The position numbers were made by a program, and so were the translations under genes. Positions 1-64,000 of a DNA stretch of 64,000 bases are shown here, piece after piece. Origin of the DNA: Candidatus Acidiferrales bacterium (GTDB lineage: Bacteria > Acidobacteriota > Terriglobia > Acidiferrales > UBA7541); contig DASYYH010000011.1 in assembly GCA_035934015.1 (NCBI GenBank), positions 1 through 64,000 of the forward strand. Direction: 5' to 3'. The first letter of the stretch is position 1. The number at the start of each line of letters is the position of its first letter. Below the pieces are notes generated by a model. The model did not search any database and had not been told where the DNA came from. It saw only the letters and a list, made by a program, of their open reading frames with translations.

Positions 1-53
1 TTGGCCACTGCCAGCGCGATGCGAGAAAAAGGCAGGAGTCCGACTTCGGCCAT
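1..53 (-). CDS. 5' end of an unidentified protein (partial, runs off the left edge)
   Basis: On the minus strand an ATG at 53-51 is preceded by a strong ribosome binding site (AGGAGG, 6 nt upstream). It opens a frame running off the window edge, with 17 visible codons reading MAEVGLLPFSRIALAVA. The hydrophobic run after the first residues could be the start of a membrane segment or signal anchor. The product cannot be identified from this fragment. The case for a real gene rests on the ribosome binding site and the open frame. Confidence 0.5.
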   Translation of the reverse strand, partial: MAEVGLLPFSRIALAVA

Positions 54-158
54 CGCACCTCCTGCTTCGATAGCAAACAACAATGGACCAGCGCCGAATA
101 TCTCGAATTTTCATCGCCGTAGCGAGGATGTCAACAGAGCCTTTTCTTGTCTAGTCTC

Positions 159-186
159 TAACCTCCAGCCTCCAGCTTCCAGAATC
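159..186. repeat. Heptamer tandem repeat (CAGCCTC-like), four units
   Basis: Four consecutive 7-nt units read TAACCTC, CAGCCTC, CAGCTTC, CAGAATC. The array lies between the divergent partial gene at the left edge and the Nudix gene, immediately before that gene's -10 hexamer. Other 7-nt arrays with a different unit (TCACTNN/AGTGNNN) occur elsewhere in this window, also next to gene boundaries. Confidence 0.6.
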
Positions 187-190
187 CTGC

Positions 191-196
191 TATCAT
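191..196 (+). promoter_or_regulatory. Putative -10 box of a leaderless Nudix transcript
   Basis: TATCAT ends 6 nt before the GTG start of the Nudix gene, and no Shine-Dalgarno sequence lies between. A transcription start about 7 nt downstream would fall on the start codon, giving a leaderless message. No convincing -35 is seen. Confidence 0.4.
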
Positions 197-202
197 CTGG
201 CC

Positions 203-775
203 GTGCCTTCTCGCGCAAAAATTCTCTCTAGCCGCACTGTTTTCCGCGGCCCGGTCTTCGACGTCCGCCACGACCGCGTTCTCGAACCTGGTGGCATTCA
301 CGCCGAACGCGACCTCGTCGTCCACAACGGCTCCGTCGTCGTTCTTCCCGTCCTCGACAACGGCCGGATCATTCTCGTGCGCCAGTATCGTCACTCCGTC
401 GGCGATTTTCTCTGGGAACTCGTCGCCGGCCGCATCGAGCCGCGCGAATCTCCTCTGCCCGGCGCCAAGCGCGAGCTTCTCGAGGAGACCGGCTACACCG
501 CGCGCCGCTGGCAGAAAATTCTCGACGTCTATCCCACTCCCGGATTCGTCAGCGAAGGCATGGTTGTTTTCGTCGCGCGCGGCCTTCGTGCTGGCGATGC
601 CCAGCCGGAAGACGACGAACGCATCACCGTCCGCGCTTTTTCGCCTCGCGAACTCGATCGCTGGATTCGCTCGGGCAAACTCCGCGACGCCAAATCCATC
701 GCCGGCATCCTTTATTACTTTCGCTTCTGCATCGCCCATGCGAAGCCCCGCGCAAAGAAAATCCGTTCTCGCTGA
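203..775 (+). CDS. Nudix hydrolase, ADP-ribose pyrophosphatase-like
   Basis: A 190-residue cytoplasmic hydrolase of the Nudix superfamily. The Nudix box is complete: G-x5-E-x7-REL-x-EE-x-G, running from GRIEPRE to RELLEETGY at about residues 76-98. The box is preceded by the VRQYRH strand typical of ADP-ribose and ADP-sugar pyrophosphatases, which split nucleoside diphosphate sugars into AMP and a sugar phosphate. Pro-Gly near TPGFVSEG matches the usual downstream loop. The GTG start has no Shine-Dalgarno sequence but a -10 hexamer sits 6 nt upstream. The exact substrate cannot be settled from sequence. Confidence 0.88.
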   Translation: MPSRAKILSSRTVFRGPVFDVRHDRVLEPGGIHAERDLVVHNGSVVVLPVLDNGRIILVRQYRHSVGDFLWELVAGRIEPRESPLPGAKRELLEETGYTARRWQKILDVYPTPGFVSEGMVVFVARGLRAGDAQPEDDERITVRAFSPRELDRWIRSGKLRDAKSIAGILYYFRFCIAHAKPRAKKIRSR

Positions 776-793
776 CAGGCTCGCTCGCCTGTC
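774..793. repeat. Hairpin overlapping the end of the Nudix gene
   Basis: GACAGGC and GCCTGTC form a perfect 7-bp stem around a 6-nt loop, starting within the Nudix stop codon. No T-run follows, so it is not a canonical intrinsic terminator. It may protect the mRNA 3' end or be one more dispersed palindrome. Confidence 0.45.
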
Positions 794-1217
794 ATTCCGC
801 GGCTGACTTCACGTGGCAGTGACTTGATCTGTGTACAGAAGTTGGCGTTTCGCCTTTCGCAGAGGCGCCGCCTGTTTGCGGATTGGCCTTTCGTAGGGGC
901 GACCCTTGGGTCGCGCGCAGCGCGGTTGCCGTTTGTAGCGCAGATTTCACCGCCCCTCAGCCTCGCCGGATGCCGTGTTCAACGCACCTTGCCTTCCGTT
1001 GTCATTCTGAGCGCAGCGAAGAATCTCGCCTCGCGTGCTCCGTGTTTCTGCTTTTTCTGGCCACTAGAAGCCATCTCGTAAAAGGTTTTCAGGGGGTCGG
1101 AGCTTTAGCTCCGACATAAAGCGCCTGAGAAATAGGGGCTTTAGCCCCTGAAGTAAAGCGTTTGATCGCCTCTCGGTATTTATGAGATGACCTCTCGCCA
1201 CTCGCCACTGCTTTTTG
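794..1217. repeat. Intergenic patchwork of dispersed palindromic repeats
   Basis: No supportable gene in about 420 nt. The stretch is built from short palindromes: GCGACCC-tt-GGGTCGC near 900, a segment of the type GTCATTCTGAGCGCAGCGAA near 1001, a pair with the core GCTTTAGC (GTCGGAGCT-tt-AGCTCCGAC at 1096-1115 and AGGGGCT-tt-AGCCCCT at 1134-1149), and a heptamer-like TCGCCAC pair near 1195. Related pieces recur near 27.3, 30.8, 34.3, 35.2, 59.6 and 63.7 kb. I read this as repeat accumulation. Confidence 0.6.
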
Positions 1218-1230
1218 TAAACTGTTTCCC

Positions 1231-1431
1231 ATGCAAGGCGTCGTGAAGTGGTTCAACAACGCGAAGGGCTTCGGCTTCATCGGCCGCGACGACGGCGGCC
1301 CTGACGTTTTCGTGCATCACAGCAGCATCACCGGCGAAAAATTCAAAACCCTCCGCGAAGGCGACCGCGTCGAATTCGACATCGTCCCCGGCCCCAAAGG
1401 CGACCAAGCCTCCAACGTCCTCAAACTCTGA
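1231..1431 (+). CDS. Cold-shock protein (CspA family)
   Basis: A 66-residue single cold-shock domain covering the whole protein, the usual length of bacterial Csp proteins. Both nucleic-acid-binding motifs are present: RNP1 as KGFGFIG (residues 12-18) and RNP2 as VFVHHS (about 27-32). These proteins bind single-stranded RNA and DNA and loosen RNA structure. The gene stands alone downstream of a repeat-rich spacer. A -10-like TAAACT lies 7 nt before the ATG, so the transcript may lack the long 5' leader seen in enteric cold-induced csp genes. Whether it is cold-induced cannot be told. Confidence 0.95.
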
Positions 1432-1482
1432 CTGAAATTGCCTAGGATGGGTCCCTGACTCCCCTTTTCGCCTCTCCCCATC

Positions 1483-1488
1483 TATAAT
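1483..1488 (+). promoter_or_regulatory. Consensus -10 box directly before polX
   Basis: A perfect TATAAT ends 7 nt before the polX ATG. There is no Shine-Dalgarno sequence between them, so transcription probably starts at or next to the A of the ATG (leaderless). The -35 region is not recognisable. Confidence 0.5.
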
Positions 1489-1495
1489 CTCCCTC

Positions 1496-3283
1496 ATGGA
1501 AAATCGCGATATTGCCCGTATCCTCCACGAGACCGCCCTGCTCCTTGAAATCGACGGTGCCATCATCGGCCGCTATCGCAGCTACGAAAAAGCTGCCGAA
1601 CTTCTTTCGAGCATCCCCGAGCACGTCGAAGAACTCGCCAAGGATCGCGCCAAGCTCACCTCGCTTCCCGGCATCGGTGAAGGCATGGCCGATCACATCG
1701 ACGAAATCCTCGCCACTGGCGACTACAGCCTCCGCAAAAAACTCCTGAAAAAATATCCCGCTACGATCCTCGATATTCTTTCGCTTCAGGGCATCGGCCC
1801 GAAAAAAGTCGCGCTGCTCTGGAAAAAATTCAAGGCCGGTTCCGTGGAAGACGTCGCCAAACTCGCCCGCGAAGGCAAACTCCGCGACATTCCTGGCTTC
1901 GGCGAAAAAACCGAAGAGAACATTCTCAAGGCCATCGAATTCTTTCAGCGCTCCAGCGGCCGCGTCCGTCTCGACGTCGCCACCAACACCGCCGCCGAAG
2001 TCGCCGAGTACATCCGCAAACTCGGCGGCAAAATCGAATCTGTCACGCCCGCCGGCTCGCTTCGCCGCGGCAAAGAAACCATCGGCGATCTCGATTTCCT
2101 CGTCATTCCCGCCGGCCGTCCCTCGCAGAAGGCCATCGACGCCATCTTCGATCACATTTTGAAATTTCCTCCCATTCAGCAGGTTCTCGCGCACGGCGAA
2201 AATAAAATCAGCTTCTTGCTCACCAACGGCATGCAAGTCGACGTCCGCGCTATCGCTGAGGAAAGCCACGGTGCCGCGCTCCTCTATTTCACCGGCTCGA
2301 AGGAGCATAACGTCGCTCTCCGCGGCCGCGCCAACGCCATGGGCTACACGCTCAACGAATACGCGCTCAGCACGCTCAAAGCCGAGCGCCACGTCGCCAG
2401 CAAAACAGAAGCGGAAATCTACGCCAAGCTCAAGCTGCCTTACATCGAGCCCGAGCTGCGCGAAAACACCGGCGAAATCGAAGTCGCAGAAAAAGGCACG
2501 CTTCCCAAACTCGTCACTCTCGACGATATTCGCGGCGACCTGCAAATGCACACCACCGCTTCCGACGGCCACAATTCCATCGAGGAAATGGCCGAAGCCG
2601 CCCGCGACCTCGGCTACGAATACATCGCTCTCACCGACCATTCCAAAGCCGTCACCGTCGCCAACGGCCTCGACGAAAAGCGCACGCTCGCGCAAATCAA
2701 AAAAATCCGCGAAGCCGAAAAACGCGTCGGCGGCATTCGCCTTTTTGCCAGCAGCGAAGTGGACATTCTCAAGGACGGCTCGCTCGATCTCCACGACGAA
2801 GTCCTCGCCGAGCTCGACATCGTTCTCGTTTCCATTCACTCCTATATGAATCTCGAACGCGCCGAAATGACCGACCGCATCCTCGCCGCCGTCGAAAATC
2901 CCTATACGCAGATCCTCGCGCACCCCACTGGCCGCCTCATCCTTAAGCGCGAACCGTATGACTACGACATCGAAAAAGTCCTCGACGCCTGCCGGAAGCG
3001 CGGTGTCGTCGTCGAATGCAACGCCGCTCCTGAGCGTCTCGATTTTCGCGACGCCAATCTGCGCCTCGCCAAGCAGCGCGGCGTCAAGGTTGTCATCTCC
3101 ACCGACGCGCACTCCACCGCGCATTTCGATCTCATGAAATATGGCGTCCAGACTGCTCGTCGTGGCTGGCTCGAGGCTCACGACGTCGTGAACACCTTCC
3201 CGCTCAAAAAATTCCTCGCCGCCTTGCGCCCCAAACCGCACGACGCCCGCGCTCAGGCCGCCGCAAAAAGCAAATCTGCCTGA
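1496..3283 (+). CDS. polX: DNA polymerase X with PHP domain
   Basis: A family X DNA polymerase of 595 residues, close to the usual 570-580 of bacterial PolX. N-terminal helix-hairpin-helix motifs are visible at LPGIGEGM, LQGIGPKK and IPGFGEKT (about residues 57-135). The nucleotidyltransferase palm shows GSLRRGKETIGDLDFLV (about 187-203) with the paired catalytic aspartates in DLD and a third in QVDVRAI. The C-terminal PHP domain starts at DLQMHTTASDG (about 347) and keeps ALTDHS, SEVDIL, SIHSYM, HPTGR and STDAHS metal-site motifs. Known members fill short gaps in base-excision repair, with PHP 3'-5' exonuclease activity. The gene appears monocistronic. A start at 1496 is favoured by the adjacent TATAAT. 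Confidence 0.95.
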   Translation: MENRDIARILHETALLLEIDGAIIGRYRSYEKAAELLSSIPEHVEELAKDRAKLTSLPGIGEGMADHIDEILATGDYSLRKKLLKKYPATILDILSLQGIGPKKVALLWKKFKAGSVEDVAKLAREGKLRDIPGFGEKTEENILKAIEFFQRSSGRVRLDVATNTAAEVAEYIRKLGGKIESVTPAGSLRRGKETIGDLDFLVIPAGRPSQKAIDAIFDHILKFPPIQQVLAHGENKISFLLTNGMQVDVRAIAEESHGAALLYFTGSKEHNVALRGRANAMGYTLNEYALSTLKAERHVASKTEAEIYAKLKLPYIEPELRENTGEIEVAEKGTLPKLVTLDDIRGDLQMHTTASDGHNSIEEMAEAARDLGYEYIALTDHSKAVTVANGLDEKRTLAQIKKIREAEKRVGGIRLFASSEVDILKDGSLDLHDEVLAELDIVLVSIHSYMNLERAEMTDRILAAVENPYTQILAHPTGRLILKREPYDYDIEKVLDACRKRGVVVECNAAPERLDFRDANLRLAKQRGVKVVISTDAHSTAHFDLMKYGVQTARRGWLEAHDVVNTFPLKKFLAALRPKPHDARAQAAAKSKSA

Positions 3284-3426
3284 AATTCGGAGCGAAATAG
3301 CTCGCTGACATCCTCACTCTTTTCCTGCAAACGATTTTGTTGATTTCGCAACAAGCCTCTGCTACATATACCCGCACGAATTCTTCCCAAGGCAGCTTAC
3401 TTGACGTAAAAGAAGGCAGAGGTGCC

Positions 3427-4083
3427 ATGGCCACACCAGCCGCGACCACGGGCCCACGGAGTCGTTTAATTCAAGCCAAGCACGTGATGTTTATCGTGTT
3501 CGTCGCGATGATCGTCATTGTTTGGATCACGCGAGATCGTTTCTTGCTCCAGGCGAATTCGTTCTTGCGCCAGCGATACTCGCCGATTGCGCCACTGATG
3601 TTTCTGCACGGCGTTCCCGGCGCCATCGCTCTTTTCCTGGGTATCTTTCAGTTTTCCAGCCGACTGCGAACGCGCTTCCTCACGCTGCATCGCGCCATGG
3701 GGCGGATTTACGTTGCCTGCGTTGCGCTTGCTGCTCCAGTTGCCATCGTCGTTTCCACCAGGCTGCCGATTCCCACGCTGCTGATGGCCTCAGTGATTCA
3801 GGCCAGCGGCTGGATTCTCACCACCGGCACGGCGCTCTACTGTGTGCGCACCGGAAGAATCAGTCAGCATCGCGAATGGATGATTCGCAGCTATCCGTTC
3901 GCCGCCGTATTTGTCGTCGTCCGCGTAATTATTGCCATTCCGGCCGTCGCGGCTGCGGGAATGCTCGGCCTGGCCGAGGTGGTTTGGAGCACGATCGCCG
4001 TCGCATGCTTCCTGCCGTCTTTTGTGATTGCATGGCAGCATCTCGCAGCCAGCCGCCGGCCGCAAAAAGCACGCGCTGCCTAA
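3427..4083 (+). CDS. DUF2306-type integral membrane protein
   Basis: A predicted polytopic inner-membrane protein of about 218 residues. Hydrophobic segments are clear at VMFIVFVAMIVIVWI, LMFLHGVPGAIALFLGI, IYVACVALAAPVAIVV, the WILTTGTALYC region, AAVFVVVRVIIAI and STIAVACFLPSFVIAW. The pairs LHGVPGA, LHRAMGR and QHREWMIRS are characteristic of the DUF2306 family, in which conserved histidines are common. The ATG at 3427 is chosen because GGCAGAGG precedes it and upstream codons look non-coding. Function is unknown, and no operon partner is apparent. Confidence 0.75.
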   Translation: MATPAATTGPRSRLIQAKHVMFIVFVAMIVIVWITRDRFLLQANSFLRQRYSPIAPLMFLHGVPGAIALFLGIFQFSSRLRTRFLTLHRAMGRIYVACVALAAPVAIVVSTRLPIPTLLMASVIQASGWILTTGTALYCVRTGRISQHREWMIRSYPFAAVFVVVRVIIAIPAVAAAGMLGLAEVVWSTIAVACFLPSFVIAWQHLAASRRPQKARAA

Positions 4084-4230
4084 CTGGTTTTTGAAAGACG
4101 ACATGAGCCTTCTGGGCTCGCGGCTTTTGATCGCGACCTGGACGCCCGGCTTCACGCTCCCGCACTTCCCGTAGCAAACCGCTGAACTTTTTCGCTACCA
4201 TCTGCGTACTAGTGTGTGACGGGAGGGACT

Positions 4231-5139
4231 ATGCGGAAATTTCGCTTGTCTATTTGCGGCATTGCCACAGCGCTGAGCTTTGTCGCGCTGGCCATGGCCT
4301 CATCGGTCCACGCCACAGAAGGGCTCCCAGGTCCGCGGCAAGCGCAGCCCGGGGGAACAAACTGGTCGAAGACCTACAAATTCTCGGGCCGTCCAAATCT
4401 CCGCGTCACGACAAATGACGGCCACGTCGACCTGTACGCTTCCACCGACGGCCAAATCGACGCTCACGTCACCACGCGCGGCTGGACCATCGGCGACCGC
4501 GGCGTCAAAATCACCGAAAGCCAGTCCGGCAACGACATCAACATCGACGTCCACGTCCCCACCATGCATTTCTTTTTTGGCTGGAACGACCGCTCCGTGC
4601 GCATCGAACTTCGCGTTCCTCATGAAGCCGATTTCGACGTCGAAACCGGCGACGGCAGCGTCACCTCGCAGCCATTTCACGGCCAGCTCCGCATCTCCAC
4701 CGGCGACGGCAACATTGACGCCAATGGCCTCAAGGGTGAGCTCCGCCTTCATTCCGGCGATGGCCGCATCACCGCCAGCGATCTCGATGGCTCGCTTCGC
4801 GCCGATTCTGGAGATGGCCACATCGAAGTTCACGGCCGTTTCGATGTGCTTAATCTCGAATCCGGCGACGGCGCCGTCGTTGTCGAAGCCGCTTCCGGCT
4901 CGAAAATTTCATCCGATTGGTCGCTACGCTCCGGCGACGGCAGTATCACCCTGCGTCTCCCCGATGGATTGAACGCCGATCTCGACGCGCACACCGGCGA
5001 CGGCCACATCAGTCTCGACTTTCCCGTCACCGTTCAGGGTTCGATTTCCGGCTCGACGATTCGCGGCAAAATCGGCGCTGGCGGCCCGCCGCTGATGATT
5101 CGCACTGGCGACGGCTCGATTCATATCGAGAAAATTTAA
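4231..5139 (+). CDS. Secreted DUF4097-like beta-strand repeat protein (GDG type)
   Basis: A predicted exported protein of about 302 residues. A signal peptide (basic start, then IATALSFVALAMASSVHA) precedes a domain of short beta-strands typical of DUF4097 or GIN-type adhesins. The motif [T/S]GDG recurs eight times at roughly 20-30 residue steps, each ending a strand (for example VETGDGSV, ISTGDGNI, LHSGDGRI, AHTGDGHI). This suggests a regular right-handed beta-solenoid with Asp-Gly turns. ATG 4231 has GGGAGG upstream. The next gene is a paralogue with the same plan in which GDG is replaced by GFG, and the two probably form an operon. Role unknown; cell-envelope adhesion or scaffolding is inference. 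Confidence 0.75.
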   Translation: MRKFRLSICGIATALSFVALAMASSVHATEGLPGPRQAQPGGTNWSKTYKFSGRPNLRVTTNDGHVDLYASTDGQIDAHVTTRGWTIGDRGVKITESQSGNDINIDVHVPTMHFFFGWNDRSVRIELRVPHEADFDVETGDGSVTSQPFHGQLRISTGDGNIDANGLKGELRLHSGDGRITASDLDGSLRADSGDGHIEVHGRFDVLNLESGDGAVVVEAASGSKISSDWSLRSGDGSITLRLPDGLNADLDAHTGDGHISLDFPVTVQGSISGSTIRGKIGAGGPPLMIRTGDGSIHIEKI

Positions 5140-5214
5140 TTTTGGTCTGGGCAGAAACCGAGTCGCGGGACTCATCATTTTTGGTTTTTCTGATTTGCTG
5201 GCCAGGAGGTTCTC

Positions 5215-6036
5215 ATGCGTAAAGCGGCTCTTCTCTTCGGAATATTTTATTTCGCTGCGCTCGTCTCAGCCGTTCGTCCCGCTGCCGCCGATTCGCAATC
5301 CGATCACGAATGGTCCAAGACCTGGACCGTCTCCGCTTCCACGGAATTCCATCTCATCGCCGACCGCGGCAGCGTCCACGTTACGCAGGGCCCTGCCAAT
5401 TCCGTTCGCGCTGTCGTCACCACGGAAGGCTGGCGCATCGACTCTTCCGAAGTATCTATTTCCGATTCTCAGGATTCTCAACGCCTCGACCTGCGCGTCC
5501 GCACGCCGAATGAAGACCATTCTCTCTTCCATTGGCACACCGACAGAGTTCAAATCAATCTGCAAGTTCCCACCGGCTCGCATCTCGACCTCGAAACCGG
5601 TTTCGGCGATTTCTTCGCCGACCCGCTCGAGGCCGAGCTTCGCGTCAGCACCGGTTTCGGTGGTATTCACCTTGCTGGTTATCAGGGCAGCCTTCACGCG
5701 GATACGGGCTTCGGCGACATGACCGTCGAAGGTCATTTCAATGCCCTCGTACTGAAGACTGGTTTCGGCCATATCCACGCTCGGGCCGACTCCGGCTCGC
5801 GCATCTCCGACGACTGGCGGCTTTCCTCTGGCTTCGGTGACGTCAGCCTCGGTCTGCCCGACGGCCTCAATGCCTATCTCGATGCTCACACCGGCATGGG
5901 CCGCGTCTCTTCCGACTTCCCCATCGCCATCACCCGATCCGTCGAGCATTCTTCCCTGCGCGGTCGCATCGGCTCCGGTGGCCCCGACATCACCATTGAG
6001 ACCGGCTTCGGCTCCGTTCGCCTCGACCACACGTAG
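5215..6036 (+). CDS. Secreted DUF4097-like beta-strand repeat protein (GFG type)
   Basis: A 273-residue paralogue of the preceding gene, 75 nt downstream, with its own AGGAGG ribosome binding site. A signal peptide (LLFGIFYFAALVSAVRPAAA) leads into the same repeat solenoid. The turn motif is TGFG instead of TGDG: LETGFGDF, VSTGFGGI, ADTGFGDM, LKTGFGHI, LSSGFGDV, AHTGMGRV, IETGFGSV. Segments such as LPDGLNAYLDAHTGMG and SLRGRIGSGGP align directly with LPDGLNADLDAHTGDG and TIRGKIGAGGP upstream, so this is a tandem duplication followed by coordinated change of the turn residue. Function unknown. Confidence 0.75.
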   Translation: MRKAALLFGIFYFAALVSAVRPAAADSQSDHEWSKTWTVSASTEFHLIADRGSVHVTQGPANSVRAVVTTEGWRIDSSEVSISDSQDSQRLDLRVRTPNEDHSLFHWHTDRVQINLQVPTGSHLDLETGFGDFFADPLEAELRVSTGFGGIHLAGYQGSLHADTGFGDMTVEGHFNALVLKTGFGHIHARADSGSRISDDWRLSSGFGDVSLGLPDGLNAYLDAHTGMGRVSSDFPIAITRSVEHSSLRGRIGSGGPDITIETGFGSVRLDHT

Positions 6037-6060
6037 ATTCCAGACAAGCAGTCGCCATCG

Positions 6061-7536
6061 TCAGCCCACAATTGCTTCCCGCAATTTTCGCACCGCTCCA
6101 GGTATCTGCTCCGTAGATGTGCTGCCGAAACCCACAATAAATCCTTGCCGCTTGGCCTTGCCAAAATAAAGCCGTGAGAGCGGCACCAGCGCAATTCCCC
6201 GCGTCGCAGCGCGCTCCGCGACTTCTCGATCCGAAATTCCCTTCACCATCATGCAGAAGTGCATCCCCGCCTCCGCTCCTCCGATTTCCACGCGCGATCC
6301 CAGCTCCCCCTGTAAGCACTGGATCAAAAGGCCTCGCCGCTCCGCATAGACCGCGCGCATCCGCCGGATGTGCCGCGAAAAATGCCCCTCGCGAAGGAAA
6401 TCAGCCAGCACCGCTTGAGGAAACGTCGCCGGCCCAATGTCCATCGCAAACCGCACCGCAAGAAATCTCTCCACAAGGTCTTCCGGCGCCACCACGTATC
6501 CCAGCCGCAACGACGGAAAGAGAACCTTGCTGAATGTCCCGATGTACACCACGCGCGAATTGCGATCCAATCCCTGCAGCGACGTCACCGGCATGCTTTC
6601 ATAGCGGTACTCGCTGTCGTAATCATCCTCGATGATCCACGACCCATTGCTCTCCGCCCAATCCAGCAATTGCAGCCGCCGCGACGCGCTCATCGTCACG
6701 CCCAGCGGGTATTGATGCGAGGGTGTCACCAGCGCCGCGCGCGCTTTGCGGCATCGTTTCACGCCCATGCCGACGTTCAAGCCTTCACCATCCACGGAAA
6801 CCGGCACAATCTTGCAGCCGCTGAACTCGAACACTCTGCGCGCATACATATATCCCGGCTCTTCCATCCATACGCGGTTCCCCGCATCGAGCAGCACTCG
6901 CGCCGTTATCGCCAGCCCTTGCTGCGAACCGGTGACCATCAGGATCTGTCCGGGTTCGCAGCGCACGCCCCGCGCGGTCCTCAAGTGCGCGGCAATCGCC
7001 TCGCGCAGTTCTCGTAATCCCATCGGATCGCCGTAATCGAGCCTTCCCGCGTCGGCCCGTCGCGCGTGCCGCGTCACCAGTCTGTTCCATGTCCGCAATG
7101 GAAAATACTCAGCAGCGATCTGGCTGGCGAGAAACGGTCCCACGCTTCGCCGCGTGAAGATAGGATCCATCGCGGGGAGTTTCGCGCATCGTCTCGACGC
7201 TGCTCTGCGCGCGGGCGCTATCATGGCCGGTGTCTCTGGCCTCCCGTGCCCCGCGCCGCTTCTTTCCGGCAAAGATCTCGAAACCACTGTGCCCGAGCCC
7301 ACTCGACTCTCGAAATATCCTTCCGCCAGCAGTTGCGCGTAGGCATTCAGCACCGGAATCCGAGAGACTCCCAGCTCTGCGGCCTGCACGCGGCTCGACG
7401 GCACCCGTTGCCCCGCCCGCAAATTCCCTTCCAGGATGGCCTTGCGATACGCGTCATACACTTGCCTGTACAGCGACTTGGGCGCCTTTCGCGTGACCGC
7501 AAGGATCGGCGAAATGATCGAAGGGACTCTCTTCAT
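6061..7536 (-). CDS. MocR/PdxR-type GntR regulator with aminotransferase domain
   Basis: A 491-residue chimeric regulator. The N-terminal GntR winged helix covers about residues 15-90 (LYRQVYDAYRKAILEG, VPSSRVQAAELGVSR, LLAEGYFESRVGSGT). A linker leads to a fold-type I aminotransferase-like domain. The PLP lysine is in GTFSKVLFPSLRLGY at about residue 335, and SHQYPLGVTMS and DYDSEYR are typical. Family members (PdxR, GabR, TauR) sense PLP and control vitamin B6, GABA or taurine genes. No such target is adjacent: the divergent neighbour encodes a Cys-rich secreted protein. A TTGACG/TATGAT promoter lies just upstream. Confidence 0.9.
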   Translation of the reverse strand: MKRVPSIISPILAVTRKAPKSLYRQVYDAYRKAILEGNLRAGQRVPSSRVQAAELGVSRIPVLNAYAQLLAEGYFESRVGSGTVVSRSLPERSGAGHGRPETPAMIAPARRAASRRCAKLPAMDPIFTRRSVGPFLASQIAAEYFPLRTWNRLVTRHARRADAGRLDYGDPMGLRELREAIAAHLRTARGVRCEPGQILMVTGSQQGLAITARVLLDAGNRVWMEEPGYMYARRVFEFSGCKIVPVSVDGEGLNVGMGVKRCRKARAALVTPSHQYPLGVTMSASRRLQLLDWAESNGSWIIEDDYDSEYRYESMPVTSLQGLDRNSRVVYIGTFSKVLFPSLRLGYVVAPEDLVERFLAVRFAMDIGPATFPQAVLADFLREGHFSRHIRRMRAVYAERRGLLIQCLQGELGSRVEIGGAEAGMHFCMMVKGISDREVAERAATRGIALVPLSRLYFGKAKRQGFIVGFGSTSTEQIPGAVRKLREAIVG

Positions 7537-7545
7537 TTTCGCGAA

Positions 7546-7575
7546 ATCATAATGGCTATATCAAAATAGCGTCAA
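7546..7575 (-). promoter_or_regulatory. Promoter of the MocR-type regulator
   Basis: On the minus strand, TTGACG (7575-7570) and TATGAT (7551-7546) are separated by 18 nt. The -10 ends 9 nt before the ATG at 7536, leaving almost no leader and no Shine-Dalgarno sequence. The spacer is AT-rich, and a short inverted repeat (GATAT-tgc-ATATC, about 7579-7591) sits just upstream of the -35. It could be an autoregulatory site. Confidence 0.55.
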
Positions 7576-7692
7576 GTGGATATTGCATATCACCGGTTTC
7601 TCCGGCAACCTCCTCGCCGTACGCTCCGGCTCGATCGGCTCGCTGCCATTTTCTCCGATCTGCCTTCCCCGGCCGGAGCGAGGAGGAGTCTC

Positions 7693-7989
7693 ATGCGCAA
7701 CATTCTTCGAGGCAAGCTCAAGGCGGCCATCGTGGCCCTCGCCCTGCTCGCCTCTCTCGCTGTCATTCCCGTGAGCATCGGGGCGCAGGATCAGTCGATG
7801 AACGACATGAAGCCGAAAGGCAAAGTCGTTTACGTCTGCGCCTGCCTGAAGAACAAATCTTGCTCCTGTATGACCGAGGCCAAGACCGAAGGTCCGTGCT
7901 CCTGCGGAACCGAAGGCGGGCCACCCATGAAGGCAGTGCCGAAGGATAGCGATTGGGCCAAGGCGAATCGCGACGCGCTTGCCCACTGA
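7693..7989 (+). CDS. Small secreted protein with three CxC pairs
   Basis: A 98-residue protein with a GGAGGAG ribosome binding site and an N-terminal signal peptide (KLKAAIVALALLASLAVIPV, cleavage probably near GAQD). The mature part carries six cysteines arranged as three CxC pairs (VCACLKNK, SCSCMTEA, PCSCGTEG) within about 23 residues. After them comes a short charged tail ending in DWAKANRDALAH. The spacing suggests metal binding, as in metallothionein-like or copper/zinc-carrying periplasmic proteins, but I recognise no named family. It stands alone, divergent from the MocR gene. Confidence 0.65.
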   Translation: MRNILRGKLKAAIVALALLASLAVIPVSIGAQDQSMNDMKPKGKVVYVCACLKNKSCSCMTEAKTEGPCSCGTEGGPPMKAVPKDSDWAKANRDALAH

Positions 7990-8145
7990 GCTTTAGTTAT
8001 TCGGCGTGACTTTCTCGCGGAGTTCGCAAATGGCGGCCATCGTCGCGGCCATTTGGTCGTCGCAGGTTTTCTCTGTCAATGCCTTCCACTTTCCGGTTGT
8101 AGGCCAGTTTGAATTTTCTTGATCGTGACACAAAAAAAGGGGCCT

Positions 8146-8173
8146 CCCAGGTCGGCGGCTAGCCGAGCCTGGG
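8146..8173. repeat. Bulged hairpin next to an A-tract
   Basis: CCCAGGTCGGC pairs with GCCGAGCCTGGG with one bulged G and a 5-nt loop. On its left is a run of seven A, so read on the minus strand the hairpin is followed after about eight bases by a T7 run, loosely terminator-like. No convincing minus-strand gene ends here. The surrounding 7990-8284 stretch holds nothing else I can support. Confidence 0.35.
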
Positions 8174-8284
8174 GGATGGGAGTCAAAATTCAAACTCGCC
8201 CACTACCCACTTTCCTGGTCATTAGCCTTGACACAACAAAGTAATCCAATCACTTTGGCTCTGCCCGGGGAGAAGGAATAAACA

Positions 8285-9130
8285 ATGCCCGATTCTGTCT
8301 CTTCAGCGTCCTCGCCCCTCGATTTCGTTCTCGTCTTCGGCCACCCCATCTACGCGCTGGCCATCGCCGCTCTGGGCATTGAAACGGTCGTCTGCGCGCA
8401 CACTTCCGTTTTCCTCTATCCCCTGCCTGCCCATCCTCGTTTCCCCGCAATCTCTGTTCTGCCCTGGCTCCCGCCAATTCCCTGGCTCGCCTACTCCTTC
8501 GGAATCGTCATGGCTCTGCTCGGTTTCGGCCTGCTCCCACGCCGCACGCTGCGCCCTTCCGCGCTCGCGCTCGGCTCTCTCCTTTTTCTCGCCGCGCTAA
8601 TTCTCGACGTTCCTCGCAACGCCGCTCTCCCCGGCAGCATCGGCTTGCGCACTCTTGTTTTCGAGCCTCTTTCCCTGGCCTGCATCGCCTGGCTTCTTCC
8701 CGGCGCTGACCAAATTCCCGCCGGCCTTGAGCGCCTCGCTCGTTATCTGCTTGCCATTTCGTTCATCATTTTTGGCGTGGATCACTTCCTCGCGCTTCGC
8801 CCCATCGCCGCGCTCATTCCCGGCTGGATTCCCTGGCACGTCTTCTGGATCGCCTTCTTCGGCGCAGGATTCATCGCCACCGGCATCAGCCTTGCCTCCA
8901 ACATTCTCGTGCGCTGGAGCACCGCCTGCATCGGCCTCATGTACATGATTTGGGTGCTCACGCTGCATCTTCCTTCTGTCCTTGGCACCTACGTCATGGC
9001 CGGACGCAATAATCATGTTTCCTTGATGTCCAGTTTTCTCATTGCCGTTTCTCTCTGGGGAGGGCCCTGGGCTTTGGCGCGCAGCGTCAGGCAGACTGCT
9101 CTCACGAGCTCGCCCTCCGCGCCTTCTTGA
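8285..9130 (+). CDS. DoxX-like integral membrane protein
   Basis: A 281-residue polytopic membrane protein with about eight hydrophobic segments (for example PWLAYSFGIVMALLGFGLL, LALGSLLFLAALI, YLLAISFIIFGVDHFLAL, WHVFWIAFFGAGFIATGISL). The VDHF...IPGWIPWHVFW stretch is characteristic of DoxX-like proteins related to quinone-linked thiosulfate oxidases, but no catalytic assignment follows. It has GGGGAGAAGGA upstream. The next gene encodes a shorter relative with the same WIP motif, so the two may work together or be duplicates. Confidence 0.65.
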   Translation: MPDSVSSASSPLDFVLVFGHPIYALAIAALGIETVVCAHTSVFLYPLPAHPRFPAISVLPWLPPIPWLAYSFGIVMALLGFGLLPRRTLRPSALALGSLLFLAALILDVPRNAALPGSIGLRTLVFEPLSLACIAWLLPGADQIPAGLERLARYLLAISFIIFGVDHFLALRPIAALIPGWIPWHVFWIAFFGAGFIATGISLASNILVRWSTACIGLMYMIWVLTLHLPSVLGTYVMAGRNNHVSLMSSFLIAVSLWGGPWALARSVRQTALTSSPSAPS

Positions 9131-9200
9131 GCGAGACATAATTTTTCAGCAAGCTATGGGACACTCTTTTGCACGATGATCTTTGGACTAGGATGACACC

Positions 9201-9968
9201 ATGAAAATCTATCTCGGGCGTCACGTATTCGGATTGGCCGCCATCATCTTCGGCATTTTCACCTTCGCTTGGCGCGGCTTTTTCGTGCTGCAACAGACCC
9301 AGTCGATCGCAAACATTTCCCACCACGGATTCCTCATGTACCTTGCCGCGGCCATCGAAATTCTCGCCGGCTTGGCGATTCAATGGGACAAAACGGCGCG
9401 CGCCGGAGCGATCGCCCTCGGCATCCTCTTCTCTCTCATCGCTCTGTCTTGGATACCCGACATCGTCGCTAAACCGGGCGTCTATTACACCTGGGGCGCA
9501 TTTTTCTACCCATTTTCCAAGGCTGCGGGAGCGCTCATCGTCTACGCCACGTTTGGTCGCAGCGCCTCGCAGCAGCTAACAAAGTTGGCTCAGTTCGCGT
9601 GCATCTCCTTTGCCCTTTGCCTGATTTCCTTCGCATTGGAGCAAGTGGAATTCTTCGCTCACACGGCAGAGCTTGTTCCAAAATGGATTCCGCTCGGGCA
9701 AAATTTCTGGGCCTGGGCCACCACGGCTGCTTTTATCCTCGCCGCCATCGCTTTGCTTTCCGCGCGCTTCGCTCTTCTCGCTGCCCAGCTGACTACCGCA
9801 ATGCTCATCGGATTCGGCGTACTGATTTGGCTGCCCGTGTGTTTTGGAAATGTACATAACATTTTCAATTGGTCCGAGAATTTGGAGAATCTTGCGATAG
9901 CCGGAGCGGCGTGGATTGTCGCCGATTATCTCAGCCAAAAGCGCTCCGCCTCGATGCCCGCTAGGTAA
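9201..9968 (+). CDS. DoxX-like integral membrane protein (relative of the preceding gene)
   Basis: A 255-residue membrane protein with seven or eight hydrophobic helices (FGLAAIIFGIFTFAW, GAIALGILFSLIAL, FACISFALCLISFALEQVEFF, AWATTAAFILAAIALL, TAMLIGFGVLIWL). The EQVEFF...VPKWIPLGQNFW segment matches DHF...IPGWIPWHVFW of the upstream gene. The C-terminal half carries FGNVHNIFNW. The 70-nt gap and shared orientation suggest co-transcription. It ends convergently with the metallo-hydrolase gene. Function unknown. Confidence 0.65.
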   Translation: MKIYLGRHVFGLAAIIFGIFTFAWRGFFVLQQTQSIANISHHGFLMYLAAAIEILAGLAIQWDKTARAGAIALGILFSLIALSWIPDIVAKPGVYYTWGAFFYPFSKAAGALIVYATFGRSASQQLTKLAQFACISFALCLISFALEQVEFFAHTAELVPKWIPLGQNFWAWATTAAFILAAIALLSARFALLAAQLTTAMLIGFGVLIWLPVCFGNVHNIFNWSENLENLAIAGAAWIVADYLSQKRSASMPAR

Positions 9969-10004
9969 AGTCTCCGGCGAGGAAAACTCATCGCGCTCCG
10001 GCCG

Positions 10005-10970
10005 TCACGGATTTACTCCCGTGCCGTCACTGCGGCTTGCTGCGTGCCACGTCACTTCCTTGCCCACATCAATCACCGTCAAATCCTGGGCGACGGCGAG
10101 TGGCCCCGCATATTCTGTCCGCACCGCCTGCGCAATCCCCGCCGCATCTTTGTAGTGATAGACCACCGCCAGCTTCGGCTTCACTTCCGCGAATGCGCGC
10201 CCCGCATCTTCCGCGCTGGCAATCGTACGCTGTGCCGGCGGCGTTGGGTTCGTCGCTCCCACGCTCCACGCCGCATGGATCACGCAATCCGCGCCGTGCG
10301 CAAAATGGATCAGATTCTCCGAAAATTTCGTGTCGCCCGAAATCACCACCGCATGTCCGCCGTAGTCCACGCGGTACCCGAACGCCGGCTTCACGTTCCC
10401 ATGATCCACCAGAAATGCTGTCACTCGCACTCCGCCTTTGTCATAAACAATTCCCTGCTCGATATCCTTCGCATCGATTGCCACGCCGCTCGCCGGCAAA
10501 TTCTCCGGCGCTGCCTCGCGCACCGCGATGTCTCCTGCAAACGCTTCCGCCAAATGTTCCGCCATGCTCTGCGTTCCGCTCGGCCCAAAGAGTTCGAGCG
10601 ACTTCTGCCGCCCCAGAAACCATCCTGTCAGCCACAAATCCGGCAGCCCTACGACATGGTCCGAGTGCAGGTGCGTCAAAAACACAGCGTCAATCTCGTT
10701 CGCTTTCACTCCCGCTTGCGACAATCGAATCACTGCGCCGCGCCCGCAATCGAAGAGCAGTCGTTTCCCTCCCTCCTCGGCCAGAATCGCCGCTCCGAAT
10801 CGCTTTGCGTTCGGATACGGCGTCCCTGTTCCCAGCATCGTCACGCGTATCGCATCCACGCTCTTCGCTGCTCCCGCTGCGCTCACATTCTCTCCCGCGC
10901 TAACCATCACGCCTGCCAGCGCCATCACGCCCGCAACTGCAAAAATGATTCGCTCGAATCGCTTCAGCAC
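10005..10970 (-). CDS. Secreted metallo-beta-lactamase-fold hydrolase (RNase Z/AtsA-like)
   Basis: A 321-residue protein with an N-terminal signal sequence (IIFAVAGVMALAGVMV) followed by an MBL fold. It shows LGTGTPYPN at the first strand, the zinc motif LTHLHSDHVVGLPDL, a later GDT motif in VVISGDTKFSEN, and a terminal Y-H-Y-K segment. Closest families are arylsulfatase AtsA-like and RNase Z-like hydrolases exported to the periplasm. A paralogue with the same signal-peptide plan lies near 40 kb. The start is a GTG with GGGGAAACAG upstream. The substrate is unknown. Confidence 0.8.
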   Translation of the reverse strand: MLKRFERIIFAVAGVMALAGVMVSAGENVSAAGAAKSVDAIRVTMLGTGTPYPNAKRFGAAILAEEGGKRLLFDCGRGAVIRLSQAGVKANEIDAVFLTHLHSDHVVGLPDLWLTGWFLGRQKSLELFGPSGTQSMAEHLAEAFAGDIAVREAAPENLPASGVAIDAKDIEQGIVYDKGGVRVTAFLVDHGNVKPAFGYRVDYGGHAVVISGDTKFSENLIHFAHGADCVIHAAWSVGATNPTPPAQRTIASAEDAGRAFAEVKPKLAVVYHYKDAAGIAQAVRTEYAGPLAVAQDLTVIDVGKEVTWHAASRSDGTGVNP

Positions 10971-11274
10971 CTGTTTCCCCGGCTCAAGGTCACCAATTCT
11001 TCGCGATTTCTCGCGCTCAATCGCATCTTACCACGGCCCAATTTCACCGCTCCGCGCCGCCACAAAATCGCTCTTTTCGCCGGCAGCCATTGCTCTCACC
11101 CTTGCGCAAACTTTTTCTCCTTTGTGGCTACGCGTGCCCGTGCTGTCGCCATCCGCACACACTTTTTTCGCTGACAAATTTCGTCTTCCTCCATCAAATC
11201 AGCGACTTAGAATTCCTTTGCTCAAGGTACCCCATTTGCTCTTATTGCCTCTGTCTCTTTAGGGAGAGGCTGCA
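10971..11274. other. Intergenic stretch without recognisable gene
   Basis: About 300 nt between the divergent hydrolase gene and the small membrane ORF. I see no coding potential, no hairpin followed by a T-run and no member of the repeat families. The last bases contain the ribosome binding site (AGGGAGAGG) of the next small ORF. Promoters for both divergent genes must lie here, but no clear -35/-10 pair stands out. Confidence 0.4.
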
Positions 11275-11376
11275 ATGGGCAATATTTTCATCCTGACCGT
11301 CTCAGCCATTCTGGTTTTCCTCTGCATCGCGTCCGGCATCGAGCACATCGGTCCCGGTCGCCCGCGCAAAAACTAG
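11275..11376 (+). CDS. 33-residue single-pass membrane microprotein
   Basis: A short ORF, ATG to TAG, with AGGGAGAGG placed 5 nt before the ATG. Residues 3-21 (NIFILTVSAILVFLCIASG) form one clear transmembrane helix, and the tail HIGPGRPRKN is basic, predicting a cytoplasmic C-terminus. The ribosome binding site and the helix-plus-charged-tail design argue that it is translated. No family recognised and no operon partner, since the next gene begins 390 nt away. Confidence 0.5.
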   Translation: MGNIFILTVSAILVFLCIASGIEHIGPGRPRKN

Positions 11377-11769
11377 CGGCGTACTCATCATTCTTTGAGC
11401 CCTCTCTGTATGCTCGGTATTCTGCCAATCTGAACCCTCTAACTGTCTGATCTTCATCCCTCGGTCCGTTCACACCGATTCGTGCCGGAAATCTCGCGCA
11501 TCGGCTCGAAGCGATATGCATACGAGGTTGACCAAGCGGCACTTCAACAGGAATATTAATTTCCTCTTTCTCCAAATTCTGGAATATGATTGCTTCGTAA
11601 CTTGAATGCAGGCCACCGCGCGAACCAATTTCTAAATTCCCGCCCGCGCTGCGTGGCATTTCGTTAAGTCGAGCAATCGCGCAATTCACTGAATTCGCTT
11701 GGTTCTCGCGGATGGGCCATGCCGGACCGTGAGTTTGATTTGGCGCACACACGTGCTGCAAAGAATTCC
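11377..11769. other. Intergenic stretch without recognisable gene
   Basis: About 390 nt upstream of the radical SAM gene. Base composition is more AT-rich than in neighbouring genes. Open frames exist on both strands, but none shows a ribosome binding site, a recognisable motif or the codon pattern of the region. No repeat-family member or terminator is seen. Confidence 0.35.
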
Positions 11770-13326
11770 ATGAAGATTTTATTGTACAACCCAGACAACG
11801 GTGTTACCCGCAACTTCATGCCGCACCTTTGGATGTTTCTCCTCCAGTCGCTCACTCCTCCTGGCCACGAAGTCGTGCTGATTGACGGCAACGCGCAACC
11901 CATGGACGAAGAAAGCATCGCCCGCTATGTGCGCGAAAATAATATCGGTCTCGTGGGCATCGGTGCGATGACTCGTATGATCGCCAAGGCTTATCGCATG
12001 GCCGACGCCGTCCGTGCCGCAGGCGTAAAAGTCGTAATGGGCGGCCCGCACGTCACCGAAATGGCCCATGAGGCGCTTGGCCGCGACGGCGGCTCGCGTC
12101 ACGCCGACGCCGTTGCTCTTGGCGAGGCTGATGAGACATGGCCCAAGATCGTCGAAGATGCGGCACGCGGCTCTCTCAAAGATATCTACGCCCCCGTCGA
12201 CGACTTTGGCCAGGAACGCAAACCTGCGCTGCAACCTTACCCGGTGATTCCCTGGGACAAAATCAAGCTGGAACAATTCAATTTGCTTCCGCGCGTGTTG
12301 CAGCCTCTGCTCAAGCGCGTCGGCGCCGGCTGGGGAACGTTTCGCATTATTCCCGTCGAATCCGGCCGCGGTTGCCCCTACGGCTGCGAGTTTTGCACCG
12401 TCACGGGATTTTTCGGCGACTCCATTCGCTTTCGCACCAATGAAAGTGTCGTCAACGAGCTATTGCTTCTCAAGGCGCGTGCTCGCGAAGAAGGCGGCCA
12501 GATCGCCGTCTTTTTCATCGACGACAATTTTGCCATCAACCTGAAGCGCACGAAGTCCCTCCTGCGCGACATCATCGCCGCCAACGCCCAGGTGCACTGG
12601 GTCGCGCAGATCAGCGCCAATCTCCTGCGCGACGAAGAACTCGTGGGCCTCATCGCCGCCGCCGGCGGCAAGTGGATTTTCATCGGAATGGAATCCATCG
12701 ACCCCGCCAACCTTGCTGACGTCAAAAAGGGCTTCAACAAACCCGCCGAATATGCTGTCGTCCTCGACCGCCTCGCCCGCCACAACATTTTTGCCATCAC
12801 TTCCTTCATCTTCGGCATGGACAATGACACTCCCGGCGTGGCCGACCGCACCTTAAAGGAAATCCGCACTTGGCCCCCCGGCCTCCCCATTTTTGGGTTG
12901 CTGACTCCTCTGCCTGCCACGCCCCTTTACAAGAGGCTCGAAGCCGCGGGACGCCTCACGCGTGTCAAGCACTGGCAGGAGTTCATTCCTTTCGCCATGG
13001 CCCATACACCGCTGAAGATAACCATCGATGAAGCTCACGAAGAAGTTCGCAAGGGATGGTCTAGTTCCTACAGCCCCGAGGCCATTGAAAAAGCCGTGGA
13101 TTCGATCAACCACAAGCCGCTCGGTTATCGCATCAATATTCTTGTCGCACGCCTTTGTTTCCGCGGAATTTATTTCCCGCAAATGGGCCGTTTCGCATGG
13201 CTGAAATCCATTCTTGAAAATCGCCGCACGATTTTCAAGCTGCTGAAGCAGGGCTTTGGAGGAGGTCTTCACGCGGCCGCGCCGTCCGGTGCGGCTCAGC
13301 CGGCTGCCGAACAACAGCAAACCTGA
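11770..13326 (+). CDS. B12-binding-type radical SAM protein
   Basis: A 518-residue enzyme. The N-terminal B12-binding-like Rossmann domain spans about residues 1-140 (MKILLYNPDNG, VVLIDGNAQPM, IGLVGIGAMTRM, KVVMGGPHVTEM). The radical SAM core follows, with the [4Fe-4S] cysteines in GRGCPYGCEFCTVT at about 200. After it come IFIGMESIDPANL and a C-terminal extension with LTPLPATPLYKRLE, typical of BchE-like subfamilies. Such enzymes methylate or couple unactivated carbons, often in lipids and cofactors. ATG 11770 is preferred because MKILLYNP matches the family start. It lies directly before inositol-phosphate synthase, hinting at a lipid-related role, which is inference. Confidence 0.85.
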   Translation: MKILLYNPDNGVTRNFMPHLWMFLLQSLTPPGHEVVLIDGNAQPMDEESIARYVRENNIGLVGIGAMTRMIAKAYRMADAVRAAGVKVVMGGPHVTEMAHEALGRDGGSRHADAVALGEADETWPKIVEDAARGSLKDIYAPVDDFGQERKPALQPYPVIPWDKIKLEQFNLLPRVLQPLLKRVGAGWGTFRIIPVESGRGCPYGCEFCTVTGFFGDSIRFRTNESVVNELLLLKARAREEGGQIAVFFIDDNFAINLKRTKSLLRDIIAANAQVHWVAQISANLLRDEELVGLIAAAGGKWIFIGMESIDPANLADVKKGFNKPAEYAVVLDRLARHNIFAITSFIFGMDNDTPGVADRTLKEIRTWPPGLPIFGLLTPLPATPLYKRLEAAGRLTRVKHWQEFIPFAMAHTPLKITIDEAHEEVRKGWSSSYSPEAIEKAVDSINHKPLGYRINILVARLCFRGIYFPQMGRFAWLKSILENRRTIFKLLKQGFGGGLHAAAPSGAAQPAAEQQQT

Positions 13327-13603
13327 CTCCGGTTCGCAAATCCTTTCTCGTTTGTTCCTCCAAGTGCGAAACTGTCGCCATTCACCGTCGTTCCGCGGTG
13401 CGGCAAAATCCCTTTTCTCCTGTCGAATCAATGGATCGAATTTTGCCCGGGTGGGCGGCCCGTTTGCCGCCGTGTCCGTCGCTTGGCGCCGAAACGAATT
13501 GCAAATCCATCTCGCTTCGCGCATCATATTTAGTTTCTTGACAGGCGCTTTTCTTTCATAAGCGTTTTGCGCGCCTGCACTTTATTTCACTGAGGAGATA
13601 GGA

Positions 13604-14917
13604 ATGCGGAAACCTGGAAAGATCGCGCCCGCCAAGGGCAAGCTCGGCGTTTTGACGCCCGGCGTCGGCGCGGTAAGCACCACGTTCATGGCTGGCGTCG
13701 AGCTTGTGCGCAAACGCGCGGCGCTGCCCATCGGCTCGCTCACGCAGATGGGAACGATTCGCCTCGGCAAACGGACCGAAAATCGCGCGCCGAAAATCCG
13801 CGACTTTGTTTCTCTTGCCGACCTGAACGATCTCGTCTTCGGCGGCTGGGACATTTTCCCCGACACGGCCCACGAAGCCGCGAAAAAAGCCGGCGTCCTT
13901 GACGATTCGCATCTTTCCAAAGTTCAGCCTTTCCTTCACGGCATCAAGCCTATGAAGGCGGCCTTCGATCAGAACTACGTCAAGAAGCTCCACGGCACGC
14001 ACGTCAAGCACGCCAAGAATAAATTCGATCTCGCCGAACAGCTTCGCGACGACATCCGCGAATTCAAGAAAAAATCTAAAGTCGACCGCACGGTCATGGT
14101 CTGGTGCGCTTCGACGGAGATTTTTCTCAAGCCCGAAAAAATCCACGACACGCTCGCTTCCTTCGAGCGCGCCATGAAGGAAAATCACGAATCCATCGCG
14201 CCCTCGATGCTCTATGCCTACGCCGCGATTCAGGAGGGCGTGCCCTTCGCCAATGGCGCGCCGAATTTGACTGCCGAACTTCCTGCACTCGTCGAACTCG
14301 CCAAAGAAAAAAACGTTCCCATCTGCGGCAAGGATTTCAAAACCGGCCAGACGCTGATGAAGACGATTCTCTCGCCCGGTTTCAAGGCGCGCATGATTGG
14401 CGTGAAGGGCTGGTTCTCCACCAACATTCTCGGCAATCGCGACGGCGAAGTGCTTGACGATCCCGGCTCGTTCAAAACCAAAGAAGAATCTAAGCTCGGC
14501 GCGCTCGAATATATTTTTCAACCCAAGCTTTATCCCGAACTCTACGGCGATCTCTACCACAAAGTGCGCATCAACTATTACCCGCCGCGCGGCGACAACA
14601 AAGAGGGCTGGGACAACATCGACATTTTCGGCTGGCTCGGCTATCCCATGCAGATCAAAGTGGATTTTCTGTGCCGCGATTCGATTCTCGCCGCGCCCAT
14701 CGTGCTCGATCTCGTGCTCTTTCTCGACCTCGCGCAGCGCGCCGGAATGCGCGGCATTCAGGAGTGGCTCAGCTTCTATTTCAAATCGCCCATGTGCGCG
14801 CCGGAGCTGTATCCCGAGCATGATCTCTTCATCCAGCTGATGAAACTGAAAAACACGCTGCGCTGGATGATGGGCGAAGAACTCATCACCCACCTCGGCG
14901 CCGAATATTACGATTAG
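13604..14917 (+). CDS. ino1: myo-Inositol-1-phosphate synthase
   Basis: A 437-residue NAD-dependent synthase that converts glucose 6-phosphate to inositol 1-phosphate. The N-terminal Rossmann part carries KLGVLTPGVGAVSTTFMAGV. The signature GKDFKTGQTLMKT is at about residues 242-254, followed by SFKTKEES, and the catalytic lysine region IKVDFLCRDSILAAPIVLD is intact. AGGAGATAGGA precedes the ATG. Inositol phosphate feeds phosphatidylinositol-type lipids or osmolytes. The B12 radical SAM gene lies 277 nt upstream on the same strand, and a DUF1569 gene follows after 52 nt. Confidence 0.9.
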   Translation: MRKPGKIAPAKGKLGVLTPGVGAVSTTFMAGVELVRKRAALPIGSLTQMGTIRLGKRTENRAPKIRDFVSLADLNDLVFGGWDIFPDTAHEAAKKAGVLDDSHLSKVQPFLHGIKPMKAAFDQNYVKKLHGTHVKHAKNKFDLAEQLRDDIREFKKKSKVDRTVMVWCASTEIFLKPEKIHDTLASFERAMKENHESIAPSMLYAYAAIQEGVPFANGAPNLTAELPALVELAKEKNVPICGKDFKTGQTLMKTILSPGFKARMIGVKGWFSTNILGNRDGEVLDDPGSFKTKEESKLGALEYIFQPKLYPELYGDLYHKVRINYYPPRGDNKEGWDNIDIFGWLGYPMQIKVDFLCRDSILAAPIVLDLVLFLDLAQRAGMRGIQEWLSFYFKSPMCAPELYPEHDLFIQLMKLKNTLRWMMGEELITHLGAEYYD

Positions 14918-14969
14918 GTGCCCGACGCTCTGGTTTTGCGCGGGCGTCACGAGCTTCAAGGAGAAGGTA

Positions 14970-15428
14970 ATGGTTTCGAAAAACCTGTTCGAACCATTAA
15001 GCGTTGAAGAAATCAGAAAGCGAATCCTCCAGTTGAAGCCCGATAGCCAGCGGCAGTGGGGCAAGATGCACCCGGCGCAGATGCTCGCGCATTGTTCGCT
15101 GGGTGTGGAGATGGCCATGGGAGACCTGCGCCCGCCACGCATGCTGATTGGGCGCATTCTGGGATCGCTTGCCAAGGCAAAGGCTCTAAAAGACGGCGAG
15201 CCTTTGCGGAAAAATTCATCTACGATGAAGAGCCTATTGATTAAGGACAACCCCGATTTCGCAGCGCAGCGCGAGCGCCTCTCCGCATTGGTCGAACGCT
15301 TCGCCGCTGCCGGCCCGGCAGGATGCACCACGCACCCGCACAGTTTTTTTGGCCGGTTGACGCCGCAGGAGTGGGCCGTCTTGATGTACAAACATCTCGA
15401 TCACCATTTGCGGCAATTTGGCGTCTGA
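14970..15428 (+). CDS. DUF1569 (DinB-like) protein
   Basis: A 152-residue protein with a four-helix-bundle pattern of the DinB/DUF1569 superfamily. Potential metal-ligand histidines are at KMHPAQMLAHCSLG (about residues 34-47), HPHSFFGRLT and the C-terminal KHLDHHLRQFGV. The last motif is the hallmark of DUF1569. GGAGAAGG precedes the ATG. It may be co-transcribed with ino1. Relatives are predicted thiol-dependent or metal-dependent enzymes, but the activity here is unknown. Confidence 0.75.
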   Translation: MVSKNLFEPLSVEEIRKRILQLKPDSQRQWGKMHPAQMLAHCSLGVEMAMGDLRPPRMLIGRILGSLAKAKALKDGEPLRKNSSTMKSLLIKDNPDFAAQRERLSALVERFAAAGPAGCTTHPHSFFGRLTPQEWAVLMYKHLDHHLRQFGV

Positions 15429-15626
15429 TGCCTCGTTGGGAAGTTTTTTGCCGCGCTGTATTGGCTTCCGCGCGGGTTTCGCGTTTACTCTAGCGTCACA
15501 AAACGCGCTCGCTTTCGTCACAAAACGCCCATTTTCTGGTAATTTCGCAGCATCATGGTTGTCGGGGCCCTGCTGAACGCGGGCCATTTTTGTGAGTAAA
15601 ATTCGAAACTAAACGGAGACCCAGCC

Positions 15627-16523
15627 TTGCGAAAATTTTCTGTATATGCCACTGCACTGCTTTTCGGGTGCATCATCTTTCTTCCGGCGAGCTGCTTCGC
15701 GCAATCGTCGATTGCCGCCAGCGCAACGATTACATCGCTCAACGCGAATGAATCTTCGTCGCTTGTTCCGGCATCGCCACTCGTTGCCGATGATTACAGC
15801 TTCTATTCCCTTGCGGCTCCGTCGCTGGCTCTGACGCCTTCGGCGCCAGCTCCGCCGCCCGGTGTGCCGATTCTTTCGCGCATCGGCATCGGCGTAAAAG
15901 TTTCGACGCTCGGCGCGGGCATCGAAGCCGCCTACAAAATTATTCCGCATCTCAATATTCGCGGCGGCTTCAACGATTTCAGCTACAGCCGCACGTTCAA
16001 CACCAATGGCTTCGCCGCCGACGCCAGCCTGCAGTTGCGTTCCGTGGAAGGCCATGTGGATTACTTCCTCATCGGCCCGCTGCACATCAGCGGTGGCGCG
16101 CTTTTCTACAACGACAACAAGGCCACGGGTAACCTCACAGTGCCCGGCGGCAGTAGTTTCAAGCTCAACAGCACGACCTATTACAGCGATCCTACGAATC
16201 CGATTACCGGCAATGCAACGCTCGGCTTGAATAAGGCCGCGCCGACAGCAACGCTGGGCCTCGGCAACCTCGTCGGGAAGCATCGCGTCAGCGTCAATTT
16301 CGAAGTGGGCGCGGCGTTCCAGGGCTCGCCATCGATCGGCATGAACCTCGCGGGAACGGCTTGCACTTCGTATCCGTGCGTCGCCGGCGTAAATACGATT
16401 AATGCCGCGACGGACCCGGGATTGCAGTCCAACCTGGCGGCGCAGCGGAAGAAGTACAGCAACGACCTGACCGCGTTCAAGTTTTACCCGATCATTTCGC
16501 TCGGCTTCAGCTTCCGGCTCTAG
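15627..16523 (+). CDS. Predicted outer-membrane beta-barrel protein
   Basis: A 298-residue exported protein. The TTG start has GGAG about 7 nt upstream, then a signal peptide (ALLFGCIIFLPASCFA, cleavage near QSS) and a low-complexity Ala/Ser/Pro segment to about residue 90. After that come amphipathic strands typical of small barrels: ISRIGIGVKVSTLGAGIEAAYK, LNIRGGFNDFSYSR, VDYFLIGPLHISGGALFY and the closing strand IISLGFSFRL, whose terminal aromatic-x-hydrophobic pattern is the usual barrel-assembly signal. No substrate can be inferred. A strong terminator follows 20 nt after the stop. Confidence 0.65.
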   Translation: MRKFSVYATALLFGCIIFLPASCFAQSSIAASATITSLNANESSSLVPASPLVADDYSFYSLAAPSLALTPSAPAPPPGVPILSRIGIGVKVSTLGAGIEAAYKIIPHLNIRGGFNDFSYSRTFNTNGFAADASLQLRSVEGHVDYFLIGPLHISGGALFYNDNKATGNLTVPGGSSFKLNSTTYYSDPTNPITGNATLGLNKAAPTATLGLGNLVGKHRVSVNFEVGAAFQGSPSIGMNLAGTACTSYPCVAGVNTINAATDPGLQSNLAAQRKKYSNDLTAFKFYPIISLGFSFRL

Positions 16524-16543
16524 TTTTTTTGAGCTTTCCCCTG

Positions 16544-16586
16544 CCCCATCCTTTGCGCATGACGCAGAGGATGGGGTTTTTCTTTT
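16544..16586 (+). terminator. Intrinsic terminator of the barrel-protein gene
   Basis: CCCCATCCTTTGCG pairs with CGCAGAGGATGGGG (14 bp, one G-T pair) around the loop CATGA, followed directly by TTTTTCTTTT. It lies 20 nt after the stop codon. Confidence 0.92.
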
Positions 16587-16851
16587 AGCTCCGTTCAATG
16601 CCAAAGCCAAGACGCTAACCCCGCGATAAATTAAATATCATGACGGAAGAGGAGTTCCAGCGTCCGCGAACAGGTGAGATCATGAGCGTTGATACCGCTC
16701 GACCAGAAAAAGCTCCCAGTTCCATCCGTCGGCCTGCACAAACTGCGCGACTCCACAAATGGCCAAGCCCACGAACGCAGAGAAGGGCTCGGAAGCGCAA
16801 ACCACTCACTCCGTTCGAATAATTAGGCTGTCATTTTGTTGCCGAATTCTC

Positions 16852-16880
16852 TTGACGGATAGTTAATCTTATGGTAAGCT
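16852..16880 (+). promoter_or_regulatory. Promoter of a candidate small RNA
   Basis: TTGACG (16852-16857) and TAAGCT (16875-16880) are separated by exactly 17 nt. Predicted transcription start is about 16887. What follows is not coding but a series of hairpins ending in a terminator, so the promoter probably drives a short structured RNA. Confidence 0.6.
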
Positions 16881-16886
16881 GTGGGT

Positions 16887-17010
16887 GTATAGGTTGATAT
16901 CTGTCGGCTGGGCCGTTTGCTCCGGATTCCCCGGACGCATAAGCTCTCCCGCAAACTGATTGATGAGTTGTGTCAATCGTCTCGGTAAGGTGCCGAGGCG
17001 ATTTTTTTTT
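16887..17010 (+). ncRNA. Candidate structured small RNA or attenuator leader
   Basis: About 124 nt between a 17-nt-spaced promoter and an intrinsic terminator. Three nested or serial stems are visible: GTTTGC (16915) closes with GCAAAC (16956), enclosing TCCGG-attcc-CCGGA. Next, GATTGA (16958) pairs with TCAATC (16978). Last is the terminator stem CGTCTCGG/CCGAGGCG. No open frame or ribosome binding site lies within. Only 24 nt separate its T-run from the next ATG, so it could be a free sRNA or a premature-termination leader of that gene. It matches no riboswitch class I know. Confidence 0.55.
16978..17010 (+). terminator. Intrinsic terminator of the candidate small RNA
   Basis: Stem CGTCTCGG/CCGAGGCG (8 bp, one G-T pair), loop taaggtg, then ATTTTTTTTT. 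It lies just upstream of the ribosome binding site of the following gene, so read-through control is possible. Confidence 0.85.
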
Positions 17011-17034
17011 CGAAATTGCCCAAGGAGGGCTGCC

Positions 17035-17775
17035 ATGCCAAAGTCTTCACGCTTTACCCGGCGCTCAATTCGCCGCCAGCCACGCCTCGGGAGAAGCAAC
17101 GCGAACACCAAAGTTCTCGAAGAGGCCATCGCCCTGCGCGATAAAGTCTTCAAGCTGCTTCCCGCCGAATCCGCCGCTACCCGTCCCGCACACTCGATCC
17201 AGAACGCCGCTCCTCCCATGCGTCGCAAACCTTCTCGCTCCGATCTCCACAACAACTCCAATTTCCGGCGTCATTCCCGCAAATGCGCCATCTGTCACCA
17301 TCCGCAGCGCGAAGACATTGAAGAGGAATTCCTCCAATGGCATCCGCCGGCGAACATCCAGCAGGATTACGACCTGCCCAGTCGCCCGGCGATTTACCGT
17401 CACGCCCAGGCCACTGGCCTCCGCAGACGTCGCCGCCGTAATCTCCGCGGTCTTGCCGAACGCATTTTGGAAAACGCCGACGTCATCAGCCCCTCCGGCG
17501 AAACGATCCTTCGCGCCATGCGCATTTATGCGCACATCACCGAAGATGGCGAATGGATCGAACCCGCCAAGCGCACCGTTGTCCATCACATTCATTCCTT
17601 CGCGCCTCGTACCGATTCAGTGGAAAACACTTCGCGCGACCTTCCTCTTGCACCGTCAGAGCCGTCGCTCTCTCAGCTCGCCGAGCCGGGGCCTCCAGCG
17701 GCTTCTCCGGACCCTTCTTCTGCTGAAATTCTAATCGGGACACTAGCGCCAACTGACGAGCCCGCAAATGATTGA
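17035..17775 (+). CDS. Putative zinc-binding, helix-turn-helix-like protein
   Basis: A 246-residue basic protein with an AAGGAGGG ribosome binding site. A basic N-terminal tail (FTRRSIRRQPRLGRSN) is followed by a central module, CAICHHPQREDIEEEFLQW at about residues 83-101, then YDLPSRPAIYRHAQATGL. The Cys-x2-Cys-x-HP-x-R start and the closing RHAQATG resemble zinc-ribbon plus helix-turn-helix modules of small phage-like and regulatory DNA-binding proteins. The C-terminus is Pro/Ser-rich and ends within a 15-bp repeat. Its leader holds a complete terminator, so expression may be attenuated. No named family can be given. Confidence 0.6.
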   Translation: MPKSSRFTRRSIRRQPRLGRSNANTKVLEEAIALRDKVFKLLPAESAATRPAHSIQNAAPPMRRKPSRSDLHNNSNFRRHSRKCAICHHPQREDIEEEFLQWHPPANIQQDYDLPSRPAIYRHAQATGLRRRRRRNLRGLAERILENADVISPSGETILRAMRIYAHITEDGEWIEPAKRTVVHHIHSFAPRTDSVENTSRDLPLAPSEPSLSQLAEPGPPAASPDPSSAEILIGTLAPTDEPAND

Positions 17776-17810
17776 AAACACTCACCGCAGGCCGTTTCTA
17801 ATCGGGACAC
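17729..17810. repeat. Pair of 15-bp direct repeats (TTCTAATCGGGACAC)
   Basis: The identical sequence TTCTAATCGGGACAC occurs at 17729-17743 and 17796-17810, 67 nt apart. The first copy lies inside the end of the zinc-binding gene, the second just after it. The reverse complement resembles the TGTCCCGATTA-type terminal sequence of some insertion sequences. No transposase remnant is present. Confidence 0.55.
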
Positions 17811-17865
17811 ATTTCGGCCCGCGAGATGCGCTCGCGAAAATACGAGCACGAGAAAGACGATATGG

Positions 17866-18504
17866 CTAGTTGCTGTCGTCCTTCTTCGATTTCGCGTCCT
17901 CGAAGGTCATTTGCTTATGGTCGCGGAGGAACGCGGTAATGTCGTTCTCCGAGCCGGAGAGAATGCTCGAGACGATATCACCGTCGGCAACGTCGATTCG
18001 GACGTTGTGCTGTTTTGCGAGGTCCAGCTGCTTGTCGATATCCTTATCGGTGAAATCGAGCTCCTTGAAATCGTGCTGCTGAATGCGGAAAAAGCTGATG
18101 GTCCAGATGTTTTCGGAGTCGCACTTCTGCTGAATGGCGTAAATATCGTCGCGGAGATGCATGAAACGCAGAGTGCCTGAGCCGGTTCCGTTGTCATTTG
18201 TATCGCAATCGTTCCATGGTGTTTTTGAATCGCTGTGCGCGGTGAAAGTGTAATCGTTGCTGCCGGCGACGCGCGTGAGATGCATTTTGGTTCCGTCGGG
18301 CAGTGTGACGTCACTGTCGGCATAGGGCATGACGTCCGCCGCGCCGCGGGAGATCATTTCTTGCCGCGCTTTGTAGTTTTCGCATCCGGCCAGCAGCGCG
18401 GCTGCGCCAAAAACGATCAGCAGCGACAGCAACGTGTTGCGCACAGCGGATTTGCCACCGCATAGAATTTGCCGGGGACCGGCCTGGGCCTGGGTTGCAC
18501 TCAT
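17866..18504 (-). CDS. Predicted lipoprotein of unknown function
   Basis: A 212-residue protein starting at an ATG preceded by GTGGAGGAA. An atypically long basic N-region is followed by the hydrophobic stretch NTLLSLLIVFGAAALLAGC, where ALLAGC is a lipobox with the lipidated Cys at about residue 41. The mature domain contains DGTKMHLTRV, the acidic loop CDTNDNGTGSGT and a charged C-terminus (KSKKDDSN). No catalytic motif is evident. It is divergent from glnA across a 290-nt spacer. Confidence 0.7.
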   Translation of the reverse strand: MSATQAQAGPRQILCGGKSAVRNTLLSLLIVFGAAALLAGCENYKARQEMISRGAADVMPYADSDVTLPDGTKMHLTRVAGSNDYTFTAHSDSKTPWNDCDTNDNGTGSGTLRFMHLRDDIYAIQQKCDSENIWTISFFRIQQHDFKELDFTDKDIDKQLDLAKQHNVRIDVADGDIVSSILSGSENDITAFLRDHKQMTFEDAKSKKDDSN

Positions 18505-18587
18505 CTTTATTCCTCCACGAGATTTGGAAAGCAAATGCGTGAATGGAGATTAGGGAGGAATTCGATGTACTGCAATAAACAGAGTCT

Positions 18588-18609
18588 TTGGCGGTGCTGA
18601 AACCGCCAA
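18588..18609. promoter_or_regulatory. Inverted repeat between the lipoprotein gene and glnA
   Basis: TTGGCGG and CCGCCAA form a perfect 7-bp inverted repeat with an 8-nt centre, about 115 nt upstream of the glnA -35. It could be an operator or a hairpin. No regulator is implied by the sequence alone. Confidence 0.4.
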
Positions 18610-18723
18610 CGCGGCGCAGAAATGCGAAAGAAGAAAAACCTCCGCGAGAAGGAGATGGAAGCGCGGAAAGATGGCCGGGCCAAAATGGAGGGCGAGGCGC
18701 GAGCGGAGGTGTGCGGCGCCCGC

Positions 18724-18752
18724 TTGACGCGGAAGAGGCACTGAGCTATCGT
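18724..18752 (+). promoter_or_regulatory. Putative glnA promoter
   Basis: TTGACG (18724-18729) and TATCGT (18747-18752) are spaced by 17 nt. The predicted start at about 18759 gives a 40-nt leader carrying GGGGGAGGA before the ATG. No sigma-54 type GG/GC element was noticed. Confidence 0.5.
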
Positions 18753-18798
18753 CGCCGATTAAAATTCAAGCGCCGCAGCTTATCTGCGGGGGAGGAAT

Positions 18799-20208
18799 AT
18801 GGATCCGAAATCAGTGATGGATTACGCCGCGAAGCACAATGCCAAAATTCTGGATTTGCGCTTCATCGACATTCCCGGCGTGTGGCACCACATCAGTTTC
18901 CCCATCCACGAACTGAGCGCGCATTCGTTCGAGGATGGATTTGGCATGGACGGCAGCTCGATTCGCGGATGGGCATCGATTCACGAATCGGACATGCTGT
19001 TGATACCGGACGCAAGCTCGGTGTTCATGGACCCGTTTCGCGACACGCCGACGCTCGTGATGCTCGCCGATGTGGTGGACCCGATGACGAAGCAGCCGTA
19101 TCCGCGCGATTCACGGCACATCGCGCGCAAGGCGGAAGCGTATCTGGGATTCACGGGAATTGCGGACCAGGCGTTCTTCGGCGCCGAGGCGGAGTTTTTT
19201 ATTTTTGACAACGTACGATTCGAGCAGCGCGAACAGCACGGATTTTATTTCATCGACTCCGAGGAAGGCCGCTGGAATTCGGGCCGCGCGGAACACAACC
19301 TCGGATATCGCCCGCGTTACAAGGAAGGCTACTTCCCCGTTCCTCCGACCGATCACTACATGGATTTGCGCACGGATATGATCCTGCAACTGGAAACGTG
19401 CGGAATCAACGTCGAATGCCATCACCACGAAGTCGCCACGGGCGGACAGACGGAAATCGATTTCAAATTTGACACGATGCTGAAAGCCGCGGACAACATG
19501 ATGATTTTCAAATACGTCGTCCGCAACACCGCGCATCAATACGGAAAAACCGTGACGTTCATGCCGAAGCCGCTTTTTCAGGACAACGGCAACGGCATGC
19601 ACACACACCAGTCGCTGTGGCAGAAGGGCAAGCCGCTTTTCGCCGGAGATGGCTACGCCGGACTGAGCCAGACCGCACTGTGGTACATCGGCGGGCTGCT
19701 GAAGCACGCGCCGGCGCTCGCCGCGCTGATCGCGCCGACGACGAATTCGTACAAGCGGCTCGTGCCGGGCTTCGAAGCGCCGGTGAATCTGGCGTACTCG
19801 CGGCGGAATCGCTCGGCGGCGGTGCGCATTCCGATGTACTCGGCAAGCCCGAAGGCGAAGCGCATCGAGTTCCGGCCGCCGGACCCGTCGTGCAATCCGT
19901 ATCTGGCGTATTCGGCGATGCTGATGGCCGGGCTCGATGGCGTCGAGAATAAAATCGATCCGGGGCAGCCGCTCGACAAGGATATTTACGATTTGTCGCC
20001 GGAAGAATTGAAGAATGTGCCGTCCATGCCGGGATCGCTCGAAGAATCGCTGCGCGCGCTGGAAAAAGATCACAAATTCCTGCTCAAGGGCGACGTCTTC
20101 AGCGAAGACCTGATTCATTTGTGGATCGAATACAAAATGAAAAACGAAGTGAATGCCGTGCGGATGAGGCCGCATCCGTACGAATTTCAGCTGTATTACG
20201 ACATCTAA
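18799..20208 (+). CDS. glnA: Glutamine synthetase type I (adenylylation-controlled)
   Basis: A 469-residue GSI enzyme making glutamine from glutamate, ammonia and ATP. It contains DGSSIRGW, the metal-binding [22 protein letters not shown], the NRSAAVRIP nucleotide/glutamate loop and [19 protein letters not shown]. The adenylylation site is present as [11 protein letters not shown], with the tyrosine at residue 397, matching the modifiable tyrosine of enteric GS. The cognate adenylyltransferase glnE lies 1.7 kb downstream. The C-terminus ([13 protein letters not shown]) is normal, but a second diverged copy of this tail with its own stop occurs at 20850-20906, beyond an inserted glyoxalase-fold gene. 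Confidence 0.97.
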
Positions 20209-20212
20209 CAGC

Positions 20213-20247
20213 AGTGACTCGTGGTTAGTGGCGAGTGGTTAGCGAAA
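20213..20247. repeat. Heptamer tandem array at the left edge of the glnA insert
   Basis: Five 7-nt units begin 5 nt after the glnA stop: AGTGACT, CGTGGTT, AGTGGCG, AGTGGTT, AGCGAAA. A shorter version (AGTGACG, AGTGGCT, AGAAAAG) lies at the other side of the inserted gene, in the same orientation. Confidence 0.7.
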
Positions 20248-20269
20248 AACAGAAGGCAGCGAACGATTT

Positions 20270-20303
20270 CGGGGAGTCGGAGTTTCGACTCCCCGTTCTT
20301 TTT
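20270..20303 (+). terminator. Intrinsic terminator after glnA
   Basis: CGGGGAGTCG and CGACTCCCCG form a perfect 10-bp stem with a 6-nt loop, followed by TTCTTTTT. It ends only about 10 nt before the next ATG, and the GGAGGAGGAA ribosome binding site follows at once. The downstream gene is therefore expressed either by read-through or from an unseen promoter. Confidence 0.9.
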
Positions 20304-20313
20304 GGAGGAGGAA

Positions 20314-20811
20314 ATGAAAATGACAGCGATCAGTTTCGGCCTCGTATCGGCGGCGATGACGGCGAGTTTTGCAGTGGGCATGATGGTGCAGGCAAAGCGA
20401 AACGCAAAAGCAGAAGCAAACAAGGACGTGCGCGTGACGGGCATCGGCGGCGTTTTCTTCAAGGCGAATGACGCTGAGAAACTGGCAGCGTGGTATCACG
20501 AGCACCTGGGAATTGATTTTCAAAGCTATGGCGGGAGCGCATTCCATCAGTTCGAGTGGCTCGAAAAAGATAATCCCTCGAAAACCGGCGGCACTGTCTT
20601 GGCAGTATTCCCGCAGACGGCGACAAATTTCGGCGCGAGCAAATCGCCGCTGATGATCAATTATCGCGTGGCGAACCTGGATCGGCTGCTCGCTGAATTG
20701 AAAGCCGAAGGCGTGCAAGTGGACGATAAAACTGAAGACGCTCCGTATGGCAAGTTCGGTTGGGCGACGGATCCGGAGGGCAATCGGATCGAATTCTGGG
20801 AACCCAAGTAA
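20314..20811 (+). CDS. Glyoxalase/VOC-fold protein with N-terminal membrane segment
   Basis: A 165-residue protein. The hydrophobic N-terminus (ISFGLVSAAMTASFAVGMMV) is a signal anchor or signal peptide. The rest is one VOC unit: VTGIGGVFFKANDAEKLAAWY, GGSAFHQFEWLEKD, and the closing WATDPEGNRIEFWEPK whose Glu is the usual metal ligand. Family members include glyoxalases, dioxygenases and antibiotic-binding proteins, and the substrate here is unknown. The gene sits as cargo between the true glnA 3' end and a duplicate glnA tail, flanked by heptamer repeats. Confidence 0.8.
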   Translation: MKMTAISFGLVSAAMTASFAVGMMVQAKRNAKAEANKDVRVTGIGGVFFKANDAEKLAAWYHEHLGIDFQSYGGSAFHQFEWLEKDNPSKTGGTVLAVFPQTATNFGASKSPLMINYRVANLDRLLAELKAEGVQVDDKTEDAPYGKFGWATDPEGNRIEFWEPK

Positions 20812-20816
20812 AAGAA

Positions 20817-20837
20817 AGTGACGAGTGGCTAGAAAAG
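20817..20837. repeat. Heptamer array at the right edge of the glnA insert
   Basis: AGTGACG, AGTGGCT and AGAAAAG lie just after the VOC stop codon and directly before the duplicated glnA tail. They resemble the array after the glnA stop in sequence and orientation, like degenerate direct repeats flanking an insertion. Confidence 0.6.
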
Positions 20838-20849
20838 GCAAAAGCAACG

Positions 20850-20906
20850 CGCGCGATTCGCGTGCGGACCCATCCCGACGAGATCCAGCTGGACTACGAC
20901 GCTTAG
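20850..20906 (+). pseudogene. Detached, diverged copy of the glnA C-terminal tail
   Basis: In-frame translation gives RAIRVRTHPDEIQLDYDA followed by TAG. This aligns without gaps to the glnA end [18 protein letters not shown]. Identical positions include A, R, R, H, P, E, Q, L, Y and D, and the stop codons coincide. No start codon or ribosome binding site belongs to it. It looks like an original or duplicated 3' end cut off by the intervening insert. Confidence 0.75.
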
Positions 20907-21008
20907 CCGTAGCGGCATATTTTTCGATACGTTACGGCGGACGAAATAGTTTGGGCATGAATTTGGGCTGACACTAAAATAGGCTTTATCCGGAAAAGGA
21001 GCGAGCCT

Positions 21009-21563
21009 ATGCCCAGCATTCCCAAAATCATCATTGGCTTGCTGTTCGGCGCGTTGGTCGCGATGCCCTCTTACGCACAAACAAAGTTAACTGCGCGCGA
21101 TTACTATAAAGAGCTCTACGCCGCCGGGGGTTTAGACCGCTTGGCCGACGGCTACGCGTGCTTCGAGGACGATCCAAAGGCTGAGGCATTCTTCATTTTT
21201 GGGGAGGGCAAATACATTCGGGAATCCATGACTGCGGACGGCACGTTTAGCAAGTTGCCGAAGTCAACTCAACTGCTCATGAAAAAAGGATTCCTCATGG
21301 TTCAAGGTTACGATAAGGGGGTTCCGTGGCAGAGTGACGAACTCCTGAGGAAGGACGAGGGTTCATGGGTCAGCGACGAGCGAATGTTGGATAAGCACAC
21401 GCTGGTTAGGATTAAATTCACGATAAATTGGCAGACTCTGCGGTACAAATGGGCGGCTGAGGCGCTGAATCTGGATTCAACCTATCGTTCGGAGGTCGCA
21501 AGTTTCGGGAAATGCGAGAGAGTTCCGCTCGGCGTTCGCCAGCGCGAAGGCGATAAGCCTTGA
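21009..21563 (+). CDS. Secreted protein of unknown function
   Basis: A 184-residue protein with AAAAGGAGC upstream and a clean signal peptide (IIIGLLFGALVAMPSYAQ, cleavage after AYAQ-type motif). The mature part contains TARDYYKELYAAGGLDRLADGYACFEDDP, a two-Cys pattern (one near residue 56, one near the C-terminus in GKCERV) that could form a disulfide, and an aromatic-rich C-terminal half. I recognise no family. A second small gene follows after 13 nt, probably in one operon, between the duplicated glnA tail and glnE. Confidence 0.6.
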   Translation: MPSIPKIIIGLLFGALVAMPSYAQTKLTARDYYKELYAAGGLDRLADGYACFEDDPKAEAFFIFGEGKYIRESMTADGTFSKLPKSTQLLMKKGFLMVQGYDKGVPWQSDELLRKDEGSWVSDERMLDKHTLVRIKFTINWQTLRYKWAAEALNLDSTYRSEVASFGKCERVPLGVRQREGDKP

Positions 21564-21576
21564 CAGGAAGTGATGA

Positions 21577-21846
21577 ATGAGCTGCGACTTGATTTACGTT
21601 GACAAGAACAATGACTCAAATTTCACGAACGATTGGAAGTATTACCGCGTCACGCCCATCGCGGCGTCGAATATCGAGGTATGCGAGGTCGAGTTCCCGT
21701 CACTCCGCGACAAGGGTGTTGCGACCCAAACCCCCGGCATCGTGGGGCTCGCCTCTGCGCACGAAATAAACGTGAAACTCCTGCACAAGAGTTATGGCGT
21801 CGTTCACGAAGAGGCTGTGCTGATTGGTGTGCGTTGGAGGGACTGA
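21577..21846 (+). CDS. Small hypothetical protein
   Basis: An 89-residue ORF, 13 nt after the preceding secreted protein, with AGGAAG upstream. The sequence is mixed hydrophilic without signal peptide or membrane segment (starts MSCDLIYVDKNNDSNF, ends LIGVRWRD). Codon use and base composition differ from glnA and glnE, with more A/T-ending codons, as in the preceding gene. The pair may therefore be recently acquired. Function not recognised. Confidence 0.45.
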   Translation: MSCDLIYVDKNNDSNFTNDWKYYRVTPIAASNIEVCEVEFPSLRDKGVATQTPGIVGLASAHEINVKLLHKSYGVVHEEAVLIGVRWRD

Positions 21847-21935
21847 CTCTAACCGCCGATCTGAATTTGGCAGGATGAGACCCGGCCTTCTCCGCTTTGC
21901 AACGCGCACGGTAATTCGTTACGCTGCTGAGCGAG

Positions 21936-24900
21936 ATGGATGCGGCGTTTGCAGAAATAAAATTCAATGAGCCGCTGGCGGCGGAGGCGAATCTGGCGAT
22001 TCTGCAGCCGCAACTGCCGGCGGCGGTGTGGGCGGCGCTGCCGACGCTGCTCGAACAAGTTCCCAGCCCCGACGACGCACTGAATTTTCTGGAACGATTC
22101 TGGCGCGCGGCTCCGCAGACGGTCATTCGACACATCGAGGTTCACCGCGCGGCGCTGCATTATCTGCTGACGCTTTTCAGCTACAGCCGATTTCTCTCCG
22201 AATCGCTCGTGCAGCAGCCGGAACTGATTTTGTGGCTGGACCGGCGCGGCGCGCGCGAAGGCATCGAGCGGATGAAATCGCACGACGATTTGCTCGAAGA
22301 CTGCTACCGGTCTTCGACGATGGCATTCGACCTGCCGCCGGCGGTTTTTCTGGCACGATTCAAGCGGCGCGAGTACCTGCGCATCACGCTGCGCGACGTG
22401 CTGAATCTGGCGTCGCTGGCGGAAACTTCGCTGGAGCTTTCGGATCTCGCTGACGTGCTGATCGAGCGCGCGCTGCGGATTGCGGCGCAGCATCTGGAGA
22501 ATTTGTATGGCGTGCCGCAATGGAGCGACGCGAGCGCGGCGTCGCAGGACAATTTGCAGCCCGCGCGGATGACGGTGATTTCCCTCGGAAAACTCGGCGG
22601 ACAGGAACTGAATTACAGCTCGGACATCGATTTGATGTTTTTCTACGACCACGACGGCGCGACGGCGGGCGGCACGGTGGGGAAAATCGCGAACCTCGAA
22701 TACTTTGTGCGGCTGGCGCAGGCGATTCTGAAATTGCTGACGGAGGCGACGCCGGAGGGCGCGGTTTTTCGCGTGGACATGCGATTGCGGCCGGAAGGAC
22801 AACTCGGCGATCTGGCGATCAGTCTGCCGGCGGCGCTCGATTATTACCGGACGCGCGCGCGCGAATGGGAATTGCAGATGCTGATCAAAGCGCGCGTGTC
22901 GGCGGGAGAAGTTGCGACCGGCGAGAAATTCTTGCGCGAAGTGCGGCCGCTGATTTTCCGGCAGGAGTTCCATCTGGCGGCGGTGGAAGCGGTGCTGAAC
23001 GCGCGCGAAGAAATTTCGCGGTCGCTGCGGCGCGGCGGCGCGACGGACGAAGGTTACGCGGCGGCGTGGAACGTCAAGCTGACGCCGGGAGGAATTCGCG
23101 ACATCGAATTTCTGGCGCAATGTTTGCAGCGCGTACACGGCGGGCGCGATCCGTGGCTGACGTCGCGCGGATCGGGATCGACACTCGTGGCGCTGCAGCA
23201 TTTGCACGACAAAGGATATTTGTCGCAGCGGGATTTTTTTCTGCTGGGCTCAGCGTATCAATTTCTGCGCAAAGTCGAGCACCGGCTGCAACTGCGCGAC
23301 GGATTGCAGGAGCACACGCTGCCGCAAAAGGCCGGAGCGCTCGAACGCATCGCGCGACGGTGCGGAATCGAGGCGGCGGATGGACGAAGCGCGGGAGAAA
23401 TCCTGCTGGAGCAGACGCGGCGATATTTCGAAGAAGTGCGCGCGATTTACATGCAGTCGCTGCCGATGACGGAGCGAGATGCGGAGAGCGCGGCGGCGCG
23501 AGCGGGCGAACGGATACCGGAAATGCGTTCGCTGGGCGCGGATGCGCTGCTCGTGCGGCTGCGGACGGAATTTCCGGCGCTGGCGGAGCGATTGATGCGG
23601 CATCGCGCGCAAAGCGACTCCTTTGCGCGACGCGGCGTGGAGAAATTTCTGGAGTCGGCGCTGCTCGATGTGGCCCTGGCGCACGAACTGGAGCAGAACG
23701 CGGAATGGCTCGACCGCGCGGCGGAGCTTTTCGCGCGGAGCGATTTCGCGGCAGAGACGTTGATCCGCGATCCGCACGCTATCGAGCGGATTTTTCGCAC
23801 GGACGATGCGGGAGCGCGCGAACTGCCTTTCCTGCCGACGATGGAGTCGCTGCGGCGGCGCGAACACGATGAAACGCTGCGTGCGGCGGCGAAATCAATT
23901 CTCGGCGAGACGAAACCCTTCGAGACATTCGCGAATCTGACGCGCATCGCGGAAGAATCGTTGCGCAGCGCGCTGGAGTTGGCGGCGCAGGAGGAAGTGC
24001 AAGGGGTCGCGTGGGAATCGGAGCCGTTTGCGGTGATCGCGCTGGGACGGCTGGGCGCGGGCGAATTCGACATCGGGTCGGACGCGGATGTGGTGTTTCT
24101 CGCAGGGCCGGACGTGAGCGAGGAAGAAATGGTCGCGTGGCGGCGGCTCGCGGAGCGGTTCATTCACGTCGCGGGAAGTTATACGAGCGAAGGGCTGCTG
24201 CTGCCGGTGGACACGCGGCTGCGTCCTCGAGGCGGCGAAGGCGAGATCGTGCAGGGAGCGAAATATTTTCTGGAATATTTTTCGCGCGACGCGGAAGGAT
24301 GGGAAGCGGCGACGTATCTGAAAGCGCGTGCGGTGGCGGGAAATGTGGCGCTGGGCGAGAAGATTTTGGGCGAGATGCGAGATGCGCTGCGCAAACGATT
24401 TGCGGCGGCGCATGGCGGCGATCCGGCGGAATTGCGGCGACAATTGGCGCACATGCGCGAGCGGCTGGAGCGGGAGCGTCCGGAGGGCGCGACGGGATTT
24501 AAAACATCCGCGGGAGGATTTTTCGACATTGAGTACGTTGTGGCGTTTCTCGCGCTGACGGGAGGGATTGCGACGGCGAATCCGGGAAATGTGTTGCGGC
24601 AGATTGAGGCATTGAATGCAGGTCTGCGGCCCTTCGCAAACGGCGCTCAGGATCTTCGGCCCTCCGCAGAAAACGCGCCGGGCCTCCGACGGCAGGATGT
24701 GGAAGTGCTGCGGGAGGCGGCGACGTTTTACCGTTCGCTGGATCATGCGATGCGGCTGGCGCTGGGGAGAGCGTCGAATGCGTTGCCGGAACCGGCGCAG
24801 ATGCCGAGAGTGATGGCCATGATGAAGGAGTGGGGAGTGCCCTTCGACTTCGCCCGCCACGGCGGGCAAGCTCAGGGTAAACCGGTGCATGGGAGTTTGT

Positions 24901-24965
24901 TTGATGCGGTGGCGGGGATGCGGCGGGCGGTGCGCAAAGTTTATGATAGGACTGTGCTCGCGTAA
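21936..24965 (+). CDS. glnE: Glutamine synthetase adenylyltransferase / adenylyl-removing enzyme
   Basis: A 1009-residue bifunctional regulator of glutamine synthetase. The N-terminal adenylyl-removing half has SLGKLGGQELNYSSDIDLMFF (catalytic Asp pair near residue 230) and RPEGQLGDLA. The C-terminal adenylylating half has LGRLGAGEFDIGSDADVVFL (about 710) and RLRPRGGEGEIVQ. It modifies Tyr397 of the nearby GlnA. Two in-frame segments near the C-terminus (LRPFANGAQDLRPSAENAPG at about 899 and FDFARHGGQAQGKP at about 969) look like dispersed repeats rather than family sequence and explain part of the extra length. Two further detached copies of its 3' end lie downstream. Confidence 0.95.
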   Translation: MDAAFAEIKFNEPLAAEANLAILQPQLPAAVWAALPTLLEQVPSPDDALNFLERFWRAAPQTVIRHIEVHRAALHYLLTLFSYSRFLSESLVQQPELILWLDRRGAREGIERMKSHDDLLEDCYRSSTMAFDLPPAVFLARFKRREYLRITLRDVLNLASLAETSLELSDLADVLIERALRIAAQHLENLYGVPQWSDASAASQDNLQPARMTVISLGKLGGQELNYSSDIDLMFFYDHDGATAGGTVGKIANLEYFVRLAQAILKLLTEATPEGAVFRVDMRLRPEGQLGDLAISLPAALDYYRTRAREWELQMLIKARVSAGEVATGEKFLREVRPLIFRQEFHLAAVEAVLNAREEISRSLRRGGATDEGYAAAWNVKLTPGGIRDIEFLAQCLQRVHGGRDPWLTSRGSGSTLVALQHLHDKGYLSQRDFFLLGSAYQFLRKVEHRLQLRDGLQEHTLPQKAGALERIARRCGIEAADGRSAGEILLEQTRRYFEEVRAIYMQSLPMTERDAESAAARAGERIPEMRSLGADALLVRLRTEFPALAERLMRHRAQSDSFARRGVEKFLESALLDVALAHELEQNAEWLDRAAELFARSDFAAETLIRDPHAIERIFRTDDAGARELPFLPTMESLRRREHDETLRAAAKSILGETKPFETFANLTRIAEESLRSALELAAQEEVQGVAWESEPFAVIALGRLGAGEFDIGSDADVVFLAGPDVSEEEMVAWRRLAERFIHVAGSYTSEGLLLPVDTRLRPRGGEGEIVQGAKYFLEYFSRDAEGWEAATYLKARAVAGNVALGEKILGEMRDALRKRFAAAHGGDPAELRRQLAHMRERLERERPEGATGFKTSAGGFFDIEYVVAFLALTGGIATANPGNVLRQIEALNAGLRPFANGAQDLRPSAENAPGLRRQDVEVLREAATFYRSLDHAMRLALGRASNALPEPAQMPRVMAMMKEWGVPFDFARHGGQAQGKPVHGSLFDAVAGMRRAVRKVYDRTVLA
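24628..24692. repeat. Dispersed repeat inserted in frame within glnE
   Basis: The CCCTTCGCAAACGGCGCTCAG / GGATCTTCGG type sequence matches intergenic repeats of this genome (compare the icd 5' region near 27545). It encodes about 22 residues (LRPFANGAQDLRPSAE...) in a place where GlnE proteins normally have a short loop before the conserved LDHAMRLALGRASN segment. The reading frame is kept. Confidence 0.6.
24839..24879. repeat. Second dispersed repeat inserted in frame within glnE
   Basis: GCCCTTCGACTTCGCCCGCC followed by ACGGCGGGCAAGCTCAGGG contains the palindrome CCCGCC-ac-GGCGGG and matches the family seen around 62.9 and 63.7 kb. It codes for PFDFARHGGQAQG, just before the last conserved helix of GlnE. 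The detached tail copy at 25608 lacks it. Confidence 0.65.
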
Positions 24966-24978
24966 GTGGCTCAGCCCG

Positions 24979-25299
24979 CTATTTTCTGGCGCGCAAAGTG
25001 GCTGCCATAACGCGTGGACTGCGACGACCGTGAATTACAGCGATGACGACGAGCGGCTTTTCATCCGGCGCGTAGGCGATCAAATATTCGCGAACAGTTT
25101 GAAAGCGCAGTGGTTTCGAAGTGAGGCCAGGACGCAAGTGGCCCTGACGAGGGAATTTTACAAGCCCGCGAATGGCTTCGAGGATTTCGTTGCGAAAATT
25201 TCCAGCCGCGCCAGGATTGTCATCGGCGATGAATTGCCAAACTTCGGTGATGTCTTGCGCGGCCCCTGGGTGAAGGTAAAAACCGCGATCATCGCTCAT
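24979..25299 (-). CDS. ParE/RelE-family toxin
   Basis: A 106-residue toxin of the ParE/RelE superfamily. LHPGAAQDITEVWQFIADDNPGAA is the N-terminal helical hairpin, LVKFPRQGHLRPGL the central loop, LRFQTVREYLIAYAPDEKPLVVIAVIHGRR the beta-sheet core, with the conserved C-terminal HGRR-type motif. It overlaps the upstream antitoxin gene by 11 nt, the usual antitoxin-first order. The pair lies on the minus strand directly after the glnE stop codon. ParE proteins poison gyrase and RelE proteins cut ribosomal mRNA; the sequence looks more ParE-like. Confidence 0.85.
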   Translation of the reverse strand: MSDDRGFYLHPGAAQDITEVWQFIADDNPGAAGNFRNEILEAIRGLVKFPRQGHLRPGLTSKPLRFQTVREYLIAYAPDEKPLVVIAVIHGRRSPRVMAATLRARK

Positions 25300-25555
25300 T
25301 TCGGCGAGATGAACGGCGCTCGGCGAGATTTCTTTCGCGGTCGCGCAGGTCTTCGAAGAAGCGTTCGCCGTCGACGGGCTTGGCGCGGCCGCTCTTTAAA
25401 TCCTCGTAGCGACTATCGAGCATACTTCGCACGTCAGCTACTTCGCTGAGATAAGCAGCCATGGCGTCTTCGACGAGCTCATCGGCGGGACGGCCGCTTT
25501 TGGAGGCCAGTTCCTTGAGGAGCGATTGCGTCTCGGGCTTGAGATGAACTTCCAT
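25289..25555 (-). CDS. ParD-like antitoxin
   Basis: An 88-residue antitoxin. The N-terminus MEVHLKPETQSLLKELASKSGRPADELVEDAMAAYL (about residues 1-36) fits a ribbon-helix-helix DNA-binding domain with one strand and two helices. The charged C-terminus (SRYEDLKSGRAKPVDGERFF) would be the toxin-wrapping part. The family normally binds its own promoter. The minus-strand leader (about 25556-25600) contains GGAG before the ATG. It is cargo between glnE and a detached copy of the glnE tail. Confidence 0.82.
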   Translation of the reverse strand: MEVHLKPETQSLLKELASKSGRPADELVEDAMAAYLSEVADVRSMLDSRYEDLKSGRAKPVDGERFFEDLRDRERNLAERRSSRRNER

Positions 25556-25607
25556 GGTTACAGTGTAAGGAGTCTCGGCACGTGTGTCAAAGCGATTGGC
25601 TGAATTG

Positions 25608-25808
25608 AGTTCGCTGGATCATGCGATGCGGCTGGCGCTGGGAAGAGCGTCGAACGCGCTGCCGGAGCCGGCGCAGATGCCGAGAGTGATGGCGATGATG
25701 AAACAATGGGGCGTGAGCGCTGTGGGCAGCTTGCAGGAGAGACTCGCATCAACGCGAAATGCAGTTCGGCAAATCTATCAGGCGATGGTGGTCGAGGGTT
25801 CGAAGTAA
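25608..25808 (+). pseudogene. Detached copy of the glnE 3' end (copy 2)
   Basis: From GTTCGCTGGATCATGCGATG onward the DNA is about 90 percent identical to glnE at 24736-24836 and encodes SLDHAMRLALGRASNALPEP, continuing through QMPRVMAMMKQWGV. It then diverges to GSLQERLASTRNAVRQIYQAMVVEGSK and a stop, which is a homologous but different last helix. It lacks the in-frame repeat present in the intact gene. An ATG inside could start a short peptide, but no ribosome binding site supports translation. Confidence 0.8.
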
Positions 25809-25853
25809 CTTGGTTTTGACGAACATTTATGGAACAACGAAGACCTTGCACGG

Positions 25854-26075
25854 ATGAGGAAGCGCAAAAGGAAGAAGCGCGACGAGGCGTTCTTTTTGGC
25901 ACGGCTGCGCTTCATTCTTCAGGACAAGAAGCCGTGCCCTGACGAAACGTCGCCTGCGCCGTCGCCGTTCGCACAAAACGCTCAGGGTGAACCCGTGCAT
26001 GGAAATTTGTATGGTGCGGTGATGGCCACGCGGCGGTCGATGAGAGGGATTTACGAGACGACGGTGGCTGGGTAA
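25854..26075 (+). pseudogene. Second detached glnE tail fragment (copy 3)
   Basis: The frame ends GEPVHGNLYGAVMATRRSMR and GIYETTVAG before a stop. This parallels the intact GlnE end GKPVHGSLFDAVAGMRRAVR, KVYDRTVLA. It is preceded by a repeat of the same CGCTCAGGGTGAACC type as in glnE. Upstream of the tail the frame is a basic, unrecognised stretch (MRKRKRKKRDEAFFLARLRF). Together with copy 2, three versions of the glnE C-terminus lie in series. Confidence 0.65.
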
Positions 26076-26101
26076 GGAAAGCAGGTTCCCGTCCCGGCGG
26101 A

Positions 26102-27172
26102 TTACTGCACGTCGAATCTAACCATCAGAAGGCTTTCATCGGGAACAGGTGTACCACGGCAGGTTTCGGGAGTATATTTCCACTTCGCCATGGCCGCTAG
26201 GGCGGCCTCGGCAAGTGACTTATCCGGAGCGCCCAAGGCCGCGAGATTGCTCAACCGTCCGTCTATTCCAAGGACGCCATAAACAGTGACTGTGCCTTGC
26301 CTACGAGCCCTTTCCGCTCCTGCTGGGTATGCAGGAAAAACCGCGGACTTAAGCATGGGTACATTATCAGGATCGTCGCAGGCAGGCCAAACCGTGGAGT
26401 TTTGCGGCGGCTGAAAATCTCCGTCGTCGGTCAGGACGAGGGGCAGTATGGAATTTACCGTGAGCGTGACTGCGGGCGCATCTTCGGCGTTGGAACGAAT
26501 AGAACCTGGAAAGTGCTTTCCAGCGAAGGAAATAAAGTTGGAATATTCGCTCGCACCTCGAAATTCGTTTACAAGCACCCCGCTTACGGAATCGAAGCAG
26601 TAGTCGGAACCGTACTTCTCTCCTTCCTGTGTCAAGGTCACGCAGTCAAGTTTGGCTCCATGTTCTTTCTTTTGGTGCAACTTGATTTCTTTTAGCGCAG
26701 CAATGGCCGCTGGCCTTGCCCAAACGTGAAGCGATTTAAGGAAGCCCAGCCCGCCATATAGCTGTAAAACAGGCTCGATTTCATACTGCGTCGTACGCGA
26801 CTGCCAGTACTGATTTTCCCCTCCGACGCGAATGTGCGTGTAATTGGCAAAAGCGATTTCCTCGCGCCACTTTTCCGGCGAGGCCCACTTCAGAAGATAC
26901 GTGCCGCTTATGGCTGGTTTGTGGTTCTCTTGTTCAACCGTAATCGTGCCGCGCATCTCGAATGGCGGCGAGCCCGGCGCGCGGAGATCGCTGACGGCAA
27001 GCGCCTTCGCGAAGAGGGCCACGGCCTGCGCGCGCGCGTCCGCATCTTTACTGGAGTCGCCGAGGACCCAAGAAGCAAGCGGCAGAATGAGAAGCGACAG
27101 CAAGAGGAGGGAGGATAAAATCCTAAGCTGGGATAGCGGAAGACTTACTTTGTTGATGGATTCATTTCCCAT
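26102..27172 (-). CDS. Secreted protein with C-terminal TonB domain
   Basis: A 356-residue protein with a signal sequence (ILSSLLLLSLLILPLASWVLG). The middle part has strands resembling LolA-like or outer-membrane carrier folds (EMRGTITVEQENHKPAISGTYLLK, EKWREEIAF, RTTQYEIEPVL). From about residue 290 there is a TonB C-terminal domain: GTVTVYGVLGIDGRLSNL, SLAEAALAAMAKWKYTPETC, ending RFDVQ. Such TonB-box-containing secreted proteins are common in Acidobacteriota. They are not true energy transducers because no separate membrane anchor plus Pro-rich linker is present. Function unknown. Confidence 0.7.
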   Translation of the reverse strand: MGNESINKVSLPLSQLRILSSLLLLSLLILPLASWVLGDSSKDADARAQAVALFAKALAVSDLRAPGSPPFEMRGTITVEQENHKPAISGTYLLKWASPEKWREEIAFANYTHIRVGGENQYWQSRTTQYEIEPVLQLYGGLGFLKSLHVWARPAAIAALKEIKLHQKKEHGAKLDCVTLTQEGEKYGSDYCFDSVSGVLVNEFRGASEYSNFISFAGKHFPGSIRSNAEDAPAVTLTVNSILPLVLTDDGDFQPPQNSTVWPACDDPDNVPMLKSAVFPAYPAGAERARRQGTVTVYGVLGIDGRLSNLAALGAPDKSLAEAALAAMAKWKYTPETCRGTPVPDESLLMVRFDVQ

Positions 27173-27241
27173 GGATGCGGAATCGTACTCTCGCGCTGAT
27201 TACGATGCAACGAGTATACTGGGACAGCACACAGGCTGAGA

Positions 27242-27316
27242 GCCTGCCTGCGGCAGGCCTGTGCCACACTGCAGATTCCTCGTCGGATGCTAGTCGCATC
27301 CTCGCTCGGAATGACA
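27242..27316. repeat. Dispersed repeats: GCCTGCC palindrome and GCAGATTCCTCG element
   Basis: GCCTGCC-tgc-GGCAGGC (27242-27258) is followed by an element (27269-27316) beginning CTGCAGATTCCTCGTCGGAT and ending CTCGCTCGGAATGACA. An almost identical copy lies at 34300-34347, and related ones near 1000, 30783 and 35222. The core GGATGC-n-GCATCC makes it hairpin-forming. Confidence 0.7.
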
Positions 27317-27469
27317 ACGTAAAGGCGTCTCGCCGGTGAATTTGAGACAAATGTGATTCACAATGCAAGCACTATGCGGAATTGTCACACGATGAGCCTT
27401 CTCCGGTTGGTTAGGCGCGCGGTGTCGTGGTATCGTCAAATGTTTTGAGGACATTTTGGAGAAAACAGA

Positions 27470-28960
27470 ATGAAGCAATCATATAGCGGGATGGAAGTGC
27501 CGAAGGATGGAAGCGGGATTGAGTATTCGAGTGGGGTGAACGGTGCCCTTCGCGAAGAACGCTCAGGATCTTCGAGTGTTTCTGCGAAACACTCTACGAC
27601 CGGACAGTTCCAAGTGCCGACCAATCCCATAATTCCGTTCATCGAGGGCGATGGGACGGGGCGGGACATCTGGCGAGCATCACGAAGAGTTTTTGACGCG
27701 GCGGTGGAGCACGCGTTCGGCGGGAAACGCAAAGTGGCGTGGCTGGAAGTGTTCGCGGGAGAAAAAGCGTTTCGCAAATTCAACGAGTGGCTGCCGCAGG
27801 ATACGGTCGAGGCGATCCGCGATTTTCGCGTGGCGATCAAAGGGCCGCTGACGACGCCGGTGGGCGGAGGGATTCGTTCGCTGAACGTGACGCTGCGGCA
27901 AATGCTGGAGCTCTACGCGTGCGTGCGGCCAGTGCGTTATTTTCCGGGCGTGCCATCGCCGGTGCGGAATCCGGAGAAGATGAATGTGGTGATCTTCCGC
28001 GAGAACACTGAGGACGTGTACGCGGGAATCGAGTGGCGGTCGGGGACGCCGGAAGCGGCGAAGCTGCTGAAATTCCTGAACGAAGATATGCTGCAAGGGA
28101 AAAAGCATGTCCGCGAAGATTCGGGCATAGGCATCAAGCCGATTTCGCCGACAGGGACGAAGCGTCTGGTGCGGCGCGCGATTCAGCATGCGATTGAGCA
28201 CAACCGGCGCGTGGTGACGCTGGTGCACAAGGGCAACATCATGAAATTCACGGAGGGCGCGTTTCGCGACTGGGGATACGAGCTGGCGAAGGCGGAGTTT
28301 CGCGACAAGATTGTGACCGAGCGCGAAAGCTGGATTCTGGACAATCTGGACAAAAATCCGGGAATCAGCGCGGAGCAAAACGCGGCGATGATTGAGCCGG
28401 GGCTGGAAAATGCGCCGGAGCAATTTCGCAAGGAAGTGGCCGCGGAGGTGAAGTCAACGCTCGATGCGATTTACGCTTCGCACGGGCACGGCGCGTGGAA
28501 GAACAAAATTCTGGTGAACGACCGGATCGCGGATTCGGTGTTTCAGCAGATTTTGACGCGCGCGGGCGAGTATCAGGTGTTCGCGACGCCGAATTTGAAT
28601 GGCGATTATTTGTCGGACGCGTGCGCGGCGCAGGTCGGCGGGCTGGGAATGGCGCCGGGCGCGAATATCGGCGATGGATATGGCGTCTTCGAGGCGACGC
28701 ACGGAACGGCGCCGAAATATGCGGACCAGGATGTGATTAATCCAGCGTCGGTGATGCTGAGCGGGGCGATGATGTTTGAGTTCATGGGATGGAATGAAGT
28801 AGCGTCGCTGATCGAGAACGGAATCGAGCGGACGATTCAGCAGAAGCGCGTGACGTATGATTTGGAGCGGATGATGCCGGGCGCGACGAAGGTGAAGACG
28901 TCGGAGTTCGCGTCGGCGATTATTGAGAATATGGGGCAAAAGGCAGTGGCGAGTGACTAG
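27470..28960 (+). CDS. icd: NADP-type isocitrate dehydrogenase
   Basis: A 496-residue TCA-cycle enzyme converting isocitrate to 2-oxoglutarate. It shows [14 protein letters not shown], the substrate loop [47 protein letters not shown] and [20 protein letters not shown]. The 50-60 residue insertion after [10 protein letters not shown] is typical of the longer cyanobacterial-type enzymes. Residues 23-45 (starting [14 protein letters not shown]) are encoded by a dispersed repeat, and the C-terminal GQKAVASD plus stop is encoded by heptamer-repeat DNA. Both ends have therefore been altered by repeats without breaking the enzyme core. GGAGAAAACAG precedes the ATG. Confidence 0.95.
27541..27600. 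repeat. Dispersed repeat in frame within the icd 5' region
   Basis: GGTGCCCTTCGCGAAGAACG followed by CTCAGGATCTTCG, then GTGTTTCTGCGAAACAC (itself a palindrome), adds about 20 residues between the start and the first conserved strand of the enzyme. The CTCAGGATCTTCG part matches the repeat inside glnE. Confidence 0.6.
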
Positions 28961-28972
28961 TGGCGAGAAAAC
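28945..28972. repeat. Heptamer array supplying the icd stop codon
   Basis: AGTGGCG, AGTGACT, AGTGGCG and AGAAAAC overlap the 3' end of icd. The TAG stop (28958-28960) spans the second and third units. The array has the same units and orientation as those flanking the glnA insert. Confidence 0.65.
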
Positions 28973-29038
28973 GCAGGGCGCGAATCGGGAACACCTTGGT
29001 CCTTCGCCAAAGGGTCGAGGGTACGAGATGGACATCCC

Positions 29039-29593
29039 CTAGGGATGCCAATCGTAGAGACCCGGGTCGAATACCTCGGGCGACAAATGGCGCCTGAGTG
29101 CATCGAGGAAGATTCCCTGTTTTTGGTTAACGACACCGTGTTGGATCCTTATCCCGTCCCGACTTGTGACGGTGATACGGGTGCCCATAAACGTCCAGAT
29201 CGTTTGAAAGAAGTTGACGTTGAGATTTTCTTCCTGCCAATCACAAGCGATTCGCGAGGTCTGAGCCCAAAGGATTGAGCGACGAAGAATGCCGAAGAGA
29301 CTGCATGAAGAAATGCCTGAGGAATCCACCAACACAGAGCGAGGCCAGAAGACCCAAAACAATAACAAGAGGATGTAGACCCAAAGAGGCCAACTGTTTG
29401 GGCGCGCCACGATGCCGTGAACTCGTCCCCAAATTGCTGCAACACACGCAGCGATACCAAACCAGCGGAGTAACCGCCAGCCGAGCTTGGGTGGAAAGGC
29501 TTGTACAGCTGGTCTGCGCACCAGTAGATAGTCCGTCAGTTCGCAGACAGCCACATAAAGTGCAAACACTCCTGCAATAGATAACGCTCGCAT
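29039..29593 (-). CDS. Membrane protein with PH-like domain
   Basis: A 184-residue protein. The N-terminal half has three membrane helices (ALSIAGVFALYVAVCELTDYLL, WFGIAACVAAIWGRVHG, WPLWVYILLLLFWVFW). The C-terminal half, from SVLVDSSGISSCSLFG, resembles a bacterial PH or YdbT-like beta domain (ILWAQTSRIACDWQEENLNVN, TRITVTSRDGIRIQHG). Codons are more A/T-rich than in icd and mdh, between which it sits on the opposite strand. Function unknown. Confidence 0.6.
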   Translation of the reverse strand: MRALSIAGVFALYVAVCELTDYLLVRRPAVQAFPPKLGWRLLRWFGIAACVAAIWGRVHGIVARPNSWPLWVYILLLLFWVFWPRSVLVDSSGISSCSLFGILRRSILWAQTSRIACDWQEENLNVNFFQTIWTFMGTRITVTSRDGIRIQHGVVNQKQGIFLDALRRHLSPEVFDPGLYDWHP

Positions 29594-29809
29594 ACGTTAT
29601 TAGAATGAGTGTGGTTCTAGAAATCTCCGTCATTGTATACCGACGGCCACATGAAGTCTCGATAACTGGCTGCTCTAGAGGCCAAGTTTGCGTCAGTCTT
29701 TGCCGTTGATTTGCGCGATGCACTTTTGGCTTCCAACTGAACGCCTTAACATTTACACTTTTGTGTTTCGCGCAGGGCTGCTTAATCGCAATTATTTCCA
29801 GGAGAGAAG

Positions 29810-30748
29810 ATGAGAAAGAAAGTGACGGTGGTGGGCGGAGGGAACGTCGGGGCGACGACGGCGCAGCGGCTGGTGGATTCGGGGCTGGCGGACGTGGTGC
29901 TGACGGATATTCTGGACGGCGTGCCGACGGGAAAGGCGCTGGACATGCTGGAGTCGGCGCCGATTTCGGGCGCGAGCGTCGCCGCGAAAGGAATTTCGAC
30001 GGGCACGGGCGATTATAAAGAGACGGAGAACAGCGACATCGTGGTGATTACAGCAGGATTTCCGCGCAAGGCGGGAATGAGCCGCGACGATTTGTTGAAG
30101 GCGAATTACGAGGTGATCAAAGGCGTCGTCCAGCCGATCGTCAAACTTTCGCCGAACGCGATTTTGATTGTGGTGACGAATCCGCTGGACGTGATGACGC
30201 AGGCGGCGTTCAAAATCAGCGGCTTTCCGAAGCACCGCGTGATGGGCATGGCGGGCGTGCTGGATTCGGCGCGCATGGCGGCGTTCATTTCGATGGAGCT
30301 GAACGTGTCGGTGGAGAATATTTCGTGCTTCGTGCTCGGCGGGCACGGCGACGATATGGTGCCGCTGCCGCGCTATTCGACCGTGGCAGGAATTCCGCTG
30401 CCAGATTTGCTGCCGAAGGAACGCGTCGAGGCGATTGTGCAGCGGACGCGCAAGGGCGGCGGAGAGATTGTGAATTATTTGAAGACCGGCTCGGCGTACT
30501 ACGCGCCTTCGGCGGCGGCGTTTGCGATGTGCGAGGCGATCCTGAAGGACAAGAAAAAAATCATGCCGTGCGCGGCGTATCTCGAGGGCGAATACGGCGT
30601 GAAGGGATTATTCGTCGGCGTGCCGTGCAAACTGGGCGCGCGCGGGATCGAGCAGATTGTCGAAATCAAGCTGACGACAGAAGAAAAAGCGGCGCTGGAG
30701 AAGTCGTCGGCATCCGTGCGGGAGCTGGTGGGGATACTCGGACTGTAA
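29810..30748 (+). CDS. mdh: Malate dehydrogenase
   Basis: A 312-residue LDH-like malate dehydrogenase catalysing NAD-dependent malate/oxaloacetate conversion. It shows the NAD motif [16 protein letters not shown], the substrate loop [14 protein letters not shown] with the discriminating Arg residues, [26 protein letters not shown] and the catalytic His in [15 protein letters not shown] ribosome binding site (CAGGAGAGAAG) precedes the ATG. The 3' end encodes [19 protein letters not shown], and a detached diverged copy of precisely this tail lies 120 nt downstream. Confidence 0.96.
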
Positions 30749-30782
30749 CGGAGCGGGTCGCGCTGGTCGTTTGAAAAGAAAA

Positions 30783-30853
30783 AGCAGATTCCCGCCGCAG
30801 CGGGCAAGCCTCACACCGCTCGCCACAAGCTGGCGAACGGGTTCGGAATCACA
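30783..30853. repeat. Dispersed repeat between mdh and its duplicate tail
   Basis: Begins AGCAGATTCCCGCCGCAGCG, contains ACCGCTCGCC and TTCGGAATCACA, and belongs to the GCAGATTCC...CGGAATGACA family. It is the main content of the 117-nt segment separating the true mdh stop from the duplicated tail. Confidence 0.6.
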
Positions 30854-30865
30854 AACTCTTTTTGT

Positions 30866-30925
30866 GCGGCGCTGGAGAAGTCGGCGGCATCGGTGAGGGA
30901 GCTGGCAGGGACTTTGGCGTTGTAG
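30866..30925 (+). pseudogene. Detached, diverged copy of the mdh C-terminal tail
   Basis: Translates as AALEKSAASVRELAGTLAL followed by TAG, 15 of 19 residues identical to the mdh C-terminus, stop codon aligned. It has no start codon or ribosome binding site. As with glnA and glnE, the copy is limited to the last part of the gene, in the same orientation and order. Confidence 0.8.
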
Positions 30926-30957
30926 CGTGAAGTAGAGAAGCGATTGTCGAAACGCGA

Positions 30958-31446
30958 TTATTGTTTGTCGTAAAAAGTGGTTCTGGTCATCGCCGAGCCG
31001 TCCGCGCCGGTGTGGTAGGGAGTGACGGTAAGCGTCTTTCCATCTCGGGAAACGACGAGGCGCCCGCGGTCGGCCAATTTGCCCGCGACGATTTCCGTGC
31101 CGGAAAGAATGTGGGAGCTGATGAGCCGGTAGGAACGCATGTCGGTGAGCCCGGGCGAGCTGTTGGTGACGGCGTAGGATTTGCCGTCGAATTTGCCGGT
31201 CCACGAACTCTGGAACGGATGGCCGCTCCCGTCAGTTCCAGCCAAAATGCAGGTTATGTTGCCGCCGGACATCGTGTAGGTGATCGTGGAAACTCTCAAT
31301 GCACCGGCGGGGAGTTTGGATTTCGCTTCGTTCAACTTCCAAGTGCCGATGAAGGCGTCGCCTGGCGCCGCATAGGCCATTCAGATAGCCGCAAACAAGA
31401 TGGCGACGGTTAGAGGGAGGATGTTTCTGAACGTTCTTCCGCTCAT
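30958..31446 (-). pseudogene. Secreted lipocalin-like protein with in-frame stop in the signal peptide
   Basis: An ATG at 31446 with GGGAGAA upstream opens a signal peptide (MSGRTFRNILPLTVAILFAAI). An in-frame TGA (31383-31381) interrupts it, and ATGGCCTATGCGGCG continues in the same frame to a 140-residue domain (GTWKLNEAKSKLPAG, SSWTGKFDGKSYAV, GKLADRGRLVVSRDGKTLTVT, ending TRTTFYDKQ). The mature-domain frame is intact and belongs to a small beta-rich family frequent in Acidobacteriota. Either the gene has just lost export, translation restarts at the ATG after the stop to give a cytoplasmic form, or the base is a sequencing error (TGC or TGG to TGA). Confidence 0.65.
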
Positions 31447-31657
31447 CGTGATTCTCCCATCGCAGGATTGCGTTCCGGGCGCAGCCTTGCGCGGATTGTA
31501 CACCAGAGAAAGACGCGACGCACAATGGAACTGAACGCGCCGGCCTGAAGGTCGGCGCTACGGGCACAGCAGCGTCGAGCCGCCGATCCAACGGCGAAAA
31601 ACAGGTTCCTCGCCGCCGTTCGCAAAAGGCGCGACCGGGCTCGGAATGACAATCCTT

Positions 31658-32401
31658 CTAGGAATGCGGCGCGGGGTGTGGCGGCGTATGCGGTGCGGGG
31701 TGCGTCGCAGGATGAGCCGCGGGCACGAAGATGTGCGCGGTGATGATCGTGTCGAGCTTCGGAAAATCCTTCTCGACGTAGGGCTTCCCTTCCCGCGTGA
31801 GGCGATCCTGATCGGGACCATGGTCACCATAGCCGCCAAAGAATTTGTCTACGACGTCCATGCCTTCGGTGACTTTGCCGAATGGCGCGAAGCCCATGCC
31901 ATCGAGGCGGCCATTATTGACGAGATTGATGAAGACCTGCGTGGTGCGCGTATTCGGGCCGGCAGTGGCGAAGGTGATGTAGCCGCGATTGTTCGTCTGG
32001 CTTACGGGATCATCTTTGATATTGGCATTGGCCCAGGCCTTGGAAATATTGGGAGAAGCGGAGAGACCGAATTGCACGACGAAGCCGGGCACGACGCGGA
32101 AAAGACTGGCGCCGTCATAAAAATGATGCTCGCACAAATTATAAAAGCGGTCGGCGCCGATGGGCGCCCATGCGCGCCTGACTTCCACGGTGAAGTAACC
32201 CTTCGTCGTGTGGAAACGGACATGATAGACATGAGGCGCAGTGGCATGGAGAGTTGCCGGATGCAAAAGCGAAGCTGTGGACATGGGTCTCCTTTGTGTG
32301 GTCGTGTGCGTCGCGCGGGTCTGAGCCGAAGCAACAAGCGCCGCAGAGGCGCAGAGCGCGATTGCGAATGCCGATGCGTTGAGCAGTTTCACGAGTTTCA
32401 T
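31658..32401 (-). CDS. Exported cyclophilin-type peptidyl-prolyl isomerase
   Basis: A 247-residue periplasmic PPIase. A signal peptide (ASAFAIALCASAALVASA, cleavage near AQT) and a Thr/His-rich linker precede the cyclophilin core, seen in FHTTKGYFTVEVRRAWAP, RFYNLCEHHFYDGASLFRVVPGFVVQFG, GYITFATAGPNTRTTQVFINL and GFAPFGKVTEGMDVVD. These keep the active-site Arg and the F-x-R-V-x-P segment. The C-terminal tail is a His/Pro repeat (HPATHPAPHTPPHPAPH), possibly metal-binding. Role: folding of exported proteins. Confidence 0.92.
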   Translation of the reverse strand: MKLVKLLNASAFAIALCASAALVASAQTRATHTTTQRRPMSTASLLHPATLHATAPHVYHVRFHTTKGYFTVEVRRAWAPIGADRFYNLCEHHFYDGASLFRVVPGFVVQFGLSASPNISKAWANANIKDDPVSQTNNRGYITFATAGPNTRTTQVFINLVNNGRLDGMGFAPFGKVTEGMDVVDKFFGGYGDHGPDQDRLTREGKPYVEKDFPKLDTIITAHIFVPAAHPATHPAPHTPPHPAPHS

Positions 32402-32510
32402 TCTTCGCCGTTCCTCCCAGAAATGTGCAACGCGAATTATATCCTGAGGCTGGAGCGGAATCAGAAATAATCGGCGCCAGGTTTCAAATCATAACGTAAA
32501 GCGGGAGAGC

Positions 32511-32553
32511 GCCGTCCTGCGGACGGCAACGGCCCGATAAAACCAATCGGGCC
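32511..32553. repeat. Two adjacent perfect palindromes
   Basis: GCCGTCC-tgc-GGACGGC (32511-32527) and GGCCCGAT-aaaacca-ATCGGGCC (32531-32553) lie in the 230-nt gap upstream of the cyclophilin gene. Neither is followed by a T-run. They belong with the dispersed palindromes of this genome. Confidence 0.6.
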
Positions 32554-32629
32554 CTACAAAAACTCGCCAATCCAGGCGGACGAGCCCGGAACGACAAATC
32601 CAGGCGCTATTTCTAGGCTTCGCTGGCGG

Positions 32630-32929
32630 CTAAGAAAATCGCTTGTCGCGCTTCACCGAAATACGTTCGAGTGGCTCGTTCCGATGCACAACTTTATCGA
32701 CAGCTCGTATACAATCTTCCAACGAATTCCGTTCTGCTTCCGTAAGTTCGCCGCGCGCGAAAGCACGGACATTTTGGAGAGCGATGAGGAGCTCACCCCA
32801 ACCGTCTGTGAGCGGAGACGCGAGCGGATAGCCTGGAAGAACGGCACGCAGCGCGCGAAAGCACCGGCGGTCACACCAGGCCTCGACCAGACTTTGCAGC
32901 GCGCGAAATAATTCTGCACTATTCTCCAC
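32630..32929 (-). CDS. Small hypothetical protein
   Basis: A 99-residue, mostly helical protein without signal or membrane segments. Notable features are LVEAWCDRRCFRALRAVLPGYP, LTDGWGELLIALQNVRAF and a C-terminal helix EAERNSLEDCIRAVDKVVH. The pattern suggests a compact helical domain, and similar short proteins occur in Acidobacteriota, though I cannot name the family. It lies downstream of, and in the same orientation as, the dipeptidase, 31 nt after it. Confidence 0.55.
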   Translation of the reverse strand: MENSAELFRALQSLVEAWCDRRCFRALRAVLPGYPLASPLTDGWGELLIALQNVRAFARGELTEAERNSLEDCIRAVDKVVHRNEPLERISVKRDKRFS

Positions 32930-32960
32930 TCACGCATCCTCCGGCGCGAGCCGAATGCGC

Positions 32961-34187
32961 TTAATTCCCTTCCCCTTGCATTTCGCGGCTGACGCGTTCG
33001 CATTCGGCCATGACGCGCAGCGTATTCTCGCCGAGGATTTTCTTGATGTCGGCGTCGGAGTAGCCGCGGTCGAGAAGCGCCTGGGTGATCTCCGGCAGAT
33101 GCGTGACGTCTTCCATGCCGATAGGCATATCAGAGCCGTCGTAATCCGAGCCGAGGCCGACGTGGTCGACGCCGCCGATTTTCACGGCGTGGTCGATGTG
33201 ATCAACGATTTTCGTCCAATCCACGCGCGGCAGCGTGCCGTCGAGCATCATTTTGTGGATAAGCTCGTTCTCGGCCATGATCGAACACGCTTCGCCGGCG
33301 TTGGCGCACTTCGCGGCGACTTCGTCGTTCATTTTCTTCATGACGTCCGGATGGGCTTTCACGAAGTCCGCATATTCCTGGCTGAGAAAACCGACGTGAT
33401 AATTGATCTGAATGACGCCGCCGTGCGCGGCGAGCGTGCGAATCATGTCGTCGGTCATGTCGCGCGGGACATTGCAAAGCGCGCGACATGAGGAGTGCGA
33501 GGCGATGATGGGAGCCTTGCTCGTGGCGATGGCATCGTAAAACGTCTTATCGGCAGTATGCGAGATGTCAATCATGATGCCGTCACGATTCATGCGCAGG
33601 ACGACCTGCTTGCCGAAATCGGTGAGGCCGTTGTGCGCGGGTTTGTCGGTGGAGGAATCGGCCCAATCGGTATTGACCATGTGCGTGAGCGTCATGTAGC
33701 GGACGCCGAGCGCCGCGAATGTGTCGAGGACGGCGAGGTCGTCGTTGATCATGTGGCCGCCTTCGACGCCCATGAGCGCGGCGATTTTGTGTTCGGCGAA
33801 GGCGCGGCGGACATCGGCGGCGGTGCGCGCAAGGACGATGTCGTTCGGATGCATCATCACCGCGCGGCGAACAGCGTCGATTTGATCGAGCGCTTTTTCG
33901 ACGGCGACAGGCCCAGTGATGGTGCCGGGCATGTAAATGGAGAAGAAGATGCCATCGAGGCCGCCGGCCTTCATGCGCGGGATGTCGATATTGCCGTCCT
34001 CGTGGAGTGCGGCGAGATCGAAGCTCGGATCGAGGAGGCGCTGCGTCGTGTCGTCATGTGTATCCATGACGATGGAACTGAAATGCAGATCGCGCGCGCG
34101 CTGGGAGATCTTCACGGTTTGTGCGGATGCGATCACTGGCAACCCCAAGAGCAAGATGCTGCATATACTGCAAGCGAGTTTGTTCAT
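32961..34187 (-). CDS. Membrane dipeptidase (peptidase family M19)
   Basis: A 408-residue exported zinc dipeptidase of the renal dipeptidase family. A signal peptide (LACSICSILLLGLPVIASA) is followed by the TIM-barrel metal sites: MDTHDDT for the first site, the bridging Glu in GVEGGHMI, LTHMVNTDWADS, the histidines in DISHTADKTF and ASHSSCRALC, and the late Asp in HVGLGSDYDG. Family members cleave dipeptides and some beta-lactams. ATG 34187 is chosen for the GGAAG upstream and the signal peptide, since an earlier in-frame ATG would prepend repeat-derived sequence. Confidence 0.92.
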   Translation of the reverse strand: MNKLACSICSILLLGLPVIASAQTVKISQRARDLHFSSIVMDTHDDTTQRLLDPSFDLAALHEDGNIDIPRMKAGGLDGIFFSIYMPGTITGPVAVEKALDQIDAVRRAVMMHPNDIVLARTAADVRRAFAEHKIAALMGVEGGHMINDDLAVLDTFAALGVRYMTLTHMVNTDWADSSTDKPAHNGLTDFGKQVVLRMNRDGIMIDISHTADKTFYDAIATSKAPIIASHSSCRALCNVPRDMTDDMIRTLAAHGGVIQINYHVGFLSQEYADFVKAHPDVMKKMNDEVAAKCANAGEACSIMAENELIHKMMLDGTLPRVDWTKIVDHIDHAVKIGGVDHVGLGSDYDGSDMPIGMEDVTHLPEITQALLDRGYSDADIKKILGENTLRVMAECERVSREMQGEGN

Positions 34188-34226
34188 CGATGAGGCTTCC
34201 TTCGGCGAAAGAGAGTAACGCAAGAC

Positions 34227-34254
34227 AGTGACAAGTGACAAGGGATGAGTGATA
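34227..34254. repeat. Heptamer tandem array upstream of the dipeptidase
   Basis: Units AGTGACA, AGTGACA, AGGGATG, AGTGATA. They lie in the spacer between sdhB and the dipeptidase start and belong to the same AGTGNNN family as the arrays at glnA and icd. Confidence 0.65.
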
Positions 34255-34299
34255 AAGCGGGCTAGCAAAAAGATTGTGGAGTCGCTATTCAAAAGAGAA

Positions 34300-34347
34300 C
34301 TGCAGATTCCTCGTCGGATGCTACACGCATCCTCGCTCGGAATGACA
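34300..34347. repeat. Dispersed GCAGATTCCTCG element
   Basis: Nearly identical to the copy at 27269-27316: both start CTGCAGATTCCTCGTCGGAT and end CTCGCTCGGAATGACA, differing in the loop between GGATGC and GCATCC. It sits 31 nt from the sdhB stop codon. Confidence 0.75.
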
Positions 34348-34377
34348 AATCTTGGTGTTTTGACGCGTAGCGATGAA

Positions 34378-35181
34378 CTATTTCTGGATGCCGAGCTTTT
34401 TCCACTCATCGTCGCGGACAGTGGGGCCTTCGGAGAAGTTGAGCCAGTCCCATACGGCGTGCTTCAAGACCTGGCGATTGATTTCGTTGTTGGATTCAGT
34501 GAGCGGAATGCTCTTGGGACAGACCTTGACGCAATTCTGCGCATTGTCGCAATCCTGAATGCCGCCCGGGCCCATCATGGCTTCGAGGCGCGCGCGTGCG
34601 TGCATTTTGCCGGTGGGATGCATGTTGAACAGGCGAACCTGATTGATGATGGCGGCGCCGACGAATTGCGTGTGCTCGTTGACCTTCGGGCAAATCTCGA
34701 GGCAATTGCCGCAGGTGATGCAGCGCGCCATGGGATAGCCGATCTGCTGATCTTCCGGCGACATGCGCGGGCCGGCGCCGATGGCGTATGTGCCGTCGAT
34801 GGGGACCCAGCAATGCATGCGCTTGAGATTTTCGAACATGATGGAGCGATCCACCTGCAGATCGCGGATCAGCGGGAATTTCGTGAGCGGCTCGAGGCGA
34901 ATGGGCTTTTCGAGATTGTCAACCAGCGCGGAGCAGGCCTGCCGCGGATAACCATTGATGAGCATGGCGCAGGCGCCGCAGACTTCTTCGAGGCAATTCG
35001 CGTCGTAGGTGACGGGAGTCGTGCCGTCGCCGGAGCGCGTGACGGGCCGTTCGGCGATGTCGCGCAGGCAGGTGATGACGTTGAGATGCGGGCGATAGCG
35101 AATCTCGAATTCCTGCCAGCGGACGGCTTCGTCGGGACCGGCCTGGCGTTTGATGCGAACGATGAATGTGTTTTCCGGCAT
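34378..35181 (-). CDS. sdhB: Succinate dehydrogenase iron-sulfur subunit
   Basis: A 267-residue subunit of complex II. The [2Fe-2S] ligands are in CLEEVCGACAMLINGYPRQAC (first Cys at about residue 63). The [4Fe-4S] and [3Fe-4S] ligands are in CITCGNCLEICP and CDNAQNCVKVCPKSIPL. It passes electrons from SdhA flavin to the membrane heme subunit. The operon order is sdhC, sdhA, cupin, sdhB. The cupin gene and a 100-nt repeat-containing spacer separate it from sdhA, which is unusual. The C-terminus is about 20 residues longer than in minimal SdhB. Confidence 0.96.
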   Translation of the reverse strand: MPENTFIVRIKRQAGPDEAVRWQEFEIRYRPHLNVITCLRDIAERPVTRSGDGTTPVTYDANCLEEVCGACAMLINGYPRQACSALVDNLEKPIRLEPLTKFPLIRDLQVDRSIMFENLKRMHCWVPIDGTYAIGAGPRMSPEDQQIGYPMARCITCGNCLEICPKVNEHTQFVGAAIINQVRLFNMHPTGKMHARARLEAMMGPGGIQDCDNAQNCVKVCPKSIPLTESNNEINRQVLKHAVWDWLNFSEGPTVRDDEWKKLGIQK

Positions 35182-35221
35182 AGGGCCTCAGTTCAGATTA
35201 CTGAGTCGCACAATAAAAGAA

Positions 35222-35265
35222 AACTGCAGATTCCCTGCCTGCGGCAGGCAGGCTCGCTGCTGCGG
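35222..35265. repeat. Dispersed repeat between the cupin gene and sdhB
   Basis: CTGCAGATTCCCTGCCTGCG followed by GCAGGCAGGCTCGC contains the palindrome CCTGCC-tgc-GGCAGG and belongs to the GCAGATTCC family. It lies in the spacer just upstream of sdhB, at the junction created by the cupin gene. Confidence 0.65.
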
Positions 35266-35285
35266 GCGCAACAGAACGCGCGCGG

Positions 35286-35681
35286 CTAACAGCGATATTG
35301 ATCATCGGTGACATGCTCCATCCAGTCGACCACCTTGCCGTCGCGCTTTTCCTGAATGGCAATGTGCGTCATCGCCGTGGTTGGCGTGGCGCCATGCCAA
35401 TGCTTTTCCGCGGGCGCGATCCAGACGACATCGCCGGGCCGGATTTCCTCGACCGGCCCGCCCTCGCGCTGCGTCCATCCGCAGCCGGCCGTGACGATGA
35501 GAGTCTGGCCGAGCGGGTGCGTATGCCATGCTGTGCGCGCGCCGGGCTCGAAGGTTACGCTCGCTCCTTGAACAAGCGCGGGATCCGGCGCCTGAAAGAG
35601 CGGATCGATGCGGACATTGCCGGTAAACCACTCTGACGGCCCTTTGGCAGAAGGCTGCGAGCCAACTCTTCGAATCTCCAT
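35286..35681 (-). CDS. Single-domain cupin inside the sdh operon
   Basis: A 131-residue cupin. Motif 1 is [22 protein letters not shown] (metal-ligand histidines in WHTHP) and motif 2 is [21 protein letters not shown], spanning about residues 45-100. The similar carboxymuconolactone-associated and mandelonitrile-lyase-like cupins bind Mn or Fe. Its ribosome binding site (TTGAGGAGGG) overlaps the sdhA stop codon, with only 14 nt between the genes, so it is translated with the sdh operon. The link to respiration is unclear, and it may be inserted cargo. Confidence 0.85.
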
Positions 35682-35695
35682 GGCCGTCACCCTCC

Positions 35696-37468
35696 TCAAT
35701 ACTTGCGCGCGCGCGGTGGCAGAAGCGAAATATCCACGGGCTCGTAATCGAGCTTGATTTTGCCGCCGTTCCAACTGGCCTTCGTTGTCTTCAGCCAATT
35801 CTTGTCGTCGCGCTCGGGAAATTCGGGCTTGTAGTGCGCGCCGCGCGTCTCATTGCGAGCCAGAGCGCCCAGGGCGATGACCTTCGAGAGAATCAGCATG
35901 TTGCCAAGCTCGCGCGTGAACTGCAAAGTTTGATTCGACCATTGCGTGCGATCGGCGAGATTGACGCGGCGGAAGCGATCGTACAGTTCATCGAGTTTCG
36001 TCAGCGCCTTCTGGAGATTGGCGTTGTAGCGCACGACGGTGACGTACTCGGTCATCAGATCGCCAAGCTCTTTCCAGATGGTCATGGGATTTTCGGTGCC
36101 CTGACTGTGGAGAAGGCTGTCGTTGGCCTCGCGCTGGCGGCTGGCTTCGGCGTAGAAAACACTTTCGGGTGTGGCGTCGCAGCCTTTTTCGAGATTGCGC
36201 GCATATTTCACGGCGGCGGGGCCGGCGACCATGCCGCCGTAAATGCACGAGACGAGCGAATTCGCGCCGAGACGATTCGCGCCGTGATACTGATATTCGC
36301 ATTCGCCGGCGGCGTAAATTCCGGCGATGTTCGTGGCCTGATGTTCGTTGTCAACCCACAGGCCGCCCATGGTGTAGTGCATCGCGGGGAAAACCTTCAT
36401 GGGCTCTTCGCGCGGATCGGGGCCGACGAATTTTTGGTAGATTTCGAGGACACCTTCGAGCTTGCGGTCGAGCATCTCGCGCGGGAGGTGCGTGAGATCG
36501 AGATAGACTGCGTTCATGCCCGGCAAACTGAGTTTTTCTTCAAAGACGATTTTGTAAATCGCGCGCGTGGCGACGTCGCGTGGGACGAGGTTGCCGTACT
36601 TCGGATACCACTCCTCGAGGAAATAGAGGCGCTCTTTTTCCGGAATCGAGCGCGCAGGGCGATTGTCGCCTGCTTTGCGCGGCACCCAGACGCGGCCGCC
36701 TTCGCCGCGCAGCGATTCGCTCATCAGCCGGCATTTGTCTTCGCCGGGGATCGCCGTGGGATGAACTTGAATGAATTCGCCATTGGCGTAATAAACGCCC
36801 TGCTGGAAAAGCGCGGATTGCGCCATGCCGGTGCAGACGACGGAATTCGTGGTCTGGCGGAAAATCGCGCCAATGCCACCGGTGCAGAAAATCACGGCGT
36901 CCGCGGGGAACGTGCGAACTTCCATGGTCTTCAAATCCATGGCGCAGATGCCGCGGCTGACGTTGTTTTCGTCGATGACCGCGGAGAGGAACGACCAGCC
37001 TTCGAATTTGCGGACTTTGCCTTCGGATTCGAAGCGGCGGACCTGCTCATCGAGCGCATAGAGCAGTTGCTGGCCGGTGGTTGCGCCGGCAAAGGCCGTG
37101 CGGTGATAGAGCGTGCCGCCGAAACGGCGAAAATCGAGCAGCCCCTCGGGCGTGCGGTTGAACATGACGCCCATGCGGTCGAGCAAATCAATGATGGCCG
37201 GCGCGGCTTCGCACATGCCTTTGACGATGGGCTGATTAGCGAGGAAGTCGCCGCCGTAAATCGTGTCGTCGAAGTGAATCCAGGTGGAGTCACCTTCGCC
37301 TTTCAGATTCTTCGCGGCGTTGATGCCGCCTTGCGCGCAAACGGAATGCGAGCGCTTCACGGGAACGATGGAAAACAATTCGACGGGCACGCCGGACTCG
37401 GCCACGCGAATCGTGGCCATCAGCCCTGCGAGGCCGCCACCGACGACGATAATTTTCGGTTCTCTCAT
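35696..37468 (-). CDS. sdhA: Succinate dehydrogenase flavoprotein subunit
   Basis: A 590-residue FAD-binding subunit oxidising succinate to fumarate. It shows the dinucleotide motif [19 protein letters not shown], the covalent-FAD region [15 protein letters not shown] with the histidine, [11 protein letters not shown], the catalytic Arg region [12 protein letters not shown], and [12 protein letters not shown] followed by [20 protein letters not shown]. The start [11 protein letters not shown] is 10 nt downstream of the sdhC stop. Length and features match the B. subtilis-like (type B) enzymes. The 3' end is used to seat the cupin ribosome binding site. Confidence 0.97.
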
Positions 37469-37478
37469 GGATGCTCGA

Positions 37479-38126
37479 CTACAAATAGCCGTTGAACGGA
37501 TGCCAGCCGAAGACAAAGCCGGCGATGATGAATAATCCCGCGACGGAAAATGCGACGCCGACGAACGCGCCAAACCATCCGGCGGCGCGCTGCGCGCGAG
37601 GCGTTACGGCAATTCCCCACTTGCAGCAGAAATTCCAGATGCCATTGCCAAGATGGAATGACGCGGCCAGAATGCCGATGACATAGAACGCCACGTAATA
37701 AGGATTCGTGAAATCATGCGCCACGCCTGCGTAAGTCGTGCGCCCATGCGTGGCGAAGCGCTCGAGCCAGACGTGCCAAATGATATAGGCGAAAGCGATG
37801 ATGCCTGTCCAGCGCTGCAGCGTGTAGAGCCAGTTAGCCATCCAGGGATGGCCCCATACGTTGGTCTTCCCGCGCCACCAGATGTAAAGGCCATAGCAGC
37901 CGTGAAAGGCGATAGGCAGCCAGAGAACGAGAAACTCGACGGCGACGCGCCAGGGAATCGTTTCGAGCTTGGATGCAACGTAATTGTATTTGTCGGGACT
38001 GACGAGCGCGTAACTGTTTTCGAAGAAATGCTCGAGAAGGAATGCGCCAATGGGAATGATGCCGCTGAGAGAATGCAGTTTGTCCCAGAAGTAACTGGAG
38101 TCAGGTTTCGAGGCCGTGCTCGACAT
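37479..38126 (-). CDS. sdhC: Succinate dehydrogenase cytochrome b subunit
   Basis: A 215-residue membrane anchor with about five helices, matching the single-subunit, two-heme type of complex II (no sdhD is present). Potential heme histidines are in DKLHSLSGIIPIGAFLLEHFF, AFHGCYGLYIWW, IIWHVWLERF and SFHLGNGIWNF. GGAGAGTGG precedes the ATG at 38126. It is the first gene of the sdh operon, divergent from the GAF-domain gene. Confidence 0.92.
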   Translation of the reverse strand: MSSTASKPDSSYFWDKLHSLSGIIPIGAFLLEHFFENSYALVSPDKYNYVASKLETIPWRVAVEFLVLWLPIAFHGCYGLYIWWRGKTNVWGHPWMANWLYTLQRWTGIIAFAYIIWHVWLERFATHGRTTYAGVAHDFTNPYYVAFYVIGILAASFHLGNGIWNFCCKWGIAVTPRAQRAAGWFGAFVGVAFSVAGLFIIAGFVFGWHPFNGYL

Positions 38127-38282
38127 CCACTCTCCGAAGAAAATTTCCGCAGGAACGTGAACTGACTCGAACCACGAGCCGATCTCAGGCGCGAACCAAT
38201 CCCCGCAACCAAGCCAGTATAGACAGCGGGAAAAATGTTTGCAAGACGGGAACAAGGGAAATTATTCGGCGCGGAGATAGGC

Positions 38283-38288
38283 TAGACT
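38283..38288 (+). promoter_or_regulatory. Putative -10 of the GAF-domain gene
   Basis: TAGACT, 7 nt before the ATG, with no Shine-Dalgarno sequence in between. Fits the leaderless pattern seen at polX, csp and recX. No -35 recognised. Confidence 0.35.
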
Positions 38289-38295
38289 TTTTGCC

Positions 38296-38823
38296 ATGCC
38301 TGTCTCGGCGGTTTCCGAACTCGAAGGGCTCGTGCAAGGAATGGTGAAGCGCGGAGAAAAGCTGGACACCGGACACCTGAAAAAAGTGGCCGAGACGGTA
38401 AGCCGCATTTTCAGCGTGAAAACCGACGAGGTAGCCATTCTCTCGCTTACGCCGGATCGCAGGTTTCTTTTTTTTCATGTTCCCGAGGAGCTGAAAAGCG
38501 TCGGGCAGATTCCGCTTACGAGCGCGACGGCACTGGCGGCGCGCACGCTGCGCGAGAAGCGGCCCGAGGTTATCAACCGCTTCAATATTGTTCCGCATGC
38601 CTCTGTCTTCGAATCCGTGCCGCTCAAGGAAGAGCGCGGTGAACCGATACAGAAAATCATGAGCGTGCCGATTCTGAAGGGGCACGATGCAATCGGAGTG
38701 CTGCAAATTTCTCGCAAAGCGAGGAATCCGGCGGATGTGACGGAATTTTCGCCTCTAGATCTGAAGCAATTGGTTTCCGTCGCTGCGTTCGTTGCGCCCG
38801 CGCTCGCTCTCTGCACAGAGTAG
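38296..38823 (+). CDS. GAF-domain protein
   Basis: A 175-residue cytoplasmic protein consisting of one GAF-like sensor domain: AVSELEGLVQGMVKRGE leader helix, KVAETVSRIFSVKTDEVAIL, LPLTSATALAARTLREKRPE-type segment, then IMSVPILKGHDAIGVLQISRKA, DVTEFSPLDLKQLVSVAAFVAPAL. GAF domains bind small ligands or chromophores, or act as dimer modules. There is no output domain, so it may act with a partner elsewhere. Divergent from sdhC. Confidence 0.8.
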   Translation: MPVSAVSELEGLVQGMVKRGEKLDTGHLKKVAETVSRIFSVKTDEVAILSLTPDRRFLFFHVPEELKSVGQIPLTSATALAARTLREKRPEVINRFNIVPHASVFESVPLKEERGEPIQKIMSVPILKGHDAIGVLQISRKARNPADVTEFSPLDLKQLVSVAAFVAPALALCTE

Positions 38824-39037
38824 TTCCCCGCCGCGCTAACCAATCCTGAAACAGGCGCTTTCGCTGGAGCAGCGGAGAACGCGCTGGCGGCGAAGTTGCT
38901 AGGATGCGTCGTATCGGTGAACAGGGAAACGCGCTGCGATGCGAATAAGGATTGACACTCCTATCGCTTCTTGTTACTTTTTGCGCTCGCTCTTCTTGCG
39001 AATCTCCTGATGGAGGCACCGCAACCCGGCAAGGTTC

Positions 39038-39595
39038 ATGGCGTTCGTCGCTAAGAAAATTTTCCTCACCAAAGGAGTCGGAAAACACCGGGAGCGGCTA
39101 TCGAGCTTCGAGCTCGCCCTGCGCAATGCGGGCATTGCCGCATGCAATATCGTCCGCGTCTCTTCGATTTTCCCCCCGCATTGCAAATTGATTTCGCGCA
39201 GCGAAGGATTGAAACACCTGAAGCCGGGTCAGGTCGCATTCGTGGTCATCAGCGAAAATCAGACCCGCGAACCGCACCGTTTGATCGCCGCGTCGGTGGG
39301 CCTGGCGCTGCCGGGCGATAAATCGATGTACGGATATCTTTCCGAGCACCATTCCTTCGGCGAGCCGGAAGAAATCGCCGGCGAATATGCGGAAGAGCTT
39401 GCCGCGGAAATGCTGGCGACGACGCTCAACGTGGAATTCGATCCGGACCTTTCCTGGGACGAGAAAAAAGAGGTCTACCGCATCTCCAATAAGATCGTGC
39501 GGACGATGAACATCTCGCAATCTGCCGTCGGCGACAAGCGCGGGCTGTGGACCACCGTGCTCGCGGCGGCGATTCTGCTCGGCGACGACGATTAG
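39038..39595 (+). CDS. Pyruvoyl-dependent arginine decarboxylase
   Basis: A 185-residue proenzyme of the PvlArgDC family, which makes agmatine from arginine. The self-cleavage site is in RVSSIFPP, with cleavage expected between Ser42 and Ser43 to give the pyruvoyl group. HCKLISRSEGLKHLKPGQVAFVV, ENQTREPHRLIAASVGLALP and YLSEHHSFGE are family-conserved. Agmatinase follows 2.2 kb downstream, so the two enzymes complete an arginine to putrescine route. A metallo-hydrolase gene follows immediately. The start is ATG 39038 without a strong ribosome binding site. Confidence 0.93.
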   Translation: MAFVAKKIFLTKGVGKHRERLSSFELALRNAGIAACNIVRVSSIFPPHCKLISRSEGLKHLKPGQVAFVVISENQTREPHRLIAASVGLALPGDKSMYGYLSEHHSFGEPEEIAGEYAEELAAEMLATTLNVEFDPDLSWDEKKEVYRISNKIVRTMNISQSAVGDKRGLWTTVLAAAILLGDDD

Positions 39596-39635
39596 ATTTT
39601 CTTCTTCGGCTCCGAAAATCATCACAATTATCTTT

Positions 39636-40538
39636 TTGCTGTGCTGCGCCCTGGTCGCCGCGAATTGCGCCGATGCGCAAACTGCCGGCCGCGCAAGCGG
39701 CGGACGCGGCGTCTTCATCGTCTTCCTGGGTACGGGAATGCCACGCCCGGACCCGCAGCGGCAGGGGCCGTCGCTGGCGATCGTAGCGAACGGCAAAGCG
39801 TATATCGTCGATGCCGGGACGGGCGTCGTGCGGCAAGCGGCAGCAGCTTTTCAACGCGGAATTTTGCCACTTCGGCCGAACAAATTGGATATCGCGTTTC
39901 TGACCCATCTGCATTCGGACCACACGCTCGGTCTGCCGGATTTGATTTTGACGCCGTGGGTGATGCAGCGCACTGTTCCGCTGCAGCTTTATGGACCGGA
40001 AGGAACAAGGGCGATGGCGGACAACATCGAAAAAGCCTGGGCGGAAGACATTCAGGTTCGCATCGAGGGCCTGGAGCAGCTTACGGCAGCGGGACATCAG
40101 GTTGTCGCACACGAAATTCAGGCCGGCATGGTTTATCAGGACGCGAACGTGAAGGTCACGGCGTTTGCAGTAAAGCACGGAAGCTGGAAGGAAGCGCTCG
40201 GGTATCGCTTCGATGCCGATGGAAAATCCATCGTGATTTCGGGTGATACGCGGCCGACCGATAGCGTCGTCGAAGCGTGCAGCGGATGCGACGTGCTGGT
40301 GCATGAGGTATATTCGGGGACGGCGGCGGACGCTGGTGGTACGGCGTACTTTTCTTCATTTCATACTTCCGCGGAAGAGCTGGGCGAAATTGCCGGGAGA
40401 GCGCACCCAAAGCTGCTCGTCGTGTGGCATTACGTTCCGTTACGCAATACGGATCAGACGAAGATGCTGGAGGAAATCCACCGCGCCTTTCACGGAACGG
40501 TAGTCGTGGCGAACGACCTGGACGTGATTTCGCCTTGA
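39636..40538 (+). CDS. Secreted metallo-beta-lactamase-fold hydrolase (paralogue of the 10 kb gene)
   Basis: At least 300 residues. FLGTGMPRPD, LTHLHSDHTLGLPDLIL, SIVISGDTRPTDS and LVVWHYVPLRN match, in order, the motifs of the hydrolase gene near 10 kb. The conventional start is TTG 39636, but the frame is open upstream. Reading from an ATT at 39591, which overlaps the TAG of the arginine decarboxylase gene, gives a complete signal peptide (KIITIIFLLCCALVAANCADA). Starting at 39636 would truncate it. A non-canonical, coupled start is therefore plausible. Substrate unknown. Confidence 0.8.
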   Translation: MLCCALVAANCADAQTAGRASGGRGVFIVFLGTGMPRPDPQRQGPSLAIVANGKAYIVDAGTGVVRQAAAAFQRGILPLRPNKLDIAFLTHLHSDHTLGLPDLILTPWVMQRTVPLQLYGPEGTRAMADNIEKAWAEDIQVRIEGLEQLTAAGHQVVAHEIQAGMVYQDANVKVTAFAVKHGSWKEALGYRFDADGKSIVISGDTRPTDSVVEACSGCDVLVHEVYSGTAADAGGTAYFSSFHTSAEELGEIAGRAHPKLLVVWHYVPLRNTDQTKMLEEIHRAFHGTVVVANDLDVISP

Positions 40539-40683
40539 CGCTGCGCGGCGCGCCTCAAAGTGCACAGATCACGCTCAGTAAGAACAAGCCTTCCACGCGC
40601 AACGTTTTCATTCAGGCAACCGATTTGCTGTGCGGGCTTCCCTGCGGCCGGTTTGCGGCTATGCTGGATATCGCTGAACCGTG

Positions 40684-41637
40684 ATGGAGAAGGACACACA
40701 AATCGCGACCGTGAAAATTCTCGAAAGCGTGCCGCTCGACCGATACAGCAATTACCACATCGGCGGCCCGGCGCGCTATTTCTGCGACGCGACGAATAAG
40801 GAAGAAATCCGCGCCGGGGTTCTTTTCGCGCGCGAGCAGAAGCTGCCACTCTTCATTCTCGGCGGCGGAACGAATCTATTGATCAGCGACAAAGGTTTTG
40901 CGGGCGTAATTTTGAAGCCGAGCATGATGCAACTGGAAGCTGCGGGGGAAACCGTCACTGCGGGCGCCGGCGTGATGGTCGCAGACCTGCTGAAATTCAC
41001 CATAGAGCATTCGCTGAGCGGTCTGGAATGGGCCGGCGGACTGCCGGGAACTGTCGGGGGCGCGGTGCGCGGCAATGCCGGTGCGTTCCGCGGCGAAATG
41101 AAAGATCGAATTCTTTTGGTCGATAGCTTCGATATCCAAACTCTCGAAACGATTTCGCGCGACAACGCGGCGTGCAAATTCGGATACCGTTCGAGCCTTT
41201 TCAAGGAGAAAAATGGGCGCGAAATTATTTTGTCAGCCAAAATCCGGCTGGGAAAAGGCGACGCGACGAAAATCGCTGCGGGGATTCAGGAGAAAATCGA
41301 TTACCGCCGCGAACGGCATCCGATGGAGTATCCGAATATCGGCAGCACGTTCAAAAATGTGGATCTGAATCTCGTGCCGAAAATCTGGCGCGAGGGCGTG
41401 GCTAAGGTTGTGAAAGTCGATCCATTCCCCGTTGTGCCAACAGCCTATTTGATTTCCGAAGCCGGCCTGCGCGGCACGCAGCACGGCAGCGCGATGGTTT
41501 CTCAGAAACACCCGAATTTCATTGTGAATCTGGGAGACGCCACGGCGGCGGACGTCGAGTATTTGATCGGTGTGGTCAAGGAAGGCGTTTACGAAAAATA
41601 CGGAATCCGCCTGGAGGAAGAAATTCAGCGCATCTGA
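40684..41637 (+). CDS. murB: UDP-N-acetylenolpyruvoylglucosamine reductase
   Basis: A 317-residue flavoenzyme of peptidoglycan synthesis that reduces UDP-GlcNAc-enolpyruvate to UDP-MurNAc. It shows SNYHIGGPARYF, the FAD-binding FILGGGTNLLISDKGF, GLPGTVGGAVRGNAGAF, FGYRSSLFK, GSTFKN with the proton-donor serine, QHGSAMVSQKHPNFIVN and the terminal YEKYGIRLEEEI. The YRSSLFK region and short length place it in the type II group, which lacks the enteric insertion. ATG 40684 follows directly after a GTG in the same frame, and either could start. Confidence 0.95.
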   Translation: MEKDTQIATVKILESVPLDRYSNYHIGGPARYFCDATNKEEIRAGVLFAREQKLPLFILGGGTNLLISDKGFAGVILKPSMMQLEAAGETVTAGAGVMVADLLKFTIEHSLSGLEWAGGLPGTVGGAVRGNAGAFRGEMKDRILLVDSFDIQTLETISRDNAACKFGYRSSLFKEKNGREIILSAKIRLGKGDATKIAAGIQEKIDYRRERHPMEYPNIGSTFKNVDLNLVPKIWREGVAKVVKVDPFPVVPTAYLISEAGLRGTQHGSAMVSQKHPNFIVNLGDATAADVEYLIGVVKEGVYEKYGIRLEEEIQRI

Positions 41638-41795
41638 AACTTCTCCTTTCCCCGAAATTTCCGGTTCCCTTCCCTTTCGCTTTGCAATCGCGTTTCGCTC
41701 AGGTAATGTATTTCGGGCGAAGCCTCTCCGCCGCGGCAGCCTCGGCCGAATGAAAACGAAGAGGCGAACAAGAATCCAAGATCGAGGAATGCGAC

Positions 41796-42695
41796 GTGCC
41801 ATTGAAGAGTTACACGCCTGTGCCGCCGGAGAATTTCGGCGGGCTTCCGGAAGAAAACGCGCGATACGAGACTTCGCGCGCTGTGATCTTTCCCGTTCCG
41901 CTTGAGCGCACGACTACGTACGAGCACGGAACGCGCAACGGCCCGGCGGCGATTATCGCCGCGAGCCGCAACATGGAAACGTGGGACGAAGAACTGGGCT
42001 TCGAGACGTACACAAAAATCGGTATCGCTACGCTCCCAGCCATTGATACGGCGGAGGGAACGCTCGAAAAAGTCCTCGCGGACTTGCATACGGCAGAACT
42101 CGGCTTGCTCGCGGACGGAAAATTTCCTGTCGCGCTGGGCGGAGAGCATTCGCTGACTCCGCCGCTCGTCGCAGCAGCAGCGAAGAAGTTTCCGAATCTG
42201 AGCGTACTGCAAATCGACGCGCACGCCGATTTGCGCGAAGCGTATCAGGGCAATCCCGCGAGCCACGCTTCGGCAATGCGCCGCGTCGTGGAGATTTGCC
42301 CGGCGGTGCAGGTGGCGATTCGCTCGCTTTCGATCGAAGAAGCCGAAGCCATTCCTCAATTGCGGACGAAAATTTATTGGGCGCGTGACATAGCCCGTGC
42401 ACCGCTCGAAAGCTGGATCCCCAGAGTGGTCGCGGACCTCTCCGAGCACGTTTATCTCACCGTGGACCTCGACGGCTTCGATCCTGCCTACATGCCCGCG
42501 ACGGGCACGCCGGAGCCGGGCGGGCTCGATTGGTATCAAGTGACGTCGCTGATTCGCGAAGTGGCCAAGGCGCGAAAAATTGTCGCCGCAGATGTGGTCG
42601 AACTGTTGCCGCAGCATGGCGATCACGCTTCGGATTTTCTGGCGGCGAAACTGGTTTACAAGATTCTCGGTTACGTGCTTTGCAAGCGAACCTAG
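41796..42695 (+). CDS. speB: Agmatinase
   Basis: A 299-residue ureohydrolase of the arginase/agmatinase family, hydrolysing agmatine to putrescine and urea. All Mn-binding motifs are present: GGEHSLTPP, IDAHADLREAY (about residues 143-153), and DLDGFDPAYMPATGTPEPGG (about 224-243). The GTG start at 41796 has GAGGAA upstream. With the pyruvoyl arginine decarboxylase at 39 kb it completes putrescine synthesis. A small membrane stress protein follows. Confidence 0.93.
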   Translation: MPLKSYTPVPPENFGGLPEENARYETSRAVIFPVPLERTTTYEHGTRNGPAAIIAASRNMETWDEELGFETYTKIGIATLPAIDTAEGTLEKVLADLHTAELGLLADGKFPVALGGEHSLTPPLVAAAAKKFPNLSVLQIDAHADLREAYQGNPASHASAMRRVVEICPAVQVAIRSLSIEEAEAIPQLRTKIYWARDIARAPLESWIPRVVADLSEHVYLTVDLDGFDPAYMPATGTPEPGGLDWYQVTSLIREVAKARKIVAADVVELLPQHGDHASDFLAAKLVYKILGYVLCKRT

Positions 42696-42763
42696 CGCGC
42701 GAAAAATCATTCGAACGGGTTCGCAGATAGCTGCGCGAGGGAAGATTTGCTACGGAGGCGCGA

Positions 42764-43033
42764 ATGACCATCTTCTATTTCAGCCACGGGCTTATCGGCT
42801 GGATTCTCATCGGGCTTGTCGCGGGCTGGCTGACAGGCAAAGTCACGCATGGCCGCGGCTTCGGCTGCCTCGCCAACGTCTTGCTGGGGCTCGTCGGCGC
42901 AGTTGTCGGCGGATGGGTCTTTGTGCGTCTGGGGATCCAGGCTGGCGGCGTGATCGGAAGCCTGGCTGCGGCATTCGTCGGCGCGGTGATTCTCGTTTCC
43001 ATCGCGCGCTTGTTTGCGGGCGGGGATAATTAA
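42764..43033 (+). CDS. GlsB/YeaQ/YmgE-type small membrane protein
   Basis: An 89-residue protein with three hydrophobic helices: GLIGWILIGLVAGWLTGKV, LANVLLGLVGAVVGGWVFVRLG and VIGSLAAAFVGAVILVSIARLF. Gly-rich transmembrane-glycosylase-associated (GlsB/YeaQ) family members are induced by envelope or osmotic stress, but their molecular role is unclear. GGAGGCGCG precedes the ATG. Confidence 0.88.
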   Translation: MTIFYFSHGLIGWILIGLVAGWLTGKVTHGRGFGCLANVLLGLVGAVVGGWVFVRLGIQAGGVIGSLAAAFVGAVILVSIARLFAGGDN

Positions 43034-43141
43034 GGCGCGGGCGCGGCTAAGCAAAGTTCGTGCCGATATGGCTCGCCATAGAGAAAACCGTGAAACGCTC
43101 GCACTATATCCAAACGTCTTATTGATTGGAGCGGATCTGAA

Positions 43142-44392
43142 TTGGCCCTGAAATCAAGCACAAACTACACGACAGCGTTTGGCGACCTGACGCGCATGAC
43201 GTGGCGCGTCCTTTCGCGCAATAAAATGCGAACGGCGCTGACGATGCTTGGCATCACCATCGGCATTGCGGCGGTGATTTGCACCGTGGCCATCGGCGAA
43301 GGCGGCTCGGAGCAAATTCAGCAGCAGATCGCAGCGCTCGGCGACAATCTCGTGTGGGTGGAAGCGGGCGGCCGGAACGTCAACGGTGTGCGCACCGGCA
43401 ACGACAATACAAAATCGCTGACGAATGACGACGCGGCGGCGCTGCCCAAGGAAATCCCGCTGCTCAAGGCTTGCTCGCCCAATACAGACGGCCACGTCCA
43501 GGTGATTTACGGAAACAAGAACTGGAACACGCACTTTCGCGGCACGGGCGAGAACTTTCTGCAAATCAAAAACTGGCCGCTGGCCGAAGGCAGCAACTTC
43601 GATGCGCGCGACGTGCAATCGAGCGCGCAGGTTACCATCCTTGGAAAGACAGTGGTTGACCAGCTTTTCCGACCCGACGAAGATCCGATCGGAAAAACAA
43701 TCCAAATCGGCGGGCTGCCTTTCAAGGTGATCGGCGTTTTGTCGTCGAAAGGACTAACGCCCTTTGGCTGGGATCAAGACGACACGCTCGGCATGCCTTA
43801 CACAACGGCACAGAAAAAAATCACCGGCAATTACTGGCTCGACGATATTTTCTGCTCGGCGGTGAGCTCCGACGCCATCGGCCCCGCCGACGATTTGGCC
43901 GAGCGCGTGCTGCGCCAGCGCCATCATCTGCGCCCGGGCGAAGAAGATGACTTTAACATCCGCACGCCCACGCAATTTCTGGAAGCGCAGGAAGAAGCCA
44001 GCCAGACGTTCACGCTGATGCTCGGCTGCATCGCATCGGTTTCGCTGCTCGTCGGCGGAATTGGCATCATGAACATCATGCTGGTATCCGTGACCGAGCG
44101 GACCCGCGAGATCGGCGTGCGCATGGCCGTCGGCGCCACCGAGCGTGATATTCAACTGCAATTTCTCATCGAGGCGGTATTCGTCAGCGCCTTGGGCGGT
44201 GTCGCAGGAGTTTTTGTCGGAGTCATTGCATCGCACGTGCTGGCCAGCACATTGCAATGGGCGATGGCCATTCCACTGTTCGCGATTGTGATTGCCGCGG
44301 CGTTTGCGCTGTTTGTCGGCCTCTTTTTCGGCTACTATCCCGCGCAGAAAGCCGCGCGGCTCGACCCCATCGAAGCCCTGCGCTTCGAATAA
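43142..44392 (+). CDS. MacB/FtsX-type ABC transporter permease
   Basis: A 416-residue permease of the MacB/LolCDE superfamily. The first membrane helix (RTALTMLGITIGIAAVICTVAIG) is followed by a large periplasmic MacB-type domain of about 220 residues (DNLVWVEAGGRNVNGV, VTILGKTVVDQLFRPDEDPIGK). Three C-terminal helices follow, with the conserved coupling region VTERTREIGVRMAVGATERDI and the end AARLDPIEALRFE. TTG start with GGAGCGGAT upstream. No ATPase gene is adjacent, so its partner must be encoded elsewhere. Likely role: export of peptides, lipoproteins or drugs. Confidence 0.88.
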   Translation: MALKSSTNYTTAFGDLTRMTWRVLSRNKMRTALTMLGITIGIAAVICTVAIGEGGSEQIQQQIAALGDNLVWVEAGGRNVNGVRTGNDNTKSLTNDDAAALPKEIPLLKACSPNTDGHVQVIYGNKNWNTHFRGTGENFLQIKNWPLAEGSNFDARDVQSSAQVTILGKTVVDQLFRPDEDPIGKTIQIGGLPFKVIGVLSSKGLTPFGWDQDDTLGMPYTTAQKKITGNYWLDDIFCSAVSSDAIGPADDLAERVLRQRHHLRPGEEDDFNIRTPTQFLEAQEEASQTFTLMLGCIASVSLLVGGIGIMNIMLVSVTERTREIGVRMAVGATERDIQLQFLIEAVFVSALGGVAGVFVGVIASHVLASTLQWAMAIPLFAIVIAAAFALFVGLFFGYYPAQKAARLDPIEALRFE

Positions 44393-44498
44393 CCAGCCGT
44401 ATCCCGTGGAAATTTCTGTTTTCGCTGTAGTGTCTCGAAGTCGTTCCGCATCCCTGTGGTAGTATGGTTTTCACGCTTAAGGAGCGCAAACAACCCAC

Positions 44499-46166
44499 TT
44501 GAGTAAATCTTCGCTTTGGATGATCCCGCTCGGCGGGCTCGGCGAGTTCGGCATGAACATGATGGCGCTTCGCTACGGCGAAGATTTGATTGCCATTGAC
44601 GCAGGTCTGATGTTCCCGGAAACCGAACTGCTCGGCGTGGACGTCGTCATTCCCGATATTACTTATCTGAAGCAGAGTCGCGCCGGTCTGCGCGCGCTGA
44701 TCCTGACGCACGCACATGAAGATCATATCGGCGCCGTGCCCTATCTGCTGCCAGATTTGAAATGCCCGATTTACGGCACGCGCTTCACTCTGGCTTTGGT
44801 TCGCAAGAAGCTCGAAGAGCACGGCCTGCTCGATTCGGCAGACTTGCGCGAAATCGCGCCGGGGATGGCCGTTTCCCTCGGCCCATTTCATGTTGAATTC
44901 GTGCACGTAACGCACAGCACCATCGAGTGCGTCGCGCTGGCCATCCGTACGCCGCTCGGCATCGTGATTCATACTGGCGACTTCAAAATTGATCCTACGC
45001 CGGTGGATGGCATTCCATTCGATCTCCATCGCTTCGCGCGCTACGGGCAGGAAGGCGTGCTCGCGCTTTTCGCGGATTCGACGAACGCGGAGCGGCCCGG
45101 CTATACACCGTCCGAGCGCGCCGTGCGTCCGCGCCTCGAAGAATTATTCCGCGCGGCGCCGCAGCGCGTGATCATTTCCTGCTTCTCGAGCTCGGTTCAT
45201 CGCATCCAGCAAGTGATCGACGTGGCCACGGAGCAGGGCCGCAAGGTCGGCTTCATCGGCCGCAGCATGGTGGACAATGTCGAGATCGCGCATTCGCTCG
45301 GCAAACTCCATATCCCCGACGGATCGGTCGTGCGCCCGCAGGACATCAAATCGTTCGATTCCAAAAAACTCGTCGTGCTGGCGTCCGGCAGCCAGGCCGA
45401 ACCGATGTCCGCGCTTTCGCGCATCGCCGTGGACAATCACCGCCTGCTGAATATCGAAGAGAACGATACGGTCATTCTCTCCGCGCGCATCATTCCAGGA
45501 AATGAAAAAGCGATTTCGCGCATGATTGACCATCTTTTCCGCCGCCGCGTGCTCGTCTATTACGAAAGCGGACGCGCCGCGCCGCTTCACGTCTCCGGCC
45601 ACGGCAGTCAGGAAGAAATGAAGCTTCTGCTGAATCTTGTGCGTCCGAAATATTTCGTTCCGATTCACGGCGAGTATCGTCAGCTTTTCCAGCACGCAGC
45701 GCTCGCGCATCAGGTCGGCAGCGTCTCCGGCGAAATTCTGCTTGTCGAATCGGGGCACCCGATTGAATTCACCGCCGACGGCGCGTTCCGCCGCGAACCG
45801 ATTCCCGTCGGCCGCGTTTGCGTGGATTCCGGCTCGCTCGAAGAACTTGAAGAAGTGGTGATTCGCGACCGGCGCCATTTGGCGGAAGATGGCGTGGTCG
45901 TGCCTATCATCGCCATCGACAAGCACACCGGATTGATGGAAGCCACGCCGGAAATCGTCACGCGCGGCTTTCTGCCGTCGGAGGACGGCCAGGAGCTGAT
46001 CGCGCAGGCGCGCGACGTCATCGTCAAGACCGTTGAGCAATCGAATTCCGAGGAAAAAACGGACTGGAGCGTCATCAAGGAGAAAATCCGCACGGACTTG
46101 AAGCGCTTCCTGAACAAAAAAACCTCGAAGCGGCCGCTGATCTTGCCTGTCATCCTAGAAGTCTAA
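44499..46166 (+). CDS. rnj: Ribonuclease J
   Basis: A 555-residue beta-CASP metallo-RNase with endo- and 5'-3' exonuclease activity in mRNA decay and rRNA maturation. Zinc motifs are LTHAHEDHIGAVPYL (about residues 69-83), HTGDFKIDPTP and the C-terminal PIHGEYRQLF. Beta-CASP motifs include FADSTNAERPGYTPSE, SCFSSSVHRIQQVID, LASGSQAEPMSALSRIA and HVSGHGSQEEM. The TTG start has AAGGAGCGC upstream. It precedes the gcv operon, which has its own promoter. Confidence 0.95.
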   Translation: MSKSSLWMIPLGGLGEFGMNMMALRYGEDLIAIDAGLMFPETELLGVDVVIPDITYLKQSRAGLRALILTHAHEDHIGAVPYLLPDLKCPIYGTRFTLALVRKKLEEHGLLDSADLREIAPGMAVSLGPFHVEFVHVTHSTIECVALAIRTPLGIVIHTGDFKIDPTPVDGIPFDLHRFARYGQEGVLALFADSTNAERPGYTPSERAVRPRLEELFRAAPQRVIISCFSSSVHRIQQVIDVATEQGRKVGFIGRSMVDNVEIAHSLGKLHIPDGSVVRPQDIKSFDSKKLVVLASGSQAEPMSALSRIAVDNHRLLNIEENDTVILSARIIPGNEKAISRMIDHLFRRRVLVYYESGRAAPLHVSGHGSQEEMKLLLNLVRPKYFVPIHGEYRQLFQHAALAHQVGSVSGEILLVESGHPIEFTADGAFRREPIPVGRVCVDSGSLEELEEVVIRDRRHLAEDGVVVPIIAIDKHTGLMEATPEIVTRGFLPSEDGQELIAQARDVIVKTVEQSNSEEKTDWSVIKEKIRTDLKRFLNKKTSKRPLILPVILEV

Positions 46167-46210
46167 GATTTGCGGCTTATTTTTCGCCGTCGCCGATCTC
46201 CGCGGCTTTC

Positions 46211-46239
46211 TTGACACGTCTCCGAGCGCGTGCTAGCTT
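46211..46239 (+). promoter_or_regulatory. Promoter of the gcv operon
   Basis: A consensus -35 TTGACA (46211-46216), a 17-nt spacer and an extended -10 TGCTAGCTT (hexamer 46234-46239). The same TGCTAGCTT occurs at the pilT promoter. The leader is only about 26 nt, too short for a glycine riboswitch, and none is seen. Confidence 0.7.
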
Positions 46240-46271
46240 CGATTCTTTACAATTCCATTGGGATTTTTTTC

Positions 46272-47387
46272 GTGAGCACTCCTGCAACCGCGGAACTGCG
46301 CAAGACAGCCCTGAACTCGCTACACCGGCGGATGGGCGCCAAGATGGTGAACTTCGGCGGCTGGGACATGCCCGTCGAATACACGGGCATCCTGGCTGAG
46401 CACGAAGCCGTGCGGACACGCGTTGGCCTTTTCGACGTCAGCCACATGGGCGAAATCGAAGTGCGCGGCCCGCATGCGCTGCAATTGGTGCAGCACGTGA
46501 CCAGCAACGACGCCGCGCGCCTCTCCAACGGCCAGGCGCACTATTCCGGCCTGATGACGCCCAAAGGCACGTTCGTCGACGACCTGCTTGTGCACAAAAT
46601 TTCAGACACGAATTACTTTCTGTGCGTCAACGCCGGCAATCAGGACCGCGACTATGCGCATATTGTGGACCACAATAAATTCGGCGCGGAAGTGGAAAAC
46701 GCCGGGCCGCGCTACTCGCAAATCGCCATCCAGGGGCCGCGCGCGCTCGAGCTGTTGCAAAAGCTGACGAAAACTCCGCTGGCACCAATCAAATATTATT
46801 GGTTCACGTTCGGTGAAGTGAATGGCTTCGAGTGCCTGATTGCGCGAACAGGCTACACAGGCGAAGACGGTTTTGAGATTTATTTCCCGCCGCAGCATTC
46901 CGAAAAACTATGGAACGCGCTGATGGAAGCGGGTAAGCCGCTGGGCGTGCAAGCCTGCGGCCTCGGCGCGCGAAATACGCTGCGGCTCGAAGCAGGCATG
47001 GCGCTTTATGGGCACGAAATCGACGAAACGACGACGCCCTGGGAAGCAAACCTGGCATGGATCTGCAAAGTGGAAAAAGCCGATTTTCTGGGGCGCGACG
47101 CGCTCGTGAAGCAAAAGGAAAAAGGAATCGAGCGCACGCTCGTCGGATTCCAGATGGATTCGCGGCTGATCGCCCGCGATGGATACGCCGTGGTGCACAA
47201 GGAACGCGAGGTCGGCAGCGTCACGAGCGGCGGGCCGGCGCCGCACTTGAAGAAAAATATCGGCTTTGCGTACGTGCCGCCAAGCCTCAAAGCGCCGGGA
47301 ACTTTGCTCGACATTTCCATACGCGGGCAACGAGCGCCAGCGCGTATTGTTCCCGTGCCCTTTTACAAGCGCGCGAAAATAGTCTGA
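46272..47387 (+). CDS. gcvT: Glycine cleavage system T protein (aminomethyltransferase)
   Basis: A 371-residue tetrahydrofolate-dependent aminomethyltransferase. GAKMVNFGGWDMPVEYTGI, VGLFDVSHMGEIEVRG, YSGLMTPKGTFVDDLLVH, ARTGYTGEDGFEIYFPP and LRLEAGMALYGHEID are family signatures. The GTG at 46272 gives the normal N-terminus (STPATAELRKTALNSLHRRM). An upstream in-frame ATG would overlap the promoter. First gene of the operon gcvT-gcvH-gcvPA-gcvPB, which splits glycine into CO2, ammonia and methylene-THF. Confidence 0.95.
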   Translation: MSTPATAELRKTALNSLHRRMGAKMVNFGGWDMPVEYTGILAEHEAVRTRVGLFDVSHMGEIEVRGPHALQLVQHVTSNDAARLSNGQAHYSGLMTPKGTFVDDLLVHKISDTNYFLCVNAGNQDRDYAHIVDHNKFGAEVENAGPRYSQIAIQGPRALELLQKLTKTPLAPIKYYWFTFGEVNGFECLIARTGYTGEDGFEIYFPPQHSEKLWNALMEAGKPLGVQACGLGARNTLRLEAGMALYGHEIDETTTPWEANLAWICKVEKADFLGRDALVKQKEKGIERTLVGFQMDSRLIARDGYAVVHKEREVGSVTSGGPAPHLKKNIGFAYVPPSLKAPGTLLDISIRGQRAPARIVPVPFYKRAKIV

Positions 47388-47422
47388 CGATCGCTGAGCA
47401 ACGATGGACCAAGGAGCAGCCG

Positions 47423-47821
47423 ATGTACCCAGCGGAGTTTCGTTACACGAAAGACCACGAATGGATTCAAATCACCGGGGCAACCGGAACGATCGGCATC
47501 ACGGACTATGCGCAGCATGCGCTCGGCGACGTGGTTTTCGTCGAGCTGCCGAAAGTCGGCGGGCGCGTGAAGGCTGGCGACGTGCTCGGCACGGTTGAGT
47601 CGGTCAAGGCCGTAAGCGAAGTCTTTAGCCCTGTCGGCGGCGAAGTGGCGGAGATCAATACCGAACTTTCGACCGCCCCGGAGAAAATCAATCACGACCC
47701 GCATCGTTCCGCGTGGCTGGTGAAAATCAAGATGGATGACGCGAAAGGCGCCGACGGCCTCATGGACGCGAAAGCATATGAAGCGTACGTCGCTGAGAAG
47801 GAGAAGGAACAGACTGCCTGA
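47423..47821 (+). CDS. gcvH: Glycine cleavage system H protein
   Basis: A 132-residue lipoyl carrier shuttling the aminomethyl group between P, T and L proteins. The lipoylation site is Lys62 in GTVESVKAVSEVFSP. RYTKDHEWI and GITDYAQHALGDVVFVELP are conserved. AAGGAGCAGCC precedes the ATG. Its TGA overlaps the ATG of gcvPA (TGATG), so the two are translationally coupled. Confidence 0.97.
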   Translation: MYPAEFRYTKDHEWIQITGATGTIGITDYAQHALGDVVFVELPKVGGRVKAGDVLGTVESVKAVSEVFSPVGGEVAEINTELSTAPEKINHDPHRSAWLVKIKMDDAKGADGLMDAKAYEAYVAEKEKEQTA

Positions 47822-49164
47822 TGCGCTACCTTCCCAAGAGCCAATCCGAGCGCCGCGAAATGCTGGATGCCATCGGCGCGAAATCGATCGAAACACTTTT
47901 TGAAACGATCCCCGCAAAGTACCGGCTCCGTGAACCGCTGAAGCTTCCCGGCCCGCTTTCGGAGATGGAAATCATCGATTACTTCAAGGCGCGCGCGGCG
48001 GAAAATTCGCGCGGGTACACTTCCTTTCTCGGCGCGGGCGTCTATCAGCATGTGCGCTCCGTTGTCACCGATGCCCTGGTGCAGCGCGGCGAGTTTTTGA
48101 CGTCCTACACGCCGTATCAAGCGGAAATTTCGCAAGGCACATTGCAGGGAATCTTCGAATTTCAGACGCTGATGTCGCAACTGACCGGCCAGGAAGTCGC
48201 CAACGCCTCCATGTACGACGGCTCGACAGCGCTCACGGAATCCGTGCTGATGGCCGAACGCATCACGCGCCGCCATCGCGTGCTCGTGGCCAAGACCGTG
48301 CATCCGGAATACCGCGAGGTGCTCAAGACTTACGCAAAGCACCTCGGATTGCATGTCGAAGAATTCGGATTTACGGCATCCGGTCAGGTGGATCTCAGCG
48401 CGCTCCGCACCGAAGCTTTGAATGAAGCCGCGGCCGTCGTCGTGCAATCGCCGAATTTCTTCGGTGTGCTGGAAAAGCTCGGTCCCATCGCCGAAGCTGC
48501 ACACGCAGCCGGCGCATTGCTCATTGATTGTGTTTCCGAGCCGCTTTCGCTCGGCATCGTGCGACCGCCGCAGGAAGCGGACATCGTCGCGCTCGAAGCG
48601 CAGAGTTTTGGCGTGCCGCCGAGTTACGGCGGACCGTTCGTGGGCGTCATCGCCACACGTGAAAAATTCGTCCGCCAGATGCCCGGCCGTCTGGCCGGTG
48701 AGGCTCTCGACGCCGAAGGCCGCCGCGGCTTCTGCCTGACGCTCGCGACGCGCGAGCAGCACATCCGCCGCGAAAAAGCCACGTCGAACATTTGCACCAA
48801 CGAAGCGCTCTATGCGCTGGTTGTGACGATTCATCTCTGTCTGCTTGGTAAGGAAGGTCTTCGCGAACTCGCCGCGCAAAATCTATCCAAGACGCGCTTC
48901 GCACAGGAAGAGTTGCGCAAAATTCCTGGCGTCGCACTTCCCTTTTCCGGCGCGACGTTCAACGAATTCACGGTGGAGTTCCCGCGGCCCGCAGACGAAA
49001 TGAATCAGAAACTCCTCGCCGAAAAGATCATTGGGCCGCTGGCGCTCGGCAAATATTATCCGGAGCATTCCAAGCGCGCACTCGTCTGTGTGACAGAAGT
49101 GACGCCGCGCGCCGAGATCGAACGGCTGGCAGCATCGCTTCGCAAAATTCTGGCGGCAAACTAA
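47821..49164 (+). CDS. gcvPA: Glycine dehydrogenase (decarboxylating) subunit 1
   Basis: A 447-residue N-terminal half of the split P protein. SFLGAGVYQHVRSVVTDAL, SYTPYQAEISQGTLQGIFEFQ, VANASMYDGSTALTESVLMA and AQSFGVPPSYGGPFVGVIA are diagnostic. Together with gcvPB it forms the PLP-dependent decarboxylase; the PLP lysine is on the PB subunit. It starts inside the gcvH stop codon. The two-subunit form is the usual arrangement in many non-proteobacterial lineages. Confidence 0.96.
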   Translation: MRYLPKSQSERREMLDAIGAKSIETLFETIPAKYRLREPLKLPGPLSEMEIIDYFKARAAENSRGYTSFLGAGVYQHVRSVVTDALVQRGEFLTSYTPYQAEISQGTLQGIFEFQTLMSQLTGQEVANASMYDGSTALTESVLMAERITRRHRVLVAKTVHPEYREVLKTYAKHLGLHVEEFGFTASGQVDLSALRTEALNEAAAVVVQSPNFFGVLEKLGPIAEAAHAAGALLIDCVSEPLSLGIVRPPQEADIVALEAQSFGVPPSYGGPFVGVIATREKFVRQMPGRLAGEALDAEGRRGFCLTLATREQHIRREKATSNICTNEALYALVVTIHLCLLGKEGLRELAAQNLSKTRFAQEELRKIPGVALPFSGATFNEFTVEFPRPADEMNQKLLAEKIIGPLALGKYYPEHSKRALVCVTEVTPRAEIERLAASLRKILAAN

Positions 49165-49184
49165 ACGATTCGGGAGTAAGCGAT

Positions 49185-50765
49185 TTGAACGAAAAGCACA
49201 CACATAGGGAACCGGACGGCGCGGAGAGAATTAAGAAAGCCGGTCGTCACGTCAGCCAGAGTGAAGGGCTGATCTTCGAAAAATCCGTTTCCGGCAAGCG
49301 CGGCATCGAGTTGCCGCCGCTCGATGTTCCCGCGGTTGATCCGGCAAAGACTCTTGGTGCGGAATTTGTCCGCGACCGAGTCGAAGGCTTTCCCGAAGTC
49401 AGCGAAATCGAAGTGATTCGCCACTTCACGCGTCTTTCCACCTGGAATTACGCCATTGATCTCGGCATGTATCCGCTCGGCTCCTGCACCATGAAATACA
49501 ATCCGCGCGTCAATGAATTCGTGGCCCGCCTTGAAGGACTCGCGACCGAACATCCTCTGCAGCCCGACGCTGTCTCGCAGGGCTGCCTGCGCATCATTCA
49601 CGATTTGCAGAAGTGTCTGCTCGAAGTCACGGGCATGGACGCGGCGTCGCTCGAACCGGTCGCCGGCGCACAGGGTGAGCTTACCGGTTTGCTCCTCATT
49701 CGCGCGTATCTTGAAAGTAAAGGCGGTGCGCGAAAGAAAATTCTGATTCCCGATTCCGCGCACGGCACAAATCCAGCGTCTGTGGTCATCGCGGGCTACG
49801 AAGTCCAAAACATCAAATCCAACGAGCGCGGCCAGATCGACATTGCACACTTTCGTGAGTTTGTCACCGACGAAGTCGCCGCGCTGATGATTACGAATCC
49901 TTCGACGCTCGGCGTCTACGAAGAAAATATCGCGGAAATCGCGGAAATCCTCCACTCGCGCGGTGCGCTGCTCTATATGGACGGAGCGAATATGAACGCG
50001 CTCGCCGGCATCACGCGCCCCGGCGACTTCGGCGTGGACGTCATGCACTTGAATCTGCACAAAACTTTTTCGACGCCGCATGGCGGAGGCGGCCCGGGCG
50101 CGGGCCCAGTGATGATCAAGAAAATCCTCGAACCGTTCTTGCCCGTTCCCGTAGTCGCCGAAGCAAACGGCCGCTACGCGCTCGATTTCCACCGCCCGCA
50201 GTCGATCGGCAGGGTGCGCGCCTATTGCGGAAATTTCGGTGTGCTTCTGCGTGCGCTGGCATACACGCTTGCGTATGGGCCGGGCATTCGCGAGGCGACG
50301 GAAGACGCCGTGCTGAACGCCAATTACATCCGCAGGCATCTCGAGGATTTCTTTGATCTGCCGTACAACTTGCCTTCGATGCACGAAGTCGTGTTCAGCG
50401 ACGCGCGCCAGAAAAAGCACGGCGTCAACACAATGGATATCGCCAAGCGCCTCATCGATTATGGCTTCCATCCGTACACGACGGCGTTTCCGTTAATCGT
50501 CCCCGGCGCTCTCATGATCGAGCCAACAGAATCCGAGTCGCGCGAAGAATGCGATCTTTTTATTGACGCCATGCGCTCGATTGCCGCCGAAGCGCAAGCG
50601 AATCCCGAACTTGTGAAAACCGCGCCGCATTCCACGCGCGTCGGCAGGCTGGACGAAGTCGCCGCGGCGCGCAAGCCCGTCCTGCGCTGGCAGCCGAAGC
50701 AGAATCTGGACGCGCAGAAGCATCTCGGCCCGCACGAGAAAACTCTCGTCGTGCCTACGGCATAA
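49185..50765 (+). CDS. gcvPB: Glycine dehydrogenase (decarboxylating) subunit 2
   Basis: A 526-residue C-terminal half of P protein. SYPLGSCTMKYNP-type segment (here MYPLGSCTMKYNP), IPDSAHGTNPASVVIAGYE, the PLP-lysine loop LNLHKTFSTPHGGGGPGAGP at about residue 288, and FPLIVPGALMIEPTESESREE are conserved. The TTG start has CGGGAG upstream, 20 nt after gcvPA. The N-terminus is about 25 residues longer than in many homologues and is hydrophilic. Last gene of the gcv operon; no terminator recognised behind it. Confidence 0.96.
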   Translation: MNEKHTHREPDGAERIKKAGRHVSQSEGLIFEKSVSGKRGIELPPLDVPAVDPAKTLGAEFVRDRVEGFPEVSEIEVIRHFTRLSTWNYAIDLGMYPLGSCTMKYNPRVNEFVARLEGLATEHPLQPDAVSQGCLRIIHDLQKCLLEVTGMDAASLEPVAGAQGELTGLLLIRAYLESKGGARKKILIPDSAHGTNPASVVIAGYEVQNIKSNERGQIDIAHFREFVTDEVAALMITNPSTLGVYEENIAEIAEILHSRGALLYMDGANMNALAGITRPGDFGVDVMHLNLHKTFSTPHGGGGPGAGPVMIKKILEPFLPVPVVAEANGRYALDFHRPQSIGRVRAYCGNFGVLLRALAYTLAYGPGIREATEDAVLNANYIRRHLEDFFDLPYNLPSMHEVVFSDARQKKHGVNTMDIAKRLIDYGFHPYTTAFPLIVPGALMIEPTESESREECDLFIDAMRSIAAEAQANPELVKTAPHSTRVGRLDEVAAARKPVLRWQPKQNLDAQKHLGPHEKTLVVPTA

Positions 50766-50888
50766 CTCCGCGGCCCTCACTGCTTAATCCCAGGGCACAC
50801 CGCTTCGCAATAACAATTTCCTCCATTCGCGAAAAACATATACTGGCATCTCCCTTGGGGTCGGCGGCGTTTCTCAGGAGCGGCATCC

Positions 50889-51389
50889 ATGACTTCTCAA
50901 GAGGCTTCGGCCATCGCCGGGCATCTGCTCGCCACGGTCGAACATGAATCGCAGATCACACGCAAAGTCATCGCCGCCTTGCCGGACGAGCAGTGCGGTT
51001 TCCGCATTCATCCGAAATCGCGCACCGCTCTGGAACTCGCCTGGCACATCGTTCTCGTTGAAATGTGGTTCCTCGACTCGATTTTTCAAGCCCAATTCTA
51101 CTTGCCCGTCGAAAATGGCTTGCCCAAAGAAATCAATTGCGGCGCAGATGTCATTGCCTGGTATGACGCGCAGTTTCCGGAGAATTTCGCCAAGGCGCAG
51201 AAGCTCAGCGGCGAGTACCTGGCGCGGCCGATTTCCTTTCTCAAGAAATCCGAGTATCCCGCGGTGATTTATCTTCAGATCGTTCTCTCGCATACCATCC
51301 ATCATCGCGCACAGCTCGCCGCGTATTTGCGCGCGATGGGCGCCAAAGTGCCCGCCATCTATGGCGAGAGCCTTGACGAGGCCGGCTAG
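50889..51389 (+). CDS. DinB-family protein
   Basis: A 166-residue four-helix-bundle protein of the DinB/YfiT superfamily. The three metal-ligand histidines expected for the family are plausible at LAWHIVLVEMWFLDSIF (about residue 53) and at the C-terminal SHTIHHRAQLAAYLRAMG (about 137-147), a classic DinB ending. CAGGAGCGGC precedes the ATG. Family members act as thiol-dependent transferases or hydrolases. No specific reaction can be assigned. Confidence 0.85.
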   Translation: MTSQEASAIAGHLLATVEHESQITRKVIAALPDEQCGFRIHPKSRTALELAWHIVLVEMWFLDSIFQAQFYLPVENGLPKEINCGADVIAWYDAQFPENFAKAQKLSGEYLARPISFLKKSEYPAVIYLQIVLSHTIHHRAQLAAYLRAMGAKVPAIYGESLDEAG

Positions 51390-51472
51390 CTCGCTCTGAA
51401 AGAGTTCGGTTTTTCGCGAAACCTGAATCCTGTCTGATTCGTCTAATGTCATGCTATTTAGGATTGTAGGAG

Positions 51473-51496
51473 CAATATCTGAATTGACAGATATTG
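51473..51496. promoter_or_regulatory. Palindromic operator overlapping the marR -35
   Basis: CAATATCTG and CAGATATTG form a perfect 9-bp inverted repeat with a 6-nt centre (AATTGA). The right arm covers the end of the -35 TTGACA. The size and location fit a MarR-dimer site for autorepression. Confidence 0.65.
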
Positions 51497-51512
51497 CAAA
51501 ATCAAGTATATT
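51484..51512 (+). promoter_or_regulatory. marR promoter
   Basis: Consensus TTGACA (51484-51489), a 17-nt spacer and TATATT (51507-51512). The predicted start lies only about 3 nt before the GTG at 51522, so the mRNA should be essentially leaderless. No Shine-Dalgarno sequence precedes the GTG. Confidence 0.75.
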
Positions 51513-51521
51513 GTCCTGATT

Positions 51522-51986
51522 GTGGCACGCAAACAATCCAGCAAGACGTTCGACGAGATATTCGTTGGCCGCAGGATGATCGGCCCGATTACGGCGGTGC
51601 TTCTGCAAGCGCACGACAAGGCACTGGCGCCACTCGGATTGTCTGCCCGCGAAGCCATGGTGCTTGCCAATTGTTCACGCGGAGAGGCAAACACGCCCGG
51701 CGCGTTAGCGTGGTTTAGCGGATTGGATGTCTCCACGATGACGCGCATGCTCGACCGGCTGGAGGCGAAGAGGCTCATCAAGCGTGCGCGCAGCCGCGAC
51801 GACCGGAGGAAAGTTCTGGTCACAATAACTTCCCGCGGACGCGATAGCTTCCGCAAAGGCGTACCCATTGCGGCGGCGGTTGCACAAACCGCTTGGCGTG
51901 GCGTCACAAAAAAAGAGATTCGCATGATTCGTAATGTGTTTCAGAAAATTATGAGGAACTTGGGTCATGAAGGAAAACCAGACTGA
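51522..51986 (+). CDS. MarR-family transcriptional regulator
   Basis: A 154-residue winged-helix repressor. The dimer helix FVGRRMIGPITAVLLQAHDKALAPLGL leads to SAREAMVLANCSRGE, the recognition helix in SGLDVSTMTRMLDRLEAKRLI and the wing RARSRDDRRKVLVTITSRGRD, with the conserved DxR pair. The GTG start is dictated by the promoter placement and family alignment. A perfect palindrome over its own -35 suggests autoregulation. The next small gene overlaps it by 20 nt and is probably co-regulated. The ligand is unknown. Confidence 0.92.
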   Translation: MARKQSSKTFDEIFVGRRMIGPITAVLLQAHDKALAPLGLSAREAMVLANCSRGEANTPGALAWFSGLDVSTMTRMLDRLEAKRLIKRARSRDDRRKVLVTITSRGRDSFRKGVPIAAAVAQTAWRGVTKKEIRMIRNVFQKIMRNLGHEGKPD

Positions 51987-52281
51987 GCATTACGCTCTAT
52001 CCATGAGTGCAAGGAGGCGGTCGCTTTTTATGTTATCCATGAGGGTCCGGCGAATGCCATGCCGCGAGTGCAGAAATGAATTGACCACAGTGCTCGAAAA
52101 CATGCGGCTCTATGGCCATGAACTGATTAATCATGCCACAGTCATTTTCAGCCATTCGGAATTGGCATTGGAAGTTACGGTGGAGAATTCTTCGGTTCGC
52201 AGTCACGTGACAGCGATTCACGATTCTGCAAAAGAAGTTGCCTCTTTAAGCCGCAAGCTCGTTGAGCTTGGGGCGAAGTAG
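51967..52281 (+). CDS. Small protein resembling a histidine-kinase DHp domain
   Basis: A 104-residue ORF overlapping the marR 3' end by 20 nt, with GAGGAAC upstream. After a basic N-terminus it reads GHELINHATVIFSHSELALE, then SHVTAIHDSAKEVASLSRKLVELG. This follows the spacing of the dimerisation/phosphoacceptor helices of hybrid-type kinases (H-D/E-x-x-N-x-L-x-x-I...SELAL...A-x-x-L-x-R-x-L). No ATPase domain follows. It could be an orphan phosphotransfer or dimer module, a kinase decoy, or only a chance resemblance. Confidence 0.5.
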   Translation: MKENQTEHYALSMSARRRSLFMLSMRVRRMPCRECRNELTTVLENMRLYGHELINHATVIFSHSELALEVTVENSSVRSHVTAIHDSAKEVASLSRKLVELGAK

Positions 52282-52446
52282 CGCTTCCCGCATAACGCAA
52301 CCGCCGTCTTATAGATAGATTGCACTTTCGGCCGCTCCGCTGAATGGGGACGCTTGCCCTTCCGGCCACGGCAAAGCGCGCCGCGAAACGCAGGAAGTGC
52401 ACGTGTCTTTACGCAGGTCCGGCATGCCGCCGATTCGCCGCAGAAC

Positions 52447-53679
52447 CTAGACTCTCTCTCGCCGTGTCCCCTTGAAATCTTCGGATTGCCGCGCCTGATG
52501 CGCTGCCGGACGCAGCGCCGAAGCTGCCGCTGGCAAAGCCTCGACCGTCGCTGGCATGCTGACGGGGATTTCGCGTCCGTGTCCATCTTCATCGGCTGCC
52601 GCCGCGGCAGCCAATCCTGGCTGCACTGGCTCCACAGTAACAAGTGCGCCTTCCGCTTCTTTCCAGAAAACCAGCGAATTCGTTGCCGAGTCCCAATCGA
52701 TCGAGAGCACGTCGCCCAGGCGAATCTGATCCGTGGCCAGCAAACTCGCCAGCGGATAGACAATGTGCCGCTCGATTGCGCGCTTCAAGTGCCGCGCGCC
52801 GTACTTCAAATCCGTGCCTTCTTTCAGCAAAAATTCCCGCGCCGGTTGCGTCACGCGGAAAAGAAATTTCCCTTTGGCTGTTTCAAGCACGCGCTGCTGC
52901 ACCATGCTCAGTTCGATATCCAAAATTTGCTCGAGCTGCGGCTCGCGCAGCGGGTGAAACACAACCACTTTGTCGAGCCGGTTCATGAATTCCGGCGAGA
53001 ACTTGCGTTTGGCCGCTTCGGACGCCGTGCGTTCGATTTTTTGCTCGAGGCGCGTCGGTGAATCGCTTTGCGTCGCGGGCGCAAAACCGAGCCGTCCGGT
53101 CATCAGTTCTGTGATTTCCGAGCCGCCAAGGTTCGACGTCAGGAAAATCAAAGCCTGCGAAAGATCCACGCGGCGGTTGTCTCCAAGTGTAAGCGTCGCT
53201 TTGTCGAGGATGCCCAGAAGCAATTGCCACAGCGCATCTGACGCCTTTTCGATTTCGTCGAAGAGCAAAAACGACAATTTGATCTTTTCGGTGTGAAATT
53301 GCGCGAGCGCTTCCTGTGTGATTAATGGATGCGTTTCGCGATGCCCTAGATAGCCCGGAGGCGAACCGATCAATTTCGCGATCTCGTGCGAATGTTGAAA
53401 TTCCGCGCAATCGACTTTGATCACCGCGCGCGGATCCCCAAAGACGACTTCCGCCGTGGCTTCGACGACGCGCGTTTTGCCCGCACCTGTCGGCCCGAGG
53501 AAAAGCAAATTCCCCACCGGCCGCCCCGGCGAGTTCAGGCCCGCGCGAAACACCTGATACAGGTCCACCACCGCCTGCACCGCTTCGTCCTGTCCGACAA
53601 TCTTCCGCCGGAGCGCGGTTTCAAATTCGCGAGATTCGCGGCTGCGTTGCGTTGGGTCCAAATGTTGTGACCGGTTCAT
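52447..53679 (-). CDS. Single-ring AAA+ ATPase related to ClpB/ClpA D2
   Basis: A 410-residue AAA+ protein. IVGQDEAVQAVVDLY (about residues 28-42) precedes Walker A GPTGAGKT (about 64-71), the pore-loop region with GSPPGYLGHRE, Walker B LSFLLFDEIEKA, sensor 1 in LIFLTSNLGG and the arginine-finger segment FSPEFMNRLDKVVVF. The Clp_N-type and D1 domains of ClpB are absent, and instead of a C-terminal degron-binding domain there is an Ala/Pro-rich tail. It forms an operon with the small gene upstream (15-nt gap). Likely an unfoldase or remodeler; the partner is unknown. Confidence 0.85.
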   Translation of the reverse strand: MNRSQHLDPTQRSRESREFETALRRKIVGQDEAVQAVVDLYQVFRAGLNSPGRPVGNLLFLGPTGAGKTRVVEATAEVVFGDPRAVIKVDCAEFQHSHEIAKLIGSPPGYLGHRETHPLITQEALAQFHTEKIKLSFLLFDEIEKASDALWQLLLGILDKATLTLGDNRRVDLSQALIFLTSNLGGSEITELMTGRLGFAPATQSDSPTRLEQKIERTASEAAKRKFSPEFMNRLDKVVVFHPLREPQLEQILDIELSMVQQRVLETAKGKFLFRVTQPAREFLLKEGTDLKYGARHLKRAIERHIVYPLASLLATDQIRLGDVLSIDWDSATNSLVFWKEAEGALVTVEPVQPGLAAAAAADEDGHGREIPVSMPATVEALPAAASALRPAAHQARQSEDFKGTRRERV

Positions 53680-53693
53680 CGTCGTTCCCCCCG

Positions 53694-54128
53694 TTACCGG
53701 TATCTGCGATTCCCTTCCACGGCATGTGACTTCACGCGTTCGAATTGTTCGAGCTTTATATCCACCGTTGACCGCAGCAATCTGAGCTGCGTAACCAGTT
53801 CTTGCCCCGAATGATCGCGGTCCGGCAAGAGCAGAAGCGGCGGCGAAAGATCGGCCAAATCCAGATTGATCAGCCGCAGCGAATTCAGCAATTGCTTGAC
53901 GTAGGGAGACCGCGGATCGAACAGCTCCACGCGGCTGTTCACTATCTCGCGAAGCCGCGACCAGTCCAGCTCCAGCATCGGATGGTTTCGCGAAACTTCG
54001 CGCACCACTTCATCCGTGATCCGTGGCCGTTCGCCAAGGCGTGCCAGATACAACTGCTCCACCTTGCCGTGCCGGCGCACGTTGTGTACCAGGTAGTACG
54101 TGTTCCCCTTGCGCCGAATAAACGCCAC
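53694..54128 (-). CDS. Unknown protein paired with the AAA+ ATPase
   Basis: A 144-residue protein. The N-terminus AFIRRKGNTYYLVHNVRRHGK, then VEQLYLARLGERPRI, resembles the N-terminal DNA-binding-like part of IS1634-type transposases. The remainder is helical and Leu-rich (RSPYVKQLLNSLRLINLDLADL, LVTQLRLLRSTVDIKLEQFERVK). No catalytic residues are recognisable. The GTG start has AAGGGGGCG upstream, and the ATPase gene follows after 15 nt. It may be an adaptor or substrate of the ATPase, which is inference from the operon. Confidence 0.6.
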   Translation of the reverse strand: MAFIRRKGNTYYLVHNVRRHGKVEQLYLARLGERPRITDEVVREVSRNHPMLELDWSRLREIVNSRVELFDPRSPYVKQLLNSLRLINLDLADLSPPLLLLPDRDHSGQELVTQLRLLRSTVDIKLEQFERVKSHAVEGNRRYR

Positions 54129-54432
54129 AGTTCGCCCCCTTGCTCTTGACCGTGCAGCGTAGTGTAAGTATCTTCCACTACGCCGTCAATGGTATGATGC
54201 TGAGTTCTCGCGCAGGTTGCTTCCTAAAGGTAATTATCTGGTCGGAGACATTTCGGTACCGCTGAGGAAAAACTTTGCGGAGGCACACTTCGCTAAAGTC
54301 CCGTTTCTCATTGATTTGATGCCGGATTCCCGTGAAGTGTTTTATTCCCGCGCCGCCTAAGTCGCCCCGCGCATCCGGCATTCATACGCAATTCCATAGC
54401 TCCTCGGCGACCAAACGAAGGGACGAATAAAG

Positions 54433-54795
54433 ATGCGCAAGGCAAAAAAGAAACAAAAGGGCGGCTGGGAACACGTTTACGCCGCAATCAAACAAATTCC
54501 GCGCGGCCGCGTGATGACCTACGGCCAGCTTGCGCGCATCCTGCGCCTGCCCGGCGGCGCCAGAACTCTCGGCTACGCCATGGCTGGATGCCCTTCCGGA
54601 CGAGGGATTCCGTGGCATCGTGTTGTCGGAGCAGGCGGCCGCATTCTGCCGCGCGAACCCTACGGCAGCAAACAGCGGCGTCTTCTCGAAACCGAGGGCA
54701 CGAAATTCTCCGGCATGGCCGTGGACATGGCCGCGCATCACTGGAAGCCAAAGAAATTTCTAGCCAAATCCGCTCCGAGAGCGCGCACAAAATGA
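54433..54795 (+). CDS. Alkyltransferase-like protein (MGMT family without catalytic Cys)
   Basis: A 120-residue protein matching the DNA-binding C-terminal domain of O6-alkylguanine-DNA alkyltransferases: IKQIPRGRVMTYGQLARIL, then GGARTLGYAMAGCP. The normally reactive PCHR motif reads IPWHRVVG, with Trp in place of Cys, the hallmark of ATL proteins. Those bind O6-alkylguanine without repairing it and hand the lesion to nucleotide-excision repair. The N-terminus is a Lys-rich tail (MRKAKKKQKGG). It precedes an ABC transporter operon by 48 nt. Confidence 0.92.
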   Translation: MRKAKKKQKGGWEHVYAAIKQIPRGRVMTYGQLARILRLPGGARTLGYAMAGCPSGRGIPWHRVVGAGGRILPREPYGSKQRRLLETEGTKFSGMAVDMAAHHWKPKKFLAKSAPRARTK

Positions 54796-54843
54796 GTCGC
54801 TTCACGCGCGCGCCATTCGATATGATAGAAGACGAATCTTGCG

Positions 54844-55764
54844 ATGAGCGAACCTCTCATAAAAGTAGAAGGCCTGTATAAGAACTATGGCGCTGTGGAA
54901 GCCCTGCGTGGCATCAGCTTCGAGGTTCAGGAAGGCGAGCTTTTCGGGCTGCTCGGGCCAAACGGTGCGGGCAAGACCACGACGATCGAAATTCTCGAAG
55001 GCTTGCGCACGCCCGATCGCGGCGTGGCGCGCGTTTGCAGCCTTGATCCGCAAACGAACGCAGCCGAATTGAAGCATCTCGTTGGCGCCGCGCTGCAGTC
55101 CACTTCCCTGCCCGATAAAATGCGCGTCGAAGAAACACTCGAAATGTTCGCGCGTTTCTACCGCAATCCGCGCGACCCGAAAGAGCTTCTCAAGCGATTT
55201 CAACTGGAAGAAAAACGCAACGCCTTTTACAACCAGCTCTCCGGCGGCCAGAAACAGCGGCTCGCGCTGGCGCTCGCTCTCGTCAACAATCCGCGCATGA
55301 TTCTTCTCGACGAGCCGACCGCCGGCCTTGATCCGCAGGTCCGCCGCGAAATCTACAACGAACTCGAGGAATTGAAGCGCGAGAAGAAATCTATTTTGCT
55401 GACCACGCATTACATCGAAGAAGCCGAGCGTCTCTGCGATCGCGTCGCCATCGTGGATCAAGGCAAGGTCATGGCCATGGGGACGCCGCGTGAATTGAAG
55501 CATGGTTCCGCGGGAACGACGCGCATCGAAGTCCGCCTGAGCCGCGACCTTTCCGATGGTGCGCTCGGCAAACTCGATGGCGTCGCCGACTGCCGCAAAT
55601 TTGAAGACGCTTGGGTCCTGCATTCGACGAAGCCAACGCAGACGATCGTCTCCCTCGTGAAGCATCTCGAAGCGGATGGCGTCGAATTGCAAGGTTTGGA
55701 AATGTTCTCGCCGTCTCTCGAAGATGTTTTTATCGAACTCACTGGCCGGAGACTGCGCGAATGA
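54844..55764 (+). CDS. ABC transporter ATP-binding protein (DrrA/NatA type)
   Basis: A 306-residue ATPase. Walker A is [10 protein letters not shown] (about residues 39-48), the signature is [14 protein letters not shown], Walker B is [14 protein letters not shown], and the switch histidine is in [13 protein letters not shown]-terminal extension of about 80 residues ([12 protein letters not shown]...[18 protein letters not shown]) is typical of drug and polyketide exporters of the ABC-2 group. The permease gene follows after 16 nt. Confidence 0.93.
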
Positions 55765-55780
55765 AGGAAGGCATGCTCGC

Positions 55781-56710
55781 ATGGTAAATCATACCTGGAC
55801 GCTTTCGATGATGCGCATCAAGCTGGCTCTGCGCAGCCGCACATTTTTGTTCTTCAGCCTGGCCATGCCCATTGGCTTCCTTTTCGGCTATGTGATTTTC
55901 TTCGGCGGCTCGAATCGCAACGAGATCCCCTATTTGCTCGGCGCCATCCTGGCTCTTACGGTCATGGGCAGCTTCTGGGGTCTGAGCATGCAACTCGTCA
56001 TGTTTCGCGAACAGGGAATCTTGCGCCGCTTTCGTCTTGCGCCAATCGGCGCAGGCGCGATGCTCGGCTCCAGCATTATTTCGAATTATTTCCTCGTTCT
56101 GCCCACGGTCATCGTCGAATTTTTGGTCTGCCGCTACGTTTTTCACATGCCCACATGGGGCAATCTCTGGGAAGTGTTTTTTCTCATTTCGATAGGGGCG
56201 GCGGCGTTTTCCGCGCTCGGGTTGATCATCGCCAGCGTCACCAACGACGTGCAGGAAACCACCGTCATCAACAATATTCTCTGGTCCTCGTTTTTGTTTC
56301 TTTCCGGCGTAACGATTCCCCTCACGTTCATGCCTCGCTGGGTGCAGAAGGTCACGCTGTTTTCGCCCGCCACGTATCTGGCCACGGGCCTGGAAAACGC
56401 TATGCTCCGCTCGGCTACCGTTCACGAGGTCATGGGCGATGTTTTTTCCTTGCTCGTCAGCCTGATTGTGGCGTTCGAGATCTCGCGCCGCATCTTCCGC
56501 TGGGAGCCGGAAGAAAAAATTCCCAATAAAGCCAAGCTCTGGGCCGCCGCCGCGCTTATACCTTTTCTGCTTCTGGGAAGCTGGGAAGTGGTTTATGGTC
56601 ACCGGCTCGAGGAAATGCGCCACGATTTCCAGTTAATGAGCCGTCCGGCGCCAGCTCCGCCGCGCAAAAATCCGACCGGCCAAATTGGACTCCGGAAATC
56701 CTCAGAATAA
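55781..56710 (+). CDS. ABC-2 type transporter permease
   Basis: A 309-residue membrane protein with about six helices (FLFFSLAMPIGFLFGYVIFF, LGAILALTVMGSFWGLSMQL, SIISNYFLVLPTVIVEFLV, LWEVFFLISIGAAAFSALGLIIA, INNILWSSFLFLSGVTIPL, FSLLVSLIVAFEIS). An additional C-terminal hydrophobic segment (LWAAAALIPFLLLGSWEVVYG) and a Pro-rich tail follow. ATG 55781 follows GAAGGAAGG and the stop of the ATPase gene. Together they form an exporter, possibly for a drug, lipid or polysaccharide. Confidence 0.88.
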   Translation: MVNHTWTLSMMRIKLALRSRTFLFFSLAMPIGFLFGYVIFFGGSNRNEIPYLLGAILALTVMGSFWGLSMQLVMFREQGILRRFRLAPIGAGAMLGSSIISNYFLVLPTVIVEFLVCRYVFHMPTWGNLWEVFFLISIGAAAFSALGLIIASVTNDVQETTVINNILWSSFLFLSGVTIPLTFMPRWVQKVTLFSPATYLATGLENAMLRSATVHEVMGDVFSLLVSLIVAFEISRRIFRWEPEEKIPNKAKLWAAAALIPFLLLGSWEVVYGHRLEEMRHDFQLMSRPAPAPPRKNPTGQIGLRKSSE

Positions 56711-56745
56711 TTTTTCGCCGCGTCTGCGCCCGAAATCTCGTGTGT

Positions 56746-56751
56746 TATAAT
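56746..56751 (+). promoter_or_regulatory. Consensus -10 upstream of ilvE
   Basis: TATAAT, 50 nt before the ilvE ATG, so this gene has a normal leader with a ribosome binding site (GCGGAGACG). The -35 is weak. Confidence 0.4.
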
Positions 56752-56801
56752 CTGTTTCGTCGGCAGGCAGGACATCTCACGGGACTTCAGCGGAGACGAC
56801 C

Positions 56802-57749
56802 ATGGCCCTTAAGAAGACCGAAAAGATCTGGCACAACGGAAAAATGATCAAGTGGGACGACGCGCAGATTCACATTGTTGCCCACGTCGTCAGCTATGGC
56901 AGCTCCGTTTTCGAAGGCATCCGCTGCTATAAGACGCCGCAGGGCCCCGCCGTTTTCCGCTTGCGCGAACACATGGCGCGGCTCCGCAATTCCGCGCACA
57001 TTTACCGTATGGATTTCGATTTTTCGGTTGATGACATTTGCCAGGGCGCGCTCGAACTCGTTCGCGAAAATCACATGGACTCCTGCTACATCCGCCCCAT
57101 CGTCATGCGCGGCTATGGCGACGCCGGCGTGAATCCGTTCAATTGCCCGCTCGAAGTTTACATGGCCTGCTGGGATTGGGGCCGTTATCTGGGCGACGAT
57201 GCCATCAAGAACGGCGTAGACGTCTGCGTCAGTTCGTGGAACAAGTCCGCTCCGAATACCCTGCCGCAAATGTCCAAGGCCGCCGCGAACTACATGAATT
57301 CGCAGCTCATTCGCATGGAAGCGATGATCAATGGCTACGTCGAAGGAATCGCTCTTGATGTGAACGGCTACGTCAGCGAAGGCTCGGGCGAAAATCTTTT
57401 CGTCGTCCACGACGGCAAGGTTCTCACGCCGCCGCTCGCCAATTGCGTTCTTCCCGGCATCACGCGCGACACGATTTTCGCCCTCTGCCGAGATTTCGGT
57501 ATTCCCTGCACCGAGCAGATGCTCCCTCGCGAAATGCTCTACATCGCCGACGAAGTTTTTTTCGCGGGAACTGCCGTAGAAATCACGCCGATTCGCTCCG
57601 TCGATAAAATCAAAGTCGGCAATGGCTCCCGCGGCGCAATCACCAAGAAATTGCAGGACGAATTCTATGCATTGACCGGCGGAACGAAAGAAGACCGCCA
57701 CGGCTGGCTCACTGCCGTAAACGCACCCGCCACCGCGGGCGTGCGCTAA
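56802..57749 (+). CDS. ilvE: Branched-chain amino-acid aminotransferase
   Basis: A 315-residue fold-type IV PLP aminotransferase for the last step of Leu, Ile and Val synthesis. HVVSYGSSVFEGIRCYKTP, YIRPIVMRGYGDAGVNP, the PLP lysine in SKAAANYMNSQLIRMEA (about residue 163), GYVSEGSGENLFVVHDG and LPGITRDTIFALC are conserved, as is the EVFFAGTAVEITPIRSVD end segment. The enzyme is monocistronic here. Confidence 0.95.
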   Translation: MALKKTEKIWHNGKMIKWDDAQIHIVAHVVSYGSSVFEGIRCYKTPQGPAVFRLREHMARLRNSAHIYRMDFDFSVDDICQGALELVRENHMDSCYIRPIVMRGYGDAGVNPFNCPLEVYMACWDWGRYLGDDAIKNGVDVCVSSWNKSAPNTLPQMSKAAANYMNSQLIRMEAMINGYVEGIALDVNGYVSEGSGENLFVVHDGKVLTPPLANCVLPGITRDTIFALCRDFGIPCTEQMLPREMLYIADEVFFAGTAVEITPIRSVDKIKVGNGSRGAITKKLQDEFYALTGGTKEDRHGWLTAVNAPATAGVR

Positions 57750-57787
57750 CTTCAAAAAACTCCTTTTCGAAGTTGGTTGATCGGAAC

Positions 57788-59440
57788 TTAAAGCGCAGGT
57801 GCACGTATCACGCTCCCCTGCCTATGCCTCTCCGCTTCTTTCGGATAATCTCCAAGCCAGACATATTCCTGTTTTGTCTTTAGCAACGAGAACTTTCGCC
57901 AATAAACCTGCGAAATGCCCCTTGCAAAACTCCTTCGCTTCACGGAGTCGCGAATGTCCTTATGCGACGCCTGCAGTTTCGCGACATATGCTTCCAGCGT
58001 GTCGTTCTTCAGGGGAGAAACCCCCAAGTCCTCGCATACCTGCGTGCGCATCTGCAGGAAAGCGTTCAGCAACTCGTACGGCCTTGCTTCTGGCATGCTC
58101 ACTCCGATTCCGCGTGGTCGCCGGACCAGAGAACTTGCCGCCACCGGCTTTCGGTCGCCAAAGTTCAAATCCCACCCGTTCTCCAGTGAGCTTGTAATCG
58201 TGCACTTCAATGGTCGCGGACTTTTGCCCATGGGAAAAAACTGGAAAGCGGTTCCGAAGCAATGCTGTTTCGAATTTACAAATAATCGGCAAAAGCTCGG
58301 AATTGACTTGGCTGCGTCGGAAACCAGAGAGAAATCACCTAGTCGCGTGAAACCCATACCTTCGAATTCCTGCGTGTAGTAATTCAGCTTCTCCGTGTCC
58401 AATTTTGGAAATTGTCCGGGGACTGCCGGAGGAAATGAATAAGACGTTCCCATGTTCTTCAGCACGCGCCCCTTCATCGTGAAAAGGCTGAAAAACAGAT
58501 GCGCCCAACTCCCGAATCTCCACAGGATTAAAAATAGGAAAACAGCAAACCAGAGAATCCACGTCCCGAAGGTCATAGTCGTCAGTCGGCCGCTTTTCCA
58601 CGCCTCCTGGTCGAATTCTGCCTTCGATATCGACTGCCATCCCTTCTGGCTCCAGATCACTTGCGTCTGCGGCGCACCTTCTGTGCGCGATACCTCCAAA
58701 CTCTTTGCGCCATAAGCCAGAGGGTCAAAATGCGCGCCGTTGGGGCGCGCCGGAAATTCATTGAGCGTCAGCGAAAACACCGAGCTGCCCAGTTGTATCG
58801 GCAGGATCAGCTTGACGGCATTAGGCTCGAATGCCGTGAGTTGTTTCCAGTGCCAGCCCGCGGCCTTGAACTCACTTCGCGCGGAGGCCGTCACGAAAGC
58901 CGAATCGGCATCATCGTCGGCAGTGTCGTCGGGCTGTACCGTTTCTGCGCCCGCCGACACATTCCGCAGACCATTTTCGGGCAGCACTGTTACAAATTTG
59001 GCTCCATCCCACCAAAAACCCGTGTAAGTCCGCGCGTAAAGCTCCCTATTCGGGGGCGGCGCCAATTGCAAATCGCCGTCACGCAAAGACCATTTCCCGA
59101 AAGGTGCCGCATCGGGAGGCAGGGGCGTTTCGATCAGTTTTCCGGAAGGCAGCAGCCAATATGCCTTCATTTGATAATTCGAAAACCGGTCGCCCATTCC
59201 AAACAGCAGCGCGAAATAACCATAACCCTTCGTCGCAACTTCATCCTGCACAACATTGGTGGCCTTTCCCGCCCGGTTGGTATCGAGGAAAATGAAAGCT
59301 TCGTGGTTGTTCCAGAAAATGGTCGGTCGAAACATCGTCTCCCCGACCGCATAGTGCTTTGGCAGGAAGCGAATCGCGACTGCCGCGCCGATAACGAGGC
59401 CGAAGAAAACGAGCGTGAAGAGCAGTCGGTTGCGTGACAT
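57788..59440 (-). CDS. Membrane-anchored protein of unknown function
   Basis: A 550-residue protein. One N-terminal helix (LLFTLVFFGLVIGAAVAI) is followed by a large extracytoplasmic domain of about 270 residues (ALLFGMGDRFSNYQMKAYWLLPSG, YARTYTGFWWDGAKFVTVLPENG). A central helix near residue 300 (FGTWILWFAVFLFLILWRFG) leads into a cytoplasmic C-terminal region rich in aromatic residues with an acidic loop TADDDADSA earlier. No recognised domain. Codon use is less GC-biased than in ilvE. It stands alone, convergent with ilvE. Confidence 0.6.
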   Translation of the reverse strand: MSRNRLLFTLVFFGLVIGAAVAIRFLPKHYAVGETMFRPTIFWNNHEAFIFLDTNRAGKATNVVQDEVATKGYGYFALLFGMGDRFSNYQMKAYWLLPSGKLIETPLPPDAAPFGKWSLRDGDLQLAPPPNRELYARTYTGFWWDGAKFVTVLPENGLRNVSAGAETVQPDDTADDDADSAFVTASARSEFKAAGWHWKQLTAFEPNAVKLILPIQLGSSVFSLTLNEFPARPNGAHFDPLAYGAKSLEVSRTEGAPQTQVIWSQKGWQSISKAEFDQEAWKSGRLTTMTFGTWILWFAVFLFLILWRFGSWAHLFFSLFTMKGRVLKNMGTSYSFPPAVPGQFPKLDTEKLNYYTQEFEGMGFTRLGDFSLVSDAAKSIPSFCRLFVNSKQHCFGTAFQFFPMGKSPRPLKCTITSSLENGWDLNFGDRKPVAASSLVRRPRGIGVSMPEARPYELLNAFLQMRTQVCEDLGVSPLKNDTLEAYVAKLQASHKDIRDSVKRRSFARGISQVYWRKFSLLKTKQEYVWLGDYPKEAERHRQGSVIRAPAL

Positions 59441-59527
59441 TTCAGGGCACCCCTGAACGCCACGTTAACAACCGCCATCGCGTCCGCCAACAGTACTTTG
59501 TTCTTCCCGTTAGTAACTCGGAAGGCA

Positions 59528-59769
59528 TCTGTCGCGGCCTGTATACCGCTTGCCCGCCGTGGCTGTCGTAGGGGCGGCCTTCAGGCCCGCCCCATTTGTT
59601 GAAGACCCGCTCGCGCTATGCGCGAGGTCGGGGTCTAAAGACCCGACCCTACGAAAACGCTATGCACTGCAGCGGCGTTGGGTCTAACAGTCCGATGAAA
59701 AATGCGATGAGCTTTGTGGTCGCGGCCTGCCTGCCGCTTGCTCGCCGTGGCGGGCAGGCAGGCCGCGAC
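59528..59769. repeat. Repeat cluster with a 17-bp perfect inverted repeat
   Basis: The spacer before the channel gene contains GTAGGGGCGGCC-type and GGTCGGGTC-type palindromes (59570-59655). It also has a long hairpin: GTCGCGGCCTGCCTGCC (59719-59735) pairs perfectly with GGCAGGCAGGCCGCGAC (59753-59769) over a 17-nt loop. The left arm resembles a partial copy at about 59534. No T-run follows, so it is not a terminator. A short frame over this stretch is repeat-derived. Confidence 0.75.
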
Positions 59770-59889
59770 ATACTGCTAAACCACTGGCGCTTAACTTTTG
59801 TCCCTCCATCTGGAATCGCTTCGAAAATCGGCGACACCCCTGCTAGAATCGCGGTCGCGCTCCGCTCGCGGCGATCTCCGGGAGGTGGC

Positions 59890-60582
59890 ATGATTCGCAA
59901 CTGGCAAAAGCTGCTTGCTGAATTCATCGGCACGTACTTATTTGTTTTCATTTCCGCGGGCGTGGTCTGCGTTGATCAGGAACTTCGCTCCACCGGCGGC
60001 GCAGGTATCGGCTTGCCGGCCCTGGCGCTTGCCCGCGGGCTTGTCTTCGCCGTTTTGGTGTTCGCGCTCGTGCAAATTTCCGGTGCGCATTTCAATCCTG
60101 CTATCACCATCGGCGCCTGGGTGACGCGCAAAATGGGCTCGCTGCTTTCGCTCTTCTACTTCATCGCGCAATGCCTCGGCGCACTGGCCGCTGTCTATAC
60201 GCTCGCGCGTTTTATCCCCGACTCGATTTGGCGCCCCGTCGCAATGGGCGCTCCCGACCTCGCGTCCGGTTTTTCGCGCACGCAAGGAATTCTTTTCGAG
60301 ATGCTCCTTACTTTTTTCCTGGTTTTCGTTTTCTTCGGAGCTGTTGCCGAAACCAAGGATTTTCTCGCGCGCATTGGCGGCTTCGCTGCTGGCTTGGCTG
60401 TTTTCCTCGGAACGCTCGTCGGCTCGCCGTACACCGGCGCGTCCATGAATCCTGCCGTGGCGCTCGGCCAAGCCATCATCTCCCATCACTGGGCCAATCA
60501 CGGCGTTTACTGGGCCGGCCCTCTGCTCGGCGGCGTGATCGGCGGCTGGCTCTATCACATGCTCTTTGCCCGCGACTCCTAG
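59890..60582 (+). CDS. MIP-family channel (aquaporin-like) lacking the filter arginine
   Basis: A 230-residue six-helix channel. First half-helix motif SGAHFNPAITIGAW (about residues 61-74), second GASMNPAVALGQAI (about 183-196). In nearly all aquaporins the second motif reads NPAR; here Val replaces Arg, so the selectivity filter lacks its positive charge. ATG 59890 has GGGAGGTGG upstream, and TGCTAGAAT about 40 nt upstream is a good extended -10. Water, glycerol or a neutral metalloid are possible substrates. Confidence 0.9.
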   Translation: MIRNWQKLLAEFIGTYLFVFISAGVVCVDQELRSTGGAGIGLPALALARGLVFAVLVFALVQISGAHFNPAITIGAWVTRKMGSLLSLFYFIAQCLGALAAVYTLARFIPDSIWRPVAMGAPDLASGFSRTQGILFEMLLTFFLVFVFFGAVAETKDFLARIGGFAAGLAVFLGTLVGSPYTGASMNPAVALGQAIISHHWANHGVYWAGPLLGGVIGGWLYHMLFARDS

Positions 60583-60638
60583 CAGCGTGCGGCCAAACCG
60601 CGGGTTTGCATTCAGGACAATCCCCTTTCGCTCCTCGA

Positions 60639-60667
60639 TTGCCCTCCCTTCCTTCGCGTGCTAGCTT
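60639..60667 (+). promoter_or_regulatory. pilT promoter
   Basis: TTGCCC (60639-60644), a 17-nt spacer and an extended -10 TGCTAGCTT (hexamer 60662-60667), identical in its -10 to the gcv promoter. Leader of about 28 nt. Confidence 0.55.
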
Positions 60668-60701
60668 GAATTGATTCTGCCAATACTGAGGGTGACCGCG
60701 C

Positions 60702-61853
60702 ATGGCCGTTGCCGTTGATGATCTGCTGCGCAAGGCAGTTGAAAACAAAGCCTCCGACTTGCACCTGAAAGTCGGCAACCATCCCTATCTTCGCGTTGAC
60801 GGCATTCTCCAGCCCATCGCCGATGTCCCGCGCATCACGCCGGAAGAAATGCTTTCCATGGCCTTCAGCATGATGACCAACCGGCAAAAGCAAAAATTCA
60901 AGGAAACCGCCGAGCTCGACATGGCGTACGGCGTCGCTGGCCTCGGCCGCTTCCGCGTCAACGTCTTTCAGCAGCGCGGCAACGTCGGCATGGTGTTGCG
61001 CGTCATCCCCACGAAAATCCGCACCATCGAAGAGTTGAATCTTCCGCCGGTCATCGACAAAATTTGCGAAGAGCAGCGCGGCCTCGTTCTCGTCACCGGA
61101 ACCACCGGGTCTGGTAAATCCACGACGCTCGCGGCCATGATCGACCGCATCAACTCCATCCGCCCCGAGCACATCATCACCATCGAAGACCCCATCGAAT
61201 ATCTGCATCGTGACAAAAAAGGTTTCATCAATCAGCGCGAAGTCGAAGTCGACACTTCCACGTTTTCGACCGCTCTCCGCGCCGCGTTGCGCCAGGACCC
61301 TGACGTCATCCTCGTCGGCGAAATGCGCGACCTCGAAACCATTTCCACAGCGTTGCTCGCCGCCGAGACGGGCCACTTGGTTTTCTCGACGTTGCACACT
61401 CTCGACGCCACCGAAACGATTCAGCGCATCATCGCCGTCTTTCCGCCGCCGGAGCAGAAGCAAATTCGCTTGCAACTCGCTTCGACGCTTCGCGCCGTCG
61501 TCAGTCAGCGCCTCGTTCGCAAGAGCGACGGTGTCGGCCGCGTGCCCGCCGTCGAAGTTCTCATCTCCACCGGCTACATTCGCGATTGCATCATCAACGC
61601 CGATAAGACGCGCATGATTCGCGACGCGCTCGCCGCCGGCACCAGCCAGTACGGCATGCAGACCTTCGATCAATCCATCTTCGATCTCTATTCGAAGAAT
61701 TTGATCACCCTTGACGAAGCGCTCATCCGCGCCTCGAATCCCGACGAATTCAAGCTGCGCATCCAGGGCATTCGTTCTTCCGCCGACGCCGCGCGCGAAG
61801 AAATGGAGCGCACCATGACCGAATTCGAGCGCACCGGCTCCCACCGCCGCTAA
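60702..61853 (+). CDS. pilT: Type IV pilus retraction ATPase
   Basis: A 383-residue hexameric secretion-type ATPase of the PilT/PilU group that powers pilus retraction in twitching motility. The N-terminal PAS-like part SDLHLKVGNHPYLRVDGIL is followed by Walker A VTGTTGSGKSTTLAAMID (about residues 133-150), the Asp box ITIEDPIEYLH, Walker B DPDVILVGEMRDLET and the His box GHLVFSTLHT. The C-terminus is PilT-like, although the AIRNLIRE motif of canonical PilT is changed to YIRDCIINADKTRMIRDAL. No other pilus genes are nearby. Confidence 0.92.
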   Translation: MAVAVDDLLRKAVENKASDLHLKVGNHPYLRVDGILQPIADVPRITPEEMLSMAFSMMTNRQKQKFKETAELDMAYGVAGLGRFRVNVFQQRGNVGMVLRVIPTKIRTIEELNLPPVIDKICEEQRGLVLVTGTTGSGKSTTLAAMIDRINSIRPEHIITIEDPIEYLHRDKKGFINQREVEVDTSTFSTALRAALRQDPDVILVGEMRDLETISTALLAAETGHLVFSTLHTLDATETIQRIIAVFPPPEQKQIRLQLASTLRAVVSQRLVRKSDGVGRVPAVEVLISTGYIRDCIINADKTRMIRDALAAGTSQYGMQTFDQSIFDLYSKNLITLDEALIRASNPDEFKLRIQGIRSSADAAREEMERTMTEFERTGSHRR

Positions 61854-62268
61854 GCTTTTTTGTTGTAACTGCTGTCATCCCGAGCCCGGCTGCGTGGCCG
61901 CGGCAAGCGGCAAAGCCGCGAACGGTGGTGAGGGACCTGCTTTGGATTTTTCCTTGAACGCTCAACTCCAGTTACACCACTGCTATGCCCGCCTCTAATT
62001 TTGGAACCCTGCGCTGAAAATAATTGCCACGTGAAAATTCCTGATATAAGTTCCGTACCGGACTTTTTTCCATCGCGCTTTCGTTTGGTTTGCGCGGCAG
62101 CGTCGAACCCAGCTGCTGAGGTTTCTATCAAGCATTCTCCGAAGAGTGCCAAGACTACGACTAGCGGGGCCGGCGCCGCCCCAACCGCCGCCAGTAGCCT
62201 GAATGATGGAAGATTCGCGTGCCGGGAATGGCCGCGTGCGAGCAATCGAACAAACAAGGAGAAAAGCA

Positions 62269-62787
62269 ATGATCGACCGTAGGACGTTTCTGCAGTCAGT
62301 AGCCGCCGCGTTCACAGTTGGAGCCGCACGGATCCCTGCCGACGCAGACACTCGCGATAGTCAGAACAAAGCGGAACTACCTGGGGCCAGCCTGAATCAT
62401 GTGATGATTCGCGTGCCGGATTTCGAGCAGGCAAAAAGCTTCTACGCGGAGAAGTTCGGCTTCCGCGAGGTTCTTTCTTTCAACGCCGTCGGACGGAAAC
62501 CCGCGTTCGCGTATCTGCAGATTTCGCGGAACACGTTTTTGGAATTGCAGCCCGCATCCGGCGAACATCCACCGGGTCTCGGTCACATCGGGCTCGAACT
62601 GGGCAACCTCGAAGATGCGGTGAAAATACTTAGGCAGAGCGGCCTAACGGCACAAGATATCCGTGTCAGCCACCAGACCGGCGCGCACATTAGCTCTGTA
62701 CAGGCCACGCCGGGAGTAACTTTCGAGCTGCTGGAGTTCCCGCCGGACTCGCTGGTACGCAAAGCGATGAATTCGTGGAACACTTAG
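62269..62787 (+). CDS. Exported glyoxalase/VOC-fold protein
   Basis: A 172-residue protein. The N-terminus MIDRRTFLQSVAAAFTVGAA is a Tat-type signal (DRRTFLQ), so it is exported folded. The mature part is one VOC module: LNHVMIRVPDFEQAKSFYAEKFGFREV, AYLQISRNTFLELQPAS, GLGHIGLELGNLEDAVKIL and VTFELLEFPPDS, with the His/Glu metal ligands in place. AAGGAGAAAAGCA precedes the ATG. The substrate is unknown. It differs from the VOC protein at 20.3 kb. Confidence 0.82.
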   Translation: MIDRRTFLQSVAAAFTVGAARIPADADTRDSQNKAELPGASLNHVMIRVPDFEQAKSFYAEKFGFREVLSFNAVGRKPAFAYLQISRNTFLELQPASGEHPPGLGHIGLELGNLEDAVKILRQSGLTAQDIRVSHQTGAHISSVQATPGVTFELLEFPPDSLVRKAMNSWNT

Positions 62788-62824
62788 CGGCATTGCCCAC
62801 CGGCTGTAGGTTTTCGCCTTCTCG

Positions 62825-62838
62825 TCACTTGTCACTCG
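62825..62838. repeat. Two heptamer units (TCACTTG, TCACTCG)
   Basis: A short array of the TCACTNN family after the exported VOC gene, followed by the dispersed GCCCTGAG...CTCGCC palindrome up to about 62890. Confidence 0.5.
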
Positions 62839-63018
62839 CTTGCCCTGAGTTTGCTCGCCTCGGCGAGCCTGTCCGTCGGCCGGGCGCGAGGTATTTGCCT
62901 TTCTGCAAACGCCCGCTGCCCAAAAAAGTTGCGTGGATTTATTAAAGGACTGCCTTCCTTTCGCGCGTCTTATCCGCCCGTCCGCCGTGGCGGGCGCGAT
63001 GGATTCACCTTTTGCTTT

Positions 63019-63053
63019 TCACTCGTCACTTGTCACTCATCACTTATCACTAG
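63019..63053. repeat. Five-unit heptamer array abutting the recX -10
   Basis: TCACTCG, TCACTTG, TCACTCA, TCACTTA, TCACTAG: five perfect TCACTNN units in a row. The array ends exactly where TATTCT (63054-63059), the putative -10 of recX, begins, so the array occupies the -35 region. Confidence 0.8.
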
Positions 63054-63059
63054 TATTCT
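63054..63059 (+). promoter_or_regulatory. Putative -10 of recX
   Basis: TATTCT ends 6 nt before the recX ATG without an intervening ribosome binding site, suggesting a leaderless message. The -35 position falls in a heptamer repeat array. Confidence 0.4.
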
Positions 63060-63065
63060 TCCCTC

Positions 63066-63593
63066 ATGCGCTCCGCTCCTCGCAAATTCTCCACCGAGGC
63101 CGGCCTTTACGCCGCCGCCACTCGCGCATTGATGCGCCGCGCTCATTCCGTGCACGAAATGAAGGAATATCTCGCTCTGCGCGCCGAGGAAAAAGACCAC
63201 GCCGACGCCGTCCTGCAAAAACTCCGCGAATTGAATTATCTCGACGACGCCCGCTATGCCCGCGACTTCGCCCGCGCGCACGCCCAGAATCGTCATCAGG
63301 GCAAATTTCGCATCGCCCGAGAACTCCGCGCGCGCGGCGTGCCCGATCGCCACATCGAAGCCGCGCTCGCTTCCGTTTTCGCCGAAACCGACGAAGCCGC
63401 GCTCGTAAAATCCCGTATCGAGCGCCAGTTGCGGCGCCTCCGCGCCGGGCCGCTCGACGAAAAAAAGTCCGCCTCGCTCTACCGCAGCCTTCTTCGCGCC
63501 GGCTTTTCCTCCGACGTCATCCGCACTCAGCTTCGCCTCGCCTCCCGCGAACCCCTCCCCGATTTCGAAGATCCTTCGGCCTCAGAGACCTAA
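63066..63593 (+). CDS. recX: RecX-family regulator of RecA
   Basis: A 175-residue helical-repeat protein that modulates RecA filaments. ALMRRAHSVHEMKEYLALR, LQKLRELNYLDDARYARDFARAHA and GKFRIARELRARGVPDRHIEAAL are the typical three-helix repeats, and the C-terminus ends in an acidic tail. No recA is present in the window, so the usual recA-recX linkage is absent here. The start follows the -10 hexamer by 6 nt. Confidence 0.9.
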   Translation: MRSAPRKFSTEAGLYAAATRALMRRAHSVHEMKEYLALRAEEKDHADAVLQKLRELNYLDDARYARDFARAHAQNRHQGKFRIARELRARGVPDRHIEAALASVFAETDEAALVKSRIERQLRRLRAGPLDEKKSASLYRSLLRAGFSSDVIRTQLRLASREPLPDFEDPSASET

Positions 63594-63921
63594 GCCATAC
63601 ACTTTCTCTCGCAGCATTCTCTGTTCCCGGGCAACTTTCCTGAGAGCGCTGCCCCGCTCTTGAATATGCATTCGCAGGGGCTTGCTCGCCGCCTGCTCGC
63701 CGTGGCGAGTGCCGGGCGAAGTCGAAGGGTCACTCGCGGACCGCTTTGAATTTGCATTCGTAGGGGCGGGGCTTGCCCCGCCCGGGCGACTCTCCGAGTC
63801 GCCTTGTTTCCGTGCGTCGCGTTTCGTTTTTTCTCGCCACTTGCTCGCCGCGCCGCAGCCTGCTCGCCTGGGCGAGCCTGTCCACCGCAGGCAGGAATCT
63901 GCTTTCCCCGTCCGTTTTCTC
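63594..63921. repeat. Repeat-rich spacer without gene
   Basis: About 330 nt built of dispersed palindromes: TTGCTCGCC and GTGGCGAG elements near 63680 and 63850, CCGGGCGAAGTCGAAGGGTC near 63712, a GTAGGGGCGGGGCTTGCCCC palindrome near 63760, and GGCGACTCTCCGAGTCGCC. The open frames on both strands here are repeat-derived. Similar pieces sit inside glnE. Confidence 0.55.
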
Positions 63922-63950
63922 TTGACTTTCTGTTTATAAAATGGTACACA
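63922..63950 (+). promoter_or_regulatory. Putative promoter at the right edge
   Basis: TTGACT (63922-63927), a 17-nt AT-rich spacer and TACACA (63945-63950). The predicted transcript starts about 63957. It begins with CGGGC-gtttt-GCCCG (63962-63976), then GGCCACC-TTCG-GGTGGCC (63981-63998), a UUCG-capped stem, before the window ends. It may drive a structured RNA or a gene that is cut off. Confidence 0.4.
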
Positions 63951-64000
63951 GGATAATGACTCGGGCGTTTTGCCCGGCCAGGCCACCTTCGGGTGGCCGT

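Follow-up and report, generated by a model that had tools for sequence, protein, structure and literature searches.

The MITE families QMITE1 and QMITE2 of Coxiella burnetii are a source of small RNAs (sRNAs) (PMC5896051) and are the nearest described kind of element to the one reported here. The likeness lies in some 50 short, often intergenic copies per genome, in a sigma-70 promoter within the repeat or at its edge, and in sRNAs arising from the copies (PMC5896051). The Correia repeats of Neisseria are likewise dispersed between genes and can carry promoters and be transcribed (PMC5896051), features in which Correia and REP-type repeats resemble our element. A further point of comparison comes from phages: what gene-bearing copies encode is related to a protein of phage DNA packaging and is not a transposase, which raises a testable question of how the repeat spreads. 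Phages of the pac type, P22 for example, have their recognition site within the gene for the terminase small subunit (TerS) or close to it. In a gene transfer agent, the C-terminus of TerS binds TerL (PMC6854486).

Here we analyzed a window, meaning the whole 64-kb stretch of DNA under study, on a contig of the genome of an uncultured soil bacterium, a Candidatus Acidiferrales (3.37 Mb, 98.6% complete), and compared it with congeners that are metagenome-assembled genomes. An earlier note had described a self-contained unit between two genes at this locus, a description that our comparison supports. Judged from sequence, the stretch is likely to be the transcribed left end of an unnamed dispersed repeat, comprising a promoter, a short RNA and a terminator, whose product would be a free small RNA in gene-less copies, while gene-bearing copies would express their gene by read-through. 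The element is about 260 bp long without the gene and about 1 kb with it; it is known here from Acidobacteria only, and a search of the literature found no description of this repeat. New regulatory RNAs seldom come from sRNA genes that multiply inside a dispersed repeat, and this source has been little tested; a single genus in which one promoter-RNA-terminator module has diverged into dozens of copies provides a natural series for RNA evolution.

Features of the window

16851-16881, + strand: promoter forming the element's left edge, with TTGACG, a conserved 17-nt spacer (GTTAATCTTATGG) and TAAGCT (matrix score 25.6 bits)
16886-17011, + strand: predicted short RNA of about 120-126 nt, start placed from the -10 box and end from the T-run (fold and terminator analysis)
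16921-16935, + strand: hairpin TCCGG/CCGGA, the sole internal one named in the earlier note that has a high pairing probability (0.99-1.0); not conserved in L003/L004
16975-17011, + strand: intrinsic terminator, 13-bp stem (16975-17003) and T9; lower stem AATCGTC/GACGATT kept in L003 and L004
17022-17029, + strand: ribosome binding site AAGGAGGG of the downstream gene (direct reading)
17035-17775, + strand: gene for a C-x2-C zinc/helix-turn-helix (zinc/HTH) protein of 246 aa that resembles a terminase small subunit; four copies in the genome, with viral relatives L038 and L039 directly upstream of large terminase
17729-17743, + strand: repeat R1, TTCTAATCGGGACAC, inside the gene end (sequence pattern)
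17744-17795, + strand: core between the repeats, here CAAATGATTGAAAACACTCACC, consensus GTAACTCAYTGAAAACAAA (sequence pattern)
17796-17810, + strand: repeat R2, TTCTAATCGGGACAC, past the stop codon (pattern expected 0.00 times in shuffled windows)
63921-64000, + strand: second, gene-less copy, locus L145, with promoter, hairpin CGGGCGTTTTGCCCG (CGGGCG/TGCCCG) and terminator GGCCACCTTCGGGTGGCC, cut by the window end; its 3' element lies at contig 64032-64108

We count the window copy as a member of the element family on its promoter, position, terminator, gene and 3' element.

Promoter and left edge

The promoter with a 17-nt spacer lies where the earlier note had placed it, with TTGACG at 16852-16857 and TAAGCT at 16875-16880. 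A generic sigma-70 scan missed it because its hexamers are weak. We scored the window with a matrix trained on 40 promoters of related elements, at whose collection the TTGA and GGTA/GATA positions had been required. The site at 16852 reached 25.6 bits; the sole higher site, at 63922 (41 bits), is itself in the training set, and the next one scored 5.7 bits. When the collection positions were excluded (24 others were scored) and the 63922 copy was removed from the training, 63922 ranked first and 16852 ranked 14th of about 128,000. Similarity among eight gene-less copies begins sharply at CTTGAC, which identifies the promoter as the left edge of the element, and the left flanks of these copies are unrelated. 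The promoter pattern is present in all five genomes of the genus and in none of 36 other genomes. The spacer between the hexamers is conserved but only weakly dyadic (10 of 18 positions when judged by eye), so that autoregulation through an operator located there is no more than an inference.

The 3' element and its copies

The other end of the element is marked by a direct repeat of TTCTAATCGGGACAC at the end of the gene, in two copies 67 nt apart. Other genes of the family have the same layout with a spacing of 66-69 nt, and the suffix of the repeat varies among loci and is usually identical in both copies of one locus. The strict 3' pattern occurs once in the window, where 0.00 occurrences are expected. 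Genome-wide, TCTAATCG-N45..72-TCTAATCG was matched 47 times here and 18-49 times in each of four congeners, whereas the reversed controls gave 0 matches. Within the taxonomic family, the 3' pattern occurs in 24 of 89 genomes and 4 of 13 genera. Inverted copies also lie within the 3' element, whose layout is that of a direct repeat with one inverted half around a core rich in A. L142 (1568-1615), L106 and L116 have a further inverted half after R2 (in L142 TTCTAATCGCTGA / TCAGCGATTAGAA, 13 of 13), so the 3' element may hold two palindromic sites. We rejected carriage of the element by present-day viruses: at least 120 viral stretches match the loose pattern and, among the 80 matches listed, one passes the loose core filter, without resemblance to the element.

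From the five genomes of the genus we collected 112 distinct 3' elements. The promoter TTGACAATnnGTTAACTnTATGGTAnACA lies upstream of 42, with identical spacing in 40, and a recognizable terminator ends 41 of the 42 promoter-bearing stretches (one of the 41, L197, is of a different leader type, and its terminator call is doubtful). The promoter-bearing copies usually have a 55-95-nt RNA together with the terminator. The remaining 70 of the 112 have no recognized promoter, which means that the element can exist without the RNA. In this genome, gene-bearing L031 and gene-less L148 align at both ends, with 85% identity in the RNA region (74 nt) and 93% in the 3' element (122 nt), and differ by the gene, which L148 lacks. 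At the level of sequence, the copies have a common architecture, a conserved promoter, a covarying terminator and gene-less derivatives, in the numbers given.

Two further arrangements were observed among the copies. A second leader type precedes the 3' elements of L109, L122, L143, L154 and L197, with a TTGAYA-type promoter, a conserved CTCTCCGCCTAGCCCTCCCGAGCCGC-like stretch and no clear terminator; several of these copies also have a ATGGTTAG-like stretch. In L112, L178, L180, L374, L375 and L383, the RNA terminator and R1 are separated by some 40 to 130 nt of filler that resembles a minisatellite (GCGCCGTAGCCG...GGCGAAGGAG).

Structure of the RNA

The three clear stems of the earlier note are not supported for the window RNA. 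Of the four helices that it named, two are missing from the predicted fold: GTTTGC/GCAAAC has a pairing probability of 0.00, and GATTGA/TCAATC has one of about 0.02 and, as named, shares base 16978 with the terminator stem. The TCCGG/CCGGA stem is predicted at the high probability given above. The structure as first drawn lies 19 kcal/mol above the minimum. In L003 and L004, which carry the closest relatives of the gene, the terminator base CAATCGTC...GACGATT (GACGATTTTTTTT) is kept and the remainder of the stems, the internal ones included, is not. The RNA body before the terminator aligns neither with other copies nor with these relatives, and a DNA-level search of 60 relatives with the window RNA matched only itself, so the body is not conserved. 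The earlier note's view that the RNA has no reading frame proved sound insofar as there is no gene there; the frame of the downstream gene is open back through the terminator, without a ribosome binding site.

The whole window RNA has a minimum free energy of -44.8 kcal/mol (z = -3.05). Without the terminator its z-score is -0.37, no better than shuffled sequence; nearly all of its fold stability comes from the terminator. Perfect 6-bp inverted repeats in the window RNA are at chance level (P 0.32). The terminator with its T9 run, by comparison, was found as described, with 13 pairs; shuffled regions contained 0.6 terminator-like sites on average. Compensatory changes, which the earlier note had proposed as a check, are present in this stem across the gene-less copies: in 24 copies, 14 cells are changed on both sides versus 4.4 in shuffles, and 0 of 500 shuffles reached as high a count. 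A 5' hairpin, whose stem sequences differ widely, has a mean z of -1.3 over 41 copies (P 2e-6 by t-test), the copies being related and their z-scores not independent. In seven close copies all 9 pairs of this hairpin are kept while 5 pairs vary, one of them on both sides, a result that does not exceed the shuffle control with so few copies.

As expected of a small-RNA gene, the non-coding stretch is flanked by its own promoter and an intrinsic terminator. These comparisons support a functional RNA in the family, which would be made and stable, the window's own copy being structured no more than by chance before its terminator. A competing explanation holds that the RNA has no function, and that promoter and terminator are the left end of a selfish repeat that is passively copied and decaying. 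This would account for bodies that differ strongly among copies and for a 5' part of the window RNA that is no more structured than chance. Random decay, however, would not be expected to spare the -35 box, the spacer, the -10 box, the spacing, the T-run and, through compensatory change, the terminator pairing, all of which diverged copies keep, and we regard this explanation as somewhat unlikely.

Terminator and proposed read-through

In the reading that we prefer, the conserved promoter at the extreme left edge would drive a short RNA that mostly ends at the intrinsic terminator. In most copies only the 76-bp TTCTAATCG element follows the terminator, and the product would be a free small RNA. 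In a few copies, including that of the window, the TerS-like gene lies between the terminator and the 3' element and would be expressed by read-through, such that one terminator would double as an attenuator in gene-bearing copies. The next gene does begin 24 nt past the T-run, at ATG 17035, with its own ribosome binding site. As this interval leaves no room for a second promoter, the gene's mRNA would come from read-through of the terminator. Both possibilities raised originally, a free small RNA and a terminating leader, thus find support, the first since promoter-RNA-terminator units without a gene behind them occur by the dozen in the genus, and the second in the 24-nt gap.

The same gap is the starting point for a narrower explanation, in which the stretch is only a regulatory leader, a cis-acting attenuator of the downstream gene whose RNA has no life of its own. 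L003 and L004, moreover, keep the same terminator before the same gene. Nevertheless, gene-less promoter-RNA-terminator units far outnumber gene-bearing ones, a clear leader terminator is missing in about half of the gene-bearing copies of the genus, and no conserved ligand-binding or antiterminator fold is present. Our test for a riboswitch or attenuator found no conserved sensor fold, a leader body that differs in L003/L004 and a proposed alternative pair with a probability of 0.02. We therefore consider a leader-only role unlikely.

That the RNA is a drifted relative of a known riboswitch or other Rfam RNA has no point in its favor and is highly improbable: in the covariance search of the window no family reached its gathering score, the best sub-threshold match being the Burkholderia sRNA ncS54, which scored 19.1 bits where 43 are required, and this match is mostly to its terminator. 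The original remark that the RNA fits no known riboswitch thus holds for Rfam, and a tRNA search gave no match. A small RNA that sequesters CsrA/RsmA through GGA in loop and linker is rejected as far as the genus genomes are complete (98.6% for the window's own), since the GGA seen in many hairpins and linkers is not enriched over shuffles (P 0.25) and no CsrA gene occurs in any of the five genus genomes, in a search whose control detects CsrA in known genomes.

The downstream gene

The protein encoded downstream has the motif RHxRKCxICxHPxRxxIExxFxxW...YRHAxAxGL...RRxNLR. Its gene is present four times in this genome, and relatives have as many as nine copies; the zinc/HTH family is patchily distributed in the taxonomic family, with 27 of 89 genomes carrying it, and is rarely met in the phylum, where 10 of 297 genomes gave a match, mostly a weak one. 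Searches of Pfam and NCBIfam returned nothing above cut-off, there was no significant transposase match, and the match to the PHROG terminase small subunit is weak (best E 0.006, 3 of 22 members). Fold searches of the zinc/HTH domain found no significant relative, and fold comparison neither supports nor excludes a TerS origin.

On the viral contigs L038 and L039 a relative of the gene lies directly before the large terminase gene, from which its product looks like a terminase small subunit, and the cellular relative L013 is followed by an open frame in which a likeness to the N-terminus of the L038 large terminase can be seen by eye. Phage-type members have the C-terminal motif LNELFERM..EELE.YA....LP.WF (LPxWF), which the chromosomal multicopy members lack. 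The window copy stands alone on the chromosome and not directly upstream of a large terminase gene. With the window copy alone and the viral relatives before large terminase, we call the protein TerS-like and not a terminase subunit, and we infer a TerS origin. The likeness to phage TerS thus comprises this position of two viral relatives and a small, helical, DNA-binding-like protein, and the repeats at the end of the gene recall the P22 site in or near the TerS gene. The chromosomal copies differ from phage TerS in being multicopy and stand-alone, in lacking the phage-type C-terminal motif and in showing no significant fold similarity. The protein probably recognizes and binds the TTCTAATCG sites, because these lie in the end of its own gene. 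In a sister species (genome G003; L003 and L100), a family gene likewise adjoins the outer-membrane protein gene that the window has at 15627-16523, but in the opposite orientation.

Possible mobility and relation to known repeats

The element presumably is, or was, mobile. One locus has it in two species and lacks it in three, and our searches found neither precise empty sites nor target duplications. As in MITEs, the element is short and non-coding and has many dispersed copies (47 3' elements in this genome, and gene-less units of about 260 bp). No terminal inverted repeats join both ends in L153 or L142, and no copy points to an autonomous partner encoding a transposase, the gene-bearing copies encoding the zinc/HTH protein instead. 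Lacking terminal inverted repeats and a precise empty site, the element is not filed here as a MITE. These features also separate it from the Coxiella QMITEs, as neither terminal inverted repeats nor target duplications were found and its gene-bearing copies encode a TerS-like protein and no transposase; in addition, its promoter, RNA and terminator form one conserved module, and its sequence and phylum are unrelated. From Correia and REP-type repeats it differs in its own sequence and in its layout of a direct repeat with an inverted half, an A-rich core and no terminal inverted repeats, and no RAYT or IS partner was seen for it.

A descendant of a terminase small subunit, combined with its own recognition sites (the TTCTAATCG repeats) and a small RNA, could constitute a new type of element, selfish or domesticated, whose spread needs no recognized transposase and might instead depend on chromosomal DNA being marked for packaging or on the hijacked machinery of a helper, with the RNA as a regulator; we offer this as a tentative and rather doubtful proposal. 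In genus g12 (L014-L016, L024, L025, L063, L064, L088-L092), a genome can have up to nine zinc/HTH copies. Several of them lack TTCTAATCG repeats and end in a different conserved C-terminal stretch, LPRTNAVTG; they may represent a parallel element.
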